Shown piece by piece: positions 1 through 64,000 of a stretch of 64,000 bases of DNA. The notes beneath the pieces are model-generated. The model was not told where the DNA came from, ran no database searches, and saw only the letters and a list, made by a program, of their open reading frames with translations. Position numbers and translations under genes: made by a program. The first letter of the stretch is position 1. The number at the start of each line of letters is the position of its first letter. This DNA is from an uncultured Desulfovibrio sp. (GTDB lineage Bacteria > Desulfobacterota > Desulfovibrionia > Desulfovibrionales > Desulfovibrionaceae), in NCBI GenBank assembly GCA_944327295.1, contig CALVHF010000001.1, positions 62,001-126,000 of the forward strand, read 5' to 3'.

Positions 1-557
1 TGACTCTGGGTGTCCAGGACTTGGTGCCTCGAGGTCGGTTCAGGGAACCAGACAGGACTTGGATCGGGGCAGGATCGGTCCGGGACTTTTTGCCAGAGTA
101 GGCGATTTCCCGTTCCATTTCAAAGGATTGTTTGCCGTCTCTGTCGGCAGGATCCTGCAAGGGAACCTTGGGCTGCAGGCACATTTGACAGTCCCTGGAC
201 GCACTGCCGAAGACTTTTCTCAAGGAGGCCCAGCCTCTGACAGGCCATGACGGTTCACTGCAGCTGCCACTCTTCAAGGCCTATCTGCTCCTGGCGCATC
301 TTGGGCATCCCCTGGGACAGGCCTTTCTGGACAGTCAGGATCGTCTTGCAAGAGTCCTGCAGGCCAGAAACAACTCCCTGCTTGCCCACGGCTTTGAACC
401 TGTCAGTGCTGCCACGTGTAGGGAACTGCGCACGCTTGTTTTTGCCTTCTTGCAGATTGAGGTAGAGCAGCTTGTGCGTTTCCCAAGGCTTGAGGGGGCA
501 GTGCTTGTGCAGAAGCTGGAAAGTCTAGGACAAAGCTCAGAACAACTCCACGAATAA
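1..557 (+). pseudogene. Broken 3' part of a CARF-HEPN (Cas02710/Csx-type) gene
   Basis: No single frame spans this stretch. The last part is one open frame, 189-557, ending in TAA, with no ATG; it is closed upstream by an in-frame TGA at 186-188. Its product contains LLLAHLGHPLG and then RNNSLLAHGFEPV (coded around 366-404), an R-x6-H arrangement of the kind that forms the HEPN ribonuclease site of Csx1/Csm6/Cas02710 effectors. Earlier segments in other frames (for example RLCR near 137) resemble more N-terminal parts of the same family, so I read it as a decayed gene with more than one frameshift that begins before the window. No cas genes or CRISPR repeats are visible. A sequencing error or an unrelated HEPN toxin are alternatives. 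Confidence 0.45.
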
Positions 558-565
558 CGTGAAAT

Positions 566-602
566 AACAAGGCCCCGCTCGGCGAACGAGCGGGGCCTTG
601 TT
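566..602. terminator. Bidirectional intrinsic terminator
   Basis: A 15-bp perfect inverted repeat (AACAAGGCCCCGCTC and its complement) around a 7-nt loop. It lies between the plus-strand remnant and the 3' end of fdhE, so it can end transcription from both sides; the U-tract is interrupted (TTGTTATTT on the minus strand). Confidence 0.8.
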
Positions 603-642
603 GCACGGCAGTCTGCCGTGACTGAGCAAAAACATGCAGCTT

Positions 643-1572
643 CTAGAGCTGATTCCAGAGGGTGCGGCACATGGGGATGAGTTCCCTGTCCGCAGCCACG
701 ATGTCCAGGGGCAGCAATCCCAGGGCCATGACGTCAAGGTCAGGCACAGGGGAGATGGCACGCATGTCCAGGCCCACACAGTAGGTCTTGCACTCGGAGC
801 ACCAGGCTACATGTTCAGACTGGTTGCTGGTGGCATAGAAGATGTTCATGACGCCCTTCTTGTCCGAGCCGCAGGCCGGGCAGACGGCTCTGCGATACTT
901 CCAGTCCGCACCGCACATCCCGCAGTGCAGATACTTCCTGCCGCCGCCCTTGAGCAGGTAGGGATTGTGGTCGTCTTCAACCGGCTGCCCTAGCCATTCC
1001 ATGGCAGGAAGCCTGCCGCAGACGGGACAGTGTCCTTGTGTCCACAGGGTCCAGGGATCCTTTTCCCCTGCGGCAATATTGGCCGTGAAGGCCTTGAGCA
1101 CGGTGGAGAGGAGAAATTCGCAGACAAAGGTGATGCTGGCCCGCTCCTCCTCCGTGCCCTCGACAAGCGCTGCCATCCTTTCATCGTCCATGTCCAGAAG
1201 GGCCCGCAGAAAGTTATTGCTGAAGGCCTTGTCCTGCTCCTTCTCAAGGAAGGCAGTCACGGCATCAAACCTTGGCAGGAGCTGGGAATTGTCTGCAAAG
1301 TGCTGAAGCAGAGCGGCAGAACATTCCTTTGCAAAGGGCCACAGGGGAGCAAGGTCGCCGCCGGTGAGAAGACTCACACCCTGGGAAAAACGCTGTGGGT
1401 CCCTGGCAGGAAGATCCAGCTTGTGCATGGCAAACTGTTCCTGCAGTCGATCCACTTCCTGCCTCTGGGCAAGCCATATGGGCTCAAAGGCATCAATAAG
1501 TCCCTTGAGAACAGGTTTTTCTTCCCGCAGACGGGCAATGGTCTGAGCAGTGCGCTCGCTTGCCTTGGACAT
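643..1572 (-). CDS. fdhE: Formate dehydrogenase accessory protein FdhE
   Basis: 309-residue protein of the FdhE family, a cytoplasmic rubredoxin-like iron protein needed for maturation or activation of respiratory, Tat-exported formate dehydrogenases. The C-terminal half has the expected paired cysteine motifs CPVCGRLP, CGMCGADW, CPACGSDKKG and CSEC, which bind iron. The N-terminal half is helical and starts MSKASERT. It lies downstream of and co-directional with fdhAB but is separated from fdhB by 328 bp that contain a terminator, so it probably has its own promoter and differs in regulation from the catalytic subunits. Confidence 0.9.
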   Translation of the reverse strand: MSKASERTAQTIARLREEKPVLKGLIDAFEPIWLAQRQEVDRLQEQFAMHKLDLPARDPQRFSQGVSLLTGGDLAPLWPFAKECSAALLQHFADNSQLLPRFDAVTAFLEKEQDKAFSNNFLRALLDMDDERMAALVEGTEEERASITFVCEFLLSTVLKAFTANIAAGEKDPWTLWTQGHCPVCGRLPAMEWLGQPVEDDHNPYLLKGGGRKYLHCGMCGADWKYRRAVCPACGSDKKGVMNIFYATSNQSEHVAWCSECKTYCVGLDMRAISPVPDLDVMALGLLPLDIVAADRELIPMCRTLWNQL

Positions 1573-1900
1573 GTGTGCCCCCTTGAAAGAACTGAGAAAA
1601 AGAGTCAGCGTGGAGTATGTGTAATAAATGTATTTTAATACAATTTATGTATTATTGTATTAAATGTATTGTAAGATGAGACAACATCACAATGCTTGCC
1701 ACATTTTGTCTACCATAAATGTACAGAAGAAAAAAGGGGCCCTGTTTCCGCATGGAGGGGCCCCTGTCTGATCTGTCATGGACGCAACGTCGCCAGAAAA
1801 AACGTTCTAGTGTCTAATTATAAAAATCTATCCTGCTATATAAGTCCAAAATACAATGATTTTTAACCGGTAGCAGTATGTGAACTAATAAAATTAAGCA
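1573..1900. other. AT-rich fdhE-fdhB intergenic region with TGTATT repeats
   Basis: No gene is seen. The 3' part holds the fdhB terminator. Close to fdhE lies a markedly AT-rich island with four TGTATT hexamers (1629, 1648, 1656, 1665). The first forms a 14-bp perfect palindrome TGTATTTTAATACA (1629-1642). This is a plausible operator array for fdhE; the regulator is unknown. Confidence 0.5.
1729..1764 (-). terminator. Terminator after fdhAB
   Basis: On the minus strand a GGGGCCC/GGGCCCC stem with a 15-nt loop is followed by TTTTTT. It lies about 140 nt after the fdhB stop and should end the fdhAB message before fdhE. Confidence 0.75.
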
Positions 1901-2557
1901 CTAGAAGGTTGCGTATTCGTAGTAATGTTCCTTTTCCTCGGCAAGCAGATAGATGACATTGACATCTTGGGGATCGGCAAGGAAGGCCTTGGGGAAGGTC
2001 TTTTTGACCTTGGCCAGGCGCTTCTGGGCAAGCTCCAGCATTTCGGAGCGTTCACCGAAGGCCATGGCGCCGGTGGGACAGGTCTTGACGCAGATGGGCA
2101 CCATGCCGGCCTGCAGCCTGTCGATGCAATAGTCGCACTTGGTGAGCTTGCCGGTTTTGTCGTCCCTGCGGGGGATGTTGTACGGGCAGACCTGACGGAT
2201 GGCCTCGCAGTCTTCGGCGCTCAGGGAAGCCGTGCGATCCGTGAAGAGCACGGCACCTGTCTTGGCGTCCTGGATGATGGCTCCCTCAAGCACCATGTCG
2301 GCCACGTCCTTGCAGGGAGGAACGAGGCAGTGACGGCACTGTTCGGGGAAGAAGTTCCAGTGAACGACCTTGTTCTCATCGAGATGTTCGCGGAAGCGGA
2401 CAATCTTGAGATTGTAGGGGTTCAGGTCCGGGGGGTTCTGATGGGTACCTGTCTGCTTGGTCTGATTTGCCGGAAGGTTGTGCCACTCTTTGCAAGCGAT
2501 TTGACAGCCCCGACATGCAGTACACCTTGTTGTATCAATAAGAATGCTCTTGGGCAT
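1901..2557 (-). CDS. fdhB: Formate dehydrogenase iron-sulfur (beta) subunit
   Basis: 218-residue four-cluster ferredoxin-like subunit that passes electrons from the Mo/W catalytic subunit to periplasmic cytochromes or a membrane partner. The first cluster motif is CTACRGCQIAC at residues 12-22; further cysteine groups are CRHCLVPPC, a CPYN motif, and CDYCIDR with CVKTCPTG. The length matches the soluble Desulfovibrio beta subunits, which lack the C-terminal membrane helix of E. coli FdnH. The start is supported by AAGGAGC seven bases upstream. It follows fdhA in the same transcript after 53 nt. No cytochrome or membrane subunit gene is next to it, consistent with a soluble FdhAB that uses the cytochrome c3 pool. 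Confidence 0.9.
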   Translation of the reverse strand: MPKSILIDTTRCTACRGCQIACKEWHNLPANQTKQTGTHQNPPDLNPYNLKIVRFREHLDENKVVHWNFFPEQCRHCLVPPCKDVADMVLEGAIIQDAKTGAVLFTDRTASLSAEDCEAIRQVCPYNIPRRDDKTGKLTKCDYCIDRLQAGMVPICVKTCPTGAMAFGERSEMLELAQKRLAKVKKTFPKAFLADPQDVNVIYLLAEEKEHYYEYATF

Positions 2558-2576
2558 AGCTGCTCCTTTTCGGGGA

Positions 2577-2602
2577 GCTCCTGGAAGCGGACTTCCAGGA
2601 GC
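2577..2602 (-). promoter_or_regulatory. Hairpin between fdhA and fdhB
   Basis: An 11-bp perfect stem with a 4-nt loop in the fdhA-fdhB spacer. No T-run follows it, so it is more likely an mRNA processing or stability element than a terminator. Confidence 0.55.
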
Positions 2603-2610
2603 CCTTCAAT

Positions 2611-5600
2611 TTAGCCAATTTCGGTCAGTTTATCGAGCTTGCGCAGATTCACAAGGCAGGCCTTGCATTCCTGAATGGTCGTATTGGGATCATAGGCACC
2701 GATTGTGAGTCTGTTGGTGGCATCGCCGCACTTGGGGGTCATCCAGCCAAAGGCAAAGGGCATGCCCACAAGGTGGACGGTCTTGCCCATGATAGTGAAC
2801 GGACGCAGACGCACCGTTACCATGGCAATGGCTTCGCAGGAGCCTCTGGCGCTTTCCAGCAGGACACCGTCGCCGTTCTTGATACCCTTTTCCTTGGCCA
2901 GTTCGTGGCTCATTTCCACGTAGAGCTGCGGCTCGGCTTCCAGCAGGTTCGGCGTGTTGCGGGTTTCGCCGCCGCCACACCAGTGTTCGGTCATGCTGTA
3001 GGTCGTGAGCACGATGGGGTACTTCGGATCGGCTGGCTCGGCCACCTTCTTCATGTCCTCCTCAAAGAACTTGTACACAGGGCTGCACAGCTGCTTGGAG
3101 AAGGGATGGCTCTTGAGCGGTGTTTCCACAGGCTCGTAGTGTTCGGGGAAGGGACCGTCGGCACGGCCGGGGCCAAAGAGCTGGGCCACGCCGTCCGCGT
3201 GCATGATGAAGGGCAGCTTGCCGCCCTTTTCGGCCAGCGGCGGCCAGGGGCCGTCCGGCACGTCGCCGTCCCAGGACTTGCCGTTCCAGACGATGACGGG
3301 CAGGCTGGGATTCCAAGGCTTGCCGTGTTCGTCCACAGAGGCACGGTTGTACAGGATGCGCCTGTTGACCGGCCAGCACCAGGACCAGTTCGGGTAGATG
3401 CCCAAACGGGCCTGCAGAGGCGTCTGCTTCGGATTGCGGCGCTTGGACTTGTTGCCTTCTTCCTCGGTGTAGCTTGCCGTGTAGAGCCAGTTCAGGGAAG
3501 AAGTGGAACCATCGGCCTGCAGGTTGCCAAAGGCGGGCACGAGCTCGCCACGATGGTAGACCTTGTTGCCAACCTTGACATCAGACCAGAAGTAGCCGTT
3601 GATGCGCTTGGTCCAGTCTTCGGCCTTGTACTGTTCGGGCCAGATCATGTTGAGCACAGGTTCGGGGAAGACACCGCCTTCCTTCCTGTACAGCTCGCGG
3701 ACCTTGTTCATCAGGGGCACCAGCATGTTGCCGAAGTCGCGGGCTTCACCTTGCGGCTCAATGGCCTTGTCGAACCACTGCAGCCAGCGACCGCTGTTGC
3801 TGATGGTGCCTTCCTTTTCGATACGATGGGCAGAGGGCAGCAGGAAGACTTCGGTCTTGATCTTCTTGGGATCCACACCGGGCCTGTGCCAGTTGTCCGA
3901 GGTCTCGGAGTTGTGAATTTCGCCGCAGACAAGCCAGTCCAGATGGTCAAGGGACTCACGGACCTTGTTGACATTGGCAAAGCTTTGACAGGGGTTGACA
4001 CCGAAGACAAAGCCGCCGCGCATGCGGTCATGCAGGGCATTGTCGATGACAGAGTAGTAGGAGGTATCGGCAAAGGTATCCAGTTTCGGCAGCCACTGGT
4101 AGCCGAACTCGTTGTCCTTTGTGGCGGCATCGCCAAACCATGCCTTGAGGAGGCTGACCATGTACTTGGGCGTATTGGCCTTCCAGTTCGCACTTTCGGG
4201 GAACTTCGTGGTCGGCGTGTTGGCCTTGAGGTACTGATCCAGGGTCTGCCACTGGGCTCTGGGCATGGACATGTAGCCGGGAATGCTGTCGTAGAGCAGG
4301 GCATGGTCGGTGGAACCCTGCACATTGGGCTCGCCGCGCAGGGCGTTGATGCCGCCGCCGGCAACACCGATGTTGCCCAGGAGCAGCTGAATCATGGCCG
4401 AGGTGCGGATGATCTGCACGCCGGTGGTATGCTGCGTCCAGCCGATGGCATAGAGGATGGTGCCGGCCCGGTTGGGCTTGCCCGTGGCACAGAAGATGTC
4501 GTAGACGCGCACCAGATCCTGTTCGGAGATACCGGTGACTTCGGAAACGGTCTTCAGTGTGTAGCGTGAATAGTGTTCCTTGAGCAGATTGAAGACGCAG
4601 CGCGGATTCTTCCATTCCTTGTCAACGACAATGGATCCGTCCGCATTCTTCTCGAAGGCCCAGGTCTTGGCGTCATAGCGTCTGTTCTTGGTGTCCAGGC
4701 CGCTGAAGACTCCGTCCTTGAAGTAGTAGTCCTTGCCGACAACAAAACTCGCATTGGTGTACAGGCGGACGTAGTCCTCCTGATAGAGCTTCTTGTCGAG
4801 GATGTACCGGATCATGCCACCCAGGAAGGCAATGTCCGAGCCGGAACGAATCGGCACATGGAAATCGCAGCGGGCGGAGGTACGGGAGAACTTGGGATCT
4901 ATGTGGATGAGCGTAGCACCGTTGTCCTTGGCGGCCAGCACCCACTTGAAGGAAACAGGATGATGTTCGGCAGCGTTGCTGCCGATGATGAGAACGCAAT
5001 TGGAATTCTTGATATCAATCCAGTGGTTTGTCATTGCACCACGACCGAACGACTCTGCCAGAGCCGGTACAGTGGGGCTGTGTCAGACACGGGCCTGGTG
5101 GTCAATACAGACCATGCCCAGGCTTTTGACGGCTGAATTGATGACGGTGCACTCTTCGTTGGAGGCATGGGAGGTACCCATCCAGAAAAGCGATTCCAGA
5201 CGGTTGACCGTCTGGCCCTGCTTGTTCTTCTGCTTGAAGTCCGCATCGCGTGCGTCCTTGATGCGGCGGGCAATCTGGTCCAGTGTCCAATCCCAGCTCT
5301 TTTCCTCCCATTTGTCGCTGTAGGGAGCGCGGTACATGGGCTTGAGAACACGGCCATGTGTATGTGTGTACATGCTGTGCAGGGCGGCGCCCTTGGCACA
5401 CAGGGATCCTTCGTTGACGGGATAGTCCGGATCGCCTTCAGTGGAGATGAGCTTGCCATCCCTGACATAGGCAATAACCTGACAGCAGACAGCACAGAAA
5501 GGACAGACGCTGATGACTTCCTTGGCGCCCTCAATCTTGAGGGTCTTGGCATAGGCCTTCACGTCCTTCAGGTCGAAACCCATGAGGGACAGGGTCAGCA

Positions 5601-5646
5601 CGCCAGCGCTCAGCCCTTTGAGAAAACTCCGCCTTGTTGCTTGCAT
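2611..5646 (-). CDS. fdhA: Selenocysteine formate dehydrogenase catalytic (alpha) subunit
   Basis: Periplasmic Mo/W-bis-MGD enzyme for reversible formate oxidation, 1011 residues when the in-frame TGA at 5083-5085 is read as selenocysteine 188 (context HQARV-Sec-HSP, the formate dehydrogenase active-site signature). It starts MQATRRSFLKG at 5646, a twin-arginine signal, with GGAGGA eight bases upstream. A [4Fe-4S] site follows (CPFCAVCC, later SLCAKG). Downstream of the TGA the frame continues without a break into the molybdopterin oxidoreductase body and the dinucleotide-binding C-terminal domain. Standard gene callers would split it at 5083. selA, selB, selC and other cofactor genes are not in the window. 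The leading gene of the fdhAB transcript. Confidence 0.95.
5041..5085 (-). promoter_or_regulatory. Selenocysteine UGA and likely bacterial SECIS
   Basis: The UGA codon occupies 5085-5083 on the minus strand. About 15 nt after it the message can fold ACCG-g-CTCT-ggc-AGAG-tcgtt-CGGT, a small stem-loop at the distance at which bacterial SelB-dependent SECIS elements lie. Family knowledge (FdhA homologs carry Sec here) supports recoding; the exact fold is inferred. Confidence 0.75.
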
Positions 5647-6219
5647 GGAGTCCTCCAGGAAAACTATATGTTTTTGCCCGCTCGTTTCTGTCCCTGATAC
5701 ACAGGCAGGGAAAAGTACATTGGAACAGGCCTTTATTCCCATTTACTCCAAAATTCGTGACACGGCAAGAGATGGTCGCCAATTGGGACGTCCTCTGCGG
5801 GGAGCATCAGGAAAAACATCGCGAATTTCAAGGAAAACCCTCGCTGTCCGCTGCCTGCTTTACAAAGGCTTGAGGGGGGAAGCCCTGCCTGTATCCGTCT
5901 AGTGCAGTCACGCTTTTTTCAGAGCCAGCAGGGATGATGGCAGAGGATGACGAGCTCCTTCTTTTGGGAATACAGTCTTTCTCCGGGCATTCCGGTTCGC
6001 AGGCGTCCCTCGGGGATCGTGCCCGTCAGGCAGCCTTTGAGCAGGAAAATCCTTTTTTTCACAGTTTCTGTTCGTGATACACGCGTGGACGATTGCGCCT
6101 GTCTCCGGCTGGCTGCTCCCTCAAAAAAACGTGCGTGACTTTTGTCTCCGTTGCTGTGAAGCTTGCGGCGAAGCATCGTGCTCAAGATCATGTAACGCGT
6201 TTTGCAAAGAGGAACATCT
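5647..6219. other. Divergent intergenic region fdhA / DUF362 gene
   Basis: 573 bp between the fdhA start (minus) and the next plus-strand gene. It must contain the fdhAB promoter on the minus strand and probably one for the plus-strand pair. I saw no convincing sigma54 or sigma70 boxes, riboswitch or gene; short frames here lack ribosome sites. No thiamine (THI-box) element was found ahead of thiE. Confidence 0.5.
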
Positions 6220-7170
6220 ATGTTTCAGGAAGCACCGGATGTGGCGATTGCCGTCTGCCTTGCCAGATGCCCGGCCAGCGAGGCTGCGGCACAGGTCCTG
6301 CCGGACCTTCTGGACAGGGCAGAGCTGTGGGGCGGCCGGTCCCTGCACGGATTGCACATCCTTGTCAAGCCCAATCTCTTGCGCAATAGTGCCCTGGCCT
6401 GCACGGATCCCCAGGTGGTTGCAGCTGTCTGCCAGTGGCTTCTGGAGGCTGGTGCCAGAGTGATCGTGGCCGATTCTCCGGGCTTTGGCACGGCCCGCAG
6501 CGTGGCCAGGGACACAGGTCTCAGTGCCGCTCTGGCACGACTTGGCCTGGCAGTTCAGCCCATGGCCAGGGGATCGCATGTGCGTCTTTCCACCGGTTCG
6601 GAGATCCTGATTTCCCAAACGGCCCTGGAAGCAGACCTGATTGTGTCCGTACCCAAGGTCAAGGCGCACAGCCAGATGCGGCTCTCCCTGTCCTGCAAGA
6701 ATCTCTACGGCTGTGTGCCGGGCCTGTACAAGGCCTTCTATCATACCCGCGAGGGGGATGATCCCGGGCGTTTTGCGGCCATGCAGGCAGCCCTGCTGGA
6801 CGCCCTGCCGCCCGTGGCTGCCGTGGTGGACGGCATCGTCGCCATGCACAGGACAGGGCCTTCGGGAGGCGATGCCTATCCCCTGGGCCTTGTGGCCGCT
6901 TCCTCCAGCCCCGTGGCACTGGACGAGACGCTCTGCCATGTGCTTGGGCAGGATCCTGCGAACATTCCGCTCCAGAAAGCCTTCATGGACGCAGGCCACA
7001 GGGACTGCGAGAGCAGGGGGCGAGGGCGCCGCTATCCCATGCTTCGGCCGGAAGAGGTTGCCTGCACGGACTTCCTTGTGCCGGTCCATCTCATGCACAC
7101 ATCCTTCAAGCCCTTGCGATTGCTGCGCAGCTGCTGCATTCGCCTGTGGAAGGAATACGTTGTCCGTTAG
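6220..7170 (+). CDS. DUF362 family protein
   Basis: 316 residues when started at the ATG at 6220, which has AGAGGA six bases upstream; a TTG at 6202 is less likely. DUF362 domain: HILVKPNLLR, then ADSPGFG, and the conserved stretch SVPKVKAHSQMRLSLSCKNLYGCVPG (about residues 144-169). DUF362 proteins are often fused to ferredoxin domains, which this one lacks; their function is mostly unknown. The C-terminus (FKPLRLLRSCCIRLWKEYV) is basic and hydrophobic, perhaps membrane-associating. It is followed after 48 bp by thiE in the same direction, so the two are probably co-transcribed; that does not by itself show a thiamine role. Confidence 0.8.
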   Translation: MFQEAPDVAIAVCLARCPASEAAAQVLPDLLDRAELWGGRSLHGLHILVKPNLLRNSALACTDPQVVAAVCQWLLEAGARVIVADSPGFGTARSVARDTGLSAALARLGLAVQPMARGSHVRLSTGSEILISQTALEADLIVSVPKVKAHSQMRLSLSCKNLYGCVPGLYKAFYHTREGDDPGRFAAMQAALLDALPPVAAVVDGIVAMHRTGPSGGDAYPLGLVAASSSPVALDETLCHVLGQDPANIPLQKAFMDAGHRDCESRGRGRRYPMLRPEEVACTDFLVPVHLMHTSFKPLRLLRSCCIRLWKEYVVR

Positions 7171-7218
7171 ACTGCCGTCCTGCATCAGCCGGCAGATTTT
7201 GTTTTGAGGAGGTTAGTG

Positions 7219-7860
7219 ATGCCAGTCATTCTTCCGGGACAGACAGATCTCTATGCCCTTACGGATGAAGGCCTTTCCCGTGGCCGCAGCCTAGAGGAAG
7301 TGGCCAGAGCCCTGCTCGGTGCAGGCATACGCATCCTGCAGTACAGGGAAAAAAGGAAAAAGGACGGCGAAAAGCTGGAACAGTGCCGCCTGCTGCGCCG
7401 GATCACCAGAGAATATGATGCCTGCTTCATTATAGATGATCATGTGGACATCGCCATGCTCTGCGAAGCGGACGGAGTGCATGTGGGCCAGGAGGACATT
7501 CCCCTTGCTGATGTGCGTGCGCTTGTGGGCAGCAGCATGTGCATTGGCGTCTCCACCCATGCGCCCGAGCAGGCACTGGCCGCAGTGCAGGGCGGAGCAG
7601 ACTACATAGGCGTGGGGCCGGTCTATGCCACCCAGACCAAGGAAGACGTCTGCGCGCCCGTGGGCCTTGGCTACGTGGATTGGGTGCACAGTCACATTTC
7701 CCTGCCCTTTGTGTGCATTGGCGGCATCAAGGCCCACAACATCCGTGAGGTGGTCGCCCATGGCGGTACATGCTGCGCCCTGGTGTCGGAATTCGTGGCC
7801 GCCGACGACATAGCCCTGGTCGTGGAGAAGGTGCGCAGGGCCATGCACGAACGTGCCTGA
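7219..7860 (+). CDS. thiE: Thiamine-phosphate synthase
   Basis: 213-residue TIM-barrel enzyme that joins HMP-pyrophosphate and the thiazole phosphate to give thiamine monophosphate. Family features in order: LYALTDE at the N-terminus, QYREKRK (substrate-binding Q/R/K near residue 44), IIDDHVDIA with ADGVHVGQEDIP, IGVSTHAPEQA, and ADYIGVGPVYATQTK near the C-terminal phosphate site, then IGGI. The ATG at 7219 has GAGGAGG close upstream; a TTG 15 bases earlier is rejected. No other thi gene and no TPP riboswitch is adjacent. A hairpin terminator lies after the gene. Confidence 0.92.
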   Translation: MPVILPGQTDLYALTDEGLSRGRSLEEVARALLGAGIRILQYREKRKKDGEKLEQCRLLRRITREYDACFIIDDHVDIAMLCEADGVHVGQEDIPLADVRALVGSSMCIGVSTHAPEQALAAVQGGADYIGVGPVYATQTKEDVCAPVGLGYVDWVHSHISLPFVCIGGIKAHNIREVVAHGGTCCALVSEFVAADDIALVVEKVRRAMHERA

Positions 7861-7954
7861 CCACAGGGACAGAAACGTTGCAGCTGCCTTCAGGGATCGT
7901 ATCTTTTCCTGAACATATTTTTCCAGGACAGATTGTTTCGTGCCGCACAAAATC

Positions 7955-8001
7955 AAGGGGTCCTCTGTACAGAATCATGATTCTGCACAAGAGGATCCCT
8001 T
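7955..8001. terminator. Convergent terminator between thiE and the lipoprotein gene
   Basis: Long imperfect inverted repeat whose core CAGAATCATGATTCTG is a perfect 16-bp palindrome, flanked by AAGGGGTCCTCT and its near complement. It sits between two convergent genes. U-tracts are weak, so termination is inferred from position and stem strength. Confidence 0.6.
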
Positions 8002-8067
8002 TGCTTTGGTGCACGCCACGACAGGGAGACAGGTGTTCGGCAGGAGCGTGATGGAGGATGCGACGGC

Positions 8068-8787
8068 CTATCCCCTGTTCCTCGTTTTCTTTCTCTTGCT
8101 GACCTTCTTCTTGGACTTGCGCACGGACTTCTTCTTGGTCACGGTGGTGGGCTTATAGAACTGGGCATCCTCGCTGGAGGCGGCAATGCCTGCAATGTCT
8201 TCGGCCAGGGCCTCTTCCATGGCATGTCCTTTCAGGACTTCCCTATGCGCGGTGACAAGGCCTATGCGCACTTGGGTACTGCTTTTCCTGGTGCGCGAGG
8301 AAATATTGCGCAGCTGTGCGTTCTTGCCGGGAACAGTGCGCCGCACCAGCAGCAGATCGGCCACAAGCACGCCTTCCTCGCCCTGCAGGGCGGAGAGGGC
8401 GGCATCATAGCCGGATTTGACGCAGGTTTGCAGGTCCTGTTTGTTGCCAGGCCCCTTGTAGAGAATCTTCAGGGTAATGATGCGCTCAGCCTGACTTGGC
8501 TGTTCTGTGAGAGTGAAATTGTGCTGGAGCAGGACGCGTTCCAGGCGTGCCTTGAGAAGCCCCGAGACATGCCGCTGATCACTGATCGTAATGAAGGCTG
8601 CTTCCTTGTTGGCATTGCGTGCCGGCTGCACGGGAACGGAGTGGAAGAAGGCCAGATCCGCAGGCGGGGCCGGGTGCTCTACTTCCCGGGCCAGCCGCCC
8701 CTGGGAGGAATGCGAGGGGCAGGCCGTCAGGGTCAGGCACAGGGCGACAAGAAAGGCAAAATGCAGAATCAGTGTACAGGGGCGCAT
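8068..8787 (-). CDS. TraT-like outer membrane lipoprotein with basic tail
   Basis: 239 residues from the ATG at 8787, which has AGGAGA just upstream. A lipoprotein signal (LVALCLTLTAC) gives a lipidated Cys near residue 23. The middle contains a fold reminiscent of the TraT/complement-resistance lipoprotein family: repression of the N-terminal variable region, then ERIITLKILYKG and a later region VRIGLVTAHREVLKG. The last 27 residues are extraordinarily basic (KKKSVRKSKKKVSKRKK), unlike TraT. The neighbour at 8852-9538 is a clearer TraT relative in the same direction, 64 bp upstream, so the pair may be an old duplication forming one operon. Family assignment is tentative; the function is unknown. 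Confidence 0.55.
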   Translation of the reverse strand: MRPCTLILHFAFLVALCLTLTACPSHSSQGRLAREVEHPAPPADLAFFHSVPVQPARNANKEAAFITISDQRHVSGLLKARLERVLLQHNFTLTEQPSQAERIITLKILYKGPGNKQDLQTCVKSGYDAALSALQGEEGVLVADLLLVRRTVPGKNAQLRNISSRTRKSSTQVRIGLVTAHREVLKGHAMEEALAEDIAGIAASSEDAQFYKPTTVTKKKSVRKSKKKVSKRKKTRNRG

Positions 8788-8851
8788 GGTTCTCCTCATT
8801 GAAGGTGGCATGCCGGGACGGGGCCGAAACCTGTGGGCGCACAGGCTGTGC

Positions 8852-9538
8852 TTAGCGGCCGGAAAGGCTTGTGGCTATGTCCTGGCCAAGAGTGTTCTTG
8901 AGAGCGGCTTCGGCCTCCTCCCTCTTCATGCCCATGCCCTGGGCCGTACCCGTATAGGCTTGGGCTTCGGCCTGCTCACCCTGGCGGGCAATGGTGACAT
9001 CGGCGGTCAGGGCCCAGGTGTTGCGTGTGTCCGCACTGGCCACAGTCACGCCCAGGCCAACGGCGGCACCAACGCCTGCGCCGACCAGGGCGCCTTCCCG
9101 GTAGCCGGCAAGGCTGCCTATGGCAATGCCCAGGGTTGTGGCCATGGCCGTGTTGGCCAGGCCTCTGGTAGCGTCTATTTCCCTGTCGCCCACGGCAACA
9201 AGGGCAAGGTCGCGGACCGCCACATCAATGACAATGTCCGCGCTCTTCCTGCTGTCTGCAGGAATCAGGGCGCAGTCGCTCTGCAGATAGCCGACAATCA
9301 GGGAACTCAGATCCTCGTTGAAGTCGGCTTCTGCTCCTGTCACTTTCACATATACATATTCATCGGCATGGGAGGGGAAAGCTGTAAGCTGTGTCTGCCC
9401 GGGGCTTCCGGGGCTACCATGCGTATCCTTGGAGGAACAGCCGGCACAGAGGAGCAGTGTCACAACAAGAAGAAGTGCCATGGGAAGACACAGAACCGAA
9501 GCGCGGCGCCAGGAAGCCAAAAAGGAAGGACACTTCAT
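8852..9538 (-). CDS. TraT-type complement resistance lipoprotein
   Basis: 228 residues from the ATG at 9538. A hydrophobic segment with lipobox LLLCAGCSS marks an outer-membrane lipoprotein. The body matches the TraT family: an early EYVYVKVTG strand, ADIVIDVAVRD, then a glycine/alanine-rich segment (LGIAIGSLAGYREGALVGAGVGAAVGLGVTV is the hydrophobic core at about 126-156) and the C-terminal VTIARQGEQ. TraT of F plasmids blocks mating-pair formation and confers serum resistance; chromosomal members are of uncertain role. It precedes the TraT-like gene at 8068 and is divergent from topA. Confidence 0.75.
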   Translation of the reverse strand: MKCPSFLASWRRASVLCLPMALLLVVTLLLCAGCSSKDTHGSPGSPGQTQLTAFPSHADEYVYVKVTGAEADFNEDLSSLIVGYLQSDCALIPADSRKSADIVIDVAVRDLALVAVGDREIDATRGLANTAMATTLGIAIGSLAGYREGALVGAGVGAAVGLGVTVASADTRNTWALTADVTIARQGEQAEAQAYTGTAQGMGMKREEAEAALKNTLGQDIATSLSGR

Positions 9539-9713
9539 ACAACGGGACCTCTCTTGCATGTTCGGGGTGCGGATATTGTGTGCAAGTATCCTGAAAAAGT
9601 TAACAAAAGCAGACTATTCTGTCCAGCACGGCCTTTTTCTCCGCGCAGCTTCCGTCTGCCCTTGACCTGACATAATTTTTTCGTATTCTCCCGGCCAAAC
9701 AATCGGGGGTACT

Positions 9714-11945
9714 ATGTCTAAAAGCCTAATCATTGTGGAATCTCCAGCCAAGGTCAAAACCATACGCAAGTTTCTGGGACCGGAGTATCTGGTGGAAGCC
9801 AGTGTCGGCCATGTGCGGGATCTGCCCTCCAGTACGCTGGGCGTGGACGAGGCGCACGGCTTTGAGCCGCACTACGAGATCATTCCTGGCAAGGAAAAGG
9901 TCGTCAGGGAACTGCAGTCCGCTGCCGGCAAGGTGGACACGGTCTATCTTGCTCCCGACCCGGATCGCGAGGGTGAGGCCATTGCCTGGCATGTGTCCTG
10001 GCTCTTGAAGGACAAGGCCCGGGACATCAAGAGAATCCAGTTCAATGAAATTACCGCCAGGGCCGTCAAGGAAGCCCTGCAGCACCCGAGGGATGTGGAC
10101 GAGAATCTGGTCCATGCCCAGCAGGCGCGGCGCATTCTGGACAGGCTGGTCGGCTACAAGATTTCTCCCCTGCTCTGGAAGACCGTCAAGCGGGGCATTT
10201 CCGCCGGACGTGTGCAGTCTGTGGCCCTGCGCCTGATTGTGGACAGGGAACAGGAGCGTGAACGCTTCGAGCCCGTGGAGTTCTGGAATTTTTATGCCTT
10301 CTGCAGGGGCCAGGACGATCTGGAATTTCGTCTGGAGCTGACGAAGCGCAAAGGCAAGAAGATCGTCATCTCCAGTGCCGCCGAGGCAGAAGCCCTGGAA
10401 CAGGAGCTTCAGGGCAAGTCCTTTGTGGTCACGAGCATTGAAAGCAAGAAGCGCGAGCGGCAGCCGCAGCCGCCCTTCATCACCTCCACCCTGCAGCAGA
10501 CGGCCAACCAGCGTCTCGGCTACTCGGCTCGCAGAACCATGAGCATTGCCCAGCGTCTGTACGAAGGCATTGAAATGGGCGACGGCAACAGCACGGCTCT
10601 CATCACCTACATGCGCACGGATTCGACGCGCATTTCCGAAGAGGCTCAGGCCGCTGCCGCCACCTTCATCACCCAGACCTACGGTGAAGACTACCTCCCC
10701 GGCAAAAAGCGCGAGTTCAAGGTGCGTGCCTCTGCCCAGGACGCCCATGAAGCCATACGGCCCGTGGACGTGAATGTCACGCCGGATTCGGTCCGGGAGA
10801 ACCTGACGCCGGAGCAGTACAACGTCTACAGGCTCATCTGGTCCAGGTTTGTGGCCTCGCAGATGGCGGCAGCCGTCTATCTGGATACAAGCATTGTGGC
10901 AGTCTGCGCCGACACCGAGTGGCAGACTAGGGGACAGCGTCAGCTTTTTGACGGCTGGCAGAAGGTGCTGCCCGGTGAAAGGGATGCCCTGGTGCCCGAA
11001 CTTGCCAGTGAAGAGCAGCTCACCCTGGTGCGCCTGGACAAGGAGCAGAAGTTCACCCAGCCTCCGGCCCGCTTTTCCGAAGCAAGCCTTGTGCGTACCC
11101 TGGAAGAGCTGGGCATAGGCAGACCCTCGACCTATGCGACTATCATTTCCACACTGGAAGACCGGGGCTATGTGGAGAAGAAGGAACGTTCCTTTGTGCC
11201 GACGGAGCTCGGACGTATTGTCTGCCAGCAGCTGCTCGAATCGTTCAGCCGTCTGATGGACGTGCATTTTACGGCCGAGATGGAGGGGGCCCTGGACAAG
11301 GTGGCAGAAGGTCATGAGGGCTGGGACGAACTTTTGGAAAAGTTTGCCACGGACTTCAATCCGACTCTGGCCAGCGCAGCCAAGAACATGAAGAGCTACA
11401 AGGGCGGCATGGAGACGGATCTGCGCTGTCCTGAGTGCGGGCAGCCGCTGCTCATCCGCTTTGGCAAGGCCGGTCCCTTCCTGACCTGCAAGACCTATCC
11501 CGAGTGCAAGTTCAGCAGCAACTTTGTGCGCGACGAGCACGGGCATCTGGTCATTGCCCAGGTGCAGCACGTTGTGGTCGGTGCCTGCCCGGAATGCGGA
11601 TCCGATCTTGTGGTCAAGAAGTCCAGGACAGGCAGCAGGTTCATTGCCTGTTCCGCCTATCCCAAGTGCCACTATGCCAAGCCCTTTACGACCCACGTGG
11701 CCTGTCCTGCCTGCGGCAAGGGCGAGCTTGTGGAGAAAAGCTCCAAGAAGGGCAAGATCTTCTATGCCTGCTCGTCCTATCCTGCCTGCGACTTTGCCCT
11801 GTGGAACGAGCCCGTGCCCGAGACCTGCCCCGAATGCGGTTCGCCCTATCTCGTGATCCGCAAGACCAAGCAGGGCAGCGTCCTTGCCTGTCCGAACAAG
11901 GAATGCGGCTATACGCGCCAGGTTCAGGAAGATCGCATGGGCTAG
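9714..11945 (+). CDS. topA: DNA topoisomerase I
   Basis: 743-residue type IA topoisomerase that relaxes negative supercoils. TOPRIM domain at the N-terminus (IIVESPAKVKTI; DPDREGEAIAWH). The catalytic tyrosine is in ITYMRTDSTR, Tyr299. The C-terminal part carries four zinc-ribbon repeats, each beginning CPxCG: CPECGQP, CPECGSD, CPACGKG and CPECGSP, ending at CPNKEC. The start has GGGGGT upstream. It stands alone, divergent from the lipoprotein pair. No clear terminator is seen after it. Confidence 0.95.
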   Translation: MSKSLIIVESPAKVKTIRKFLGPEYLVEASVGHVRDLPSSTLGVDEAHGFEPHYEIIPGKEKVVRELQSAAGKVDTVYLAPDPDREGEAIAWHVSWLLKDKARDIKRIQFNEITARAVKEALQHPRDVDENLVHAQQARRILDRLVGYKISPLLWKTVKRGISAGRVQSVALRLIVDREQERERFEPVEFWNFYAFCRGQDDLEFRLELTKRKGKKIVISSAAEAEALEQELQGKSFVVTSIESKKRERQPQPPFITSTLQQTANQRLGYSARRTMSIAQRLYEGIEMGDGNSTALITYMRTDSTRISEEAQAAAATFITQTYGEDYLPGKKREFKVRASAQDAHEAIRPVDVNVTPDSVRENLTPEQYNVYRLIWSRFVASQMAAAVYLDTSIVAVCADTEWQTRGQRQLFDGWQKVLPGERDALVPELASEEQLTLVRLDKEQKFTQPPARFSEASLVRTLEELGIGRPSTYATIISTLEDRGYVEKKERSFVPTELGRIVCQQLLESFSRLMDVHFTAEMEGALDKVAEGHEGWDELLEKFATDFNPTLASAAKNMKSYKGGMETDLRCPECGQPLLIRFGKAGPFLTCKTYPECKFSSNFVRDEHGHLVIAQVQHVVVGACPECGSDLVVKKSRTGSRFIACSAYPKCHYAKPFTTHVACPACGKGELVEKSSKKGKIFYACSSYPACDFALWNEPVPETCPECGSPYLVIRKTKQGSVLACPNKECGYTRQVQEDRMG

Positions 11946-12038
11946 GGCAGCCCGGGGCTCATGTTTCCCCGATCCCCGCCGACCTTCACATGCCGAGGAA
12001 CTGAAATAAAAAACAACAATTCCAAATAAGTATACAGC

Positions 12039-12067
12039 TTGACTGAATTAGTACATTGTACTAATCT
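12039..12067 (+). promoter_or_regulatory. Promoter with overlapping palindromic operator for the efflux operon
   Basis: TTGACT (12039-12044), 17-bp spacer, TAATCT (12062-12067). The spacer and -10 are covered by a perfect 19-bp dyad ATTAGTAC-att-GTACTAAT (12047-12065), the size and placement typical of a TetR/AcrR-type repressor site. No regulator gene lies in the window next to it. Confidence 0.7.
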
Positions 12068-12304
12068 CACCTACCTTCAACTGTTTGAAGATATGGAAAA
12101 AATATTTTCAGTAATCATGCAAAAGGGTTACGCATATGGGATACGTACAGCCAACAGCTTGCGATCACGGCACAAAAAATGCTGCATCTCAAGACTTTGC
12201 CGTTTGCCTTTCTTGGTGAAGTGTGTTCTACACTGCCGTTGCACAGCGCTGTAGACGTTTTGCCATATCAAGATATTTCTGTTCAGAGAGTGGAGATCTC
12301 AAGC
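12068..12304 (+). other. Long leader of the efflux operon
   Basis: About 230 nt of untranslated leader. It contains a small inverted repeat AGTGT-gttct-ACACT (12220-12234). No convincing leader ORF: candidates lack ribosome sites. Confidence 0.4.
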
Positions 12305-13426
12305 ATGCGATATTACCTTTCTTTAATGTGTGTCCTCCTGGTGAGCCTGAGCCTTGTCGGCTGCAAGGGCGATGAGCAGGCCGGTGGGGCACAGCAGGTT
12401 CCCTATGTAAAGGTCAAGGATATCAAAGCCCAGAATGTGGCATGGCCTGCAGAATACCAGGCGACTGCCGCAGGCTCCCGGGCCGTGGAAGTCCGTGCGC
12501 GTGTACAGGGAATTATAGAGAAGCGTCTCTATAAAGAAGGCAGCTTTGTCAAGGAAGGCCAGCTTTTGTTCCAGATTGAGCGCGATCAGTACGAGGCCGC
12601 CTATGACGAGGCCCGTGCAGCCTTCATGAACGCAGAGCGCGAATGGAAGAGAGTCCGTCCCCTGTACAAGGCCAATGCCGTGTCCCAGAAGGAACGCGAC
12701 ACGGCTCTCTCCAACTACGAGAGCACCAAGGCTGCCCTGCGTCAGGCCAAGATCAATCTGGACTACTGTCAGGTCGTTGCCCCTGTTTCCGGCTTTACGT
12801 CCAAGGAAGCCGTGACCCCCGGCAACCTGGTGGCCAACAACAGCCTGCTCACCACCGTGAACCAGACCGATCCCATGTATATCGACTTCTCCATTTCTGC
12901 TCCCGAGCGTCTGAAGCGCCTGCAGCTGGAGCGGGAAGGACGTCTCATGACGCCGGCCATGGGCATCTACGACGCACGTCTCAAGCTTCTTGACGGCCGC
13001 ATGTACGACAAGATGGGCTTCATCGACTTCATCGATTCCCAGGTGCAGCCCACAACCGGTGTCATCAGCGCCAGGGCCACCTTCCCCAACGCTGACAATA
13101 CCATCATGCCGGGCCAGTATGTGCGCGTCTACATGGATGGCGATGTCCTCGTCAAGGCCGTGCTCATTCCCCAGTCCAGCGTATCCATTACCGAAGACGG
13201 CACCTTTGTCATGGTTGTCGGCAAGGACAACAAGGTCAAGCGCACCAGGGTTCAGGTCAGCATCTCCATTGGCGACGACTACCTTGTGGACAGTGGCCTC
13301 AAGGGCGGCGAGCGCATAGTGGTGGACGGCATCCTGAAGACCAGGGATGGCAGTCCTGTGCGCTACGACGATCCCAATGCACCTGCTGCTCCGGCCGAGG
13401 GCAAGAGTGCCGCCAGCGCACAGTAG
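12305..13426 (+). CDS. RND efflux periplasmic adaptor (AcrA/MexA type) lipoprotein
   Basis: 373 residues from the ATG at 12305. The signal LMCVLLVSLSLVGCKG gives a lipidated Cys. Then come the membrane-fusion-protein parts in order: barrel-sandwich half (VRARVQGIIEKRLYKEGSFVKEGQLLFQIE), helical hairpin (residues about 95-155), second lipoyl half (VVAPVSGFTSKEAVTPGNLV), beta barrel (MYIDFSISAPE) and membrane-proximal domain. It links the inner-membrane pump to the outer-membrane channel. First gene of a three-gene operon with the pump 20 bp downstream. The substrate cannot be told from sequence. Confidence 0.93.
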   Translation: MRYYLSLMCVLLVSLSLVGCKGDEQAGGAQQVPYVKVKDIKAQNVAWPAEYQATAAGSRAVEVRARVQGIIEKRLYKEGSFVKEGQLLFQIERDQYEAAYDEARAAFMNAEREWKRVRPLYKANAVSQKERDTALSNYESTKAALRQAKINLDYCQVVAPVSGFTSKEAVTPGNLVANNSLLTTVNQTDPMYIDFSISAPERLKRLQLEREGRLMTPAMGIYDARLKLLDGRMYDKMGFIDFIDSQVQPTTGVISARATFPNADNTIMPGQYVRVYMDGDVLVKAVLIPQSSVSITEDGTFVMVVGKDNKVKRTRVQVSISIGDDYLVDSGLKGGERIVVDGILKTRDGSPVRYDDPNAPAAPAEGKSAASAQ

Positions 13427-13445
13427 GGCAGCGAGGTGAGCAAGT

Positions 13446-16400
13446 ATGGCTGCATCCGTTAGACCGAGTATCTTCATCAGACGCCCGATTCTGTCGAGCG
13501 TCATTTCCATTATCATAACACTTGCTGGTGCCATCGCCATGCAGGTGCTTCCCATTGCCCAGTACCCAGACCTTGTTCCGCCCAGCGTCAACGTTCAGCT
13601 GAACTACCCCGGCGCCTCGGCAGAAACCATTTCCCAGACGGCCATTGCCCCCCTGGAAGTGCAGATCAACGGTGTCGAGCACATGCTCTACATGGCCTCG
13701 ACCAGTTCGTCGGGTGCAGGCATGGGCACCATCAACGTCTACTTTGCGCTGGGCACCAACCCGGATATGGCCCTTGTCAACGTGAACAACAAGGTCAACC
13801 TGGCGCAGACACTGCTGCCGGCGGAAGTGCGCAACCAGGGCGTGAGCGTGACCAAGCGATCGCCGTCCTTCCTGCAGCTTCTGTGCTTGTATTCCGAAGA
13901 CGACAGATACAGCGATATCTATCTGGCCAACTATCTGGAAATCAACATTCTGGACGAAGTCAAACGTGTGGAAGGTGTTGGCGATGCCTCCACCTTCGGT
14001 CCCTCGGACTATTCCATGCGCATCTGGCTCAAGCCCGACATCATGGGCAAGTACGGGCTCACCGTCACTGACGTGGCCAATGCCATCAGTGAACAGAACC
14101 AGCAGTTTGCTCCCGGCCGTCTGGGCAACACGCCGTCTCCGGCAGACAACATGATGACCTGGCAGATCGATACCCTTGGTCGCCTGACGTCTGTGGAGGA
14201 ATTCGAAAACATCATCCTGCGTACCGGCGATGACTCTTCCAGGCTCCTGCTCAAGGATGTGGCCAGAGTGGAACTCGGTGCCCAGGACTATTCGGTGCAG
14301 GGCTACTACAACGGCCACATTTCCAGACAGGCCGGCGTGTACCTGCTGCCCGGCGCCAACGCCATTGCCACAGGCGACCGCGTGACCGCCTGCCTCGACA
14401 ACATCCGCAAGACTCTGCCGGACGGCATGATTCTTGAGGCACCCGTCGATACCAACGAATTTGTTATGGCCTCCATCGAGGAAGTGATACACACCCTGGT
14501 CGAAGCCATGGTTCTCGTGTTCCTGGTCGTGTACCTCTTCCTGCAGAACTGGCGTGCCACTCTCATCCCCTGCATAGCCGTGCCCGTGTCCGTCATAGGT
14601 ACCTTTGCAGGCATGCTGGCCCTGGGCTACTCCATCAATACCCTGACCCTCTTCGGTCTTGTGCTGGCCATCGGCATCGTGGTGGACGACGCCATCGTCG
14701 TGCTGGAGAACGTGGAACGCATCATGGCCACGGAGCATCTGCCTCCCAGGGAAGCCGCTGCCAAGGCCATGCATGAAGTGACCTCGGCCCTTATCGCCAT
14801 TGTGCTTGTGCTCTGCTCGGTGTTCATCCCTGTGTCCTTCATGGGTGGCCTGGCAGGCCAGATGTACAAGCAGTTCGCCATTACCATTTCGGTGTCGGTC
14901 GTGCTCTCGGGCATCGTGGCCCTGACCCTGACCCCCGCCCTGTGCGCTGTGCTGCTCAAGTCTCACCACGGCGGCAACCTGCCCAGATTCTTTGTCTGGT
15001 TCAACTTCTTCTTTACCAAGTGCACGCACTCCTACGTGCGTACCGTGCGTTCCATCAAGAACTCGCCCGTGCGCTCCTTTGCCATGATGGGCGTCGTTGT
15101 GGCCGCCCTAGTCTGGCTCTCCTCAGTGGTGCCCACCAGCATGGTGCCCAACGAGGACCAGGGCTACGGTCTTGGCATCATCTTCCTGGATGACGGTGCT
15201 TCCCAGCAGCGCGTGGACAAAGTTGCGGCGCTCGTTGAAGACTTTGCCGAGCAAGAAAAGAAGGTTGTCGAGGGACTGGTCATGATCAACGGCTTTGACA
15301 TGCTCAGTTCCTCGGTCAAGTCCAACTACGCCACCTTCTTCTTCAGCCTGAGGCCCTGGGGAGAGCGCACGGAGCCCGGCACGGACGTGGATTCCCTCAT
15401 TGGCCGCATGATGCGCCTCAATGCCATACAGCCTTCGGGCATCGTGCTCGGCTTTACGCCTCCGCCCATTTCCGGCATGAGTACCACGGGCGGTTTTGAA
15501 GGCTACGTGCAGATGCGTGCCAATGACAGCCTGAAAACACTGGAAGAAAATACCAACAAGTTCGTCCAGGCAGCCCTCAAGCGTCCGGAAATCGGCTCGG
15601 CCCAGAACCTGTTCACCACAGGTGCTCCTCAGCTCTACGCCAATCTGGACCGTGAGCGCTGCAAGGACATGGGCATCTCCATCTCCGATGCCTTTGTGGC
15701 CATGCAGGGTATTTTCGGTACCTACTACGTCAATGACTTCAACTATATGGGCAGAACCTTCCAGGTCCGCATGCAGGCCGATCAGGAATACCGCATGCGT
15801 GCCGAAAACCTGGACGACGTCTTCATCCGCAACAGCAAGGGCGAGATGCTGCCCCTGTCGGCCATCATAAGCCTGGAACGTCGCACGGCTCCCCAGGCTG
15901 TGGACCGCTACAACGTCTTCCCCGCAGCCCGTATCATGGGTGGTCCTGCACCGGGCTACACCACCGGCCAGGCCCTCAATGCCATGGAAGAAGTGGCGGC
16001 CGAGGTCCTGCCCATGGGCTATACCCTTGGCTGGGCCGGTTCCTCCCTGCAGGAAAAGCTGTCCACTGCCGATACCTCCATCGTCTTTGTGCTGGCTCTG
16101 GTCATGGTCTTCCTGATCCTGGCTGCCCAGTATGAAAGCTGGTCCCTGCCCATTGCCGTTCTCACGGCAGTGCCCTTTGGCGTGCTCGGTGCCTTCCTGG
16201 CCACGTGGTTGCGCGATCTGGCCAATGACGTGTATTTCCAGGTGGCTCTGGTGACACTCATCGGCCTTTCGGCCAAAAACTCGATTCTGATTGTTGAATT
16301 CGCTGTCGCCGCCTGGCGAGAGGGACGCGAGCTTGGTGTGGCTGCCATGCATGCTGCCAGACTGCGTTTCCGTCCCATCATCATGACGTCCCTGGCCTTT

Positions 16401-16622
16401 ATCCTGGGTGTCGTTCCCCTGGCCATCAGTACCGGTGCCGGTGCCAACAGTCGCCATGCCATTGGAACAGCTGTTATCGGTGGCATGCTCTTCTCGACGT
16501 GCATTGCAACGCTTTTTATTCCTTTCTTCTTCGTTGTGATCATGAAGATTTCCCTGAAACTGAGGGGAAAGACGGATCCCAATATAGGAAAGGGAAGTGA
16601 AGAAGAGGAGGTTAGCGCCTAG
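13446..16622 (+). CDS. RND multidrug efflux transporter (AcrB/HAE1 type)
   Basis: 1058-residue inner-membrane proton antiporter with twelve expected membrane helices and two large periplasmic loops. It starts MAASVRPSIFIRRPILSSV with the first helix immediately after. The conserved transmembrane-4 motif GIVVDDAIVVLENVER carries the two aspartates of the proton relay. Late motif LSAKNSILIVEFA lies in the C-terminal helix bundle. GAxxR-like start and length fit the hydrophobe/amphiphile efflux-1 subfamily. The TAG stop shares its G with the GTG start of the outer-membrane gene, so the two are translationally coupled. Confidence 0.95.
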   Translation: MAASVRPSIFIRRPILSSVISIIITLAGAIAMQVLPIAQYPDLVPPSVNVQLNYPGASAETISQTAIAPLEVQINGVEHMLYMASTSSSGAGMGTINVYFALGTNPDMALVNVNNKVNLAQTLLPAEVRNQGVSVTKRSPSFLQLLCLYSEDDRYSDIYLANYLEINILDEVKRVEGVGDASTFGPSDYSMRIWLKPDIMGKYGLTVTDVANAISEQNQQFAPGRLGNTPSPADNMMTWQIDTLGRLTSVEEFENIILRTGDDSSRLLLKDVARVELGAQDYSVQGYYNGHISRQAGVYLLPGANAIATGDRVTACLDNIRKTLPDGMILEAPVDTNEFVMASIEEVIHTLVEAMVLVFLVVYLFLQNWRATLIPCIAVPVSVIGTFAGMLALGYSINTLTLFGLVLAIGIVVDDAIVVLENVERIMATEHLPPREAAAKAMHEVTSALIAIVLVLCSVFIPVSFMGGLAGQMYKQFAITISVSVVLSGIVALTLTPALCAVLLKSHHGGNLPRFFVWFNFFFTKCTHSYVRTVRSIKNSPVRSFAMMGVVVAALVWLSSVVPTSMVPNEDQGYGLGIIFLDDGASQQRVDKVAALVEDFAEQEKKVVEGLVMINGFDMLSSSVKSNYATFFFSLRPWGERTEPGTDVDSLIGRMMRLNAIQPSGIVLGFTPPPISGMSTTGGFEGYVQMRANDSLKTLEENTNKFVQAALKRPEIGSAQNLFTTGAPQLYANLDRERCKDMGISISDAFVAMQGIFGTYYVNDFNYMGRTFQVRMQADQEYRMRAENLDDVFIRNSKGEMLPLSAIISLERRTAPQAVDRYNVFPAARIMGGPAPGYTTGQALNAMEEVAAEVLPMGYTLGWAGSSLQEKLSTADTSIVFVLALVMVFLILAAQYESWSLPIAVLTAVPFGVLGAFLATWLRDLANDVYFQVALVTLIGLSAKNSILIVEFAVAAWREGRELGVAAMHAARLRFRPIIMTSLAFILGVVPLAISTGAGANSRHAIGTAVIGGMLFSTCIATLFIPFFFVVIMKISLKLRGKTDPNIGKGSEEEEVSA

Positions 16623-18175
16623 TGTTCCTCGTTTTCCAACGATTGTTCGTCTGCCTGGGCCTCGGTTTCCTTCTTGCCGCCTGCTCGTTTGCACCTAAGT
16701 ACGAGCAGCCCAAGATGGACATCCCCGAGGCCTGGACAAAACTGACGCCGTCTACCCAGCCCCTGAACACGGACTGGTGGACACGATTCAACGATCCGGT
16801 CCTCAATGCCATGGTGGAGGAGGCCCTGAAGAACAATCAGGATCTCGCCGCGGGCATGGCCGGCATACGTTCTGCGGCAGCCCAGGCAGGAGTCGGCTCC
16901 TCGGCCCTGTGGCCGTCCGTGGGCGCCACTGCCGACCTGACGGCCACCGGAGCCTCAGAAAAATCCGCCAACAGTTCCTTTGGTCCCGGATCCACGGCTT
17001 CGCGCTGGTACACCAACTACCAGGGCCAGCTGGCTGCCAGCTGGGAAGTGGATTTCTGGGGCGCCACGCGCAACAACTACACGCGTCTGACCAACATTCT
17101 CCTGCAGACCGTGCTGCAGCACGAGGCGCTGCGCCTGTCCATTGCCGGACAGGTGGCCCAGAGCTACTTTGCCATGCTCTCCTATGATATGCAGCTCGAT
17201 ACGGCCAAGCGGACCCTGCGTACGCGTGAGGACGCCCTGCGCATCTACACAAGCAGATACCGCTTGGGCGAGCTGACGGAACTGGATTGGCAGAGAGCCA
17301 GGGCCGAGGTGGAGACGGCCAGGGCCACGGTGCACAGCACCAACATTGCTCTGGACGAAGCCGAAGCTTCTCTGGCCGTGCTTCTTGGCCGCTCGCCCAA
17401 GGAAATCTGGCAGAAGGTGGAACGCGGGTCCCGTCTGGACAAGCTGCCCACGCCGCCAGTCCTTCCCGAAGGCCTTCCTTCGGAACTGCTCCTTCGCAGG
17501 CCTGACATCAGGGCTGCCGAGTTCGGCATCATGGCCGCCAATGCCCAGATTGGCGAGGCACGGGCGCGCTTCTTCCCCTCTGTCTCCCTGACCGGCGCCA
17601 TTGGAACCCTGGCCGCAGCCGTCAGCAACCTTTTCTCCGGCCCTGCAGCCATCTGGAGCTATGGTGCAGCCATTTCCCTGCCCATCTTCAATGGCGGCGA
17701 GACCTGGTACAACATGAAGAATGCCGAGGCCCTGAAGGAAGAGGCCATTGCCACCTACAAGCAGACCGTCATGGAAGCCTTCAAGGACGTGCGGACGACC
17801 CTGACAGCCCAGGCAGAACGGGCCAATATCGTCAAGGCCACCCAGGCACAGGTGGACAGCCTGCGCCGGGCAGCCAACATTGCCAGACTGCAGTACGACA
17901 ACGGCTACACGGACTACCTGACCGTGCTTGATGCCGAGCGCGAGCTCTTTGCTGCCGAACTCTCTCTGGCCACGGCCCTGCAGAATCGCCTGAGTTCCGT
18001 GGTGAGCGTGTGCATGGCCCTTGGTGGTGGCTGGCAGGATCCGGGCGAAAAGCCCTCCTTCCCCATCATCAATACGGACAAGCTTGTTGAAGCCCAGCGC
18101 AAGGGCACTGTCGGCATCCGTGCCGAACAGGCTGCCGAACGTGCCGCTGCAGCAGAAGAAGCAAAGGCACAGTAG
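16622..18175 (+). CDS. Outer-membrane efflux lipoprotein (NodT/OprM type)
   Basis: 517-residue TolC-like channel. It starts with GTG that overlaps the pump stop by one base, with GAGGAGG upstream in the end of the pump gene. Signal and lipobox are LGFLLAACSF; then APKYEQPK, DWWTRFNDPVL (typical NodT entry), two OEP repeats with AEVETARATVHSTNIAL and LRRAANIARLQYDNGYTDYLTVLDAERELF. The tail is Ala/Glu-rich. It completes the tripartite pump. Confidence 0.93.
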   Translation: MFLVFQRLFVCLGLGFLLAACSFAPKYEQPKMDIPEAWTKLTPSTQPLNTDWWTRFNDPVLNAMVEEALKNNQDLAAGMAGIRSAAAQAGVGSSALWPSVGATADLTATGASEKSANSSFGPGSTASRWYTNYQGQLAASWEVDFWGATRNNYTRLTNILLQTVLQHEALRLSIAGQVAQSYFAMLSYDMQLDTAKRTLRTREDALRIYTSRYRLGELTELDWQRARAEVETARATVHSTNIALDEAEASLAVLLGRSPKEIWQKVERGSRLDKLPTPPVLPEGLPSELLLRRPDIRAAEFGIMAANAQIGEARARFFPSVSLTGAIGTLAAAVSNLFSGPAAIWSYGAAISLPIFNGGETWYNMKNAEALKEEAIATYKQTVMEAFKDVRTTLTAQAERANIVKATQAQVDSLRRAANIARLQYDNGYTDYLTVLDAERELFAAELSLATALQNRLSSVVSVCMALGGGWQDPGEKPSFPIINTDKLVEAQRKGTVGIRAEQAAERAAAAEEAKAQ

Positions 18176-18219
18176 ACAAGCAGACAAAGGCAGGATCCCC
18201 CCCTCCTGCAACATGAAAG

Positions 18220-18271
18220 ACAGACGGGCAGAAGACGTGTTCCATGATCTTCCAGCCCGTCTGTTTTTTTT
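18220..18271 (+). terminator. Terminator of the efflux operon
   Basis: ACAGACGGGC pairs with GCCCGTCTGT across a 25-nt loop that itself has an inner GAAGA/TCTTC stem; TTTTTTTT follows directly. Confidence 0.85.
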
Positions 18272-18431
18272 GCTTCTGTCCTCTGTCCATAAGACCCCGT
18301 GTCCTGAACCTTCGGGCCTGCTCCCGGCAAGAGCCCGGCCAGGTACGCCCTTGTGCCAGAAGGCTTTTTGCCATGCCAGGAAGCCTTGCAGACAAGCCCG
18401 GGAAGGAAGAGGATTTTTTTGCCCGGAGGGC

Positions 18432-18458
18432 TAAACCTTTTCCCGTTTTGGCCGATAG
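18432..18458 (+). promoter_or_regulatory. Sigma28 (FliA) promoter
   Basis: TAAA (18432-18435), exactly 15 bases, then GCCGATAG (18451-18458), one base off the enterobacterial FliA consensus TAAA-N15-GCCGATAA. It lies 92 bp ahead of the basic secreted protein gene and 2.3 kb from fliA itself. Confidence 0.8.
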
Positions 18459-18550
18459 GGAGTGGTGAAGCGACTGATACGTTCAGTTCCACTGGATAAG
18501 GCCGACGGCTGATCGTCTGTACTTCATCGAGTGCAGGAAGAGGAGTCGTT

Positions 18551-19480
18551 ATGTTTTCTCATGCAAGTTCACATGCTGTTCAAAACTGGAAGCAATGGCT
18601 GTCTGGCCGTCTTTTCCGTTTTCTCCTGCTCTGTCTTTTTGTCTGGTGTGCCTCCTCTCTCATGGGCAGGGCTCATGCCATGCCCTCCCTGGCTTCCTCT
18701 TCTTCCGTTAAGGTGGAAACGCATTATATTGCCTCCGGCAGTGCGTCAGATAAAAAGGCACAGGCAGACGTACGGAGTACCTCGACAGAGAGGAAGGCGG
18801 CAGTTGCAGGGAAGAAGGGCGATCATTCAGCCAGGAACGGGGCTGGTACAGGACAGGATGTACGGCAAGCCTCGTCAGCAAGCTCTGCCAGGCCCGCACG
18901 GTCCGCAAAGTCCGCAGCAGCGGGGAAATCCAGGGAGAAACCCGGGGCCCGCACCGGGACAGGGACAAGAAAACAGCCTGCCAAGCCAGCAAGGCAGGCC
19001 CGAGCAACCCAGTCGAAGCCGCTTTCCGTGCAGACCCAGGGTGTTCACGCCCAGCCCTGGTCGTTTGGCGGAGGCAGGAGTGCCGCAGCCTGGGGCGAAC
19101 GCGGCATTGGCGGCAAGGAACTCTATCAGAAGGCGCTGCCTGCCGGCAGCAGGGCCTCTGCAGGCAAGGAAAAGGCCGCCAGGGAGGAGCAGGCGAACAG
19201 GACCCGCAGGAAGCGCGACAGCTTTGATCTGCAGGTGGACAAGGAATACCGCACCTGGCAGGCCAGGCATGACGAAGTCAAGCCCGATGAGGAGGTTGCC
19301 ATAGACAGCCAGCACAGGGTGCGCGCCTTTGCAAAGGTACAGGACGAAAACGTCACCTTCGGTCTGGGACCGGAGGTCATTGTCCGCGACCAGAATCAGT
19401 CCTCCCCGTCCTTTGTGCACAGGGAAGATCAGCCGGACGTGGACGCAGGACTTGGCATGCAGTTCAAGGTGGACTTCTAG
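18551..19480 (+). CDS. Secreted basic low-complexity protein, probable motility-linked
   Basis: 309 residues; ATG preceded by GAAGAGGAG. A hydrophobic signal segment (FRFLLLCLFVWCASSLMG, about residues 22-39) and AHA cleavage-like site suggest export. Residues 50-160 are a low-complexity region rich in Ala, Ser, Lys, Arg and Gly. The C-terminal ~90 residues look folded (FDLQVDKEYRTWQARHDEVKPDEEVAI; then VTFGLGPEVIVRD and a final LGMQFKVDF). I do not recognise the family. The sigma28-type promoter upstream and the flhG-fliA genes downstream argue for a late flagellar or chemotaxis-regulon product. A terminator follows. Confidence 0.7.
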   Translation: MFSHASSHAVQNWKQWLSGRLFRFLLLCLFVWCASSLMGRAHAMPSLASSSSVKVETHYIASGSASDKKAQADVRSTSTERKAAVAGKKGDHSARNGAGTGQDVRQASSASSARPARSAKSAAAGKSREKPGARTGTGTRKQPAKPARQARATQSKPLSVQTQGVHAQPWSFGGGRSAAAWGERGIGGKELYQKALPAGSRASAGKEKAAREEQANRTRRKRDSFDLQVDKEYRTWQARHDEVKPDEEVAIDSQHRVRAFAKVQDENVTFGLGPEVIVRDQNQSSPSFVHREDQPDVDAGLGMQFKVDF

Positions 19481-19599
19481 CCAGGGCAGGAAGAGCAAAC
19501 TCCAGCGAATTTTCAGAAACATTTCCCGTGCCCGGGAGGAGCGTACCCTGAGTACGCAGGACAGGGCGGATTCGGTCCCCGCGCTGTCAGACTATAGAT

Positions 19600-19651
19600 G
19601 GTCAGAGCCTTTTGTCATTTTTTTGACGAAAAGCTCTGGCCATTTTTTTTT
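19600..19651 (+). terminator. Terminator after the basic secreted protein gene
   Basis: Near-perfect stem GGTCAGAGC.. / ..GCTCTGGCC with an inner TTTTGTC/GACGAAAA part, followed by nine T. It isolates this gene from flhG. Confidence 0.85.
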
Positions 19652-19715
19652 GTGTCCTTTTCAGGGGAATCAATACCAAGATATTGAAATACAAGGTTTT
19701 TTACAAAGAAAACCA

Positions 19716-19735
19716 TTGACAGGATGGCCTGTCAA
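19716..19735 (+). promoter_or_regulatory. Dyad TTGACAGG-N4-CCTGTCAA, candidate enhancer-binding site
   Basis: Perfect 8-bp arms around ATGG, centred about 150 bp upstream of the predicted sigma54 start site for flhG, the usual position of a bacterial enhancer-binding protein site. Protein unknown. Confidence 0.5.
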
Positions 19736-19768
19736 AGAACCATGTCTGTCAGAAAGACCGGGGCAGAG

Positions 19769-19814
19769 GCTGCGTCCACTTTCTGACGCAGCGAGGGAAA
19801 TGGACGCATTTTTT
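19769..19814 (+). promoter_or_regulatory. Two mutually exclusive hairpins, terminator-like
   Basis: GCTGCGT (19769-19775) can pair with ACGCAGC (19786-19792), or TGCGTCCA (19771-19778) with TGGACGCA (19801-19808), the latter followed by TTTTTT. The second is a terminator; the first would disrupt it. It lies upstream of the sigma54 start, so it acts on any transcript entering from the left. Confidence 0.4.
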
Positions 19815-19850
19815 GCTAAATGTATTATATAAATCAACATATTATGAATA

Positions 19851-19867
19851 TTGGCACAAGCTATGCA
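19851..19867 (+). promoter_or_regulatory. Sigma54 (RpoN) promoter of flhG-fliA
   Basis: TTGGCACAAGCTATGCA, with GG and GC separated by exactly ten bases; consensus is TTGGCACG-N4-TTGCA. Predicted start near 19878, 40 bp before the flhG ATG. Confidence 0.75.
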
Positions 19868-19917
19868 TTCTCCCCTGCGTGTCCGTGGGCACAAGTACTT
19901 TTGGAGGAGACAGAATC

Positions 19918-20727
19918 ATGGCTGCAAGCACACCCAGAGTTTTCACCGTGACCTCAGGCAAAGGCGGTGTCGGCAAGACCAACATAGCGGTGAATCTGGC
20001 CTGCCAGCTGGCCCGGGAAGGTTCTCGGGTCGTGCTTCTGGACGCAGACTTCGGTCTGGCCAATGTGGATGTGCTCCTTGGTGTCTGCCCGTCCCTGGAT
20101 ATCTTCCACCTCTTTTCAGCCAGAACTCGGCTGGAAGATGTACTTTTTCCCACAAAGTACGGCTTTTCCATCCTGCCTGCTGGCTCGGGTTTCAACAAGA
20201 TGGCGGAACTGAAGACTGGTGAGCGCCTGGAGCTTCTGCATGCCCTGGAGCCTCTGGCCGACAAGCTGGATGTGCTGATTGTAGATACGGCGGCAGGTGC
20301 CGGGGAAACAGTACTCTACTTCAACATGGCTGCCCAGGAACGCCTGCTCGTGCTCTCTCCAGAGCCCACTTCCTTGGCCGATGCCTATGCCCTCATCAAG
20401 GACCTCAAGGTCAAGGGGGTGGAGAAGTTCCGAGTCTGCATCAACATGTGCCCCACGGAACGGCAGGGCAAGTACATCTTTACCAAGCTCTACGATGCCT
20501 GTGACCAGTTTTTGACGGGTGTTTCCCTGGATCTGACAGGCATTATTCCCCAGGACCCCAATGTCCGCACCAGCGTCATGAAGCAGAAACCCTTTACAGA
20601 ACTCTTTCCTGCAAGCCCGGCCAGCCAGAGCCTGAAGAAGCTGGCCCAGGCCGTGAAAAAGTGGCCTGCAGCCAGAAGGGCCGGTGGCAACATTCAGTTT
20701 TTCTGGAAGTCCATGCTGCTGCGCTAG
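19918..20727 (+). CDS. flhG: Flagellar number regulator FlhG (FleN), MinD-like ATPase
   Basis: 269 residues from the ATG at 19918 (GGAGGAG upstream). ParA/MinD-type P-loop with the deviant Walker A SGKGGVGKTN (residues 12-21), switch I region LLDADFGLANVDVLLG, and DTAAGAG Walker-type switch II. In polar flagellates FlhG partners with the GTPase FlhF to limit flagellar number and helps deliver FliM/FliN. Here the gene upstream is not flhF, and flhG has its own sigma54 promoter. fliA begins 82 bp downstream, probably in the same transcript. Confidence 0.9.
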   Translation: MAASTPRVFTVTSGKGGVGKTNIAVNLACQLAREGSRVVLLDADFGLANVDVLLGVCPSLDIFHLFSARTRLEDVLFPTKYGFSILPAGSGFNKMAELKTGERLELLHALEPLADKLDVLIVDTAAGAGETVLYFNMAAQERLLVLSPEPTSLADAYALIKDLKVKGVEKFRVCINMCPTERQGKYIFTKLYDACDQFLTGVSLDLTGIIPQDPNVRTSVMKQKPFTELFPASPASQSLKKLAQAVKKWPAARRAGGNIQFFWKSMLLR

Positions 20728-20809
20728 CGCGTCCAAGATACGGCGCAAAGCCCGAAACCCCACAGCTCGTCAGCCCTACGTATTGCCCCCAAGTCAAGAG
20801 GAAGTTGCC

Positions 20810-21574
20810 ATGTTTGCCCGTCTGTTCAAGTCCAGCAAGCCCTGGGAAGAGTTTGAAGCAGGAAGAAAGGCCTGGTCGGAATTTTCTGCCAGGGAACAGG
20901 AACAAATCATCAACGCCTACATGCCCAAGGTGCGCTTCTTGGCCCAGCAGCAGAAAAAGCGTGTGCCCGTCAGCATTGAAGCCAATGACCTTGTGAGCGC
21001 CGGTGTGCTCGGGCTCATGGAAGCCCTGGGCAAGTACCGCCCCGAAACAGGCTATGCCTTCTCCACCTATGCCGAAGCCCGCATCAACGGTGCCATGCTG
21101 GACGAAATGCGCCGCAGGGACCCTCTGTCCCGCTCGACCAGAAATATGGTGAAGACCCTCATGGCCGAAAGTGAGAAATTTGAGCACAAAAAGGGCCGCA
21201 AGCCTTCGGAAAAGGAACTGGTCAAGCTGACCGGCCTCTCTCTTGCCGAGGTGCGTACCGCTTTGCAGGCCATGGAACAGCAGATAACCACAGACATGAG
21301 CCTGCTGGCAGAAACCCTGAGCAACGAGGCCTTGGAGAGCGGTGGCACCCCCTACAGGCAGGCCATACGCAATGAAATCGTGGCCCATATCCGCTCCTGT
21401 CTGGAACAGTTGAGCGAGCGCGATCAGTTCATCCTGTCCATGTACTATCTCGAGGAATACAGCCTGCGCGAAATCGCGGCAGCACTCAAGGTCTCCGAAG
21501 GTCGCGTCTCCCAGCTGCGCTCTCAGGCTCAGAAACGCCTCCACGACCTCTATATGACCAGGTTCGGTGCCTGA
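20810..21574 (+). CDS. fliA: Flagellar sigma factor sigma28 (FliA)
   Basis: 254 residues; ATG at 20810 with GAGGAAG upstream; an in-frame start at 20684 inside flhG is rejected. Sigma70-family regions in order: region 2 with NDLVSAGVLGLMEALGKY and YAFSTYAEARINGAMLDEMRRRDPLSR, region 3 (KTLMAESEKFEHKKGRKPSEKELVKLTGL), region 4 helix-turn-helix (YYLEEYSLREIAAALKVSEGRVSQLRSQA). It directs late flagellar genes; a matching promoter is at 18432. FlgM was not seen. Confidence 0.95.
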   Translation: MFARLFKSSKPWEEFEAGRKAWSEFSAREQEQIINAYMPKVRFLAQQQKKRVPVSIEANDLVSAGVLGLMEALGKYRPETGYAFSTYAEARINGAMLDEMRRRDPLSRSTRNMVKTLMAESEKFEHKKGRKPSEKELVKLTGLSLAEVRTALQAMEQQITTDMSLLAETLSNEALESGGTPYRQAIRNEIVAHIRSCLEQLSERDQFILSMYYLEEYSLREIAAALKVSEGRVSQLRSQAQKRLHDLYMTRFGA

Positions 21575-21651
21575 GTGCCATGGGGCCCGCCTCGAAGGGG
21601 AACGTCCCCGGACCATCTTTGCAGAGGGCCGGGAACCTGTCCCTGGCACAC

Positions 21652-21688
21652 AAAAAAGCCCTTCTGCCTGGTCTTCGGGCAAAAGGGG
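21652..21688 (-). terminator. Terminator of the aromatic operon
   Basis: On the minus strand a CCCTT-TGCC / GGCA-AAGGG stem ends in TTTTTT, 80-110 nt after the tyrA stop. Confidence 0.7.
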
Positions 21689-21767
21689 TGAGCAAAAAAG
21701 CGTTGTTTGATTCCAGAAACTCTTTTTTGAAAAAAGCGCGAGAGCTTGAGGTTCTTTCTCCTGGATC

Positions 21768-22547
21768 TCAGGCAGAATCCCCTGTCCACCACCTTCTGGC
21801 CTTGCTGAGCAGAAGATCGATGTCTCCGGCCGAGGCCAGGCTCAGAAGCTTGCTGAACTGGCGCACTGCCTGCTGGCTGTAGGGATTGGCTTCAAAGAGC
21901 CCGGCAAACATGGCGCCGTCTTCGGTCAGAAGCTTGCGGGCTGCCACAAGGCGCCTGCGAAAGGACGGCGTGATGAACTGTCTGAGGGTTGTGTCATCGG
22001 CCGTCTGGGCACAGTAGGCCAGTGACGTGATGAAGTTCATGTTCTGAATGCGGGCCATGGCCCTGTCATGGGTATCGGCATCTGTGGCAAAGGGGTGCCA
22101 GCCAAGGATTTCGCAGAGCGTCCAGACGAGATCGAAGCTTGCATCCGAGCAGCGCCTGGTACGCACAAGGGCAATGGGCAGCTCCTCGTCCATGCCGTGT
22201 TGTGGTCCGAAGAGGGGATGCGTGCCCACAATGTCGCCGGACCAGCAGTGAAGCATCTGCGCCACCGGCGCCACCTTGACGGAGGTGATGTCGCAGAGGA
22301 TGGCCGTCTTCGGCATGGCCGGACAGATGGTATGCAGAGTCTGCTCAAAGACCGCAGCAGGCACGCAGACAATGACAAGCTGTGCCTTTCTCAGGGGCTC
22401 CAGGTTGTCCAGGGGCTTGTCTATGCCCGTCATGCCAAGGCCGTGTGCTGCGCCTTCGCGCAGGAGCATGCTGCCCATGCGGCCCGTGGATCCGACAATG
22501 ACAATGCTGTCCTTTTCTGTCAGATCCTGGGAGAGATGATCAGTCAT
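21768..22547 (-). CDS. tyrA: Prephenate dehydrogenase
   Basis: 259 residues from ATG at 22547. NAD(P)-binding Rossmann start IVIVGSTGRMGSMLLREGA (residues 14-32), then VCVPAAVFEQTL, ILCDITSVK, GTHPLFGPQ (the conserved H-P-x-F-G-P active-site loop) and C-terminal dimer helices. Converts prephenate to 4-hydroxyphenylpyruvate for tyrosine. No chorismate mutase or ACT domain is fused. Its start overlaps the end of aroA by 8 bases. Last gene of the five-gene aromatic operon. Confidence 0.85.
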   Translation of the reverse strand: MTDHLSQDLTEKDSIVIVGSTGRMGSMLLREGAAHGLGMTGIDKPLDNLEPLRKAQLVIVCVPAAVFEQTLHTICPAMPKTAILCDITSVKVAPVAQMLHCWSGDIVGTHPLFGPQHGMDEELPIALVRTRRCSDASFDLVWTLCEILGWHPFATDADTHDRAMARIQNMNFITSLAYCAQTADDTTLRQFITPSFRRRLVAARKLLTEDGAMFAGLFEANPYSQQAVRQFSKLLSLASAGDIDLLLSKARRWWTGDSA

Positions 22548-23934
22548 TGACAAAGGCCTCGAAGGTTTTCCAGAAGTCCGGGAAGGATTTGGAGACAACA
22601 GAGGGATCTTCCATGAGACGGAATATTTCCGGCGGACGGACATCAATAGATTTCAATGCGTAGAGGGCCTGGCTCATGGCCATGCGGTGATCATGGTTGG
22701 TGGCAAATTTTTTGCCGGCAAGGCTCAGGCGCACATTGGGGCCCAGTCCGTGGATGGTCAGCCCGTCTTCGTGCTCGTCTACCTGCACGCCGATGCTGCG
22801 CAGACTCTGGGCCGGAGCCTTGATGCGGTCGGATTCCTTGATGCGCAGATGGGCGACATTGGTGATGGTGGTTGTCCCTTCGGCAAAGGCCGCCACCACA
22901 GCCACTGTGGGCACAAGATCCGGGCACTGGGACATGTCCACGGTCATGCCGTGCAAGGGCCTGGGCAGGACGGTGATGCCCTGCTGATTGCTGACCAGAA
23001 CGGCGCCCATGTCGCGCAGGATGTTCAGCAGGGCCCGATCGCCCTGCAGGGAATCGGGGTTGATGCCTCGCACCAGGGTTGTGCCCCGGCCGAGCACGCC
23101 CGCAGCCACAAGATAGGAGGCACCGGACCAGTCCCCTTCCACGGCAAAGTTGCCGCTGTGGTAGAGACCCGGCTGCACCTTGATGCGCAGGCACCAGGGC
23201 TCCACGTGAGAGAGGGTGCGCCAGTCCGTGGCGTACCACTCGGCGTCCTCGTCCGTGCTTTCCCTGGTCTCGACCAGGAACTTGATGCCAAAGTCGGCCA
23301 TGCACTGCAGGGTCAGACCTATGTAGGGCCAGGAAACGACCTTGTTGCCGGCCAGCACCAGGGTGATGAGACCGTCCACCTGCGGACAGGCCAGCAGAAG
23401 GCCAGAAAAGTACTGGCTCGACTCGTCCATGCTGATGGCAAGGACATGCCTGGCCACGTGTTCCTTGGGCTGAAGACCGGCACTGCTGATGCCCCTGGTG
23501 GTGATGACCAGAGGCGGAAAGCCTTCCCTGTTCTCGCAGGTCACATCGCATCCGAGTTCGCGCAGCGCCTGCACAAGGGCTCCAATGGGGCGCTCGTGCA
23601 TGCGTGGGGCTCCGTGAATGCGGAACGCACCCTTGCCCGAGGCGAGCACGGCGCTGAGCAGGCGGCAGGTGGTTCCGGATTCATGGACATAACAGGAAAG
23701 GGGATCGGTGCGGCCACCAAGCAGCCTGCCTGCTGTTCCCTCAACCCTGTAGCCACCAGGACGACCATTCAGTGGAGTGAAACGGGCACCTGCCAGAGAA
23801 AGGATTTCCCTGGTACAGGCGGTGTCATCGCTCTCGAGCACATTGCGGATTTCGCTCACGCCGTTGGCCAGAGCGGCCGCTATGAGGTAGCGGTGGGAAA
23901 AGGACTTGGATGCCGGGGCGTTCACTTCGATCAT
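22540..23934 (-). CDS. aroA: 3-phosphoshikimate 1-carboxyvinyltransferase (EPSP synthase)
   Basis: 464 residues. N-terminal PASKSFSHRYLIAAAL binds phosphoenolpyruvate and shikimate phosphate; ESGTTCRLL is the conserved S-G-T-x-x-R segment; LRIKESDRI is the C-terminal signature. Catalyses the sixth shikimate step. 15 bp separate it from pheA upstream; it overlaps tyrA. About 30 residues longer than E. coli AroA. Confidence 0.93.
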   Translation of the reverse strand: MIEVNAPASKSFSHRYLIAAALANGVSEIRNVLESDDTACTREILSLAGARFTPLNGRPGGYRVEGTAGRLLGGRTDPLSCYVHESGTTCRLLSAVLASGKGAFRIHGAPRMHERPIGALVQALRELGCDVTCENREGFPPLVITTRGISSAGLQPKEHVARHVLAISMDESSQYFSGLLLACPQVDGLITLVLAGNKVVSWPYIGLTLQCMADFGIKFLVETRESTDEDAEWYATDWRTLSHVEPWCLRIKVQPGLYHSGNFAVEGDWSGASYLVAAGVLGRGTTLVRGINPDSLQGDRALLNILRDMGAVLVSNQQGITVLPRPLHGMTVDMSQCPDLVPTVAVVAAFAEGTTTITNVAHLRIKESDRIKAPAQSLRSIGVQVDEHEDGLTIHGLGPNVRLSLAGKKFATNHDHRMAMSQALYALKSIDVRPPEIFRLMEDPSVVSKSFPDFWKTFEAFVND

Positions 23935-23949
23935 GATAGCACTTCAAAC

Positions 23950-25128
23950 CTAGTCGATATTGTCTTCAGGCCCCCAGACTCTGTCGAGCTGCGGACCGGT
24001 GAGATAGGAGCCGAGGACGCGGAAATTGTTGCACAGCCCGCTCAGTTCAAGGAGAATGTCCCTGTACTCGGGCTTCGTCAGATCGTCTTCCACATCGGCA
24101 AAGAACACGTATTTCCAGCACTGGCCGAGCATGGGACGGGACTCCAGCTTGCGCATGTTGATTCTATGGTGCGCAAAGAGATTGAGGACCGAAGAGAGTG
24201 CGCCCGGCTTGTCGGGAGTGGTGAAGAGGATGGAGGTCTTGGACTGGTCGCTGAGACTGCCCTTGTGCAGGGGAAGGCTTCCCAGGCGGTTCTGCGAGCC
24301 CTCGCGGGCAATGATGACAAAACGGGTCCAGTTGCCCGGTGCATCCTCTATGCGCTTGGCCAGGATATTGAGGCGCAGCATGTCGGCGAGGTTGCCGTTG
24401 CCTATGGCTGCGCTTCCCGGGGTTTCCAGAGCCTTTCTGGCTGCCGCAGCCGTGGATTCCATGGGAATGAGTGCTGCTGCAGGCAGGTGCCCCCTGAGCC
24501 AGAAGGCGCACTGGGACAGGGGCTGAGGATGGGAATACACAGTGTGTATGGCGGAAAAGCTCTCTTCCTGGCTCAGCAGGCAGTGCGAGATGCGCGAAAA
24601 GAGTTCGGCCTGTATGCAGACCGGAAACTTCAGAAAGAGGTCAAAGCTTATGCCCACGGTTCCCTGCAGGGAGTTTTCCAGAGGCACAACGCCGAGATCG
24701 CAGCTGCCGGCATTGACTTCCTCGAACACGGCGGGAAGGTCCGTGCAGGCGTGGTAGCGTGCGCTGTGGCCCAGGTATTCCACGCCGGCAAAGTAGGAAA
24801 AGGTTCCTTCCGGTCCGAGATAGGCCACCCGCAGGGGCCGCTGCAGGGATCTGGAGGACGAGAAGATTTCCCTCCAGATGGAACGCAGGGCCGCTTCGGG
24901 CAGGGGGCCCTGGTTGCGCGAACTCAAGCGTGCAAGAATTTCCTCCTCGCGCTGCGGCTTGAAGATCGTGCTCTTTTCGCCGGCCTTGATGCGTCCCACT
25001 TCCCTGCTCAGCGAGGAGCGCTCATTGAGCAGCTCCAGGATTCGTTCGTCCACTTCGTCAATGCGGGCCCGTGTCCGGGACAGAAGCTCTGCGCGTGAAG
25101 GCTGTGCAACCTGTTCTGTGTCAGCCAT
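23950..25128 (-). CDS. pheA: Bifunctional chorismate mutase / prephenate dehydratase
   Basis: 392-residue P-protein. Chorismate mutase domain at about residues 10-95 (RARIDEVDERILELLNERSSLSREVGRIKAGEKSTIF), prephenate dehydratase from about 98 (VAYLGPEGTFSYFAGVEYLG; VPLENSLQGTVG; GNWTRFVII, the T-R-F active-site motif), and an ACT domain from about 295 (TSILFTTPDKPGALSSVLNLFAHHRINMRKLESRP), which senses Phe by allostery. So the operon is controlled at both the enzyme and transcription level. 3 bp follow between the stop of the preceding gene and its start. Confidence 0.95.
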   Translation of the reverse strand: MADTEQVAQPSRAELLSRTRARIDEVDERILELLNERSSLSREVGRIKAGEKSTIFKPQREEEILARLSSRNQGPLPEAALRSIWREIFSSSRSLQRPLRVAYLGPEGTFSYFAGVEYLGHSARYHACTDLPAVFEEVNAGSCDLGVVPLENSLQGTVGISFDLFLKFPVCIQAELFSRISHCLLSQEESFSAIHTVYSHPQPLSQCAFWLRGHLPAAALIPMESTAAAARKALETPGSAAIGNGNLADMLRLNILAKRIEDAPGNWTRFVIIAREGSQNRLGSLPLHKGSLSDQSKTSILFTTPDKPGALSSVLNLFAHHRINMRKLESRPMLGQCWKYVFFADVEDDLTKPEYRDILLELSGLCNNFRVLGSYLTGPQLDRVWGPEDNID

Positions 25129-25131
25129 GTC

Positions 25132-26112
25132 CTAGACCTCGGCGATTTCTTCCCTGATACGCATGCCGAAATGCCGGCCGGCCTCATCGATGCGACAGAG
25201 CACCTTGTCACCGGGCTTCAGGCTGACCACGCTGATCGGAATGCCTCCGGGCGCCGTAAGACGGATGGTCTCGGCATTTTGCAGGAAGACGGCTCCCTGC
25301 TTCTCGCCGTCTCCGGTCTGCACACTGGCCTTGACAAGCAGCATGGGGCGTACCTCGATCTTGACCCGTCCCACGGTGGTGATCAGGGTCTTACCGGTAC
25401 TCTCCACGATCTGGACTTCGCTTCCTGCCCTGAGTTCCTCCAGGTAGCACGTTCTGTCATGCGGCAACCGCGTATAGGCGTGCACTGCACCAGCGTTGAT
25501 CCGAAAGGGGCGAGCAGCAACGTATTCGTTCTGCTCTGTCTCCGCATGCACAAGAAAGGTGAAATCGGAAGAATTGCCCACCAGCATGCCCTGGCCGCGG
25601 TGCAGCATGGAAATGGTGTCGCAGCAGACACGATGGCCTAGGCCGACCTGGGTCACGCTGGTCACCACGCCCTCGACCAGCTGTTCGCTGGCCAGGGAGA
25701 GCTTGCACTGGGACACAATGGCCTTCAGATCCGAAATGGCTTCTGGCAGGACCACAAGGCCGGTGACGCCGCGCTCCAGAATGCCGGAAGCCAGGACGGC
25801 CTCCTCAAGGGAACCCACTTCCGTGTACACGGCATCGCTCTGGGCCAGCAGGTTTTCAATGGGAATGATTTCCCATCCCCTTGCCAGGGTGCACAGGCCC
25901 TGACGGCTCTTTTCCAGGTAGACGGTCTCGTCTTCCTTGGCCTGCAGAGGCACGCAGGGAACGTCTTCGAGCGGCAGCACCGTGCACCGGGCAAGCCCGG
26001 CAACCAGTTCGACCTTGTCGGCAGGCACAAGGAGGCCGTCCACGCCGGACTCGAGGGCCAGGGTGACCTCCTCCTTGCTGAAGGGCGAGGCTTTGAAATA
26101 AATGGCTGGCAT
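25132..26112 (-). CDS. 3-dehydroquinate synthase II (archaeal type)
   Basis: 326 residues of the MJ1249-like family: NAD-dependent conversion of ADTH (2-amino-3,7-dideoxy-D-threo-hept-6-ulosonate) to 3-dehydroquinate, in place of AroB. Typical segments are VCCDTISMLHRGQGMLVGNSSDFTFLVHAE, NAGAVHAYTRLPHDRTCYLEEL and VGRVKIEVRPMLLV. It follows the ADTH synthase gene by 5 bp and is followed at 3 bp by pheA. This pathway version is known in archaea and in Desulfovibrio. Confidence 0.92.
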   Translation of the reverse strand: MPAIYFKASPFSKEEVTLALESGVDGLLVPADKVELVAGLARCTVLPLEDVPCVPLQAKEDETVYLEKSRQGLCTLARGWEIIPIENLLAQSDAVYTEVGSLEEAVLASGILERGVTGLVVLPEAISDLKAIVSQCKLSLASEQLVEGVVTSVTQVGLGHRVCCDTISMLHRGQGMLVGNSSDFTFLVHAETEQNEYVAARPFRINAGAVHAYTRLPHDRTCYLEELRAGSEVQIVESTGKTLITTVGRVKIEVRPMLLVKASVQTGDGEKQGAVFLQNAETIRLTAPGGIPISVVSLKPGDKVLCRIDEAGRHFGMRIREEIAEV

Positions 26113-26117
26113 GGGAA

Positions 26118-26915
26118 CTATTCTCCTACGATCCTGAGGGCTGTCTCGACGTCGGCATCCTCGTGAACCAGGGCGCGCAGGGCGCGGACCATCTGGACGC
26201 GCTTGGGATGGGCAAAGACGTTGCGGCCCATGGACAGACCGGAGCCTCCGGCCTTGAGGGAATCGTAGACCATGGTCAGCACATCACGGGTGGATTCCAT
26301 GCGCGGACCGCCGGCAATGACCACAGGCACACAGCAAGAGGCCACCACGTCGGCAAAGCTGGCCATGTCGCCGGTGTAGGAAACCTTCACAATGTCCGCA
26401 CCCAGTTCCACGCCGACCCTGGCGCAGTGAGCCACGACTTCGGGTGCGTAGGAGTTCTTGATCTTGGGACCGCGGCCGTACATCATGGCCAGCAGCGGCA
26501 TGCCCCAGTTGTCGGCAGCCTCGGCCACGCGGCCGAGATCGGAGAGCATCTTTTCCTCGTTGGGATCACCCAGGTTCACATGGACGGACACGCAGTCGGC
26601 ACCGTGGCGGATGCCTTCTTCCACAGAGGAAACCAGGGCCTTGTAATTGCTCTGGGGAGAGAGGTCCGTGGAGGCGGACAGGTGGACAATGAGACCGATG
26701 TCGGAACCGGCCCGGCGGTAGGAGCAGCGGATGAGACCCTTGTGCATGAGAACGGCATCGGCGCCGCCCTGAGCCATGTCATTCACTGTTTCCTTCATGT
26801 CCAGAAGCCCGGGGACAGAGCCCATGGAGACACCGTGATCCATGGGAACGATGATGGTGCGGCCGTTGTTGCGGTTGATGATGCGTTCGAGGCGAATCTG
26901 TTTGCCGAAGTACAT
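26118..26915 (-). CDS. ADTH synthase (DhnA-type class I aldolase)
   Basis: 265 residues from ATG at 26915 (AAAGGAG upstream). Class I fructose-bisphosphate aldolase/DeoC superfamily barrel with VPMDHGVSMG, VHVNLGDPNEEKM and the Schiff-base lysine in ADIVKVSYTGD; AGGPRM lies on the phosphate-binding end. It makes ADTH from L-aspartate semialdehyde and 6-deoxy-5-ketofructose 1-phosphate, replacing DAHP synthase. First structural gene of the attenuated aromatic operon, about 65 nt after the attenuator. Confidence 0.9.
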   Translation of the reverse strand: MYFGKQIRLERIINRNNGRTIIVPMDHGVSMGSVPGLLDMKETVNDMAQGGADAVLMHKGLIRCSYRRAGSDIGLIVHLSASTDLSPQSNYKALVSSVEEGIRHGADCVSVHVNLGDPNEEKMLSDLGRVAEAADNWGMPLLAMMYGRGPKIKNSYAPEVVAHCARVGVELGADIVKVSYTGDMASFADVVASCCVPVVIAGGPRMESTRDVLTMVYDSLKAGGSGLSMGRNVFAHPKRVQMVRALRALVHEDADVETALRIVGE

Positions 26916-26978
26916 GGGGTGCTCCTTTCCCTGTTGAATCAAGGACTCGTGGTGGAGGGTGGTTTTCCGGCGGCAAAG

Positions 26979-27062
26979 AAAAAGGCCGCCGGCTGTGTAA
27001 AAAGCCTGCGGCCTGTTGAGCTCACTTGTGCAAGGACGTCAGCAAAGCTCCCGACCACAGGC
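26979..27062 (-). promoter_or_regulatory. Transcription attenuator of the aromatic operon
   Basis: Minus-strand segments in order: segment 2 GCCTGTGGTC (27062-27053), segment 3 GGCCGCAGGC (27013-27004), segment 4 GCCGGCGGCC (26993-26984), then TTTTTC. 3:4 forms the terminator. Segments 2 and 3 pair over all ten positions (two G-U), forming an antiterminator. Segment 2 directly follows the aromatic codons of the leader peptide. A further repeat (26967-26974 with 26985-26992) could compete for segment 4. Confidence 0.85.
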
Positions 27063-27140
27063 TCTTCTAAAGTACGCAAAATAGAACCAGCGGAAGCTGG
27101 CTTCGTTTGCGAAGGAAGAGATGGTGGAGAGGCTGAGCAT
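27039..27140 (-). CDS. Leader peptide of the aromatic operon
   Basis: 33-residue peptide, ATG at 27140, AAGGA eight bases upstream, stop at 27041-27039. Residues 16-24 are FRWFYFAYF: seven aromatic residues in nine, with Trp, Phe and Tyr all present. The codons lie immediately before the antiterminator segment. Ribosome stalling there when any aromatic aminoacyl-tRNA is scarce would favour read-through into ADTH synthase; the design matches pheL/trpL leaders of enterobacteria but covers all three end products. Confidence 0.85.
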   Translation of the reverse strand: MLSLSTISSFANEASFRWFYFAYFRRACGRELC

Positions 27141-27203
27141 GAAGATGATCCTTGTTGTTTCCCTGGACAGGAAAACTGTGCAGGGAAAATTTTTGATGGG
27201 ATA

Positions 27204-27233
27204 GATGTACGCCTGACCGGCCTTTTCTGTCAA
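27204..27233 (-). promoter_or_regulatory. Candidate promoter of the aromatic operon
   Basis: On the minus strand TTGACA (27233-27228), 18-bp spacer, TACATC (27209-27204). The -35 is perfect and the -10 is weak. Start would be near 27197, 57 nt before the leader peptide. Confidence 0.5.
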
Positions 27234-27302
27234 GAAAGGAGACAGAATTTTTTTGCCTGTCAGCATGTCATTTTGGTGACGGCGTGCAACATCTTGGAAA
27301 GA

Positions 27303-28340
27303 CTATTTTTCCTTGTCGGCAGGCGCGGGCTTTGCCGAAGGATCCTTCTTGGGGCGCAGCTTGCGCTTGTGCAGCCTGTTCAGGATGAAGTTCAGGCAGG
27401 TTTCGTCCTCGGGCACGGCAGAGACGGGAAATTCGGCGCGTCCCAGGCTGCGGTGGCCGCCTGCAGAGCCCACATCGTGGAAGCAGGCATCGGCCAGCCT
27501 GCCTATGTCGCGGGTGCCGTCGCCCCTGAAGATGACCACCACGGTTTCCTTCTGCACAAGGCCGCTCACGGCAATCCAGCGCAGCCCGTGCACGCGGGTG
27601 AAGAAGTCCGCTATGGCCACGAGCAGGTCGGCATTCTGCACATCGCCCACCCAGGCATGGAAGCCTGTGCCCCGGCATTCGCTGAGATTGCGGAAGGCCC
27701 TGGAAAAGAGCGGCAGCCAGGAGCGCAGGTATTCGCTGCGGGTGATGCGGCGCAGGAGCATGGGATCGGCCCTGGCCGAGAGCCACTGATAGGCATCAAA
27801 GTCGTTCTTGCCGCCGCTGCGCTCGAAGAGGGCCGTGTCCGTGCGTATGCCGAGGAGCATGGCCGTGGCCAGCCTGGGGCTCGGGCGCAGGCCGAGGCCG
27901 CGCAGGTATTCGCAGAAAATGGTGCAGGTAGCCCCTGTCTGCGGGCGGATGTCCACAAGCCTGAGGTCCAGGTCGGCGTAGTTTTCCGGCTTGGGCGGAT
28001 GGTGATCCACAATGACGGAAAAGGGTATGCCGCTGAAAAGCTTGTGGTGGTGAGGCTGGCCGTCCACTATGGCAAAGTGTGTGTACTGCTGCAGGTACTC
28101 TTTCTTCCAGGGTGCACTGTCCATATGCAGATAGCGCATGAAGGCCAGATTGTCGGGACGGGTGATTTCGTTGATGCGGTAGATGTCCACCCTGGTCCGT
28201 GCGGCCATGATGCGCTTGAGTGCTGCGGCAGCGCCCATGGCATCGGGATCGGCATTGATGACGATGCACCAGCGCTGATCCCTGGTGACGGTCCTGAGCC
28301 AGTCCTTCAAGGCCTGCAGAGCTTTTCCTCGTGGAACCAT
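27303..28340 (-). CDS. DHH-family phosphoesterase (NrnA-like)
   Basis: 345 residues from ATG at 28340; a longer frame upstream is rejected. DHH motifs: INADPDAMGAAAALKRIM (motif I), IVDGQ, VIVDHHPP (DHH signature), and LLGIRTDTALF. A C-terminal DHHA1-like part (RWIAVSGLV, FRGDGTRDIGRLADACFHDVGSAGGHRSLGRAEFPV) binds substrate. Relatives degrade nanoRNA or cyclic dinucleotides or hydrolyse pAp. Motif I has N-A-D rather than the usual S-H-x-x-P-D-x-D, so metal binding may differ. The basic tail is Lys/Pro-rich. Confidence 0.75.
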   Translation of the reverse strand: MVPRGKALQALKDWLRTVTRDQRWCIVINADPDAMGAAAALKRIMAARTRVDIYRINEITRPDNLAFMRYLHMDSAPWKKEYLQQYTHFAIVDGQPHHHKLFSGIPFSVIVDHHPPKPENYADLDLRLVDIRPQTGATCTIFCEYLRGLGLRPSPRLATAMLLGIRTDTALFERSGGKNDFDAYQWLSARADPMLLRRITRSEYLRSWLPLFSRAFRNLSECRGTGFHAWVGDVQNADLLVAIADFFTRVHGLRWIAVSGLVQKETVVVIFRGDGTRDIGRLADACFHDVGSAGGHRSLGRAEFPVSAVPEDETCLNFILNRLHKRKLRPKKDPSAKPAPADKEK

Positions 28341-28470
28341 AAGCGTTGTGCCCCCTGGCAGTTTCTCGTGGATGGAGTGTGCGGTAGTGTGCCGGAAACT
28401 ATGTGTCTGGCAGATGCTGTCTGGAGGGATTTGGGGAGGATCGTTCTGCAGGACGAGAGCCCCGTTGCCC

Positions 28471-29322
28471 TTATCCCCGTGCCGCGCACCAGAGCTCGTG
28501 GACACAGGGCAGGGAGGCACAGACGCCCTGCCAGCTGAAGACTTCCAGCACATGGACGCAGGTTGCGGGCACGCGGGCCATGATGTGTTCCGCAAGCTTC
28601 CGTTCCCTGTCCGCGAGGGTGCTCACGGGCAGGTGCCTGCCCCGTTCGTCCACAAGATTCCAGTGGATCATGGACGCTTGGGCAAGAATTGCCTCCTCCA
28701 GAAGTGCCGCATGATGGTAGCGCAAGAGGTGGCCAAAATCCAGACACAGGCCGGAGCCTTCGGGCAGCAGGGGCGCATGGCCAAGCACTTCCTGCAGGCT
28801 GTTGTGCCGCGTGTTTTCCCAGCAGAGGGGCAGGCTCCACCCGTCGCGCAGGAGTGCTTCTGCAAGGACGTGCCGGAAGTGCCGCATCTGCAGCCAGGCC
28901 TGGTCTGCCGGTCGTGCCGGCGGATGGATCACGGCGCAGCGCGGGGCAAGAGAGCGGATTTTTCTGACAAGCTCAAGACAGATGCCGGCACAGAGTTCTG
29001 CCTCGTCCAGCAGGCTGTGTGCCTGGGGAAGGGGGTCTTCCCTGTGCCAGGGCAGATCCAGGGGCAGGTGGACATGATAGCCCAGGGGCAGGCCGGCTTC
29101 CGGCAGATCGTCTGCGGTATAGCGCAGGCAGGCTGCGGTCTCGAAGAAGCACAGGGCCACTTCCGGAACCCGGCCCTGCAGAAAGCGGCAGTTTTCGGCA
29201 ACGGAGCCGGGCTGTACCCAGGAGGGCACGGCCCAGTGAAAGTCCGGCGAGAGCCGTGACAGGGTCAGTTCCGGCGACAGTTCGAGGGAAGGTGCGCAGG
29301 ATGGTTCGCAGGGATGGGACAT
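28471..29322 (-). CDS. CbiR-like cobamide remodeling phosphodiesterase
   Basis: 283 residues from ATG at 29322; the ribosome site is weak and the true start may be slightly different. AP-endonuclease-2-type TIM barrel with FHWAVPSWV, PEVALCFFETAACLRYT, GYHVHLPLDLPW, LCWENTRHN, LCLDFGHLLRYH and WNLVDERGRHLP. The pattern H-x-H, E, D, H for metals and W/P-rich start recall the CbiR family, which hydrolyses the phosphoribosyl linkage of cobamides so the lower ligand can be swapped. Assignment rests on remembered family features. No cob or cbi gene is adjacent. Confidence 0.55.
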   Translation of the reverse strand: MSHPCEPSCAPSLELSPELTLSRLSPDFHWAVPSWVQPGSVAENCRFLQGRVPEVALCFFETAACLRYTADDLPEAGLPLGYHVHLPLDLPWHREDPLPQAHSLLDEAELCAGICLELVRKIRSLAPRCAVIHPPARPADQAWLQMRHFRHVLAEALLRDGWSLPLCWENTRHNSLQEVLGHAPLLPEGSGLCLDFGHLLRYHHAALLEEAILAQASMIHWNLVDERGRHLPVSTLADRERKLAEHIMARVPATCVHVLEVFSWQGVCASLPCVHELWCAARG

Positions 29323-29535
29323 GCAGGGAGAGAGGCTGAAGGAAAGGGAAAAAGGGGGAAGGGAGAGAGGCAGGATACGGAAGGAAGGGGAAAAGTGCCA
29401 GTGCCTGGCCGGCAGGGGGATGGCTCCTGCCGGGCGTTGCGAAGCCATGCCCTTGCTGTCGCCACGGCCGGCGCCAGGGCGGCTCTTTTTGGCAAAGGCC
29501 TAGCAACGCAGGAGTCCGTGCAGGCAGCAGGGGAT
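29323..29535. other. Short gap with polypurine tract
   Basis: 29333-29396 is a strongly purine-biased plus strand (G/A runs). No gene or terminator is recognised. Confidence 0.5.
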
Positions 29536-30960
29536 TCAGCGCGCTGCCGGTGCGCTGCGGAAATAGCGCGGTATCTCTATGCTCGCCGTGAGCCCTCCCC
29601 CGGGATTGTTGCGCAGGGAAAGCTTTGCCTGATCCAGGGCCGCCATATTGCGTGCAATGGAAAGACCCAGTCCGGTTCCGCCAAGGTGGGTGTTGCGCGA
29701 GTTGTCCAGGCGGTAATAGGGCATGAACACGCGCTCGATCTTGTCGTCCGGAATGCCCGGCCCATTGTCGGAAATTTCTATGCGTACCATGTCTTCGACG
29801 ACAAGAATGCGTACCCTGGCGCTGTCGGCATAGGTCAGGGCGTTGTTGAGCAGATTGTTCACGCAGCGCTTCAGGCAGGAAGGCCGTGCCTTGACAAGCA
29901 GGGGGCCCGCCACGGGGTCCGCCTCGAGGGGCACATGCGTTCCGTCAAGAGCAACGTCGTCCACAATGCTCTGCAAAAAGGCCCGGATGTCCAGAGGAAC
30001 CTGCTTTTCTGCCGAGGTGTGGCTCTTTGCGAAATCAAGCCCCCTGGCCACGAAAAGTTCGAGATCGTCCAGATCCATGCCCAGCTTCTCGCTTTCCGCC
30101 CTGGGATGGAGGTGCTCGAGGCGCAGGCGCGCACGGGTCAGCGGCGTGCGCAGATCATGGGCAATGGCCGTCATGAGGCGGTTGCGTTCCTCGAAACTTG
30201 CACAAATGCGTTCACGCATGAGATTGAAGGACTGGGCGACCTCCCGCACTTCCCTGGTCCCTGTTTCCGGAAGGGGCTGAAAGATTTCCGGATTGCGGCC
30301 AAAGGCATCGGCACATGCGGCAAGCTTGCGCAGGGGCTTTGTGGAATGCAGAACAAGAGCGGTCACCAGCGCTGCCAGAGCGATGACCACAAGCAGTGTC
30401 AGATACCTGTAGACGAGTGTTTCCCTGGCGCCGTGATCGCGCTTGTGCCCGACAGTCATCCATGTTCCATCCTCAAGGCGTATGGCCGTGAGCATGTAGG
30501 GGACGGGATAGCGCGGATCCGGATCCTTGTTGCCGCCAAGCGTCTTGATCAGGAATTCCCGCTCGATACCTACACGGGCAAAGCTTTGTGCAAGAGCCTG
30601 GGAGTACAGTCTGATGGGCTTCGAGTCGACAGGGGTCATGTCTGGCCTTGTGTCCGTATAGCGGAAGAAGACATCCACGCCTGCATCGCCATTGGAGTAG
30701 ACACTGCGTATGATATCCACATAGGCCTGCCGCTCTTCCCTGGGCAGTCGTTCCAGAATGCGCGTGTAGACGACCATGCGCATGGCGGCTTCCTGTATGC
30801 CCAGGCCGCGGTGAAAGGTGCGCAGTTCGCTCCAGAGCACGGAATTGGCCAGTTCAATGCCTGCCAGACCCAGGACAAGGAGCACGACAAGTCGTGCGAC
30901 CAGGGTATCGAAGGGGCGCCAGCGCAGAATCTTGCGCCAGATGTTATTTGATCTTGTCAC
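29536..30960 (-). CDS. Sensor histidine kinase
   Basis: 474 residues. Transmembrane helix at about 20-40, periplasmic sensor domain to about residue 185, second helix (LTLLVVIALAALVTALVL), HAMP, then HisKA with H-box IAHDLRTPLTRARLRLEHL and HATPase with NNLLNNALTYA (N box), DNGPGIP (G1) and GGTGLGLSIARNM (G2). EnvZ-like in layout. Its ATG overlaps the response regulator stop by 4 bases (ATGA), so the two are coupled. The signal is unknown; it sits downstream of the TonB cluster. Confidence 0.93.
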   Translation of the reverse strand: MTRSNNIWRKILRWRPFDTLVARLVVLLVLGLAGIELANSVLWSELRTFHRGLGIQEAAMRMVVYTRILERLPREERQAYVDIIRSVYSNGDAGVDVFFRYTDTRPDMTPVDSKPIRLYSQALAQSFARVGIEREFLIKTLGGNKDPDPRYPVPYMLTAIRLEDGTWMTVGHKRDHGARETLVYRYLTLLVVIALAALVTALVLHSTKPLRKLAACADAFGRNPEIFQPLPETGTREVREVAQSFNLMRERICASFEERNRLMTAIAHDLRTPLTRARLRLEHLHPRAESEKLGMDLDDLELFVARGLDFAKSHTSAEKQVPLDIRAFLQSIVDDVALDGTHVPLEADPVAGPLLVKARPSCLKRCVNNLLNNALTYADSARVRILVVEDMVRIEISDNGPGIPDDKIERVFMPYYRLDNSRNTHLGGTGLGLSIARNMAALDQAKLSLRNNPGGGLTASIEIPRYFRSAPAAR

Positions 30961-31697
30961 GCCAGTTTTCCGATGAACATGTAGCCTGTGCCACGCAGGG
31001 TACGGATGAGACGGGGAGAGCGGCTTTCGTCGCGCAGCTTGCCGCGAAGGCGGCTCACCTGCACGTCTATGCTGCGATCATAGATGTCCTGCCCCTGACC
31101 GCACATGTGATCGAGGATGCGTTCGCGTGTCAGTACCATGTTGGGGTGGCTGAGAAAGAGGTTCAGCAGCCGGAATTCCATGGTGCTCAGGGGCACGATC
31201 ACCCCGTCCTCGTCTTCCAGGTGCCGCTCAAGGGTGTGCAGATGCCAGCCCTCGAAGGAGATGATGTGTTCCCTGCTGTCCGTGTGCCCTGATTCGTCTC
31301 TGCAGGGCGTTCTTCTGCTTCTGCGCAGGAGAGCCCGTATTCGCGCCACAAGTTCCCGCGTCTGAAAGGGCTTGGCGATATAGTCGTCTCCTCCCATTTC
31401 CAGACCGAGAACACGGTCCACCGTGTCGCCGAGAGCAGAGAGAAAGATGATGGGAATGTGCGTATTGGGGTAGCCTGGGGTGCGCACTCTCTTGCACAGG
31501 ACCAGGCCATCCTCGCCAGGCAGCATGATGTCCAGCAGGATGATGTCAAAGAGCTCTCCCTTGCGAAAGAGCGCGAACATGTCCTCGCCACGGGCGACAG
31601 ACACGACGTCCATATGGTAGCATTCGAGACTTCTGGTGGTCAGTTCCCTGATTGCCGGGTCGTCGTCCACCAGCAGGACACGGATATTCTTGTGCAT
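30957..31697 (-). CDS. OmpR-family response regulator
   Basis: 246 residues; GGGAGGAGG precedes the ATG. Receiver domain RVLLVDDDPAIREL (acidic pair), phospho-acceptor Asp in DIILLDIMLPGEDG (about residue 55), Thr/Ser and Lys in IIFLSAL and YIAKPF; C-terminal winged helix with LLNLFLSHPNMVLTRERILDHM and VDVQVSRLRGKL-like DNA-binding end (VQVSRLRGKLRDE). Partner of the overlapping histidine kinase. A hairpin lies in its leader at 31734-31765. Confidence 0.95.
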   Translation of the reverse strand: MHKNIRVLLVDDDPAIRELTTRSLECYHMDVVSVARGEDMFALFRKGELFDIILLDIMLPGEDGLVLCKRVRTPGYPNTHIPIIFLSALGDTVDRVLGLEMGGDDYIAKPFQTRELVARIRALLRRSRRTPCRDESGHTDSREHIISFEGWHLHTLERHLEDEDGVIVPLSTMEFRLLNLFLSHPNMVLTRERILDHMCGQGQDIYDRSIDVQVSRLRGKLRDESRSPRLIRTLRGTGYMFIGKLA

Positions 31698-31733
31698 GAC
31701 CTCCTCCCTTCCTGACGGCCAGGGGCCGTTAAG

Positions 31734-31765
31734 GCCGGCTTTCCGAACAGCACGGAAAAGCCGGC
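31734..31765. promoter_or_regulatory. Hairpin in the leader of the two-component operon
   Basis: GCCGGCTTTCCG and CGGAAAAGCCGGC, 12 pairs with one bulge, 37 nt before the response regulator ATG. No T-run follows. Confidence 0.45.
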
Positions 31766-31892
31766 TCAGTACAGGAGAAGGCAGGACGGCATCGCGTCAC
31801 CGGGACAGCAGGGAATGGCGGGAACGGGCAGAGAGCCGTTTCCCCGGGGACTGGAGCGCCCTGCGCGCTGATGAAGGGGGGCTGGAAAGACA

Positions 31893-31931
31893 AGGAAAAC
31901 TCCGGGAGGTGCATTTTTTTGCAACTCCTGG
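31893..31931 (-). terminator. Terminator after tonB
   Basis: Minus-strand stem CCAGGAGTTGCA / TGCACCTCCCGG (two mismatches) around a run of A, followed by AGTTTTCC. It separates the TonB operon from the two-component genes. Confidence 0.55.
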
Positions 31932-31999
31932 TGAAAATTAGCACACACGTCCCGGAAAAACAAGGAATTGAATTTCGTTTTCCTGTCAGCCCCTCCTCG

Positions 32000-32827
32000 T
32001 CAGCTTCGCCGCAGCTGGTATTTGACAGGCACAAGCACGGTAAAGCCTGCGCCGGTCACTCCCGTATTCAGCCCCTTCAGGCGTTCGGCAAGCCGTGCGC
32101 TTTCCAGATCCAGGGATCCTATGCCGCAGTTCTTCGAAACGGTCGCCTGCTTGACCATGCCATTGGCGGCGATGCGCACGCGCAGCATCACGGTGCCCTG
32201 GGCGCCGGCCCGCCTGGCCTGTCTCGGGTAGCGCTTGTTCTTTTCAATGGCCTCCATGAGGACGGCAAGAGCCTGCTGGCGGGAGGCGGCCGAGACTTCG
32301 ACCCGTGCCCCGTCCGCTGCCCCGCCCTTGACACCAGCCTGAGGCTTGCCCTTTCCTATGGCGACCGACTCGGTCATCATGGAAGGTGTGGTGACAGTCC
32401 GGCGAGGCGCCTTCTTCCTTGGCCTGGGTTTGGGGGCGGGCTTGGGCTTCGGTTTGGGCTCCGGCTTTTTTTCCACCACTTTCGGAGGTTCAGGGGGCGG
32501 GCTGACCTTGGGCGGATCCGGCTTCTTTTCAAGCTGCGGAGCGGAAATGGGCGAGGAGTCGGCAAGAAGCCTGCGGCGCTCGCTTTCCTCGACCCGTTGC
32601 GCGGGATCTTCGGGCGCCTCATAGCGCATGTTGAGCACAAGGGCTCTGGCCTTTGGCAGGTAGAGCTTGGGCTGTTCGGCAAAAAGGACAAAGGGCACCA
32701 CGAGGCTTGCGGCCAGAAGTGCCGTGACGCCCCAGGCAATCCGCCTGCTGGCCTGCCATGCTAGGTGGTCACGAACCTCAACGATCAGAGGGAGCACGCG
32801 TACTGATGACAAAACGGCCTCCTTCAC
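32000..32827 (-). CDS. tonB: TonB energy-transducing protein
   Basis: Up to 275 residues. N-terminal helix RRIAWGVTALLAASLVVPFVLFA anchors it in the inner membrane; then a Pro/Lys/Glu-rich spacer (PPKVVEKKPEPKPKPKP and similar) crosses the periplasm; the C-terminal TonB domain has YPRQARRAGAQGTVMLRVRIAANGMV. It transmits proton-motive force from ExbBD to receptors. The ATG at 32827 lies inside exbD; a TTG at 32812 has GGAGG five bases upstream and may be the true start. Overlap with exbD implies coupling. Confidence 0.9.
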   Translation of the reverse strand: MKEAVLSSVRVLPLIVEVRDHLAWQASRRIAWGVTALLAASLVVPFVLFAEQPKLYLPKARALVLNMRYEAPEDPAQRVEESERRRLLADSSPISAPQLEKKPDPPKVSPPPEPPKVVEKKPEPKPKPKPAPKPRPRKKAPRRTVTTPSMMTESVAIGKGKPQAGVKGGAADGARVEVSAASRQQALAVLMEAIEKNKRYPRQARRAGAQGTVMLRVRIAANGMVKQATVSKNCGIGSLDLESARLAERLKGLNTGVTGAGFTVLVPVKYQLRRS

Positions 32828-33170
32828 GCTGTTTCGCTATGTCCACCACCTCCACGAAGGACTGGAAGGGCGCTTTCGCGTCCACATGCAGGTCGAGCAG
32901 GGCATCCGGCATGCGGGCGAGCAGGGCCACAAGCTCCTCCTTCGCCACTTCTTCCTGGTTGTGGTAGAGCCGTCCGTCCTCGCGCACGCTGACAACTATT
33001 TCCCGCGGGCGTTCGGAAAGCCGAGCAGCCATTTCGGACTTGGGCAGGATGATGTCAAGAACAGGCTTGCTGAATGTCGTGGTCATGATGAAGAAGACAA
33101 GCAGCATGAAAACGCAGTCAATCAGAGGCGTTATGTCAATGCTGTCCTCTTCCTCGAAATCATCAAGCAT
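32778..33170 (-). CDS. exbD: ExbD biopolymer transport protein
   Basis: 130 residues: single membrane helix IDITPLIDCVFMLLVFFIMTTTF with the proton-relay Asp (DITPLID), and a periplasmic domain. It forms the proton-driven motor with ExbB. Overlaps exbB by 8 bases upstream and tonB downstream. Confidence 0.93.
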   Translation of the reverse strand: MLDDFEEEDSIDITPLIDCVFMLLVFFIMTTTFSKPVLDIILPKSEMAARLSERPREIVVSVREDGRLYHNQEEVAKEELVALLARMPDALLDLHVDAKAPFQSFVEVVDIAKQREGGRFVISTRAPSDR

Positions 33171-33810
33171 TGTCGGCCTCCCTGGCGCCCTGCCCGGTAC
33201 CGCCCGCCTGTGCAGGGCGTTTTTTCACCAGACCCTCGCGGGCCATGATGCGCGTCGTGCACTCGACGGTCTGGATGTAGTAGCCTTTGAGGAAGAGCTT
33301 GAGATAGTAGTGGAACATCAGCATGGGGATGGCCACGGTCAGCCCCATGACAGTCGTAATGAGCGCTTCCCAGATGCCTGCAGCGAGCATGGTGGCGTCG
33401 GGTGCGGCGTTGGTGGAAATGACCTTGAAGACGGTCAGCATGCCGAGCACTGTGCCCAGAAGCCCCAGCAGCGGAGCGACAACGGAAATGAAGCGTATCC
33501 AGCTCAAATTGCGGAAGATGCTTTCGAAATTGCGGTGAAAGCGGTAGCTGACCTCGCTTTTCACGTCCATGGTTGCCGCATTGGGACTTGTCACAATCTC
33601 GTGCACGATGGCGAGGACCGGGTTGTCGTGGATTTTGTAGATGGCCCCGGCCCCGGCCTTTTCCAGACGAAAGTAGTCCAGTCTGAAGCGCTTGCGCACA
33701 AGCCTGAGGTAGAAGTAGGTGCGAACAACAAGATAGACGCCCACCAGGGCCAGGACGATCAGGGCAACGCCTGCCTGTCCTATGGACGCGTATACCGACG
33801 CAAGTGTCAT
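33163..33810 (-). CDS. exbB: ExbB/TolQ-type proton channel
   Basis: 215 residues, MotA/TolQ/ExbB family: first helix VALIVLALVGVYLVV, cytoplasmic region, then LSWIRFISVVAPLLGLLGTVLGMLTVF and WEALITTVMGLTVAIPMLMFHYYL. The conserved G-L-L-G-T-V and T-x-x-G-L-x-x-A-I-P motifs are complete. Works with ExbD and TonB. ExbB is encoded before ExbD as usual. The system is placed after the PepSY gene. Confidence 0.92.
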   Translation of the reverse strand: MTLASVYASIGQAGVALIVLALVGVYLVVRTYFYLRLVRKRFRLDYFRLEKAGAGAIYKIHDNPVLAIVHEIVTSPNAATMDVKSEVSYRFHRNFESIFRNLSWIRFISVVAPLLGLLGTVLGMLTVFKVISTNAAPDATMLAAGIWEALITTVMGLTVAIPMLMFHYYLKLFLKGYYIQTVECTTRIMAREGLVKKRPAQAGGTGQGAREADNA

Positions 33811-33888
33811 GAAACGAACCTCCCCATTGTGTTCACAAGATGTTCCATTATGAGATCATGGTTGCAGATGACTGCCCGAGATGCACGG

Positions 33889-34323
33889 CTAGGCAAAGAC
33901 AAGCAGGGCAACGGCGGGCACGAAAAGAAGAAGACTCAGGTTTTGAAGAGCGCGCACATGGCGCTCGCGGGCAAGCCCCAGGAGGAGACAGAGCGCTGCA
34001 GCCAGCACGCAGGGCGCAAGAAGGCTCAGCCAGAGCACAAGCCCTTCGCCTGCTCCGTGCCAGTGCCAGGCAAAGATGTAGGCCGCTCCCAGGGGCAGGC
34101 AGACTTCCTTCCACCAGCAGGGGGAATGGGCAGGCTGATCATGGCCGTCCCCTTCGTCGCCCCCTTCGCCCGTGCGGGCACGGTTTTCCGGGGCAGTGGA
34201 GGCCTTTTGCCTGCAGGCGTTCTGATGCCAGGCAAGCTGCAGGCAGGCCGCGAAGAGCAGCAGCACGCAGCCCGCGTCTGCAAGGCCAGCGAGAAGAGTG
34301 TCCAGAAAGGAGAGTATGGTCAT
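33889..34323 (-). CDS. Small membrane protein, DUF3325-like
   Basis: 144 residues with about three hydrophobic helices (LLAGLADAGCVLLLFAACLQLAW, VCLPLGAAYIFAWHW, LVLWLSLLAPCVLAAALCLLLGL) and a charged loop. DUF3325 proteins typically follow PepSY-domain genes in siderophore operons. Its ATG overlaps the PepSY stop by 4 bases. Function unknown. Family assignment is from context and shape. Confidence 0.5.
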   Translation of the reverse strand: MTILSFLDTLLAGLADAGCVLLLFAACLQLAWHQNACRQKASTAPENRARTGEGGDEGDGHDQPAHSPCWWKEVCLPLGAAYIFAWHWHGAGEGLVLWLSLLAPCVLAAALCLLLGLARERHVRALQNLSLLLFVPAVALLVFA

Positions 34324-36155
34324 GCCGTTTGCCTCATATTGCTGTTCGGCGGAGCAGCCTCTGCCGCCTGTACTGTCTGTACTGCCTGTCCGTCAGGACG
34401 CTGTTCCTGCAGGGTGTTCTGTCCCTGCCCGTCTGCCTGCGACCCTTCGCCCGGGACCTCTCCGGCAGAGGCGTCCCTGGCAGCAAGGGCCGGCTTCAGG
34501 CGTGCGAGGCGGGTGCGCAGCGGAACGGAATCCTGTCTTTTGAGGGAGGGAGGCCGGCGCAGGCGGGCCAGAATCCGTCCGGGCAGCCCTGCATAGAGGG
34601 GAAGGGCCTCTTTTCTGATGCGCACCCATTCCCGCCAGGCAAGAAAGACGGCGAGAAGCGTCGCGCCAAGAAACATGGCAGCCGTGCCAAAGAGCACCGG
34701 CAGCCCCTGAAACAGGGCCTGCACAGGACCTGGCGTGGTGCAAAAGATCGCCTGCACGCAAAGAAGGGCGGAAGCCATGCCGGCTAGGACAAGCTGTTCA
34801 AACCTGGAGACGCGGGCGTCACGAAAGAGCGCATGGACAAGACTTGCTGTCCAGACGAGGAAGAAGACCGCCATTTCCAGGCCCGGACGGCTGGCCAGAT
34901 CCGGAGAGAGCAGCCTTGTGGCCAGGAGATGCCCGGCCATGGCCGCCGGAAGGCCCGCCACCATCCAGGTGGTCACGCCCCTGGCACCCCCGAAGCCGGA
35001 CTTTCGGGAGGTTTTTTCGTGCAGGACCAGCCCCATGGCCAGGGCGCCTGCCACGCACAGGGCAGAGAGACACATGAAAAAGCGCGTGACCGGGTCTGCG
35101 AAGCGGCCGAGATGCAGGGCGCTTGCCGCATACCAGAGGGTGGCGACCACACCGGGTTCCCTGCCGCGTGGCCTGGTCGAGATGTCGCCGCTTTCCATGG
35201 AGGCAACGAGACGCTCGCCCGAGGCCCTGCGCCCGAACAGGGTGCCCCTGGCCTCGCCTGCTTCTATTTCGCTGATCTCGTGCTTGCTGAAGCGGAAGGT
35301 GACAAGGCCTGGTCCGCTCTCCCAGCGTTTTTCGGCAACAACAAGGAGCCGTGCGAGACGCTCGTGCACCCTGTCGCCTGTGGCCTTGTCCGCCGCATAG
35401 ACCGCACGCGCTTCAAGAGCGTCCGGCGTCTTGCGTATGCCCTTGGACTCGACCACAAAGCTGCGCCTGTCTTCCTTGTAGTGGGGGAAGAGGGTGGAAG
35501 GGAGAAAGGACTGGGACGCCAGCACAAGCCCGGAGACAATAAAGAGGACGGCAAAGGGCAGGGTCGCTCCTGCGCCCACGCAATGGCCCTCGTACCACAT
35601 GCGGGCGCCGCTTTTCTCGAGATGGAACAGCCTGGAGGAAAGGCGATCGCGCAGGAAGAAGCCCGAGAGCAGGACAGCCAGCATGCAGAGAGCGCCGAAG
35701 GCAACGACGCGGCGTCCGGCAGGACCAAGGCCAAAGAGGTCAACATGCAGTCTGTAGAGGAAGTTGCCGCCACAGGTGTCGCGGGCTTCGACAAGGGTGC
35801 CTTCCCTGACGTCAAAGCCCCTGAAGACCCAGTGGTGGTGATCGTGGGCGTCTTCAGGCTCGACCAGGGCAAGAGACGGGACGGGATTGCGCGCCGTGGG
35901 CAGGGCGATATGCCACAGCCCTTCGGGATGTCCGAGTTTTTTTGCCAGTTCGAGACCTGTCTGCGCGGCAAGCAGCCTGTTTTCCTCTGTGGGAGCAAGG
36001 GCGGCATGGTGCGTTTCCGGCTGTGCCCAGAAGGTCAGTTCGTGTCTGTAGAGGGAAATGGCGCCCAGGAGAAAGACAAAGAAGCCGAACCAGCCAAGGA
36101 TGAGACCGGCCTTTGCGTGCTGTTCGCGCAGGGCCTTGCGGATGGGAATGTTCAT
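34320..36155 (-). CDS. PepSY-associated TM domain protein
   Basis: 611 residues. Opens REQHAKAGLILGWFGFFVFLLGAISLYRHEL, the first helix of the PepSY-associated TM family, with about six to eight more helices. Members are linked to iron-siderophore uptake (FsrB/FpvG-like, ferric-siderophore reductases in some). The C-terminus is cytosolic, Pro/Gln-rich, ending SNMRQTA. Overlaps both neighbours by 4 bases. In this operon it probably acts on the ligand brought in by the receptor at 36657. Confidence 0.82.
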   Translation of the reverse strand: MNIPIRKALREQHAKAGLILGWFGFFVFLLGAISLYRHELTFWAQPETHHAALAPTEENRLLAAQTGLELAKKLGHPEGLWHIALPTARNPVPSLALVEPEDAHDHHHWVFRGFDVREGTLVEARDTCGGNFLYRLHVDLFGLGPAGRRVVAFGALCMLAVLLSGFFLRDRLSSRLFHLEKSGARMWYEGHCVGAGATLPFAVLFIVSGLVLASQSFLPSTLFPHYKEDRRSFVVESKGIRKTPDALEARAVYAADKATGDRVHERLARLLVVAEKRWESGPGLVTFRFSKHEISEIEAGEARGTLFGRRASGERLVASMESGDISTRPRGREPGVVATLWYAASALHLGRFADPVTRFFMCLSALCVAGALAMGLVLHEKTSRKSGFGGARGVTTWMVAGLPAAMAGHLLATRLLSPDLASRPGLEMAVFFLVWTASLVHALFRDARVSRFEQLVLAGMASALLCVQAIFCTTPGPVQALFQGLPVLFGTAAMFLGATLLAVFLAWREWVRIRKEALPLYAGLPGRILARLRRPPSLKRQDSVPLRTRLARLKPALAARDASAGEVPGEGSQADGQGQNTLQEQRPDGQAVQTVQAAEAAPPNSNMRQTA

Positions 36156-36436
36156 GAGCGCCTGCCTCTGCTGTCACGGTGGTCCCTGTTTTCCTCCCCT
36201 GCCTGTCCGCTGACCGTAAAAACGAGCAGATGTGCGAAAAGGGACAGCGGAGCGAAGAGGAGAAAGGCCAGCAAAAAGGCCGCTGCAGTGGCTTCAAAGG
36301 GGGATCCTGCCCACACAGAGGCTATGCCTGGTGCCAGAACCCAGACAAGAACGAGGCCGAGAGCCATGGAGAGCACGACTCTCAGCCAGGATTTCGTTTC
36401 CTTCGAGCTGAAGAGAGAGTTTCTGAGGGTGTTCAT
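36152..36436 (-). CDS. Small membrane protein, DUF3649-like
   Basis: 94 residues from ATG at 36436 (another ATG is at 36451). Two helices: LRVVLSMALGLVLVWVLAPGIASVWAG and TAAAFLLAFLLFAPLSLFAHLLVF. DUF3649 proteins accompany PepSY genes in iron-uptake operons. Start choice is uncertain because no strong ribosome site is visible; a large inverted repeat lies just ahead at 36466. Its stop overlaps the PepSY start by 4 bases. Confidence 0.5.
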   Translation of the reverse strand: MNTLRNSLFSSKETKSWLRVVLSMALGLVLVWVLAPGIASVWAGSPFEATAAAFLLAFLLFAPLSLFAHLLVFTVSGQAGEENRDHRDSRGRRS

Positions 36437-36465
36437 CGCTGTCTCGCGCATGGAGCGGGACCAGT

Positions 36466-36512
36466 CCGGCAGGGGAAGTGCGGTATACTTCTGGGGAGGC
36501 TTCCCCTGCCGG
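36466..36512. promoter_or_regulatory. 13-bp inverted repeat ahead of the small membrane gene
   Basis: CCGGCAGGGGAAG (36466-36478) and its exact complement (36500-36512) around 21 nt. On the minus strand it sits 30-76 nt before the start at 36436, no T-run. Either an mRNA leader structure or an operator, placed between receptor and PepSY genes. Confidence 0.6.
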
Positions 36513-36656
36513 AAAGGCATTTGGGGTGACAATGGTTGCGCACACAGCCTGTCTTCCGCCTGGTCTGCCTGTCCGGGGCACGGGGGACGGTGCACATGAA
36601 CGGCACTGGTCAGGGGACGGGCTGCCTGCGGAGTTCTTTCTGTTTGCGGGAACCGG

Positions 36657-38696
36657 CTAGAATTCCCAGGCCACCTGGAACCAGTACCTGCGACCGTCTT
36701 CGGGATAGGTGTAGCTGTCGTCGTTGGAGCGCTTGGCGTTGGTCACGTTGTAGACAGCGCCCGAGACCTTGAGGCCATCCACGATTTCGTAGGTAAGGCC
36801 GAAGTCAATGGTCACCATGTCCTCGGAGTTGTGCTGCAGGGAGCCGCCCTGGCCCCAGTTCATGTATTCTTCCTTGCCCCTGTAGGCGAGCTTGGCAAAG
36901 GTGCTCAGATTGTCCAGGGGCTTCCAGTCCACGGTGAGGTTGGCCATGTGCTCGGGCGTGGCCACAAGACGCGCACCTTCGGCTGATTCGTACTTGAAGT
37001 TGTAGGGATTGTCCGAGGCATTATCTATGCGCGAGTAGGTGTAGGTGTAGTTGGCTGTCGCCGTGAGGCTGGGGGTGAAATCGTAGCTGATGGACGCTTC
37101 CACGCCGCCCAGTCGTGCGCCATTGATGTTGTAGTAGATGCTGAGGTATTCACCGGGATTGGCAGGGTCATAGACCATGTTTCCGTCAGCGTCCCTGAAA
37201 CCTTTTGATCCGGTATTGGCTATCTTGTTCCTGTAGTAGGTATAGAAGCCGGTCACGTTGGCACGCAGCCTGTCGTCGTGGTAGTAGAGGCCGAGTTCGT
37301 AGTTGGTGCTCAGCTCAGGCTTGAGGTCCGGGTTGCCTCGGGTAATGGAGCCATTCCTCTGAGGCAGGCCGAAGCTGGGATCGAGCTGGGCTGCCGTGGG
37401 CGACTTGTAGCCCATGGCAACGCCGCCCTTGATGGTCCAGTTGGGCAGGAAGTTCCAGACCGCGTAGCCACGCGGCGTCCAGTAGCCGCCAAAGTCCTGG
37501 TTGTAGGTATAGCGCACGCCGCCAGTCAGGCTGAAATTGTCCACCACGAACCATTCGGCCTCGAGGAAGAGAGCCTCTTCCATGGTTTCCACCTTGCCGC
37601 CATCGGTGCTTTGACCGGGGCTTGTCAGGGTTGAGTAGTAGCCGTCCGGATCATTGAGCTTCTGGTAGCGGTGCTGTCCGCCCACGACAAGGTTCACGGG
37701 ACCAAGTTCCACATTGTACTTGGCGTCCACGGTCCAGTTGGTCAGGAAGGGGGTGCCGGTGGAGGAGCCAAAGCTCTGCACTTCCTCCAGATAGGTGCCA
37801 ACCTCGAGCTTGCCCTTGGGCAGTTCGCCGGAATAGTTGAAGCCGTATTCCTGGCGATCGTAGAAGCTGTACTTGTTGGCCGATCCTTCTGCCAGGTTCT
37901 TGCCGGCGGTCTGGTTCATGATCTGGCGGGCATTCACATAGGAGAACATGAATTCCTGGCCGTCTATGGGCGTGAACCACAGCTTGGCCGTGCCGTCCAG
38001 CTTGCGGTGGCGCGGCATGCCGTCGATTTCGTCAGCCTCGTCCCTGGTCATGGCCTTGCCCCAGACCTGTATGCCAAGCTTGTCCTTGATGATGGGACCG
38101 GAGACATACAGATCGCCGCCAAACTGTTTGCCGCCCGGCTCTTCCCTGATGGTTGCATCGGTTGTGAAGGATCCGGACCATTTCTCGCTGTACTTGCGGG
38201 TGATGATATTGATGACACCACCAAGTGCGTCCGAGCCGTACAGCGTGGACATTGGGCCGCGCACGACCTCAATGCGCTCAATGGCCGAGACCGGGGGCAT
38301 CCAGTTGGTTGTCAGGCCATCGTCAATGCCGCCTTTCACAGTTGAGGAAGAGGTGTTCTGGCGCTTGCCGTCCACCAGAATAAGCACGTGATCCGACTGC
38401 ATGCCGCGAATGGAAATAGTGCCCGTGTCACCGCCTATCATGGCAACGCCGGGCACGGAGCGCAGGGCGTCTGCCAGGGAGTTGACGGACTTGTTCTCCA
38501 TTTCCTGACGCGTGATGACGCTGATGGTGGCAGGAGCTTCGCGAATATCTTGTTCATAACCTGAAGCCGTGACAACGACGTCCGAAGTTGTCACGACATC
38601 TTCGCCCCGGGCTGTGGATGTGCCAAATGGTGCAAGGATCAGCAGCAGGGCAAGGCAAAAGGCACATTTTTTCCTCTGGCTGTGTGTGAGAGCCAT
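36657..38696 (-). CDS. TonB-dependent outer-membrane receptor
   Basis: 679 residues from ATG at 38696 (AAGGAGG upstream). Signal peptide (LALLLILAPFGTSTARG), TonB box region DVVVTAS near residue 40, plug domain with VITRQEMENKSVNSLADALRSVPGV and ISIRGMQSDHVLILVDGKRQ, then GPMSTLYGSDALGGVINIITRKYSEKW; the rest is the 22-stranded barrel ending in W-E-F. CirA/FepA-like, so ferric catecholate or similar ligand is likely but not shown. Genes for TonB, ExbB, ExbD and PepSY follow in the same direction. Confidence 0.9.
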   Translation of the reverse strand: MALTHSQRKKCAFCLALLLILAPFGTSTARGEDVVTTSDVVVTASGYEQDIREAPATISVITRQEMENKSVNSLADALRSVPGVAMIGGDTGTISIRGMQSDHVLILVDGKRQNTSSSTVKGGIDDGLTTNWMPPVSAIERIEVVRGPMSTLYGSDALGGVINIITRKYSEKWSGSFTTDATIREEPGGKQFGGDLYVSGPIIKDKLGIQVWGKAMTRDEADEIDGMPRHRKLDGTAKLWFTPIDGQEFMFSYVNARQIMNQTAGKNLAEGSANKYSFYDRQEYGFNYSGELPKGKLEVGTYLEEVQSFGSSTGTPFLTNWTVDAKYNVELGPVNLVVGGQHRYQKLNDPDGYYSTLTSPGQSTDGGKVETMEEALFLEAEWFVVDNFSLTGGVRYTYNQDFGGYWTPRGYAVWNFLPNWTIKGGVAMGYKSPTAAQLDPSFGLPQRNGSITRGNPDLKPELSTNYELGLYYHDDRLRANVTGFYTYYRNKIANTGSKGFRDADGNMVYDPANPGEYLSIYYNINGARLGGVEASISYDFTPSLTATANYTYTYSRIDNASDNPYNFKYESAEGARLVATPEHMANLTVDWKPLDNLSTFAKLAYRGKEEYMNWGQGGSLQHNSEDMVTIDFGLTYEIVDGLKVSGAVYNVTNAKRSNDDSYTYPEDGRRYWFQVAWEF

Positions 38697-38908
38697 CAAG
38701 TTCCTCCTTGTGCGCAGGGTGTGATAAAAAAGACTTTGAATTTTTATTTCGAATCGGGCCAGCATCCGGGTCGACTTCCAAAGCTTCCCAAGCTTCCCAT
38801 GACCACTGGGGCGCACCATAGAGGACAAATCTTGCACGAGTTTTGCAAGAGGAAATTTTTTTCCGACAGGATGGTAAGATTTTGAAAATGACTGTCAGTT
38901 TCTTTTTT

Positions 38909-38923
38909 AGATTGTTACAATCT
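38909..38923. promoter_or_regulatory. Palindrome AGATTGT-T-ACAATCT upstream of receptor
   Basis: Perfect 7-1-7 palindrome in an AT-rich stretch, 213 bp before the receptor ATG. The shape resembles operator sites of dimeric regulators; the protein is unknown. Confidence 0.45.
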
Positions 38924-39061
38924 TGCAAGGTCTGTCTCCCGATCCTGACGGAGGACACGCTGCATGCCGCCGTCCGGTGCCGCTTTGGGGAGCGCGCCCC
39001 GGGACAGGCGTTGTGTTGCCTTCCTGCAAGAAAAGGGGGGCAGCAAAGATGTACGGATGTG

Positions 39062-39114
39062 CAGGAAAGAAGCGGTTTCCGGCAGGCACGCTGGGCGCGT
39101 TCTGCCGGAAACCG
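39062..39114 (-). terminator. Terminator after the PreP-like protease gene
   Basis: 13-bp perfect stem (CGGTTTCCGGCAG and complement), 16-nt loop, followed on the minus strand by CTTCTTTCC. Confidence 0.7.
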
Positions 39115-39125
39115 CGGGACAGGAA

Positions 39126-42032
39126 CTAGAAGAGGGAGGTGCAGCTCCAGCCCAGGGACCGGGCGACTTCGCCGGCCCTGGCGCCGCCAATGACGCAGAC
39201 ATGGCCCTTTTCGGCCACTTCCTGCATGATGTCGGCAAAGGCCCGGAAGTCTTCCACCCTGGTGGCCAGGATTTCTTCGCGCTGGGTCTGCAGCTCCTCG
39301 TTGCTGATGCCGCTCAGGAGCCGCAGCAGGGAGACATTGCCGCGGGCATCGGGCAGGAGGTAGGCATCCACATCGCCAATGGTGCCCACAATGGCCCTTG
39401 TGAGCTCGTCTTTGGAGAGGCTGATGCGGGAGAGGTAGGAGGCAATGCCGTCATAGGCCCTGAGGGTGGCCTCCACATTGGGATCCCGGTAGCTTGAGCA
39501 GACGAAGTTGCCGGAATAGAGCTCCTGGGAGCAGAAGGCGCCGTAGGCGCCGCCCAGCACGCGCACCTGTTCCCACAGATAGCTGCGGCTCAGATGGCGG
39601 ACAATGACCCGCACCGGGCCGTGCAGCTCGCCATAGCCCAGCTGCTTCAGGTTGCAGCCCTTGGCCACGTAATTGACCTGGCTTGGGGAGGTGAAGACTT
39701 CGGCTGCGGGGCGGCTGGCCAGGGAAAGGACCTGGCTGCCGTCGGCAGCGGCTGCCCCGGGCAGGCTGGCCCAGAGGCTCTGCGCCTCGGCAAAGACCCT
39801 GGCAATCTGGGCCTCTTCGCCCACGCAGTTCACGTAGCCCGGGCGGGCGGCCACAAGGAAGCGGCGCAGGTCTTCGAAATCCTCCAGCAGCCTGGGGAAG
39901 GCGTCGTCCCAGGACTCCAGGCGCGAGCGGACGGTGGACAGGGAGCTTATGCCGGACATGAGCTCGGACATGTAGGCGTCCGTGGTGTAGTGGGAGCGCA
40001 CCCTGAGGGACGCGGCCGCATGGCCCGAGGAAATGAGGCCCTGTTCAAGGCGGGCCTTGTCCTCTAGGAGCATTTCCCTGAGGCGCTGGCCAAGCAGGCT
40101 CTGATCGGTCACGGGCTCAAGGAGCATTTCCTTTAACAGGCCGAAGAGGTCGCCGATTTTGTCGGCCACAGCCTTGCCGCCCAGGGAGAGGTAGCAGCGC
40201 ACCTCGCCATCCTTGCGGGTTACAAGGGTGGTGTCGGCGCCAAGGCCGCCTGTCTTGGCATCAATGAGCGCGCCGAGTTCCGTATAGTCATGCCGTGCCG
40301 TGCCAACTTCCCTGAAGGAACGCATGAAGAGGCCCAAGGAGGGCAGCAGGCGCACGGGCAGCTTGGGCATGGGCACAAGGAGGTTGAGATAGGCTATGCC
40401 CCTGGTGGGCTGCTCATGGGCCACGCAGGTCAGGCTTTGCTCCTCGTGCACGTCCCTCTTGATGAAGCGGCCCTGTGCGGGCAGATCGCCAAGACCCAGG
40501 CTCGGAATGGAGACCAGGGCCTCAGGGCTGTCCGGAGTGCTCTGCGCCTTCTGGAGATCCGTGCAGATTGTGCACACCTCCTGCTTTTGTTTCTCGTCCA
40601 GGGAGGCCTGTATGCCTGCAAGACGTTGCGCCTCCTCCCGGGCCAGCTGGTCGGCCATGTCGGTCTGGGGACGCAGGATGACCGTGGCCCTGCTGGGATT
40701 GTCCAGGAAGAGGGTGCGCAGGGCCTCTTCAAAGACGCGTTCGCCTTTGGCCAGGCGATCCTTGATGTGTTGCAGGGGGGCTTCCCAGGCGAGCGACGCC
40801 AGGGGATCGTGGTCATAGAGCCAGGTGGACAGGGACTGCAGCATGGCGGCAAGGCCGCGGGGGAAGGATCCGAAATTGCTTTCCCTGTAGGCAAATTCCA
40901 CGGTATTGACGGCTGCCTCCACAAGGGACGGGTCAATGCCGTCCCTGGCAAGCTCTTCCAGGGTGGTCAGGATGAGTTCCTCTGCCCTGGGGATATTGTC
41001 TTCGGCTATGCCCTTGAGGCCGGTGGAATAGAACGTCTGGGCCAGATCCGTTTCCAGGCCGCCGCCCACGGTGTCCTCGCCAAGACCGGAGGAAATGAGA
41101 GCCCTGCGCAGAGGGGAGCCGGGCATGCCTTCCAGAATGTGCTCCAGCATGCTCAGGATCATGGTGCGTTCCAGATCGCCGCGGATGCCGGTGAGCCAGT
41201 TCATGGTGAAGAGGCAGGAACCATCCTTTTCGGCCGCATAGGGCTTGATGATCCGTGTGGGCGCGCTGAAGGCCGGCTGCAGGGGAATGCAGGAATCCAC
41301 CTCGCAGCGGGTCTGCCCCTCCAGGGCCCTGGCCACAATGTTCAGGCGCTCTTCCTCGGGATCATCGCCCCAGAAGAAGAAGCGGGCATTGGAGGGATGG
41401 TAGTAGCGGCTGTGGAAGTCCTTGAACTCTTCGTAGGTGAGCGTGGGGATCACGGCCGGATTGCCGCCGGAATCAAGGCTGTAGAGCGTGTCTGGGAAGA
41501 TGGCATGCTGGCTTTCCTCGGCAATGCGCGAGTCCGGCGAGGAATACACGCCCTTCATCTCGTTGTAGACAACACCCTTGTATTCCCAAGTCCCGTCCGG
41601 TGTGTCGGCCTCTATGTGCCAGCCTTCCTGGCGGAAGATATTTTCGCTGATGAGCGGATGGAAGACGGCGTCGATATAGACATCAATGAGATTGTAGAAG
41701 TCCTGCAGGTTGGCACTGGCCACGGGGTAGCAGGTCTTGTCCGGAAAGGTGAAGGCATTGAGAAAGCTCTGCAGGGAGCTTTGCAGAAGGACCAGGAAGG
41801 GTTCCTTCACGGGATACTTGTCCGAACCGCACAACACGGAATGCTCCAGAATGTGGGCCACTCCTGTGGAATTCTTGGGCGGCGTGCGGAAGGTCACACC
41901 AAAGCATTTGTTCTCGTCGTCATTGCAGACGGAAACGATTTCTGCACCGGTTGCAGTATGTCTGTAATAACGTGCCCTGCCATTGACTTCGCAGAGGTTG
42001 CGTTCGTCAATGAGAGTGAAGTCGTTCTTCAA
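39126..42032 (-). CDS. M16C zinc metalloprotease (PreP/presequence protease type)
   Basis: 968 residues from a TTG at 42032 that has AAGGAG seven bases upstream; the open frame continues further 5' but that extension has no ribosome site and crosses a terminator. Inverted zinc motif HILEH near residue 56, with the distal Glu in the EMKGVYSSPDSR region. Four M16 repeats form two halves of a clamshell that degrades peptides after import or export. Family knowledge: organellar PreP cuts transit peptides; bacterial role is unclear. Lone gene, minus strand. Confidence 0.9.
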   Translation of the reverse strand: MKNDFTLIDERNLCEVNGRARYYRHTATGAEIVSVCNDDENKCFGVTFRTPPKNSTGVAHILEHSVLCGSDKYPVKEPFLVLLQSSLQSFLNAFTFPDKTCYPVASANLQDFYNLIDVYIDAVFHPLISENIFRQEGWHIEADTPDGTWEYKGVVYNEMKGVYSSPDSRIAEESQHAIFPDTLYSLDSGGNPAVIPTLTYEEFKDFHSRYYHPSNARFFFWGDDPEEERLNIVARALEGQTRCEVDSCIPLQPAFSAPTRIIKPYAAEKDGSCLFTMNWLTGIRGDLERTMILSMLEHILEGMPGSPLRRALISSGLGEDTVGGGLETDLAQTFYSTGLKGIAEDNIPRAEELILTTLEELARDGIDPSLVEAAVNTVEFAYRESNFGSFPRGLAAMLQSLSTWLYDHDPLASLAWEAPLQHIKDRLAKGERVFEEALRTLFLDNPSRATVILRPQTDMADQLAREEAQRLAGIQASLDEKQKQEVCTICTDLQKAQSTPDSPEALVSIPSLGLGDLPAQGRFIKRDVHEEQSLTCVAHEQPTRGIAYLNLLVPMPKLPVRLLPSLGLFMRSFREVGTARHDYTELGALIDAKTGGLGADTTLVTRKDGEVRCYLSLGGKAVADKIGDLFGLLKEMLLEPVTDQSLLGQRLREMLLEDKARLEQGLISSGHAAASLRVRSHYTTDAYMSELMSGISSLSTVRSRLESWDDAFPRLLEDFEDLRRFLVAARPGYVNCVGEEAQIARVFAEAQSLWASLPGAAAADGSQVLSLASRPAAEVFTSPSQVNYVAKGCNLKQLGYGELHGPVRVIVRHLSRSYLWEQVRVLGGAYGAFCSQELYSGNFVCSSYRDPNVEATLRAYDGIASYLSRISLSKDELTRAIVGTIGDVDAYLLPDARGNVSLLRLLSGISNEELQTQREEILATRVEDFRAFADIMQEVAEKGHVCVIGGARAGEVARSLGWSCTSLF

Positions 42033-42227
42033 GAGGGTTCTCCTTCTGTGTTTGGGAAACGTGTGTGATTTTGGAACAAGAGAAAGTTCTGGTCTGCGTT
42101 GTCTGGAGTGCATCTGTCTGGAGTGCGTCTTTCGGCAGCATTCTTGCCAGCTCTTGGGGCATCTGTCCAGCGGGCCGGACGTGGGATCCCTTGCGACCTG
42201 CCTCCTCTCCCGAGCCCCTGTGCGGAC
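42033..42227 (-). other. Leader of the PreP-like gene
   Basis: 195 bp between an upstream terminator and the TTG start. It holds the 15-bp tandem repeat at 42100 and probably the promoter, which I could not place. Confidence 0.4.
42100..42129. repeat. Tandem 15-bp repeat
   Basis: TGTCTGGAGTGC(A/G)TC in two back-to-back copies (42100-42114, 42115-42129) with one difference. Confidence 0.8.
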
Positions 42228-42265
42228 AAAAAAAGTGACCTGAAGAGTGTGCTTCTTCAGGTCAC
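42228..42265 (-). terminator. Terminator of the minus-strand sigma54 transcript
   Basis: Minus-strand stem GTGACCTGAAG / CTTCAGGTCAC (11 bp, 9-nt loop) followed by TTTTTTT. It lies upstream of the PreP gene, so it can only end a transcript coming from the right. Confidence 0.85.
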
Positions 42266-42719
42266 GGGTCTCACAGAAAGGTTTGGCAGAAAGGTTTGGG
42301 AGGAGGGGACTGAGAGTACTGGAATGTTCGGGAGGAGATGTTTTGGTCACTTCTGCGGACTGGCCTGTGCCTTGGAAATGGCGGTCCGTCAGGGATTGAG
42401 CTGTATGTGGTGCTGGCGACAGAGCCAGAGTTGCAAGAGGTTGTGGCCAGAGCGGTCCCTCTGTGCCTTCTTTTGGGAGGTGTTGCGCAGTGCCCGCAGG
42501 GGGCTGTATGATATCCGCCATGTTTTCCGGGACAAAGGGAGTGAACCCGGATGTGAAAGCGGCTTGCAGAGAGTAGGGATGGGTTGGGCGGTATGCCAAG
42601 GGGGCAAGCATACCGCCCGGCAAGGAGCAAACATGGAGCTTCAGTTCCCGGCATGATGGGAAGGGGGACCGTCCTTAAGGAAATGGGCATGTGGGACGGT
42701 CTTTTCTGAACTCGTTCAC
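42228..42719 (-). ncRNA. Candidate sigma54-dependent noncoding RNA (minus strand)
   Basis: About 490 nt from the predicted start at 42719 to the terminator. Near its 5' end is a GACCGTCC/GGACGGTC stem (42703-42668), then an 11-bp stem GGGCGGTATGC (42618-42586). The 3' part is purine-poor with CACCTCCC (42482), TCTCCTCCCG (42338) and CCCCTCCTCCC (42308), all able to pair with ribosome binding sites, and a 13-bp tandem repeat (42274-42299). No frame in it has a good ribosome site or known protein. It could instead be a long attenuated leader of PreP. Confidence 0.6.
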
Positions 42720-42729
42720 CCACATCCTA

Positions 42730-42746
42730 AGCAACAAGCGTGCCAA
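42730..42746 (-). promoter_or_regulatory. Consensus sigma54 promoter, minus strand
   Basis: TTGGCACGCTTGTTGCT, a perfect match to TTGGCACG-N4-TTGCW with GG-N10-GC spacing. Predicted start near 42719. Confidence 0.85.
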
Positions 42747-42979
42747 CTATGAAAATAATTCTTTGACCTATTTGTATCATTGTCTTTTTTGCAAGAGATG
42801 TGGTTGCGTGGCAGGCCAGGCTCTCCGGGATACATGAGCAGACCACTGTTTAGAAATCAGACAGTGCCGGCCGGCTGTGTGTGAAAGCTATCCATCCCGG
42901 GTGTCCGATTTGGCGACACATTCGGGCAGAGGTCTCCCCAAAGTGCCCCCTGGGGCGGCTTCGGTCGTAAAAAGAAATC
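42747..42979. promoter_or_regulatory. Shared control region between divergent sigma54 promoters
   Basis: 233 bp without a gene. It holds a GTGTC-N9-GACAC dyad (42901-42919), 97 bp before the plus-strand start and 191 bp before the minus-strand start, the 10-bp palindrome GCCGGCCGGC, and an AT-rich stretch near 42750-42800 that could bend. Suited to one enhancer-binding protein serving both promoters. Confidence 0.55.
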
Positions 42980-42996
42980 CTGGCACGCTTCATGCA
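42980..42996 (+). promoter_or_regulatory. Sigma54 promoter, plus strand
   Basis: CTGGCACGCTTCATGCA, GG-N10-GC, one base from consensus (TTGCA replaced by ATGCA, as in the flhG promoter at 19851). Predicted start near 43007. Confidence 0.85.
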
Positions 42997-43006
42997 TATT
43001 AAAAAG

Positions 43007-43172
43007 TGTCCCGGAGGTGACGTTCCGGGATACTTCCGAACGACACTATTGCCATTCGCAAAGCAAATCCTCCCCAAATATTCCCAATTCCCATATCCCC
43101 CCAAACCATAAGCTTTCTCCTCCTTGTAAGCCTCCATCCCCAAAGCCCGCTTCCCTGTGAAGCGGGCTTTCT
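43007..43172 (+). ncRNA. Candidate sigma54-dependent small RNA (plus strand)
   Basis: About 165 nt. The predicted 5' end opens a stem GTGTCCCGGA / TCCGGGATAC (43007-43034). Then a purine-poor single-stranded part with TCCTCCCC (43068), CTCCTCCTT (43117) and CCTCCATCCCC (43131), complementary to Shine-Dalgarno sequences, ending in an 11-bp terminator stem. No ORF with a start and ribosome site. The layout (sigma54 promoter, 5' stem, antisense-SD part, terminator) resembles Qrr RNAs of Vibrio in logic, not sequence. Confidence 0.65.
43142..43172 (+). terminator. Terminator of the plus-strand small RNA
   Basis: AAAGCCCGCTT pairs perfectly with AAGCGGGCTTT (7-nt loop); TTTCT tail. The group II intron fragment begins four bases after it. 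Confidence 0.8.
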
Positions 43173-43175
43173 GAT

Positions 43176-43513
43176 GTGCGTCCGGCAGCGGGAACCTCTC
43201 GATGAAGGACAAGGGGCTTGTCGCGAGGCAAGTCCTGAAGGAAGCCATGGTAAACCACTGACCTGACGAACAAAACCCCGTATATGAGGCTGGCGTGTCG
43301 GAGAAAAGGGCAATGAGACTCAAAGTCCAAGAGCTGCACTGAAGGCACGCAGGTAGATACGGCGGGTATAAGAGGAAAAGTATTGCGTCTTATCTGGAGA
43401 GGCCTCACAGACGGCAACAATGCTGGAGCAAAACGTGCTGTGAGGAGTCAGCCGAGGGTATAGTAACTCCCTTCGGGAGCTAGGGCCGAACTTCTATAGT
43501 AAACGCAATAAGA
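43176..43513 (+). mobile_element. 5' fragment of a group II intron
   Basis: Begins GTGCG (43176), the 5' boundary motif, and carries sequence I recognise from group II introns: GCGAGGCAAGTCCTG, GGTAAACCACTGACC, then AGAGGAAAAGTATTGCGTCTTAT, GTGAGGAGTCAGCCGAGG and ATAGTAAACGCAATAAG. No reverse transcriptase follows: the similarity stops near 43513. The fragment lies just after a transcription terminator, the target habit of class C introns, though I cannot assign the class. Confidence 0.7.
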
Positions 43514-43731
43514 AACCAAAACGGAGGACTTGGCTCAAGGCCAAAATATCAATCTTCGAGCAAGGGGCAGAAGACTCGCTGATACGCACGTCAGAAAGGC
43601 GCATAGCCTGTTCCCATTCGATGCCAAGTTCTGGCGCATAGATGCCAAAGCATGCTTTCTCGATTTTTGTGTTGACCAGAGATCGATCAAGGGATCGGTC
43701 TGCCGGACAATTGTACAATTTTACAAAATAC
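43514..43731. other. Unassigned stretch before terC
   Basis: 218 bp between the intron fragment and the terC promoter. Frames on both strands are short and unrecognised; may be debris of a mobile element. Contains palindromic ATTGTACAAT (43710-43719). Confidence 0.4.
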
Positions 43732-43761
43732 TTGACTCGTAAAGGGGCTCGCACGTATGCT
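43732..43761 (+). promoter_or_regulatory. Promoter of terC
   Basis: TTGACT (43732-43737), 18-bp spacer, TATGCT (43756-43761). Confidence 0.6.
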
Positions 43762-43998
43762 ACATGCGGCCTGCGCTATCCCTGCCGTTTTGCCCGCATT
43801 GCCGCGCTCAGGGAGGGACAGCGTCATCTTCGTACCCGGCATGGCTCTGCCGTCTCCTGCCGCTTTCCTGCGGCAGAGCCCTGTTCGTCAACAACTGCCT
43901 GTCCCTCGTGCCTTGAGGGGAAACAGGAACCAAAACAACTTCCCTGGTGTCCCTCCTTTTCAAGGAGGACCCCTTCAGGGAAAGGGCCTGTAGCTATC
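43762..43998 (+). promoter_or_regulatory. Structured leader of terC
   Basis: About 230 nt. A 10-bp stem GGCTCTGCCG/CGGCAGAGCC (43843-43880), and near the start codon a hairpin TTCCCTG..CCTCCTT-ttc-AAGGAGG..CAGGGAA (43940-43982) that hides a strong Shine-Dalgarno-like AAGGAGG. The Mn-sensing yybP-ykoY element often precedes TerC genes, but its GGGGAGUAG core is not visible. Confidence 0.45.
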
Positions 43999-45006
43999 AT
44001 GGAACATATCGGCTTTCCAACAGAAACCGTCGTGCTGTTTGTCGTTGTCGTCCTGGCCTCGCTTTTTCTTGATCTGTACGCCCACAAGCGCGACGAGGAC
44101 ATTTCCCTCAAGAGCGCCTGTCTGTGGTCTATTTTCTGGATACTGCTCTCCGTAGGCTTTGGCATCTATCTATATGTGCACCACAGCGCGGAAATGGCCA
44201 GCCTTTTCTTTACCGGCTATGTGCTGGAAAAGGTGCTCTCCGTAGACAACCTCTTTGTCATCATGGCCATTTTCTCCTGGTTCTCCATACCCGGCAAGTA
44301 CAGGCACAGGGTTTTGTACTGGGGCGTGCTCGGTGCCATTGTCTTCAGGGCCATCTTCGTGGCCATAGGCACGGAACTGCTTTCCTTTGGCCCCTACATG
44401 GAAGTGATCTTTGCCGGCATGGTGGGCTACACAGCCTTCATGATGCTCAAGAAGCGTGAGGAAAAGGAAGAGATCAAGGACTATTCCAATCACATTGCCT
44501 TCCGTATGGTGCGCCGGTTCTTCCCTGTGTGGCCTAAGCTCAATGGTCATGACTTCTTCATGCGCCGCTCCGAAGCCGAGGCCCAGTCTGCCCGGGAAGG
44601 CGTGCCTCTGGAAGGTCTTGGGCACAAGTGCGCCTATGTGGCCACGCCGCTCTTCCTCTGCCTGGCTGTCATCGAAGTGAGCGATGTCATGTTCGCCTTT
44701 GACTCCGTGCCTGCGGTCATTGCCGTGAGCCGCGAACCCCTCATCATCTATTCGGCCATGATCTTCGCCATTCTCGGCCTGCGCAGCCTCTACTTTGTCC
44801 TGGAATCCTTAAGCAGCCGCCTTGTCTACCTGGAGACCTCGGTGGTCGTCCTCCTCTTCTTCATCACCGTCAAGCTGCTCCTCTCGGCCTGCAACCATCT
44901 CTTTGGCATCGGCTTCGAGATTTCCCCGCACCTCTCCCTGGTCATCGTGCTCACCGTGCTTGTCATAGGCATTGTGGCCTCCTTTGTGGTGCCCAAAAAG
45001 CAGTAG
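43999..45006 (+). CDS. TerC/Alx family membrane protein
   Basis: 335 residues, about eight to nine helices. TerC signatures: FTGYVLEKVLSVDNLFVIMAIFSWF (Asp/Asn in the first conserved block) and VIEVSDVMFAFDSVPAVIAVSREPLIIYSAMIFAILGLRSLYF. Family members export manganese or other metals (Alx, MeeF/MeeY type). The ATG at 43999 has no adjacent strong ribosome site; the AAGGAGG 30 nt upstream sits in a hairpin, which suggests regulated translation. A second, longer TerC protein is at 51777. Confidence 0.88.
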   Translation: MEHIGFPTETVVLFVVVVLASLFLDLYAHKRDEDISLKSACLWSIFWILLSVGFGIYLYVHHSAEMASLFFTGYVLEKVLSVDNLFVIMAIFSWFSIPGKYRHRVLYWGVLGAIVFRAIFVAIGTELLSFGPYMEVIFAGMVGYTAFMMLKKREEKEEIKDYSNHIAFRMVRRFFPVWPKLNGHDFFMRRSEAEAQSAREGVPLEGLGHKCAYVATPLFLCLAVIEVSDVMFAFDSVPAVIAVSREPLIIYSAMIFAILGLRSLYFVLESLSSRLVYLETSVVVLLFFITVKLLLSACNHLFGIGFEISPHLSLVIVLTVLVIGIVASFVVPKKQ

Positions 45007-45040
45007 TACACGGCTGCAAAAGGTTTTTTATGCCGAAATG

Positions 45041-45095
45041 AAAAAAGGTGTTCTCCCTCTCCTCACAATGCGAGGAGAGGGAGAACACCTTTTTT
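45041..45095. terminator. Bidirectional terminator between terC and tsaB
   Basis: 24-bp perfect inverted repeat with a 7-nt loop, starting AAAAAAGGTG and ending in TTTTTT on both strands; serves the two convergent genes. Confidence 0.92.
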
Positions 45096-45127
45096 GCGTG
45101 CCTGACGACAGACGAAAAAAACGTTCC

Positions 45128-45973
45128 CTAGTCTGAGAGTTCTCTGGACTGATCGGCTGGTGCAAGATGCAGCAGCTGTTCCAGGCGGGCTTCGGACTGT
45201 TCGGGATCCCTGCCCATGCGCATGGAGAGGGAGGGCAGATTGTCCACGGCATCGCAGGGCCGGATGTAGAGCGGCTCCACATCCCTTGGAAAGTAGTCGC
45301 CATGGCGGCCCAGGAGGCGCAGGGCATCTATGGAGGGCCGCACAAGGCTTCTTGTGGCAATGCCCCTGTCCTTCAGGGCTTCCAGAGCCGCACAAAAGCC
45401 TTTCTGGCGCGCCAGGGCCGAGCCTGCCACCAGCACGGGCTCGTTGCTGTCCGCGGCACAGGAGACAAGCTGTTCCAGAACCTGGTCAGGCGAGAGCAGT
45501 TCCACAGGCCGCAGGGCAACGGCCGGAATGACGGGGCCGTAGGAGAGGAAGGGCGTGCAGTGCACAAGATCCCTGCGGGCATGGGTCACAATCCAGATGT
45601 TGCGGCCATAGAGCAGGTGTTCCTGCATGGCTAGGGTTGTGGCCAGGGCCTGCATGTAGTCCAGGGCCGCAAGCTGGGCAGATGTTGTCCTGCGCAGGGC
45701 ACTGGCCGTGGCCAGCACTAGGCGTATGCCCGTAAAGGATCCCGGTCCCCGCACGCAGCCTATGCGCCGCAGTTCGGAAAAATTCTTGCCGGACAGGGCA
45801 AACATCCGCTCAAGACTCGGAGCCAGAAGCTCGGTGGCCCTGTCCTGCAGGGCCCAGACCGTGGAACAGACCAGTTCCTCGTCCTCGGTGAGCACCAGGA
45901 GCAGCTCCCGTTCGCAGGAGCACAAGAGCAGCTCCAGCCCCGTGGAATAGGGCGCAGGCACACGGGCAGCCAT
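45128..45973 (-). CDS. tsaB: tRNA t6A synthesis protein TsaB
   Basis: 281 residues, ASKHA-fold partner of TsaD in making N6-threonylcarbamoyladenosine at A37 of ANN-decoding tRNAs. Typical IGCVRGPGSFTGIRLVLATASALRR at about residues 70-95, preceded by ERMFALSGKNFSELRR. TsaD and TsaE genes are not in the window. It follows rseP by 2 bp and ends the pyrH-to-tsaB block. Confidence 0.88.
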   Translation of the reverse strand: MAARVPAPYSTGLELLLCSCERELLLVLTEDEELVCSTVWALQDRATELLAPSLERMFALSGKNFSELRRIGCVRGPGSFTGIRLVLATASALRRTTSAQLAALDYMQALATTLAMQEHLLYGRNIWIVTHARRDLVHCTPFLSYGPVIPAVALRPVELLSPDQVLEQLVSCAADSNEPVLVAGSALARQKGFCAALEALKDRGIATRSLVRPSIDALRLLGRHGDYFPRDVEPLYIRPCDAVDNLPSLSMRMGRDPEQSEARLEQLLHLAPADQSRELSD

Positions 45974-45975
45974 GG

Positions 45976-47061
45976 TCAGCCCCTGATGAGACGCATGACG
46001 TCATTGAAGGTGGCAAAGATCATGAGTGCAACCAGCAGGGCCACACCGACCCGCATGGAGTAGTCCAGCACCTTCTTGTTGATGGGCCTGCGAAAGATGA
46101 TTTCCCACAGGCAGAAGACCACGGTGCCTCCGTCCAGGACGGGCACGGGCAGGAGGTTCAGAATGCCCAGGTTGATGCTGATGAGGGCGGCAAGCCCCAG
46201 GATGCCGGCCAGGCCGGCATGGGCCTGTTCGCCTATGACCTGGGCTATCATGATGGGACCGCCCACCTGATCGGCCGGGATGACGCGCTCCACAAGCTTC
46301 ACAAAGCCCTGCCAGGTGAGGGAGACCATGGAAACGCACTGATCAAAGCCGGCACGCAGGCTGTCAAGAAATCCCAGTTCCCTGGTCTCTATGGCGCCGG
46401 AAGAACGGATGCCTATGAGCCAGGCTGTTTCCGTCTCTCCAAAGAGGGTCTTGCGCGTGCTGCGCTCCGGCGTCACTTGCACTTCCAGGACGCTTTCCTG
46501 GCCCTGCGCATCCTTGCGGCCGATTTCCATGGTCAGGGTGGCGCCATTGCTCGCAGCAATGGTATCGGACATTTCCTGCCAGGTGGAGATGGGCGTTCCG
46601 TCAATGGACAGGATGAGGTCGCCCTTTTGCAGCCCGGCACGCTGGGCCGGTGTTTCGGACTGCACGTCGCCCACGCTGGGCAGCATGGAGGTCACGCCCC
46701 AGCCAAGGGCCACGATGACACAGAGACTGAGGGCCAAAAGCAGGTTGGCCACAGGGCCTGCCAGCACAACCAGGAGTCTCTGCCAGGCAGGCCTGAGGGA
46801 AAAGCTTTCTTCCCTGGTAAAGCCTTCGGGCAGATCGGCCTCGTCCGTTTCGCCCACCAGGGCCACATAGCCGCCCAGGGGGACCAGGGAGAGGGCGTAT
46901 TCGGTCTTGCCCCGCTTTTTCTTAAGGATCTTGGGGCCAAAGCCCAGGGAAAAGGTCGAGACCCCCATGCCGAAGGCACGGGCCACGGAAAAGTGCCCCA
47001 GTTCATGAAAGAAGATAAGGCCGCCAAAGACAAGCACGACGGCTAGTATGGTCATGAGCAC
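45976..47061 (-). CDS. rseP: Site-2 protease RseP
   Basis: 361-residue intramembrane zinc protease. HExxH in IFFHELGHFSVARAFGMG (residues about 17-34), one PDZ domain (residues about 120-200, LQKGDLILSIDGTPI), second motif NLLPVPVLDGG near 310. It cuts anti-sigma factors or leftover signal peptides in the inner membrane. Overlaps dxr by 10 bases. Confidence 0.93.
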   Translation of the reverse strand: MLMTILAVVLVFGGLIFFHELGHFSVARAFGMGVSTFSLGFGPKILKKKRGKTEYALSLVPLGGYVALVGETDEADLPEGFTREESFSLRPAWQRLLVVLAGPVANLLLALSLCVIVALGWGVTSMLPSVGDVQSETPAQRAGLQKGDLILSIDGTPISTWQEMSDTIAASNGATLTMEIGRKDAQGQESVLEVQVTPERSTRKTLFGETETAWLIGIRSSGAIETRELGFLDSLRAGFDQCVSMVSLTWQGFVKLVERVIPADQVGGPIMIAQVIGEQAHAGLAGILGLAALISINLGILNLLPVPVLDGGTVVFCLWEIIFRRPINKKVLDYSMRVGVALLVALMIFATFNDVMRLIRG

Positions 47062-48395
47062 GAACGGTTTCCTCCGCGAGCTGCATACTCTTTGACAAAT
47101 TCTGCTGTCTGCACGGTCAGGGCATTGATGGAGTCCAGACGCTGCCAGCAGGCCTGCTCCAGTTCCCTGCCGGACAGGGCGAGCATCTGCCCGGACAGGC
47201 AGAAGGGCGTGCTGCCCGTTTCTCCTCCGGCACGCAGCGCACAGAGATGGTGCTCCATGGCCGCGGCAACACTGCGGGTAATGTCGGTAAACGAGCAGCG
47301 CGAGGAAAGGAAGAGCTGTACTGCCGCCTCGTCGGCAGCATTGAGGACAATGCTCATGCCGCTGCGGACCAGCATGGCCTTGCGGGCCAGCTCTATGGCA
47401 GGGAAGACGGCATTGTCCACGTCTTCAAAGGTCAAGGTGCCGGTTTTGGCAAGGGACAGCGGTTCCACGTGCCGGCGCTCCACCCTGGGCCAGAGCAGGC
47501 AGTTGGCAATAGGCAGGCGCATGTCGGGCACGGCCAGCTGGGCCAGCTGGCTGCCGTCCTTGAAGATGGCCAGGGAGTGCACGATGGACTGAGGGTGGAC
47601 AAGCACATGCACCCTGTCGGGTGCAAGTCCGTAGAGCTGGCAGGCCTCGATGAGCTCCAGGGCCTTGTTCATGAGCGTGGCCGAATCGATGGTGATCTTG
47701 GCGCCCATGTTCCAGTTGGGATGTTTGAGCGCCTGGGCCGGCGTCACCGATTCAAGCTCTGCGGCCGTCCTGTGGCGGAAGGGGCCGCCGGAGGCCGTGA
47801 GTATGAGGGCCTCGGCATCGTCCCCGCGGCCGCTCAGGCAGTCGAACAGGGCAAAGTGCTCGGAATCCACGGGCAGTATGGAAGCTCCGGTTCTGGAGCA
47901 GACGTGGCGCAGCAGGTCACCTGCAAGAACCAGGCTCTCCTTGTTGGCGAGACAGATGACCTTGCCGGCCAGAGCTGCGGCCAGAGTGCCGGCAAGTCCT
48001 GCGGAGCCGGCCTGGGCCGAGAGCACGGTATCGGCACTCTCAAGGCTGGCAAGAGCCCGGTACCCTTCGGGACCGGTAAGGATGTTCGGGGTGTAGCCTG
48101 CGGGCAGAAGGCCCTGCAGGGCTTCCCTTGCCTCTTCGTCCAGAACGGCCAGCCAGTCCGGGCGGAACTGATCGGCCTGCTCGGCCAGACGGTTCACGTT
48201 GCGGGCACAGGCAAGCCCCCTGATTGCGAACAGATCGGGGTTGCGTTCGACAACGGACAGGGCGCTGCGGCCTATGCTGCCCGTTGCGCCCAGAAGGACC
48301 AGGGATCTGCGCCGTGTCCGCTGCCAGCGCAGCGAAGGCGGAGCCGTAATGTAGCGTAGGCCCGGTCCGTCACGTCCAGGCCACAGAGAAGCCAT
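47052..48395 (-). CDS. dxr: 1-deoxy-D-xylulose 5-phosphate reductoisomerase
   Basis: 447 residues; second step of the MEP isoprenoid pathway (DXP to MEP with NADPH). N-terminal LLGATGSIGRSALSVVER nucleotide site; ANKESLVLAGDLL and PVDSEHFALFDCL bind metal and substrate; ITIDSATLMNKALELIEA is characteristic. The N-terminus has about 30 extra residues, and GGAGAG lies upstream of the chosen ATG. Isoprenoid supply fits its neighbour uppS. Confidence 0.93.
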   Translation of the reverse strand: MASLWPGRDGPGLRYITAPPSLRWQRTRRRSLVLLGATGSIGRSALSVVERNPDLFAIRGLACARNVNRLAEQADQFRPDWLAVLDEEAREALQGLLPAGYTPNILTGPEGYRALASLESADTVLSAQAGSAGLAGTLAAALAGKVICLANKESLVLAGDLLRHVCSRTGASILPVDSEHFALFDCLSGRGDDAEALILTASGGPFRHRTAAELESVTPAQALKHPNWNMGAKITIDSATLMNKALELIEACQLYGLAPDRVHVLVHPQSIVHSLAIFKDGSQLAQLAVPDMRLPIANCLLWPRVERRHVEPLSLAKTGTLTFEDVDNAVFPAIELARKAMLVRSGMSIVLNAADEAAVQLFLSSRCSFTDITRSVAAAMEHHLCALRAGGETGSTPFCLSGQMLALSGRELEQACWQRLDSINALTVQTAEFVKEYAARGGNRSCS

Positions 48396-48479
48396 GACTC
48401 ACTCTCCAGGGGGTAGTGTTCCCAGGCCCAGGGCCCGGGAAGAAAACAGCAGAAAAGGGATCAGCAGGAGCAGGATCGG

Positions 48480-49283
48480 CTAAAAGAAGAAGAACCACTG
48501 ATCCACAACGGCAAAGACCGGCATGGCAAAGAGCAGGCTGTCCGCACGGTCCAGGATGCCGCCATGACCGGGCAGCAGATGGCCGCTGTCCTTGATCTTG
48601 GCCGAGCGCTTCAGGGCGGATTCGAAGAGATCGCCGAGCTGGGCAAAGGCATTGATGAGAATGGCCAGGGGAATGAAGGCCAGGAAGTTGACCTTGCCCA
48701 GGCAGGCTCCGTAGATGGTGCAAAAGAGGACGCAGCCGATGAGGCTGCCCACGGCGCCTTCAGAGCTCTTGTTGGGGCTCACGCTGGGCCAGAGCTTGTG
48801 CTTGCCGAAGCGCGTGCCCACAAAGTAGGCGCAGGTGTCGGAAATGGAGACTGCGGCAATGATGAAGATGAGCTTGACCGTGGAGAGGTAGGTGGCAGGC
48901 AGAAGCAGCAGAGGAATGTAGGCAAGTCCCGCCATGAAGATGCCGCTCGGCTCAAAGGCCTCTTCCACCACGCGCCAGCGGAAGAGAAAGCTTATGGCTG
49001 CCAGGACAAAGCCTGCGCCAAGGCAGACCAGGGCGTCCTGGGGACGGTTCATCCAGGTGAGGATCAGCATGCCCCATCCAAGAAGGATGCCGCAGCAGCG
49101 GCCGGCTATGCGGCCATTGGGGCCCCAGAACATGGAGAAGAATTCCCACAGGGCAAGGGCGCAGACCAGAAGGATGAGAAAGAGCAGGAAAAGGCCCCTG
49201 AAATAGAGGGCTGCCACAATGACGGCAGCCATGATGAGGCCTGTGCTGATGCGTGTGATATCGACCTTGTGATTGACACTCAT
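48480..49283 (-). CDS. cdsA: Phosphatidate cytidylyltransferase
   Basis: 267 residues from ATG at 49283. Integral membrane protein with about seven helices and the signature SALKRSAKIKDSGHLLPGHGGILDRADS near the C-terminus. Makes CDP-diacylglycerol. Overlaps uppS by 4 bases. Confidence 0.92.
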   Translation of the reverse strand: MSVNHKVDITRISTGLIMAAVIVAALYFRGLFLLFLILLVCALALWEFFSMFWGPNGRIAGRCCGILLGWGMLILTWMNRPQDALVCLGAGFVLAAISFLFRWRVVEEAFEPSGIFMAGLAYIPLLLLPATYLSTVKLIFIIAAVSISDTCAYFVGTRFGKHKLWPSVSPNKSSEGAVGSLIGCVLFCTIYGACLGKVNFLAFIPLAILINAFAQLGDLFESALKRSAKIKDSGHLLPGHGGILDRADSLLFAMPVFAVVDQWFFFF

Positions 49284-50050
49284 TTTTGTTCGCTCCCGCT
49301 GACGGTGCTGTTTCCGGCGTCGATCTGTTCCTGTGTCTTGCCGAAGCGGCGCTGGCGCCTGGCATAGTCCGCAAGGGCCTCTTCCATGCAGGCGGGCGTG
49401 AAGTCGGGCCAGGCCCTGGGCGTGAAATAAAGCTCGGCATAGGCACACTGGAAGAGAAGAAAGTTGCTCAGGCGCTGTTCGCCACTCGTGCGGATAATGA
49501 AATCCGGATCAGGCTGACCTGCGGAATACAGATGGCTGGCAAAGCGCTCTTCCGTGACGTCCTCGGGGCTGAGGCCCTCGGCCAACATGGATCGTGTGGC
49601 ACGGAGGATTTCCTGGCGTGCCCCGTAGTTGAGAGCAAGGTTGAGAGCCATGTCCCTGCCCTGTTCCGTCCGCTTGATGGCCATTTTCAGGGCAGTACGC
49701 ACAGGCAGCGGCAGACCGTCCACATCGCCGAAGACCTTGAGCGCAATGCCTTCGCGCAGCATGCGCGGCAGCTCGGATTTCAGGAAGTCCAGCAGCAGGG
49801 TGAACAGGGCGCTGATTTCCGCCTGTGGCCGGTTCCAGTTTTCGTTGGAAAAGGCATAGAGAGTAAGGTGACGCAGGCCGATTTTGCGGCAGTAGGTCAC
49901 GATTTCCCGTACTGCCAGAGCGCCGGCCCTGTGTCCCTGTGAGCGGCTCAGTCCCTGGGCCTGTGCCCAGCGGCCGTTGCCGTCCATGATGATGGCAACG
50001 TGTCTGGGCAGGCAGGAAGGCGTACCCGCAGAGAGGGGATCTGTGCTCAT
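49280..50050 (-). CDS. uppS: Undecaprenyl diphosphate synthase
   Basis: 256 residues from ATG at 50050. Cis-prenyltransferase: IIMDGNGRWAQAQGL (catalytic Asp), SRSQGHRAGALAVREIV, YAFSNENWNRP, and DPDFIIRTSGEQRLSNFLLFQCAYAELYF near the C-terminus. It supplies the lipid carrier for peptidoglycan and O-antigen. Confidence 0.94.
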   Translation of the reverse strand: MSTDPLSAGTPSCLPRHVAIIMDGNGRWAQAQGLSRSQGHRAGALAVREIVTYCRKIGLRHLTLYAFSNENWNRPQAEISALFTLLLDFLKSELPRMLREGIALKVFGDVDGLPLPVRTALKMAIKRTEQGRDMALNLALNYGARQEILRATRSMLAEGLSPEDVTEERFASHLYSAGQPDPDFIIRTSGEQRLSNFLLFQCAYAELYFTPRAWPDFTPACMEEALADYARRQRRFGKTQEQIDAGNSTVSGSEQK

Positions 50051-50166
50051 TGTCTGAAAATCCTTGCGCAGTGTGGAACAAAACACGGAAAGAAGGAGAA
50101 GGGCGCCTGCAGAGGGCCATCGTGCTCCCACGCTCGGCACGAACAGGCCCGAAGAAAGAAACAAGA

Positions 50167-50194
50167 GCCGCTGTCAGCCGGACGTGACAGCGGC
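50167..50194 (-). terminator. Hairpin between frr and uppS
   Basis: GCCGCTGTCA stem with 8-nt loop; on the minus strand followed by TCTTGTTTC. Weak terminator or partial attenuator in the pyrH-tsaB block. Confidence 0.5.
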
Positions 50195-50240
50195 CGTGTG
50201 CTTCCTGTTACGGAGAAAGGCAGACCTTCCCGAACAGGGG

Positions 50241-50801
50241 TCAGATTTCCAGAATTTCCTTTTCCTTGGCAGAGGTGGTCTTGTCGATGGCGGCAATGCT
50301 CTTGTCCGTCAGCTTCTGCACATCTTCCTCGCTCTTCTTGCGTTCGTCTTCGGAAAGAAGCTTTTCCTTTTCCATCTTCTTGAGCGAGTCATTGGCATCA
50401 CGACGCACGTTGCGCACGGCCACCTTGGCTTCCTCGGCGTACTTGCGGGCCACCTTCACGAGTTCCTTGCGGCGATCTTCGGTCAGGGCCGGGATGACGA
50501 TGCGGATGATCTTGCCGTCATTGATGGGCGTGAGGCCAAGATCGGACTTCAGAATGGCCTTTTCCACAGCGGAAAAGCCGTTCTTGTCCCAAGGCTGAAT
50601 GGTAATGGTGCGGCTGTCGGGCACGGTCACGGAAGCCATCTGGGAAATGGGGGTGGGGGTGCCGTAGTAGTCGGCCTTGATGCCGTCTACCAGGGCAGTG
50701 GTGGCTCTGCCCGTGCGCAGCTTGCCGAAATCCTTTTCCAGAGAAGCCACTGCCTTGGACATGCGTTCTTCGGCATCGAGAAAGAGGGTATCTAGGTCCA
50801 C
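50241..50801 (-). CDS. frr: Ribosome recycling factor
   Basis: 186 residues, normal for [43 protein letters not shown], and [18 protein letters not shown]. Splits post-termination ribosomes with EF-G. Lies downstream of pyrH as in most bacteria; rpsB and tsf are not next to it here. Confidence 0.95.
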
Positions 50802-50918
50802 GAAAAAAACTCCTTAGAATCAGGGCAGGCCCCGAAGGCAGAGCGTCTGCCAAGGGGGACCTGCATGGTGCAGTGAAGTTGTGCGGCCGCAGTGAACGGC
50901 TGTCAGGGGGAAGCTGGC

Positions 50919-51632
50919 TTAACCCGTGACAATGGTGCCCACTGATTCGCCTCTGACGGCGCGCAGGATGTCGCCGCCGAGCATGCGGCAGACAATGATG
51001 GGCACATTGTTGTCCCTGAGCAGGGCAAAGGCCGTGGCGTCCATGACACCAATGTGGCGGGTCAGGGTCTCGTCATAGGTGATGGTCGAAAACTTGACGG
51101 CATCCGGGTGCTTGGTCGGATCCTTGTCATAGATGCCGTCCACCTTGGTGGCTTTGACAATGGCATCGCACTGCAGTTCCATGCCGCGCAGGGCAGCCGT
51201 GGTGTCGGTGGTAAAGTAGGGATTGCCTGTTCCTGCCGCGCAGATGACCACGCGGCCCTTTTCCATGTGGCGCAGGGCGCGACGGCGGATGAAGGGTTCG
51301 CAGACCTCGCGCATGGAAATAGCAGAGAGCACGCGGGTGGGATGGCCGAGCTTTTCCAGGTAGTCCTGCACGGCCAGGGCATTGAGCACTGTGGCCAGCA
51401 TGCCCATGTAGTCTGCAGAGGAGCGCTCCATGCCCTCGGCAGAGCCGGAGAGGCCGCGGAAGATATTGCCGCCGCCAATGACCAGGGCCATCTGCACGCC
51501 AAGTTCCAGAACAGATCCGAGTTCCTTGCAGATTTCCTGTACGGTTTCCTGGTGAATGCCAAAGCCCTGCTCGCCGGCAAGGGCTTCACCACTGAGCTTC
51601 ACGAGGACACGATTAAATCTGAGATTTCCCAC
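50919..51632 (-). CDS. pyrH: UMP kinase
   Basis: 237 residues from GTG at 51632 with GGAGG six bases upstream; the ATG further out is rejected. [19 protein letters not shown] at the start, [10 protein letters not shown], and [21 protein letters not shown]. Makes UDP from UMP. First gene of the pyrH-frr-uppS-cdsA-dxr-rseP-tsaB series. Confidence 0.95.
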
Positions 51633-51702
51633 GATAGCCTCCGATGGAGCAGTTTGGGACAGGCAGACGCTGCCGGGCACGATTGAGTTCCCGGCAATGT
51701 AG

Positions 51703-51740
51703 CAAAAAGCCCTGTCCTGTGAAAGAGGAACATCAGGGAC
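51703..51740 (-). terminator. Probable terminator after the TerC-CorC gene
   Basis: Minus-strand TCCCTG / CAGGGC-type stem with a long loop, followed by TTTTTG. Confidence 0.4.
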
Positions 51741-51776
51741 GGGGGCGGCCCTGAGCCCTGAAGACGGGGACGGGCG

Positions 51777-53348
51777 TCAGCGCCCGACCAGGGAGCGTGG
51801 GCGCTGCTTCACGGCCCGAACCTCGTCGATGCGCTTGCCGTCCATGCGGGTAATTTCCATGTTCCAGCCCTGGAGCTGGAATTTTTCGCCGTTCTGGGGA
51901 ATGTGTTCCAGGTGTTCCAGAATGAGGCCTGCCAGCGTGGCAGACTCGCTGTCCGGTCCGGGGCTTATGCCAAGCCAGGAGGTGGCCATGTCCACGGAAA
52001 GGCGTCCGGGCAGCTTCCAGGAACCGTCCGGCATGCGGCAGGAGTCGGGACTGGAGGGCATGTCGCCCATCTGGCCGGCCAGGACGGAGAGCAGGTTGGA
52101 GGGCAGAATCTGGCCGACCACACTTCCGTATTCGTCCACCACAAAGAGGAGGGGCACGGGCTGCTTGCGGAAGTCTGCCAGCACATCGGCCAGGGAAGAG
52201 TGTTCCAGCACCGTGGGGGCCTGCTGAATGAGGGCCTTGAGGTTGAAGGGCTCTCTGTCCCTGCAGACCAGAAGGCTCGCCACGGGCACGACACCCAGGA
52301 CATCGTCTGTTTCCGTATCGCGCACGGGCAACCAGGACAGTCCGGTCCTGGCCGCAAAGCGGTCGGCTTCCTCAAGGGGAGCATCCACGTTGAGCCAGTG
52401 GGCACGCTGGGTGGGCGTCATGATGAAGCGGGCCGTGCGGCCGCTCAGCCGGATGACGCGGCCCACCATGTCGCGCTCCTCGGGGGCAAAGGTCTCGCCC
52501 GTGGAGACGGATCCGAGAGCCAGGGCATCCATGGATGGAGAGTCCGTGGTGGTTTTGCCGCCTAGAAGCCCCAGAATAACACGGGCCGTGGCTTCGCGCA
52601 TGTCGCGCATGCTGACCCTGCGGCGCCTGTTGCGCAGGGCATACTGGTTGCAGAACTCGATGAGCAGGGAGAAGAGGATGGCGCTGTAGAGATAGCCCTT
52701 GGGAATGTGCAGGCCGATGCCTTCGGTGATGAGGCTCAGGCCGATCATGAGCAGAAAGCCCAGGCAGAGAATGATGATGGTGGGGTGGCTTTCTATGAAG
52801 CTGACCAGGGGACCGGAAGCCATGAGCATGAAGCCGACGGCCACAATGACGGCTATGAACATGATGGGCAGGTGCTGCACCATGCCCACGGAAGTGATGA
52901 CGGAGTCAATGGAGAAGATGGCGTCCAGGATGACAATCTGGGCTATGACCTGCCAGAAGACGGCGTGATGTCTGGCATTCTGGTGCGGATCGAAGATCTG
53001 CCCCTCCAGGCGTTCGTGCATTTCCATGGTGCCCTTGAGGAGCAGGAATATGCCGCCTGTGATGAGTATGATGTCGCGCCAGGAGAAGGGATGCCCCATC
53101 AGGGTCGCGATGGGCTGGGTCAGGGTGACCACCCAGGCTATGCCGGAGAGCAGCGCCAGGCGGGCCACCAGGGCAAGACCCAGGCCCAGAACAAAGGCGT
53201 GGCGGCGCTGGGCCTGGGGCAGGGTGGTGGAGAGGATGGAGATGAAGACGATATTGTCAATACCAAGGACGATTTCAATAAGAATAAGCGTACCTAGGCC
53301 GGCCCAGGCTGAAGGATCGGAGACCCAGGCGAAATCCCAGATGGCCAT
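51777..53348 (-). CDS. TerC family protein with CBS and CorC/HlyC domains
   Basis: 523 residues. N-terminal TerC membrane part (LILIEIVLGIDNIVFISILSTTL; ILDAIFSIDSVITSVGMVQ), about seven helices to residue 235. Then a CBS pair (about 300-420, with VPLLFVVDEYGSVVGQIL) and a C-terminal CorC_HlyC domain. YoaE/YegH-like. Such fusions probably sense nucleotides or ions in the cytosol and are linked to metal or envelope homeostasis. ATG preceded by AAGGA. Confidence 0.87.
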   Translation of the reverse strand: MAIWDFAWVSDPSAWAGLGTLILIEIVLGIDNIVFISILSTTLPQAQRRHAFVLGLGLALVARLALLSGIAWVVTLTQPIATLMGHPFSWRDIILITGGIFLLLKGTMEMHERLEGQIFDPHQNARHHAVFWQVIAQIVILDAIFSIDSVITSVGMVQHLPIMFIAVIVAVGFMLMASGPLVSFIESHPTIIILCLGFLLMIGLSLITEGIGLHIPKGYLYSAILFSLLIEFCNQYALRNRRRRVSMRDMREATARVILGLLGGKTTTDSPSMDALALGSVSTGETFAPEERDMVGRVIRLSGRTARFIMTPTQRAHWLNVDAPLEEADRFAARTGLSWLPVRDTETDDVLGVVPVASLLVCRDREPFNLKALIQQAPTVLEHSSLADVLADFRKQPVPLLFVVDEYGSVVGQILPSNLLSVLAGQMGDMPSSPDSCRMPDGSWKLPGRLSVDMATSWLGISPGPDSESATLAGLILEHLEHIPQNGEKFQLQGWNMEITRMDGKRIDEVRAVKQRPRSLVGR

Positions 53349-53424
53349 ATGGAATCCTTGCGGCAGTCGCCGCTGTCAATTGAAGTTTTTTTACGGTTTG
53401 CGTCTTTGGAAAACGAGTATGCAT

Positions 53425-53450
53425 GAAAAAAGCCAGGACGCTGTCCTGAC
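53425..53450 (-). terminator. Terminator after ribF
   Basis: CAGGAC-gct-GTCCTG on the minus strand followed by GGCTTTTTT. Confidence 0.7.
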
Positions 53451-53548
53451 ATTGTGCACCGTGCCCTGCGCAAGGACAGCCCCTGTGCGAGGCACTGGTG
53501 TCCGGCAGGCCGTGCTCCTGGCATGAGGCGATTCGGGCCGGACGCTCT

Positions 53549-54463
53549 TTAAGAGAAGGCCGCGTTGATGGCCCGGCCGCGTTCCACGTCCCTGGCTATC
53601 TGTTCGGTCAGTTCCCTGACGCTGTCAAAGCGCCTTTCACTGCGCAGGCGTTCCAGGAAGTCCACCTGGATGCGCTGCCCGTAGAGATTGATGTCGCAGT
53701 CCAGAAGAAAGCTTTCAATGGTGCGTTCCCTGCCGCCAAAGGTCGGGGTAAAGCCTATGTTGGTGACAGCGGCAAAGATCTGTTCTCCGCAGGTAACCCT
53801 AGTGGCATAGACGCCGTCGGGCGGCAGCAACACACCCGAGGTCTGCAGGTTGGCTGTGGGAAAGCCCAGGCCCGTGCCACGTCCCTGGCCGTGGATGACC
53901 ATGCCGCACAGGCCGTGGGGACGGCCTAGCATGGCCTGTGCCAGGCCCATGTTGCCCTCTTCGATGGCCTTGCGGATTCTGGTCGAGCTGATGGGGCGAT
54001 CGTTCAGAAGCAGGGGCGGCACCTGATAGACGGCAAAGCCGTAGGTCTGGCCCAGTGCCGAGAGCGCGGCAAAGTCGCCGCTGCGCCCTCTGCCGAGACA
54101 GAAGTCGTAGCCCACGACCAGGGTGTCCATCTCGAGGGGGGCCAGATAGCTCAGATAAAATTCTTCTGGGGACAGGGCCGCAATCTCTCTTGTGAAGGTC
54201 AGTTCGAGCAGATACTGCACGCCAAGTCCGCCAAGAAGCTTGCGGCGTGTCTGCAGATCGGCAAGGGGCGGCATCTTGTGACCGGAAAAAAGGGCTCTGG
54301 GATGCGGCCAGAAGGTGACGGCCACACAATCCAGATCCCTTGCGTTGCAGTGCTGCAGTGTCTCCCTGACAAGGAGCTGATGTCCGCGGTGTACGCCATC
54401 AAAGTTGCCAATGGTCACGCAGGATTTCTTGCCATTGGCAGGACGCACAGGGGTGGTACGCAT
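53549..54463 (-). CDS. ribF: Bifunctional riboflavin kinase / FAD synthetase
   Basis: 304 residues from ATG at 54463. FAD synthetase domain with VTIGNFDGVHRGHQLLV (nucleotidyltransferase H-x-G-H), VVGYDFCLGRGRSGD and ISSTRIRKAIEEG; C-terminal flavokinase with HGQGRGTGLGFPTANLQ and FGGRERTIESFLLD. Supplies FMN and FAD. Convergent or isolated from its neighbours; the gene upstream encodes a DEAD-box helicase. Confidence 0.94.
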   Translation of the reverse strand: MRTTPVRPANGKKSCVTIGNFDGVHRGHQLLVRETLQHCNARDLDCVAVTFWPHPRALFSGHKMPPLADLQTRRKLLGGLGVQYLLELTFTREIAALSPEEFYLSYLAPLEMDTLVVGYDFCLGRGRSGDFAALSALGQTYGFAVYQVPPLLLNDRPISSTRIRKAIEEGNMGLAQAMLGRPHGLCGMVIHGQGRGTGLGFPTANLQTSGVLLPPDGVYATRVTCGEQIFAAVTNIGFTPTFGGRERTIESFLLDCDINLYGQRIQVDFLERLRSERRFDSVRELTEQIARDVERGRAINAAFS

Positions 54464-54574
54464 AATGACAGCCTTATTGAGTGCTCTGGAAAAGGGGCAG
54501 GGAAGAGGGGGAAGCCCCCCTTCTCTGTCCCTTGTGTACATTGATGATCGGGCAAGGACGGGAACGCTTTGTCC

Positions 54575-56677
54575 CTAGAAAGGCACCTCATCCGTGTTGT
54601 CAAACTCGGTCAGGGCTTCGGAAGCGCTTGCCTCCGGAGCCTCGGAAGCTCCCTTCTTGTGGCGGCGTTTGCGCTTGCGGGACGACTTTTTCTTGTCCGG
54701 CCTGTCTAGGGCAGAGGGTGACTCCATGCCCTGGGATTCGGGCGTGACAGGCGTTTCGTCCTGCAGGCCAGCGTCATTGCCAAGGAAGATGGGTCTGGAA
54801 GACTTCCTGGGCTTGTCCTGGGCGCTCTTGCCCGCAGACTTGGAGCTGCCGGAACCAGACTTCTTCTTTTTCTTGCCTTGGCCCCTTTGCTGGACAGGAG
54901 CAGCCTCTTCGGGCTGGCCGCCGTTTTCCTGGGGCGCGCTGGCAGCTGGGGCAGCGGAGACTGCCTCGCTGTCCGCTTCCCGGAGACCGTCCGCGGAAGC
55001 GTTTCTTGCGCTCTCCTGGCGCTTCTTGTCCTTGCGGCCCTCGTTCTTTCTGCGTTCCTGCTTGGAAGACTTGGAGGCCTTTTCCGGACGCTCGGCCCTG
55101 GACTGTCGTTCCTTGGGCAGGCTCAGGGCATTGAGGGTATTGTGATGGAAGGCGTCGAGGAGCATGGCCAGCAGGCTCACGCCGCAGCCTTCGCTTTCCT
55201 CTTCCTCGGGCATGGTGGCAAGGGTCCTCGCCAGCTGGCTGTAGCGGCGGGTGCGCACCTTTTCCAAGGAGGTGAGGCTGCGGAAACGGGATTCGAGCAG
55301 GGTCAGCAGGCGGCTGGACACGACTTCGGCCACAGTCTCGTCCGTGGGATTGGCCATTTCCTGCAGGTGCAGGCCGTAATGCCTGGCAATGCGATCGAGC
55401 TCCATGCGCTGCATGATGTCGCACAGGGAGATGACCGTGCCTGCGGCATTGGCGCGGCCCGTGCGTCCGGCCCTGTGAATGTAGCTTTCGTGATCTTCCG
55501 GCGGCTCATACAGAAAGACGTGGGAGAGGCAGGGAATGTCGATGCCGCGTGCGGCCACGTCCGTGGCCACCAGGAAGCGGACCTTGTTCTCGCGTACCCT
55601 GCGCATGACGTCCTCGCGCCGGCTCTGGGACAGATCGGCGGAGAGTTCGTCTGCATTGTAGCCAAAGCCCTGCAAGACGCCGGTCACATAGTGCACGTTG
55701 GCCTTGGTATTGCAAAAGATGATGGCAGAGGCGGGGTTTTCCATCTCGATGAGACGGATGAGGGCCCGATCCTTGTCCATGGGCTGCACCTGGCAGACAA
55801 AGTGCTGAACCTCGGCCACATAGACCTGCTTTTGCGAGAGCGAGAGCAGGGAGGGGTTCGTCATGAACTCATGGGCCAGGTTGATCACGTAGGGCGGATA
55901 GGTGGCCGAGAAGAGGCTTGTATAGATGCGCTTCCTTGGCAAATAGCGCTGCAGCTCCTTCATGTCGGGGTAGAAGCCGATGGAGAGCATGCGATCCGCC
56001 TCGTCGAAGACCAGGGCCCGCAGATGCTCCAGATTGAGCGAATGCCGCAGGATGTGGTCCAGGATACGGCCAGGCGTGCCTATGACCAGATGGGCGCCTT
56101 CGCGCAGCTGTTCCAGCTGCTTGCCATAGCCCACGCCTCCATACAGGGCAGCACTGCGTATGCTTGTGCCCTCGAAGAGGATGCGCGCCTGTTCGGCAAC
56201 CTGCAGGGCCAGCTCTCTGGTGGGCACCAGGACAAGGGCCTGGGTATAGGCCTGATCGGGTCGCAGGGCGGGAACGAGGGGCAAAAGATAGCAGCCGGTC
56301 TTGCCCGAGCCGGTCCTTGACTGAATCATGATGTCCCGTCCGTCCATGAGGTAGGGCAGGGCCAGGGACTGCACGGGCATGAGTCTGGTCCAGCCGGCCC
56401 TGGCGCAGGCGGCCTGCATGGCAGGCGGCAGCTGTTCCAGGCTGACGGGCAGGAGCGCATTGTCAGGATGGGAAATTTCGAGGTCGCTTCCGTCGCTGTT
56501 CAGGAGGTCGTCCTGACCGGCAGGGGCCGGCTGGGCTTCGGAATCGGCCGGGACGGCTGCCAGGTCGGCAGCAGGAGCGTCCGGGGGAAGGGGAGAGGAC
56601 TGGGCAGAGGGCGCGCCGTTTTGGGACGCAGCGGTATCGGCGGGTGGTTGAAGGTGAGTATGATCGCTGTCTGGCAT
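54575..56677 (-). CDS. DEAD-box RNA helicase
   Basis: 700 residues from ATG at 56677. Helicase core from about residue 90: Q motif, SRTGSGKTGCY (Walker A), PTRELALQ, TPGRILDH, VFDEADRM, SATYP, then the second RecA domain with VATDVAARGID and HRAGRTGRANA. Flanked by an acidic N-terminal region with low complexity and a C-terminal 200-residue tail rich in Lys/Arg/Ser (RKKKKS-like), suited to RNA binding. RhlE/CsdA-like; roles in ribosome assembly or cold mRNA turnover. Confidence 0.9.
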   Translation of the reverse strand: MPDSDHTHLQPPADTAASQNGAPSAQSSPLPPDAPAADLAAVPADSEAQPAPAGQDDLLNSDGSDLEISHPDNALLPVSLEQLPPAMQAACARAGWTRLMPVQSLALPYLMDGRDIMIQSRTGSGKTGCYLLPLVPALRPDQAYTQALVLVPTRELALQVAEQARILFEGTSIRSAALYGGVGYGKQLEQLREGAHLVIGTPGRILDHILRHSLNLEHLRALVFDEADRMLSIGFYPDMKELQRYLPRKRIYTSLFSATYPPYVINLAHEFMTNPSLLSLSQKQVYVAEVQHFVCQVQPMDKDRALIRLIEMENPASAIIFCNTKANVHYVTGVLQGFGYNADELSADLSQSRREDVMRRVRENKVRFLVATDVAARGIDIPCLSHVFLYEPPEDHESYIHRAGRTGRANAAGTVISLCDIMQRMELDRIARHYGLHLQEMANPTDETVAEVVSSRLLTLLESRFRSLTSLEKVRTRRYSQLARTLATMPEEEESEGCGVSLLAMLLDAFHHNTLNALSLPKERQSRAERPEKASKSSKQERRKNEGRKDKKRQESARNASADGLREADSEAVSAAPAASAPQENGGQPEEAAPVQQRGQGKKKKKSGSGSSKSAGKSAQDKPRKSSRPIFLGNDAGLQDETPVTPESQGMESPSALDRPDKKKSSRKRKRRHKKGASEAPEASASEALTEFDNTDEVPF

Positions 56678-57098
56678 ACGGGTAGGTTCCGGGTAAAATG
56701 AAAAGACCACCATCTGGGTGAATGAAGAGAGTGCGGGGGAAGGCTGGCAGGCTTCTGCCTGCAAAACCTTTGGCAACAGCCGGGCTAGCTATGCCATAAA
56801 GCACAGCATCTCGCAAGGGTATGGCAAGGATTGCAAAGGTTTTTAGGGACACCCCCGTCCGCAGGCATGCAGGGGAAACGCGGTCGCACGACACTTTCAC
56901 GGCAATTGGGTGACAATGCCAAAAGACCGGCACAGCTTCTTGCCTAGAGACAAAGAAGTGTTTAGGTTACGCCAATCTCAAGAGTTGATTGCCCATTCAT
57001 GGGAATTGCATGGAGTGTGGTGCAGACAGGCTGTTCCGCAATTCCCCTCTCCATGCCTGTTCGGCTTTCCGGCCCTGCTTTTCCTCAAGGAGGTTTTC
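56678..57098. other. Divergent intergenic region helicase / hisI
   Basis: 421 bp. A small GCAGGC-ttct-GCCTGC hairpin (56747-56762) lies in the helicase leader. I could not place promoters with confidence and see no gene. Confidence 0.4.
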
Positions 57099-57515
57099 AT
57101 GCAGCCAGGCTCGTTCCAACCGGGACCGATTCCGCCCGGTTCTTCCTTTGTCCCGGATTTTGCCAAGGGACTGATTCCAGCCATTGTTCAGGATGCTGAA
57201 GACGGCGAGGTACTCATGCTCGCCTACATGAATGAAGAAGCCTGGCACAAGACCCTGGAAACCGGCGAAGCGCATTACTGGAGCAGATCCAGGAGCAAGC
57301 TGTGGCACAAGGGAGAGAGCAGTGGCAATGTGCAGAAGGTGCATTCCATACGGCTTGACTGCGACAGCGACACCATTCTCCTTGCCGTGACCCAGATAGG
57401 CAATGCTGCCTGCCACACGGGGCGCCGTTCCTGTTTTTACAGGAAGTGGGACGGACGGGAGGAGGTCCTGTGTTCGGAACAGATCTTTGATCCTGAAAAA
57501 GTGTACGGGAAATAG
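57099..57515 (+). CDS. hisI: Phosphoribosyl-AMP cyclohydrolase
   Basis: 138-residue monofunctional enzyme, third step of histidine synthesis. [36 protein letters not shown], and [29 protein letters not shown] hold the Zn- and Mg-binding Cys and Asp. AAGGAGG precedes the ATG. hisG follows after 145 bp. Confidence 0.94.
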
Positions 57516-57612
57516 CGCGATCCTGCATCCGCGCAGCGCACACGCCACGCATGGCCTGTGCCGTCCCGTCTGCAATCATTGTGCGCTCTATTCTCTTTTG
57601 TTTTTAAGGAGG

Positions 57613-57649
57613 GCTGCAGCCTGCCCGCAGGGCAGTCTTTAGTGCAGCA
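57613..57649 (+). promoter_or_regulatory. Hairpin between Shine-Dalgarno and hisG start
   Basis: CTGCA-gc-CTGCCC-gc-AGGGCAG..TGCAG can fold directly after AAGGAGG, which would bring the ribosome site to about 13 nt from the ATG. Confidence 0.4.
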
Positions 57650-57660
57650 GACAAAAAGCC

Positions 57661-58551
57661 ATGGATAAGAAAATGCCCGTTCTGAAATTCGGTGTTCCCA
57701 AGGGTTCTCTTGAAAACGCAACCGATGATCTCTTTGCCCGTGCAGGCTGGAAGATACACAAGCACGAACGCAACTACTTCCCCGAAATCAACGACCCCGA
57801 GATTGTGCTTTCCTTGAGCCGCGTGCAGGAAATCGGCGGCTATGTGGCTGCCGGCATTCTCGATGCCGGCATTTCCGCCCTGGACTGGCTCAAGGAAATG
57901 GACCTGGAAGACAAGGTCGTGCAGGTCTCCAATCTTGTGTATTCCAAGAACTCCCTGCGTCAGAGCCGCTGGGTGCTGGCCGTTGCCGGCGATTCGCCCT
58001 ACACGAAGGCCGAGGATCTGGCCGGCAAGCGCATTGCCACCGAAGTGCAGCATCTGACGGAATGCTATTTCAGGTCCAAGGGTGTTGACGTCAACATCTT
58101 CTATTCCTGGGGCGCCACCGAGGCCAAGGTCGTGGAAGGTCTGGCCGACGGCATTGTGGAAGTGACCGAGACCGGCACGACCATTCGTGCCCACGGCCTG
58201 CGCATCATTGACGAGGTCATGTGCTCCAACCCCGTTCTGGTCGCCAATCCCGCAGCCTGGGCCGATCCGGTCAAGCGCCGCAAGATTGAGCAGCTCAATC
58301 TCCTCCTTGAAGGCGCCCTGCGTGCCGAAAGCCTGGTGGCCATCAAGATGAACGTGTCCAGCGAGAACCTGGCCGCAGTGGAAGCCATGCTGCCCTCTCT
58401 GAACTCGCCCACCATTTCTCCTCTGCAAAACGGCACCTGGTTCTCCGTGGAAACGGTGGTGCAGACCAGCATCGTGCGCGACCTCATTCCCAGACTCAAG
58501 GAAGCCGGCGCCGAGGGCATCATCGAGTACAGTCTGAACAAGGTCATCTAG
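57661..58551 (+). CDS. hisG: ATP phosphoribosyltransferase (long form)
   Basis: 296 residues, first committed step of histidine synthesis. FGVPKGSLENATDDLFARAGW at the N-terminus; EVTETGTTIRAHGLRII is the conserved phosphate-loop region; the C-terminal regulatory (ACT-like) domain makes it the HisZ-independent long form with feedback by histidine. The closest good ribosome site (AAGGAGG, 57606) is 48 nt from the ATG and is separated from it by a foldable hairpin. Confidence 0.94.
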   Translation: MDKKMPVLKFGVPKGSLENATDDLFARAGWKIHKHERNYFPEINDPEIVLSLSRVQEIGGYVAAGILDAGISALDWLKEMDLEDKVVQVSNLVYSKNSLRQSRWVLAVAGDSPYTKAEDLAGKRIATEVQHLTECYFRSKGVDVNIFYSWGATEAKVVEGLADGIVEVTETGTTIRAHGLRIIDEVMCSNPVLVANPAAWADPVKRRKIEQLNLLLEGALRAESLVAIKMNVSSENLAAVEAMLPSLNSPTISPLQNGTWFSVETVVQTSIVRDLIPRLKEAGAEGIIEYSLNKVI

Positions 58552-58731
58552 ATTTCCTGTCTTTTTGCACAAACCAGCCCCATGCCCGGGACTGGAGCTT
58601 CGGGAAGGCGCACAAGGGCTTTGTCCCCATGCGCCTTTTTCTGCACCAGAACCCCAGTGCGTCCCTGTGCCCCCGGGCACGGCAAGGAGGAGGCGCACAA
58701 CCCAATGCAACCGTTTTTTCAAGGAGAGAGC

Positions 58732-59523
58732 ATGAGCACACAGAGCACCGATCCCCTGCTTGATGAAGAACGTGCCCAGAAATATCTGGATTCCCTGCCC
58801 ACAGTGGAGGAGGGTCAGACCTTCTGCTTTGAGTGCACACCGGACGTTCCCTGTTTCAACCGCTGCTGCCGGCAGCTTACCCTGCCTCTGACACCCTACG
58901 ATGTCATGCGCCTGTGCCGCAGGCTGGGCATGACCAGTGCCGATTTTCTGGAAACCTTTGCCACCTTCAAGAGCTTTCCCGACTCCGGGCTGCCCATAGC
59001 CATGCTGCGCATGCTCAAGGATCCGGACGAGACCTGTCCCTTTGTGACCCCGGCCGGCTGTCATGTCTATGACGATCGTCCGGGCGCGTGTCGCAGCTAC
59101 CCCCTGGGCCGGGGCACCAGACTTTCGCGCAACGGGGTGTCGGAAACCTTCTATCTTGTGCAGGAGGCGCACTGCCGGGGCTTTGACGCGGGAAGGGACT
59201 GGACGCCGCAGGAATGGTTTGCCCACGAGCAGCTGGAAGACTACAACAGGTCCAATGACCGCTACATGCGCCTGGGAGCCATGGTTACGGCCTCCGGCGG
59301 CCCGGTGAACCAGAAGGTGGGCAACATGGCTGTGCTCTGCCTCTACCAGCTGGACAAGTTTCGCGAATTCATCGACAAGATGAAGCTCTTCAACAGGGTA
59401 GAGGTGAGCGAGGAACGCCAGGCCGCCATCATGACAGACGACGAGGCTGCCCTGGAATTCGGCTACGACTGGGTTGAGCTGGCGCTTTTTGGCCAGTGCG
59501 AGAGGCTGAAGAAAAAGAACTGA
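58732..59523 (+). CDS. YkgJ-type cysteine cluster protein
   Basis: 263 residues from ATG at 58732 (AAGGAG upstream). Cys motif FCFECTPDVPCFNRCCRQL near residues 30-48, then DETCPFVTPAGCHVYDDRPGACRSYPLGRG, the UPF0153/YkgJ metal-binding pattern (probably Zn or Fe-S). Function unknown. Between hisG and tyrS, co-directional; no functional link is evident. Confidence 0.82.
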   Translation: MSTQSTDPLLDEERAQKYLDSLPTVEEGQTFCFECTPDVPCFNRCCRQLTLPLTPYDVMRLCRRLGMTSADFLETFATFKSFPDSGLPIAMLRMLKDPDETCPFVTPAGCHVYDDRPGACRSYPLGRGTRLSRNGVSETFYLVQEAHCRGFDAGRDWTPQEWFAHEQLEDYNRSNDRYMRLGAMVTASGGPVNQKVGNMAVLCLYQLDKFREFIDKMKLFNRVEVSEERQAAIMTDDEAALEFGYDWVELALFGQCERLKKKN

Positions 59524-59680
59524 GATTGCTAAGGCAGGCGTTTTGTTTGCCATTCGCTGCAAGGGGCGGTATGGTGCCCCATTCTCACGCTGGCCTGAAA
59601 CGGAACCGCCCGCATGCGGCAGAACAGTCCAGGGCGACTGTTGTTTTCGTGGAGCCAAATTTTGTTAAGGAGAACGTTTG

Positions 59681-60877
59681 ATGCTGGATATTGAACAGCA
59701 GATGGCTCTGATTAAACGGGGCGCTGCAGAAATTATTGATGAAGGGGAACTGCGCAAGAAGCTGTCTCGCGGCACGCCACTTAGGGTCAAGGTCGGTTTT
59801 GACCCCACCGCGCCGGATCTGCATCTCGGGCATACCGTCATCATGCAGAAGATGCGCCATTTCCAGGATCTTGGTCATACTGTCATCTTCCTGATCGGTG
59901 ATTTCACCGGCCGTATCGGTGACCCGTCCGGCCGCTCCGAGACCCGTCCTCCCCTGACCGAGGAACAGGTCAATGCCAATGCCGAGACCTACAAGAAGCA
60001 GTTGTTCAAGATTCTCGACCCTGAAAAGACCATTGTTGAATTCAATTCGCACTGGCTGGGCAAGATGGACGCAGCGGACTTCATTCGCCTGGCATCCAGC
60101 TATACCGTGGCCCGCATCATGGAACGTGACGATTTCTCCAAGCGTTTTCGCGAGAACACGCCCATTGCCATCCATGAATTCCTCTATCCACTCTGCCAGG
60201 GCTATGACTCCGTGGCCCTGAAGACAGACGTGGAAATGGGCGGCACGGACCAGAAGTTCAACCTGCTCGTCGGCCGCAACTTGCAGTCCCACTACGGCAT
60301 GGAGCCGCAGTGCATCCTGACCGTGCCGCTGCTGGTGGGTCTGGACGGCGTGCGCAAGATGAGTAAGTCCTACAAGAACTACATCGGCATCGACGAGGCG
60401 CCCTCGCAGATCTTCGGCAAGACCATGAGCGTGTCCGACGAGCTCATGTGGACCTACTACGAACTTCTGTCCTCAAAGAGCATGGAAGAGATTGCCGCCC
60501 TGAAGGCCAGCGTTGCCGATGGCAGCCTGCATCCCAAGAAGGCCAAGGAAGAGCTGGCCCATGAATTTGTGTGCCGCTTCCATGGCCAGAAGGCAGCCGA
60601 CGAGGCGCAGGCGGACTTCAATGCCGTCTTTGCCAATGGCGGCGTGCCCCAGGATGCGCCCGAGGGCAGCTGCGAGAGCGGGGAAAAGAGCGATCCTGTG
60701 TCCATTCTCGCGGACTTCGGTCTGGCCAAGAGCCGCAGCGAGGCCAGGCGCAAGATAGCCGAAGGCGGCTTCTACATTGACGGCACCCAGTGCAAGGACG
60801 ACAAGACACCACTTGCGCCGGGCAGCTACGTCATCCGCTTCGGCAAGAAGAAATTCCTGAAGCTGACAGTCCGCTAG
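59681..60877 (+). CDS. tyrS: Tyrosyl-tRNA synthetase
   Basis: 398 residues from ATG at 59681 (AAGGAGAAC upstream). Class I motifs: [11 protein letters not shown] (HIGH equivalent) and KMSKSYKN (KMSKS). C-terminal S4 domain ([29 protein letters not shown]). The TyrZ-like, longer-linker form. A terminator follows immediately. Upstream YkgJ gene is 157 bp away. Confidence 0.95.
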
Positions 60878-60892
60878 CTTCTTTTTGCCCAT

Positions 60893-60927
60893 GGACCCGG
60901 AGCCTTTCCGGGTCCTGTCTTTTTTTC
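60893..60927 (+). terminator. Terminator after tyrS
   Basis: GGACCCGGA / TCCGGGTCC stem with TGTCTTTTTTT. It partly overlaps the leader of the next gene. Confidence 0.85.
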
Positions 60928-60939
60928 AGGGGATGTACA

Positions 60940-62175
60940 ATGCCAAAGCTCTACGTGGCCATGGTCGGACTGCCGGCCAGTGGCAAATCCACTCTGGCAA
61001 ACAGAATACACGATGATCTGCAGGGCGAGGGCATAGCCTGCGCCATCTTCAACAATGGCGAGCTGCGTCGCAGGCTCACGGGACCAGAATCCACCCAGTC
61101 GCAGTGGTATGCGCCGGACAACGAGGAAGGCAGGGAAATACGGGAACGCATTGCCCTGAAGAACATGGAGGAAGCCCGGAAATGGCTGGAGTCTGGCGGC
61201 GATGTGGCCATTCTCGATGCGACCAACGGCAGCCGCCGGCGCCGCAGGCTGCTTGAGCAGACGCTCGGCGACCACCCCGTGCTCTTTGTGGAATGTGTCA
61301 ACGAGGATCCCCTGCTGCGCGAAGCCTGCATCCGCAACAAGGCCAGACTTCCCGAATACGCCGGCTACAGCGAGGAAGAGGCTGTCCGCAGCTTCAAGGC
61401 CCGCATAGCCTATTACGAATCCATCTACGAGCATCTGAGCGAGGAAAAGTTCTGGCTGTGCGTCGATACCATGGCCAACCGCATCCTGGCGGAAAGTCCC
61501 ATGGAAGGCTCGCCCTTCTATCCGGCCATCCGCGAGCTTGTGGTCACCACCTGGATCAAGAAGCTCTACCTTGTGCGCCACGGCCAGACCGAATTCAATG
61601 CCGAAGGCCGCATTGGCGGGGATCCCCTGCTCTCTGCCAAGGGCCGCTCCCAGGCGGCCAGGCTGGCCGCCCACATGGAAGGCGTGCCCATTGACTACAT
61701 CTTTACCTCCACAAGGCGCAGGTCCCATGAAACGGCCATGTATCTGGCACAGTCCAGGCCTGATGTGAATATCATTGCCCTGCCGGAATTCGACGAACTC
61801 AATGCCGGCCGGTGCGAGAACATGCGCTACCAGGACATCAGGGTGCAGATGCCCGAGGTGACGAGGCAGCGCAATGCCGACAAGTTCAACTATTGCTATC
61901 CCGGAGGCGAAAGCTATGCCATGGTCATGCAGCGCGTTTTGCGCGGCCTGCGCAGGGCGCTCTTCCTGTCCGGCGGTGCGCCCACCTGCATTGTGGGCCA
62001 TCAGGCCATCAACAGGGTCATTCTCTCCATGTTCCTGCGCCAGCGCATGGAGGACATTCCCTACATGTTCGTGCCCCAGAATCAGTACTACCGTATCGAG
62101 AGCACGCCCAAGGTCCGCCTTGTGGAGCGCATTCCCTATGCGGGCAAGCCAGAAGCCGGCAGGAGCCAGGTCTGA
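60940..62175 (+). CDS. 6-phosphofructo-2-kinase-like / histidine phosphatase fusion
   Basis: 411 residues from ATG at 60940 (AGGGGATG upstream). N-terminal 6PF2K kinase domain with P-loop VGLPASGKSTLA (residues 8-19), FNNGELRRRLTG, and YDSI-like PEYAGYSEEEAVRSFKARIAYYESIYE; C-terminal phosphoglycerate-mutase-like phosphatase with LVRHGQTEFNAEGRIGGD, STRRRSHETAMYLAQS, and GHQAINRV. This is the layout of eukaryotic PFK-2/FBPase-2, which sets fructose 2,6-bisphosphate; a similar role in bacteria is unproven. Confidence 0.85.
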   Translation: MPKLYVAMVGLPASGKSTLANRIHDDLQGEGIACAIFNNGELRRRLTGPESTQSQWYAPDNEEGREIRERIALKNMEEARKWLESGGDVAILDATNGSRRRRRLLEQTLGDHPVLFVECVNEDPLLREACIRNKARLPEYAGYSEEEAVRSFKARIAYYESIYEHLSEEKFWLCVDTMANRILAESPMEGSPFYPAIRELVVTTWIKKLYLVRHGQTEFNAEGRIGGDPLLSAKGRSQAARLAAHMEGVPIDYIFTSTRRRSHETAMYLAQSRPDVNIIALPEFDELNAGRCENMRYQDIRVQMPEVTRQRNADKFNYCYPGGESYAMVMQRVLRGLRRALFLSGGAPTCIVGHQAINRVILSMFLRQRMEDIPYMFVPQNQYYRIESTPKVRLVERIPYAGKPEAGRSQV

Positions 62176-62203
62176 GCGAAACTTCGCACGCTTTGAAAGA
62201 GCA

Positions 62204-62252
62204 CAACAAGGAAGGGGGAACAGACCTCTGGTCTGTTCCCCCTTCCTTGTTG
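62204..62252. terminator. Bidirectional terminator between convergent genes
   Basis: 23-bp perfect inverted repeat around a 3-nt loop, between the PFK-2-like gene and azlD. Flanking U-runs are short (TTGTTG). Confidence 0.85.
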
Positions 62253-62267
62253 CAGCCTGCACGTTCT

Positions 62268-62609
62268 TCAGCTTGCCAGGCCGAGAGAGCGCATGACGGC
62301 TACAAAGGCCATGGCAAAGACGATGGTGGCAAAGAAGTTGCGGACAATCAGGCCGAAAACCGTTGCCGCCAGAGCGGCGAGCAGGAAGAGATTGTCCAGG
62401 GGATTGGGATTGAAGCTGCCTCCGTAGAGAAAGACATCCGGAGCGACCAGGGCTGCCATGACAGCGGCCGGAATGAAGTTGAGCCAGTCCTTGAGCCAGG
62501 AGGGCAGATCCCGTGAAAAGACATACAGGGGCAGAAGGCGCGGCAGCCAGGTGACCAGGGTGCACAGGAGGATGCAGAGCATCGTGGCGACAAGGGTGGC
62601 TGTGGTCAT
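62268..62609 (-). CDS. azlD: AzlD branched-chain amino acid export subunit
   Basis: 113 residues, three to four helices (TLVATMLCILLCTLVTWLPRLLPL; WLNFIPAAVMAALVAPDVFL; LFLLAALAATVFGLIVRNFFATIVFAMAFVAVM). AzlD pairs with AzlC to export branched-chain or related amino acids. Overlaps azlC by 4 bases (ATGA). Confidence 0.88.
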   Translation of the reverse strand: MTTATLVATMLCILLCTLVTWLPRLLPLYVFSRDLPSWLKDWLNFIPAAVMAALVAPDVFLYGGSFNPNPLDNLFLLAALAATVFGLIVRNFFATIVFAMAFVAVMRSLGLAS

Positions 62610-63337
62610 GCTCCTGCCCCCTTGCCCTGGGCCCGTCTGGCCAGCATGGTACCCATGGTTGCGGCCAGCATGGTGGCCAGCACCACATTCCACTGATGCA
62701 GGCCTGCCAGATGCAGGGCCACGGAAAAGAAGGCCGCCAGCAGGGCCGTGAGGGTGTGCAGTCTGTCCGTGCACTGCGGGATGAGCAGGGCCAGGAACAT
62801 GGCCGAGATGGCATAGTCAAGGCCCAGGGGCTTGACATCCGTGACCACGCTGCCGCACAGGCCGCCCACAAGGGTGCCCAGGACCCAGGAGGCCTGGGCC
62901 AGGGTGGTTGCCGAGAAAATGGCCGTGCGGTTGAACTTCCAGCCCTGCTGGAAGGCCGTGATGTGCACGGCAAAGAGCTCGTCCGTGATCTGCCAGCCGT
63001 AGATGAAGCGGGCAAGGCCCTTCAGAGGCTTGACATGGGGTGCCAGGGCCACGGCCATGAGCACGTAGCGCAGGTTGGTCACAAAGACGGCCAGGGCAGT
63101 GGATATGTAGCCTGCCCCTGCAAACCACAGGGAAATGGTAATGAACTGCCCGGAGCCGGCAAACATGAGTACGGACGTGGCCGTGGCCAGCCAGATGGGC
63201 ATGCCCTGCTGTGTGGCCAGCACGCCGAAGGCAAAGGCCACGGGCACATAGCCAAGGACAATGGGCATGGCCCTGGAAAAGCCCAGCTTCATGGCCTGAG
63301 CCGTGCTCGGGCTGTCCTGGGAAAGAGATTCAGACAT
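62606..63337 (-). CDS. azlC: AzlC branched-chain amino acid permease
   Basis: 243 residues from ATG at 63337; ATG at 63358 is possible. AzlC family, six to seven helices: PIVLGYVPVAFAFGVLATQQGMP, VLMFAGSGQFITISLW, VTNLRYVLMAVALAPHVKPLKG, FIYGWQITDELFAVHITAFQ. Transports with AzlD. Faces aroE divergently. Confidence 0.88.
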   Translation of the reverse strand: MSESLSQDSPSTAQAMKLGFSRAMPIVLGYVPVAFAFGVLATQQGMPIWLATATSVLMFAGSGQFITISLWFAGAGYISTALAVFVTNLRYVLMAVALAPHVKPLKGLARFIYGWQITDELFAVHITAFQQGWKFNRTAIFSATTLAQASWVLGTLVGGLCGSVVTDVKPLGLDYAISAMFLALLIPQCTDRLHTLTALLAAFFSVALHLAGLHQWNVVLATMLAATMGTMLARRAQGKGAGA

Positions 63338-63497
63338 GGTGAACACATGCAGGCGCATGGGCCTGCGGGCTATATGGTGAACAAGGGGGGAGCAGTGTGT
63401 CCGGAACTTGAGAAGGGCGCAACCCCTGTGGCACAATGCCGGGAACAGCAGCTTTCTGTACGCATGACAGACAGCACAGCATCAAGGAGTCCCTTTC

Positions 63498-64000
63498 ATG
63501 TCCGGCACAAAACTCTATTGCGTCATCGGCCAGCCCCTCGGCCATTCGCTCAGTCCGCTCATCCACAACCAGGCCTTTGCCGAAACAGGCCTTGAAGGCG
63601 TGTATCTGGCTTTTCCCCAGACAGAGGAACATCTGCCAGCCTTCTTCGAGGCCATGCGCATCCTGCCCATCTCCGGCTGCAACATAACCCTGCCCTTCAA
63701 GGTGCGTTCCATGGACTATGTGGACCGGGTGAGCGAGCGGGCCCGGCGCATGGGCGCGATCAACACGGTATATTGGCAGGACGGAGCGCTTGTGGGCGAA
63801 AACACGGACGTGACAGGCTTCATGGCGCCCCTGCTTGGCCGGCACTTCAGCAAGGCCCTCATCCTGGGAGCTGGCGGCGTGTCCAGGGCTGCCATTGCCG
63901 CCCTGCAGGAGCTTGGGGTGGAGCACATACTCCTTGCCAACCGATCTCCGGACAGGGCACAGGCACTTGCCGCCGAGTTTGGCACGGATTGCGTGCCCTG
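63498..64000 (+). CDS. aroE: Shikimate dehydrogenase (5' part, cut by window end)
   Basis: First 167 residues, ATG with AAGGAG upstream. IGQPLGHSLSPLIHNQAF (shikimate site), NITLPFK (catalytic Lys), INTVYWQDGALVGENTD, then Rossmann LILGAGGVSRAAIAAL and LANRSPDRAQ. Reduces 3-dehydroshikimate to shikimate with NADPH. Continues past the window. Confidence 0.93.
   Translation, partial: MSGTKLYCVIGQPLGHSLSPLIHNQAFAETGLEGVYLAFPQTEEHLPAFFEAMRILPISGCNITLPFKVRSMDYVDRVSERARRMGAINTVYWQDGALVGENTDVTGFMAPLLGRHFSKALILGAGGVSRAAIAALQELGVEHILLANRSPDRAQALAAEFGTDCVP

Follow-up and report, generated by a model that had tools for sequence, protein, structure and literature searches.

Organization of the preP-terC intergenic region

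The window, by which we mean the whole stretch of DNA analysed, comprises 64,000 nucleotides (G000:C1:62001-126000) of a 2.99-Mb Desulfovibrio-type genome in 161 contigs, for which the nearest named relative found was Candidatus Desulfovibrio intestinipullorum (95% preP identity). Two genes that face away from each other lie in the interval flanked by preP, on the minus strand with its start near 42032, and a terC-like gene, on the plus strand with its start near 44000. One specifies a noncoding minus-strand RNA of about 490 nt (42228..42719) and the other a noncoding plus-strand RNA of about 165 nt (43006..43173). As an earlier sequence-only reading of this DNA had proposed, each is preceded by a sigma54 promoter. 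That of the minus RNA, TGGCACGCTTGTTGCT (42730..42745, minus strand), matches the full consensus, with a predicted +1 at about 42719, and that of the plus RNA, TGGCACGCTTCATGCA (42981..42996, plus strand), departs from consensus once, with a predicted +1 at 43006/43007; promoter quality and starts agree with that reading. Sites of such quality occur nowhere else in the 64 kb, where 0.25 are expected by chance on both strands (first-order Markov simulation). A weaker third sigma54-like site, TGGCACAAGCTATGCA, is present at 19852-19867 on the plus strand.

Both RNAs are predicted to end at intrinsic terminators, which had likewise been proposed and which our analysis bears out: GTGACCTGAAGA-N7-TCTTCAGGTCAC followed by U7 for the minus RNA (42228..42265, minus strand; identical in the sister species G013 and helix 3 of our alignment) and AAAGCCCGCTTC-N5-GAAGCGGGCTTT for the plus RNA (43142..43173, plus strand). 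A group II intron (43176-~43700; Rfam RF02001, 103.8 bits at 43217-43386) opens with GTGCG immediately after the plus-RNA terminator, in the manner of group IIC introns, and no reverse-transcriptase-like ORF was seen inside it. The insert is absent from G013, so the plus RNA has become parted from terC in the present species.

The divergent pair is conserved in one clade

Among 79 genomes of the genus, G013 was the sole other genome to align over the whole region at the DNA level (75%). The two genomes show little or no difference in both promoters (including AGCAACAAGCGTGCCAA of the minus-RNA promoter, which is unchanged), both terminators, the plus-RNA 5' hairpin and a CU element of 33 bases, while the DNA between these elements carries many indels. 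Inspection of the DNA upstream of preP in 18 further genomes revealed four more divergent sigma54 pairs (G006, G070, G077 and G049), which brings the arrangement to six species with a promoter spacing of 236-350 bp. Promoters, terminators, hairpins and CU stretches are retained among them and much of the remaining sequence drifts. In a preP tree the five placeable carriers grouped together, and G048, which has only one RNA, was the sister of this clade (G049 obtained no placement in that run and was left out). Lack of conservation in relatives, an outcome that would have spoken against the sequence-only reading, was looked for and not seen; by these genome comparisons the divergent pair of sigma54 RNA genes is real and clade-conserved.

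Structure and noncoding nature of the two RNAs

The predicted folding of the minus RNA beats that of every dinucleotide shuffle (z -3.9). It contains a conserved hairpin, GGGCGGTATGC...GCATACCGCCC (42586..42618, minus strand; helix 2, 11 pairs), in which 92.7% of alignment cells are paired and double changes (UA-to-CG, AU-to-GC) occur, and it also keeps a long-range helix, GUUCAG/CUGAAG, where changes are one-sided only. Across the helices 84% of cells are paired, compared with 30-48% when the helices are slid, and 11 cells are changed on both sides compared with 4.7 after shuffling, in a set of just five sequences whose kinship inflates such counts. Its frames are broken by many indels of lengths other than multiples of three between the two nearest genomes. 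The relatives in G006, G070 and G077 are about 300 nt long. Since the minus-side transcript of G049 looks unlike the others, with an ORF of about 70 codons behind the minus promoter, we regard the minus RNA as established in five species only.

Folding of the plus RNA also beats every dinucleotide shuffle (z -3.5). The paired stem of its 5' hairpin (43006..43033, plus strand) changes among relatives, reading CCCGG/CCGGG here, CCCAA/UUGGG in G006 and G070 and CCCAG/CUGGG in G077, around a constant GUGACGU loop. Downstream lies a G-poor stretch (43068..43139, plus strand) with CUCC/CCUCC motifs predicted to be unpaired, which includes CATAAGCTTTCTCCTCCTTGTAAGCCTCCATCC, identical in G013. No start codon with a ribosome site was seen in the plus RNA. 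With the broken minus-RNA frames, this agrees with the earlier proposal that neither RNA has a credible ORF, and a conserved peptide, which would have contradicted that proposal, was sought and not seen. A model of the plus RNA (R1) matched six genomes among the 79, once each (E 7e-24 to 1e-40), and beyond these six carriers gave weak partial matches, none convincing. R1 was trained on the same six sequences and is mainly a sequence model, because the automatic structure retained the terminator alone; the telling result is therefore the absence of other genomes and of second copies. As judged by this search, the plus-RNA family is single-copy and confined to the pair-carrying clade.

A conserved dyad lies between the promoters

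Of the DNA between the promoters, TGTYTAGAAATCAGACA is the element that is best conserved; here it forms the dyad TGTTTAGAAATCAGACA (TGT-N11-ACA; 42847..42863), whose centre lies at about -136 relative to the minus start and -152 relative to the plus start. Its forms in relatives are TGTCTAGAAATCAGACA or TGTCAAGAAATCAGACA in G013, G006, G070 and G077 (twice), and, when searched for with the AGAAATC core and no more than one mismatch, it was present at this locus only in each of G000, G013, G006, G070 and G077. A second, weaker site, TGTGTGAAAGCTATCCA (42878..42894), lies 31 bp from it, and site pairs 31-33 bp apart are also present in G013, G006, G070, G049 and G048. The sequence-only reading had instead assigned enhancer function to a GTGTC-N9-GACAC dyad. 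That dyad exists (42901..42919), but it is less well conserved: it is partial in G013 (GACAC to GACAG), was not found in the other four carriers and scores 0.2 bits with the matrix described below, which makes it secondary at best and rules it out as the main enhancer in favour of 42847-42863.

At zraP promoters of other Desulfovibrionaceae, TGT-N11-ACA sites are often paired. A matrix built from 24 such sites, taken from zraP-type promoters near ZraR-like regulators, detected dyads in 6/6 carriers, where the best sites score 9.1-15.0 bits with a shuffle P of 0 to 0.02, and also at preP-linked promoters in G048, G062, G017, G065 and G009. Some control promoters score too, one of them beside an AcoR-like activator, and the TGT-N11-ACA motif is not unique; the matrix matches are therefore support, not proof. 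Similar half sites are common to several Desulfovibrio activators (PMC4641369), and for this reason, together with the scoring controls, the sites do not pin down the activator.

A ZraR-like response regulator is a candidate activator

Elsewhere in Desulfovibrionaceae, ZraR-like regulators adjoin a sigma54 promoter that drives ZraP-like proteins behind TGT-N11-ACA. Sequence reading recognised two response-regulator activators in G000. The protein encoded by L083 (G000:C1:36223-37599) is ZraR-like, scoring 569 bits to the ZraR model, which is below the 760-bit equivalog cut-off, and retains GAFTGA. The ZraR, AtoC and NtrC models all match it better than does the GlrR model (366 bits), and it resembles ZraR more than LuxO. 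In neither G000 nor G013 did the 14 kb surrounding the ZraR-like gene reveal a conserved sigma54 promoter: around L083 there is one sigma54-like match, downstream of the gene and without a TGT-N11-ACA dyad, and there is none in the sister genome. The RNA pair is therefore a natural target of L083. As a further clue we considered autoregulation, and no exact TGTC-N9-GACA site was present at the activator genes of G000. The search for a conserved enhancer-binding regulator, which the sequence-only reading had recommended, produced a ZraR-like candidate with GAFTGA (L090 and L093 are excluded from the cross-genome activator comparison).

The other of the two is encoded by L092 (G000:C28:11368-11871), an NtrC-type response regulator whose conservation extends to the genomes of the genus that were tested. 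It was ruled out as a sigma54 activator by the loss of GAFTGA, which is replaced by ETPSSA (ELFGSETPSSAGSP), and by its sequence this relative of sigma54 activators probably no longer uses sigma54.

Anti-Shine-Dalgarno motifs recur among relatives

The sequence-only reading had drawn attention to three CCUCC-type motifs in each RNA. Such motifs are present, three in the plus RNA (P 0.07) and four in the minus RNA (P 0.22), but in this genome alone the counts are not significant against dinucleotide shuffles; the motif count therefore cannot stand alone, and the anti-Shine-Dalgarno case is carried by conservation and by the relatives. In the plus RNA of G000 the CTCC motifs are predicted to be unpaired at 0.78-1.0, the average for the whole RNA being 0.60, and they recur among the homologs. 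Inside the G-poor stretch, CATAAGCTTTCTCCTCCTTG (G000 and G013) reads as the complement of Shine-Dalgarno-spacer-AUG, as does the conserved unit GCCATTTCTCTCCTTTCC of G006, G070 and G077. Units of this type (CAT-N4..9-CTCC) are over-represented in G006, G070, G077 and G048. The preP-linked RNA of G048 contains 9 CTCCT where 0.9 are expected, together with 6 CAT-N4..9-CTCC units where 0.2 are expected, and that of G062 contains 7 CTCCT (1.3 expected) and 10 CCTCC (3.1 expected), with 0/400 shuffles reaching these CTCCT and CCTCC counts; only their position and promoter link these two RNAs as homologs to the plus RNA.

Over the genus, the CCTCCT-array pattern was mostly as frequent as its control, the exceptions being the preP-linked RNAs and, in G013:C46, an array joined to a terminator. 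In the latter (L232:1500-1600) a hairpin and T-run terminator come immediately after a short CCTCCTT array, which may mark another anti-Shine-Dalgarno RNA or a derivative of a 3' UTR.

Hfq (PF17209) was not found in the 99.9% complete genome, with E. coli as a positive control. Target prediction against ribosome sites, another check that had been suggested, returned no specific target. Extended complementarity singled out no unique target, the matches being modestly above a backward control (57 vs 36 in G000, 43 vs 26 in G013), and in a second search match numbers were mixed around that control. One ribosome-site-like match in G013 was rejected, as it opens only a short frame. Duplex energies between the RNAs and start sites (140 crude gene calls) were no better than for shuffled RNA.

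Interpretation and alternatives

On the comparative evidence, the promoters, the terminators, the noncoding nature, the conserved structure and the conserved enhancer sites are taken as established, and it is highly probable that both RNAs are transcribed. The reading that we favour, with modest confidence, is that of a divergent pair of regulatory RNA genes under one activator, most likely ZraR-like, whose CUCC stretches block translation. A response-regulator activator, most likely the ZraR-like protein of G000:C1:36223-37599, would bind the central TGT-N11-ACA sites and turn on sigma54 polymerase at both promoters; each RNA would terminate at its own terminator and expose CUCC/CCUCC stretches, which would pair with the ribosome site of target messages, sometimes through the AUG, and block translation, probably independently of Hfq as for NfeR1 (PMC10746234). 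That a single activator serves both promoters is likely, that the RNAs pair with target ribosome sites is reasonably likely, and a ZraR-like identity of the activator is slightly favoured. The original idea that one activator signal is converted into two regulatory RNAs survives to the extent that two divergent noncoding genes share one sigma54 enhancer region; the enhancer site that it named is the less conserved of the two dyads.

The same RNAs might instead answer to a different, non-response-regulator activator conserved in carriers (AcoR-like L088, L089, L091, L084 or L085), so that the signal would be metabolic rather than envelope or metal stress. 

We regard a non-response-regulator activator of this kind as a doubtful alternative. 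Orthologs of L088 turned up in each carrier tested (G013, G006 and G077) and in none of the non-carriers tested, and the zraP-derived matrix also gives a score to TGTTC-N7-GAACA sites at a promoter next to L088; yet L085, L088 and L089 would each find a target in a further sigma54 promoter close by, none of these has an exact TGTC-N9-GACA site, and G062 and G065 have preP-linked sigma54 promoters with ZraR-type dyads although no L088 ortholog was found in either. We also think it unlikely that the RNAs are sponges rather than direct repressors, with CUCC titrating Shine-Dalgarno-containing RNAs or the minus RNA modulating the plus RNA. Two unequal RNAs from one enhancer do recall the decoy logic of GlmY/GlmZ (PMC7073468), and the repeated short-motif arrays of G048 and G062 would suit titration, but no Shine-Dalgarno-rich partner RNA is known here.

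That the transcripts chiefly serve to encode small proteins, as do those from the preP-linked sigma54 promoters of G065 and G009, would fit the protein (MNRRQFFGTLGLS...) encoded by positional relatives and the ORF of G049; the plus RNA's want of a visible start codon with ribosome site, the indel-broken minus frames and the strong terminators at which both RNAs stop before preP and terC make this very unlikely. Chance promoter matches in drifting intergenic DNA, with no real RNA genes, are least credible: consensus matches by themselves prove nothing, but six species retain both promoters in their divergent arrangement, and five retain the main dyad, amid surrounding DNA that diverges.

If the favoured reading of a regulatory RNA pair is true, a divergent sRNA pair under one sigma54 enhancer would exist in a gut-type Desulfovibrio, a setting in which such sigma54-ncRNA regulators have been reported as uncommon, and the sigma54-sRNA logic of Qrr and GlmY would be joined to the anti-Shine-Dalgarno logic of NfeR1 in a genome without recognisable Hfq.

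Comparison with known systems

An Rfam covariance search returned no sRNA family match for either RNA and no Qrr match; ar14 reached 16.5 bits on the minus strand (gathering score 58.8), a chance-level E of 2.3 that does not support membership in that family. NfeR1 (alpha-r14) of rhizobia is a short sRNA that acts independently of Hfq and exposes several anti-Shine-Dalgarno motifs, CCUCCUCCC lying unpaired in three hairpins; it has a sigma70 promoter, is tied to an NtrC-type system and silences messages at the translation initiation region (PMC10746234). The RNA pair also has several such motifs, predicted to be unpaired, but most are located in a single-stranded stretch poor in G, downstream of a sigma54 promoter, and CCUCCUCCC is not repeated as in NfeR1.

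In enterobacteria, the response regulator QseF (GlrR; sensor QseE/GlrK) and sigma54 drive the envelope-homeostasis sRNA GlmY (PMC6075780, PMC8745638), and GlmY/GlmZ act on glmS through RapZ (PMC7073468). The QseF site, TGTC-N10-GACA, differs little from the TGTC-N9-GACA of this locus, whereas GlmY is not part of a divergent pair from one enhancer and our candidate activator scores 569 bits to ZraR against 366 to GlrR, its role at this locus being a prediction. The Vibrio Qrr sRNAs are sigma54-dependent under the response-regulator activator LuxO (PMC2680268, PMC4878744). A sigma54 promoter with upstream activator sites is found here as well. Qrr action requires Hfq, which the present genome was not found to encode, the candidate activator is nearer ZraR than LuxO, and the RNAs are one single-copy pair, not homologous qrr copies. 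The likeness to Qrr that the sequence-only reading had drawn consequently holds for a response-regulator activator and sigma54 making sRNAs, and fails on these further points. Upstream, the pair would work like GlmY or Qrr and downstream like NfeR1, a likeness of logic and not of family membership.

For D. vulgaris Hildenborough, four ncRNAs are predicted under sigma54 and an activator, each a different one, Dv_sRNA2 expression was seen in tiling arrays, and ncRNA regulators are reported mainly in free-living species (PMC4641369, PMC3333781), whereas Ca. Desulfovibrio intestinipullorum is the closest named relative of the present genome. Compared by description only, the main text of these reports mentions neither a divergent pair nor a CCUCC/anti-Shine-Dalgarno array. 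With ZraSR-zraP the locus shares a ZraR-like activator, here a candidate, TGT-N11-ACA sites (a motif that is not unique) and a sigma54 promoter, but the promoters here drive RNAs and no conserved sigma54 promoter surrounds the ZraR-like gene of G000 and G013. Consistent with the earlier remark that no account of such a pair was known to its author, term searches of the open-access literature found none, with most subscription papers outside their scope.

Other products of preP-linked sigma54 promoters

In G065 (L042:2250-2990) and G009 (L050:2300-2980) the preP-linked sigma54 promoter, with ZraR-type dyads upstream, drives a small Gly/Arg-rich Tat-signal-like protein (MNRRQFFGTLGLS... and MTRRQFFATLGLS..., respectively). 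A broader and quite tentative reading is that of a lineage-wide, Hfq-free, sigma54-triggered brake on the translation of many messages under envelope or metal stress, in which the RNAs would carry arrays of anti-ribosome-site units (complements of Shine-Dalgarno-spacer-AUG) and the product of the preP-linked promoter would have been swapped during Desulfovibrio evolution among a small Tat protein, a single array RNA and a divergent RNA pair. A promoter with changing products would offer a tractable case of regulatory RNAs arising at an existing stress promoter. In G017 (L206:460-960; also G018, G061 and G062) the preP-linked sigma54 transcript has a possible 33-codon ORF, whose Shine-Dalgarno region, GGAGGTCCGTC, is exactly complementary to the downstream GACGGACCTCC; by its sequence, this transcript could be a decayed small-protein message turned RNA.
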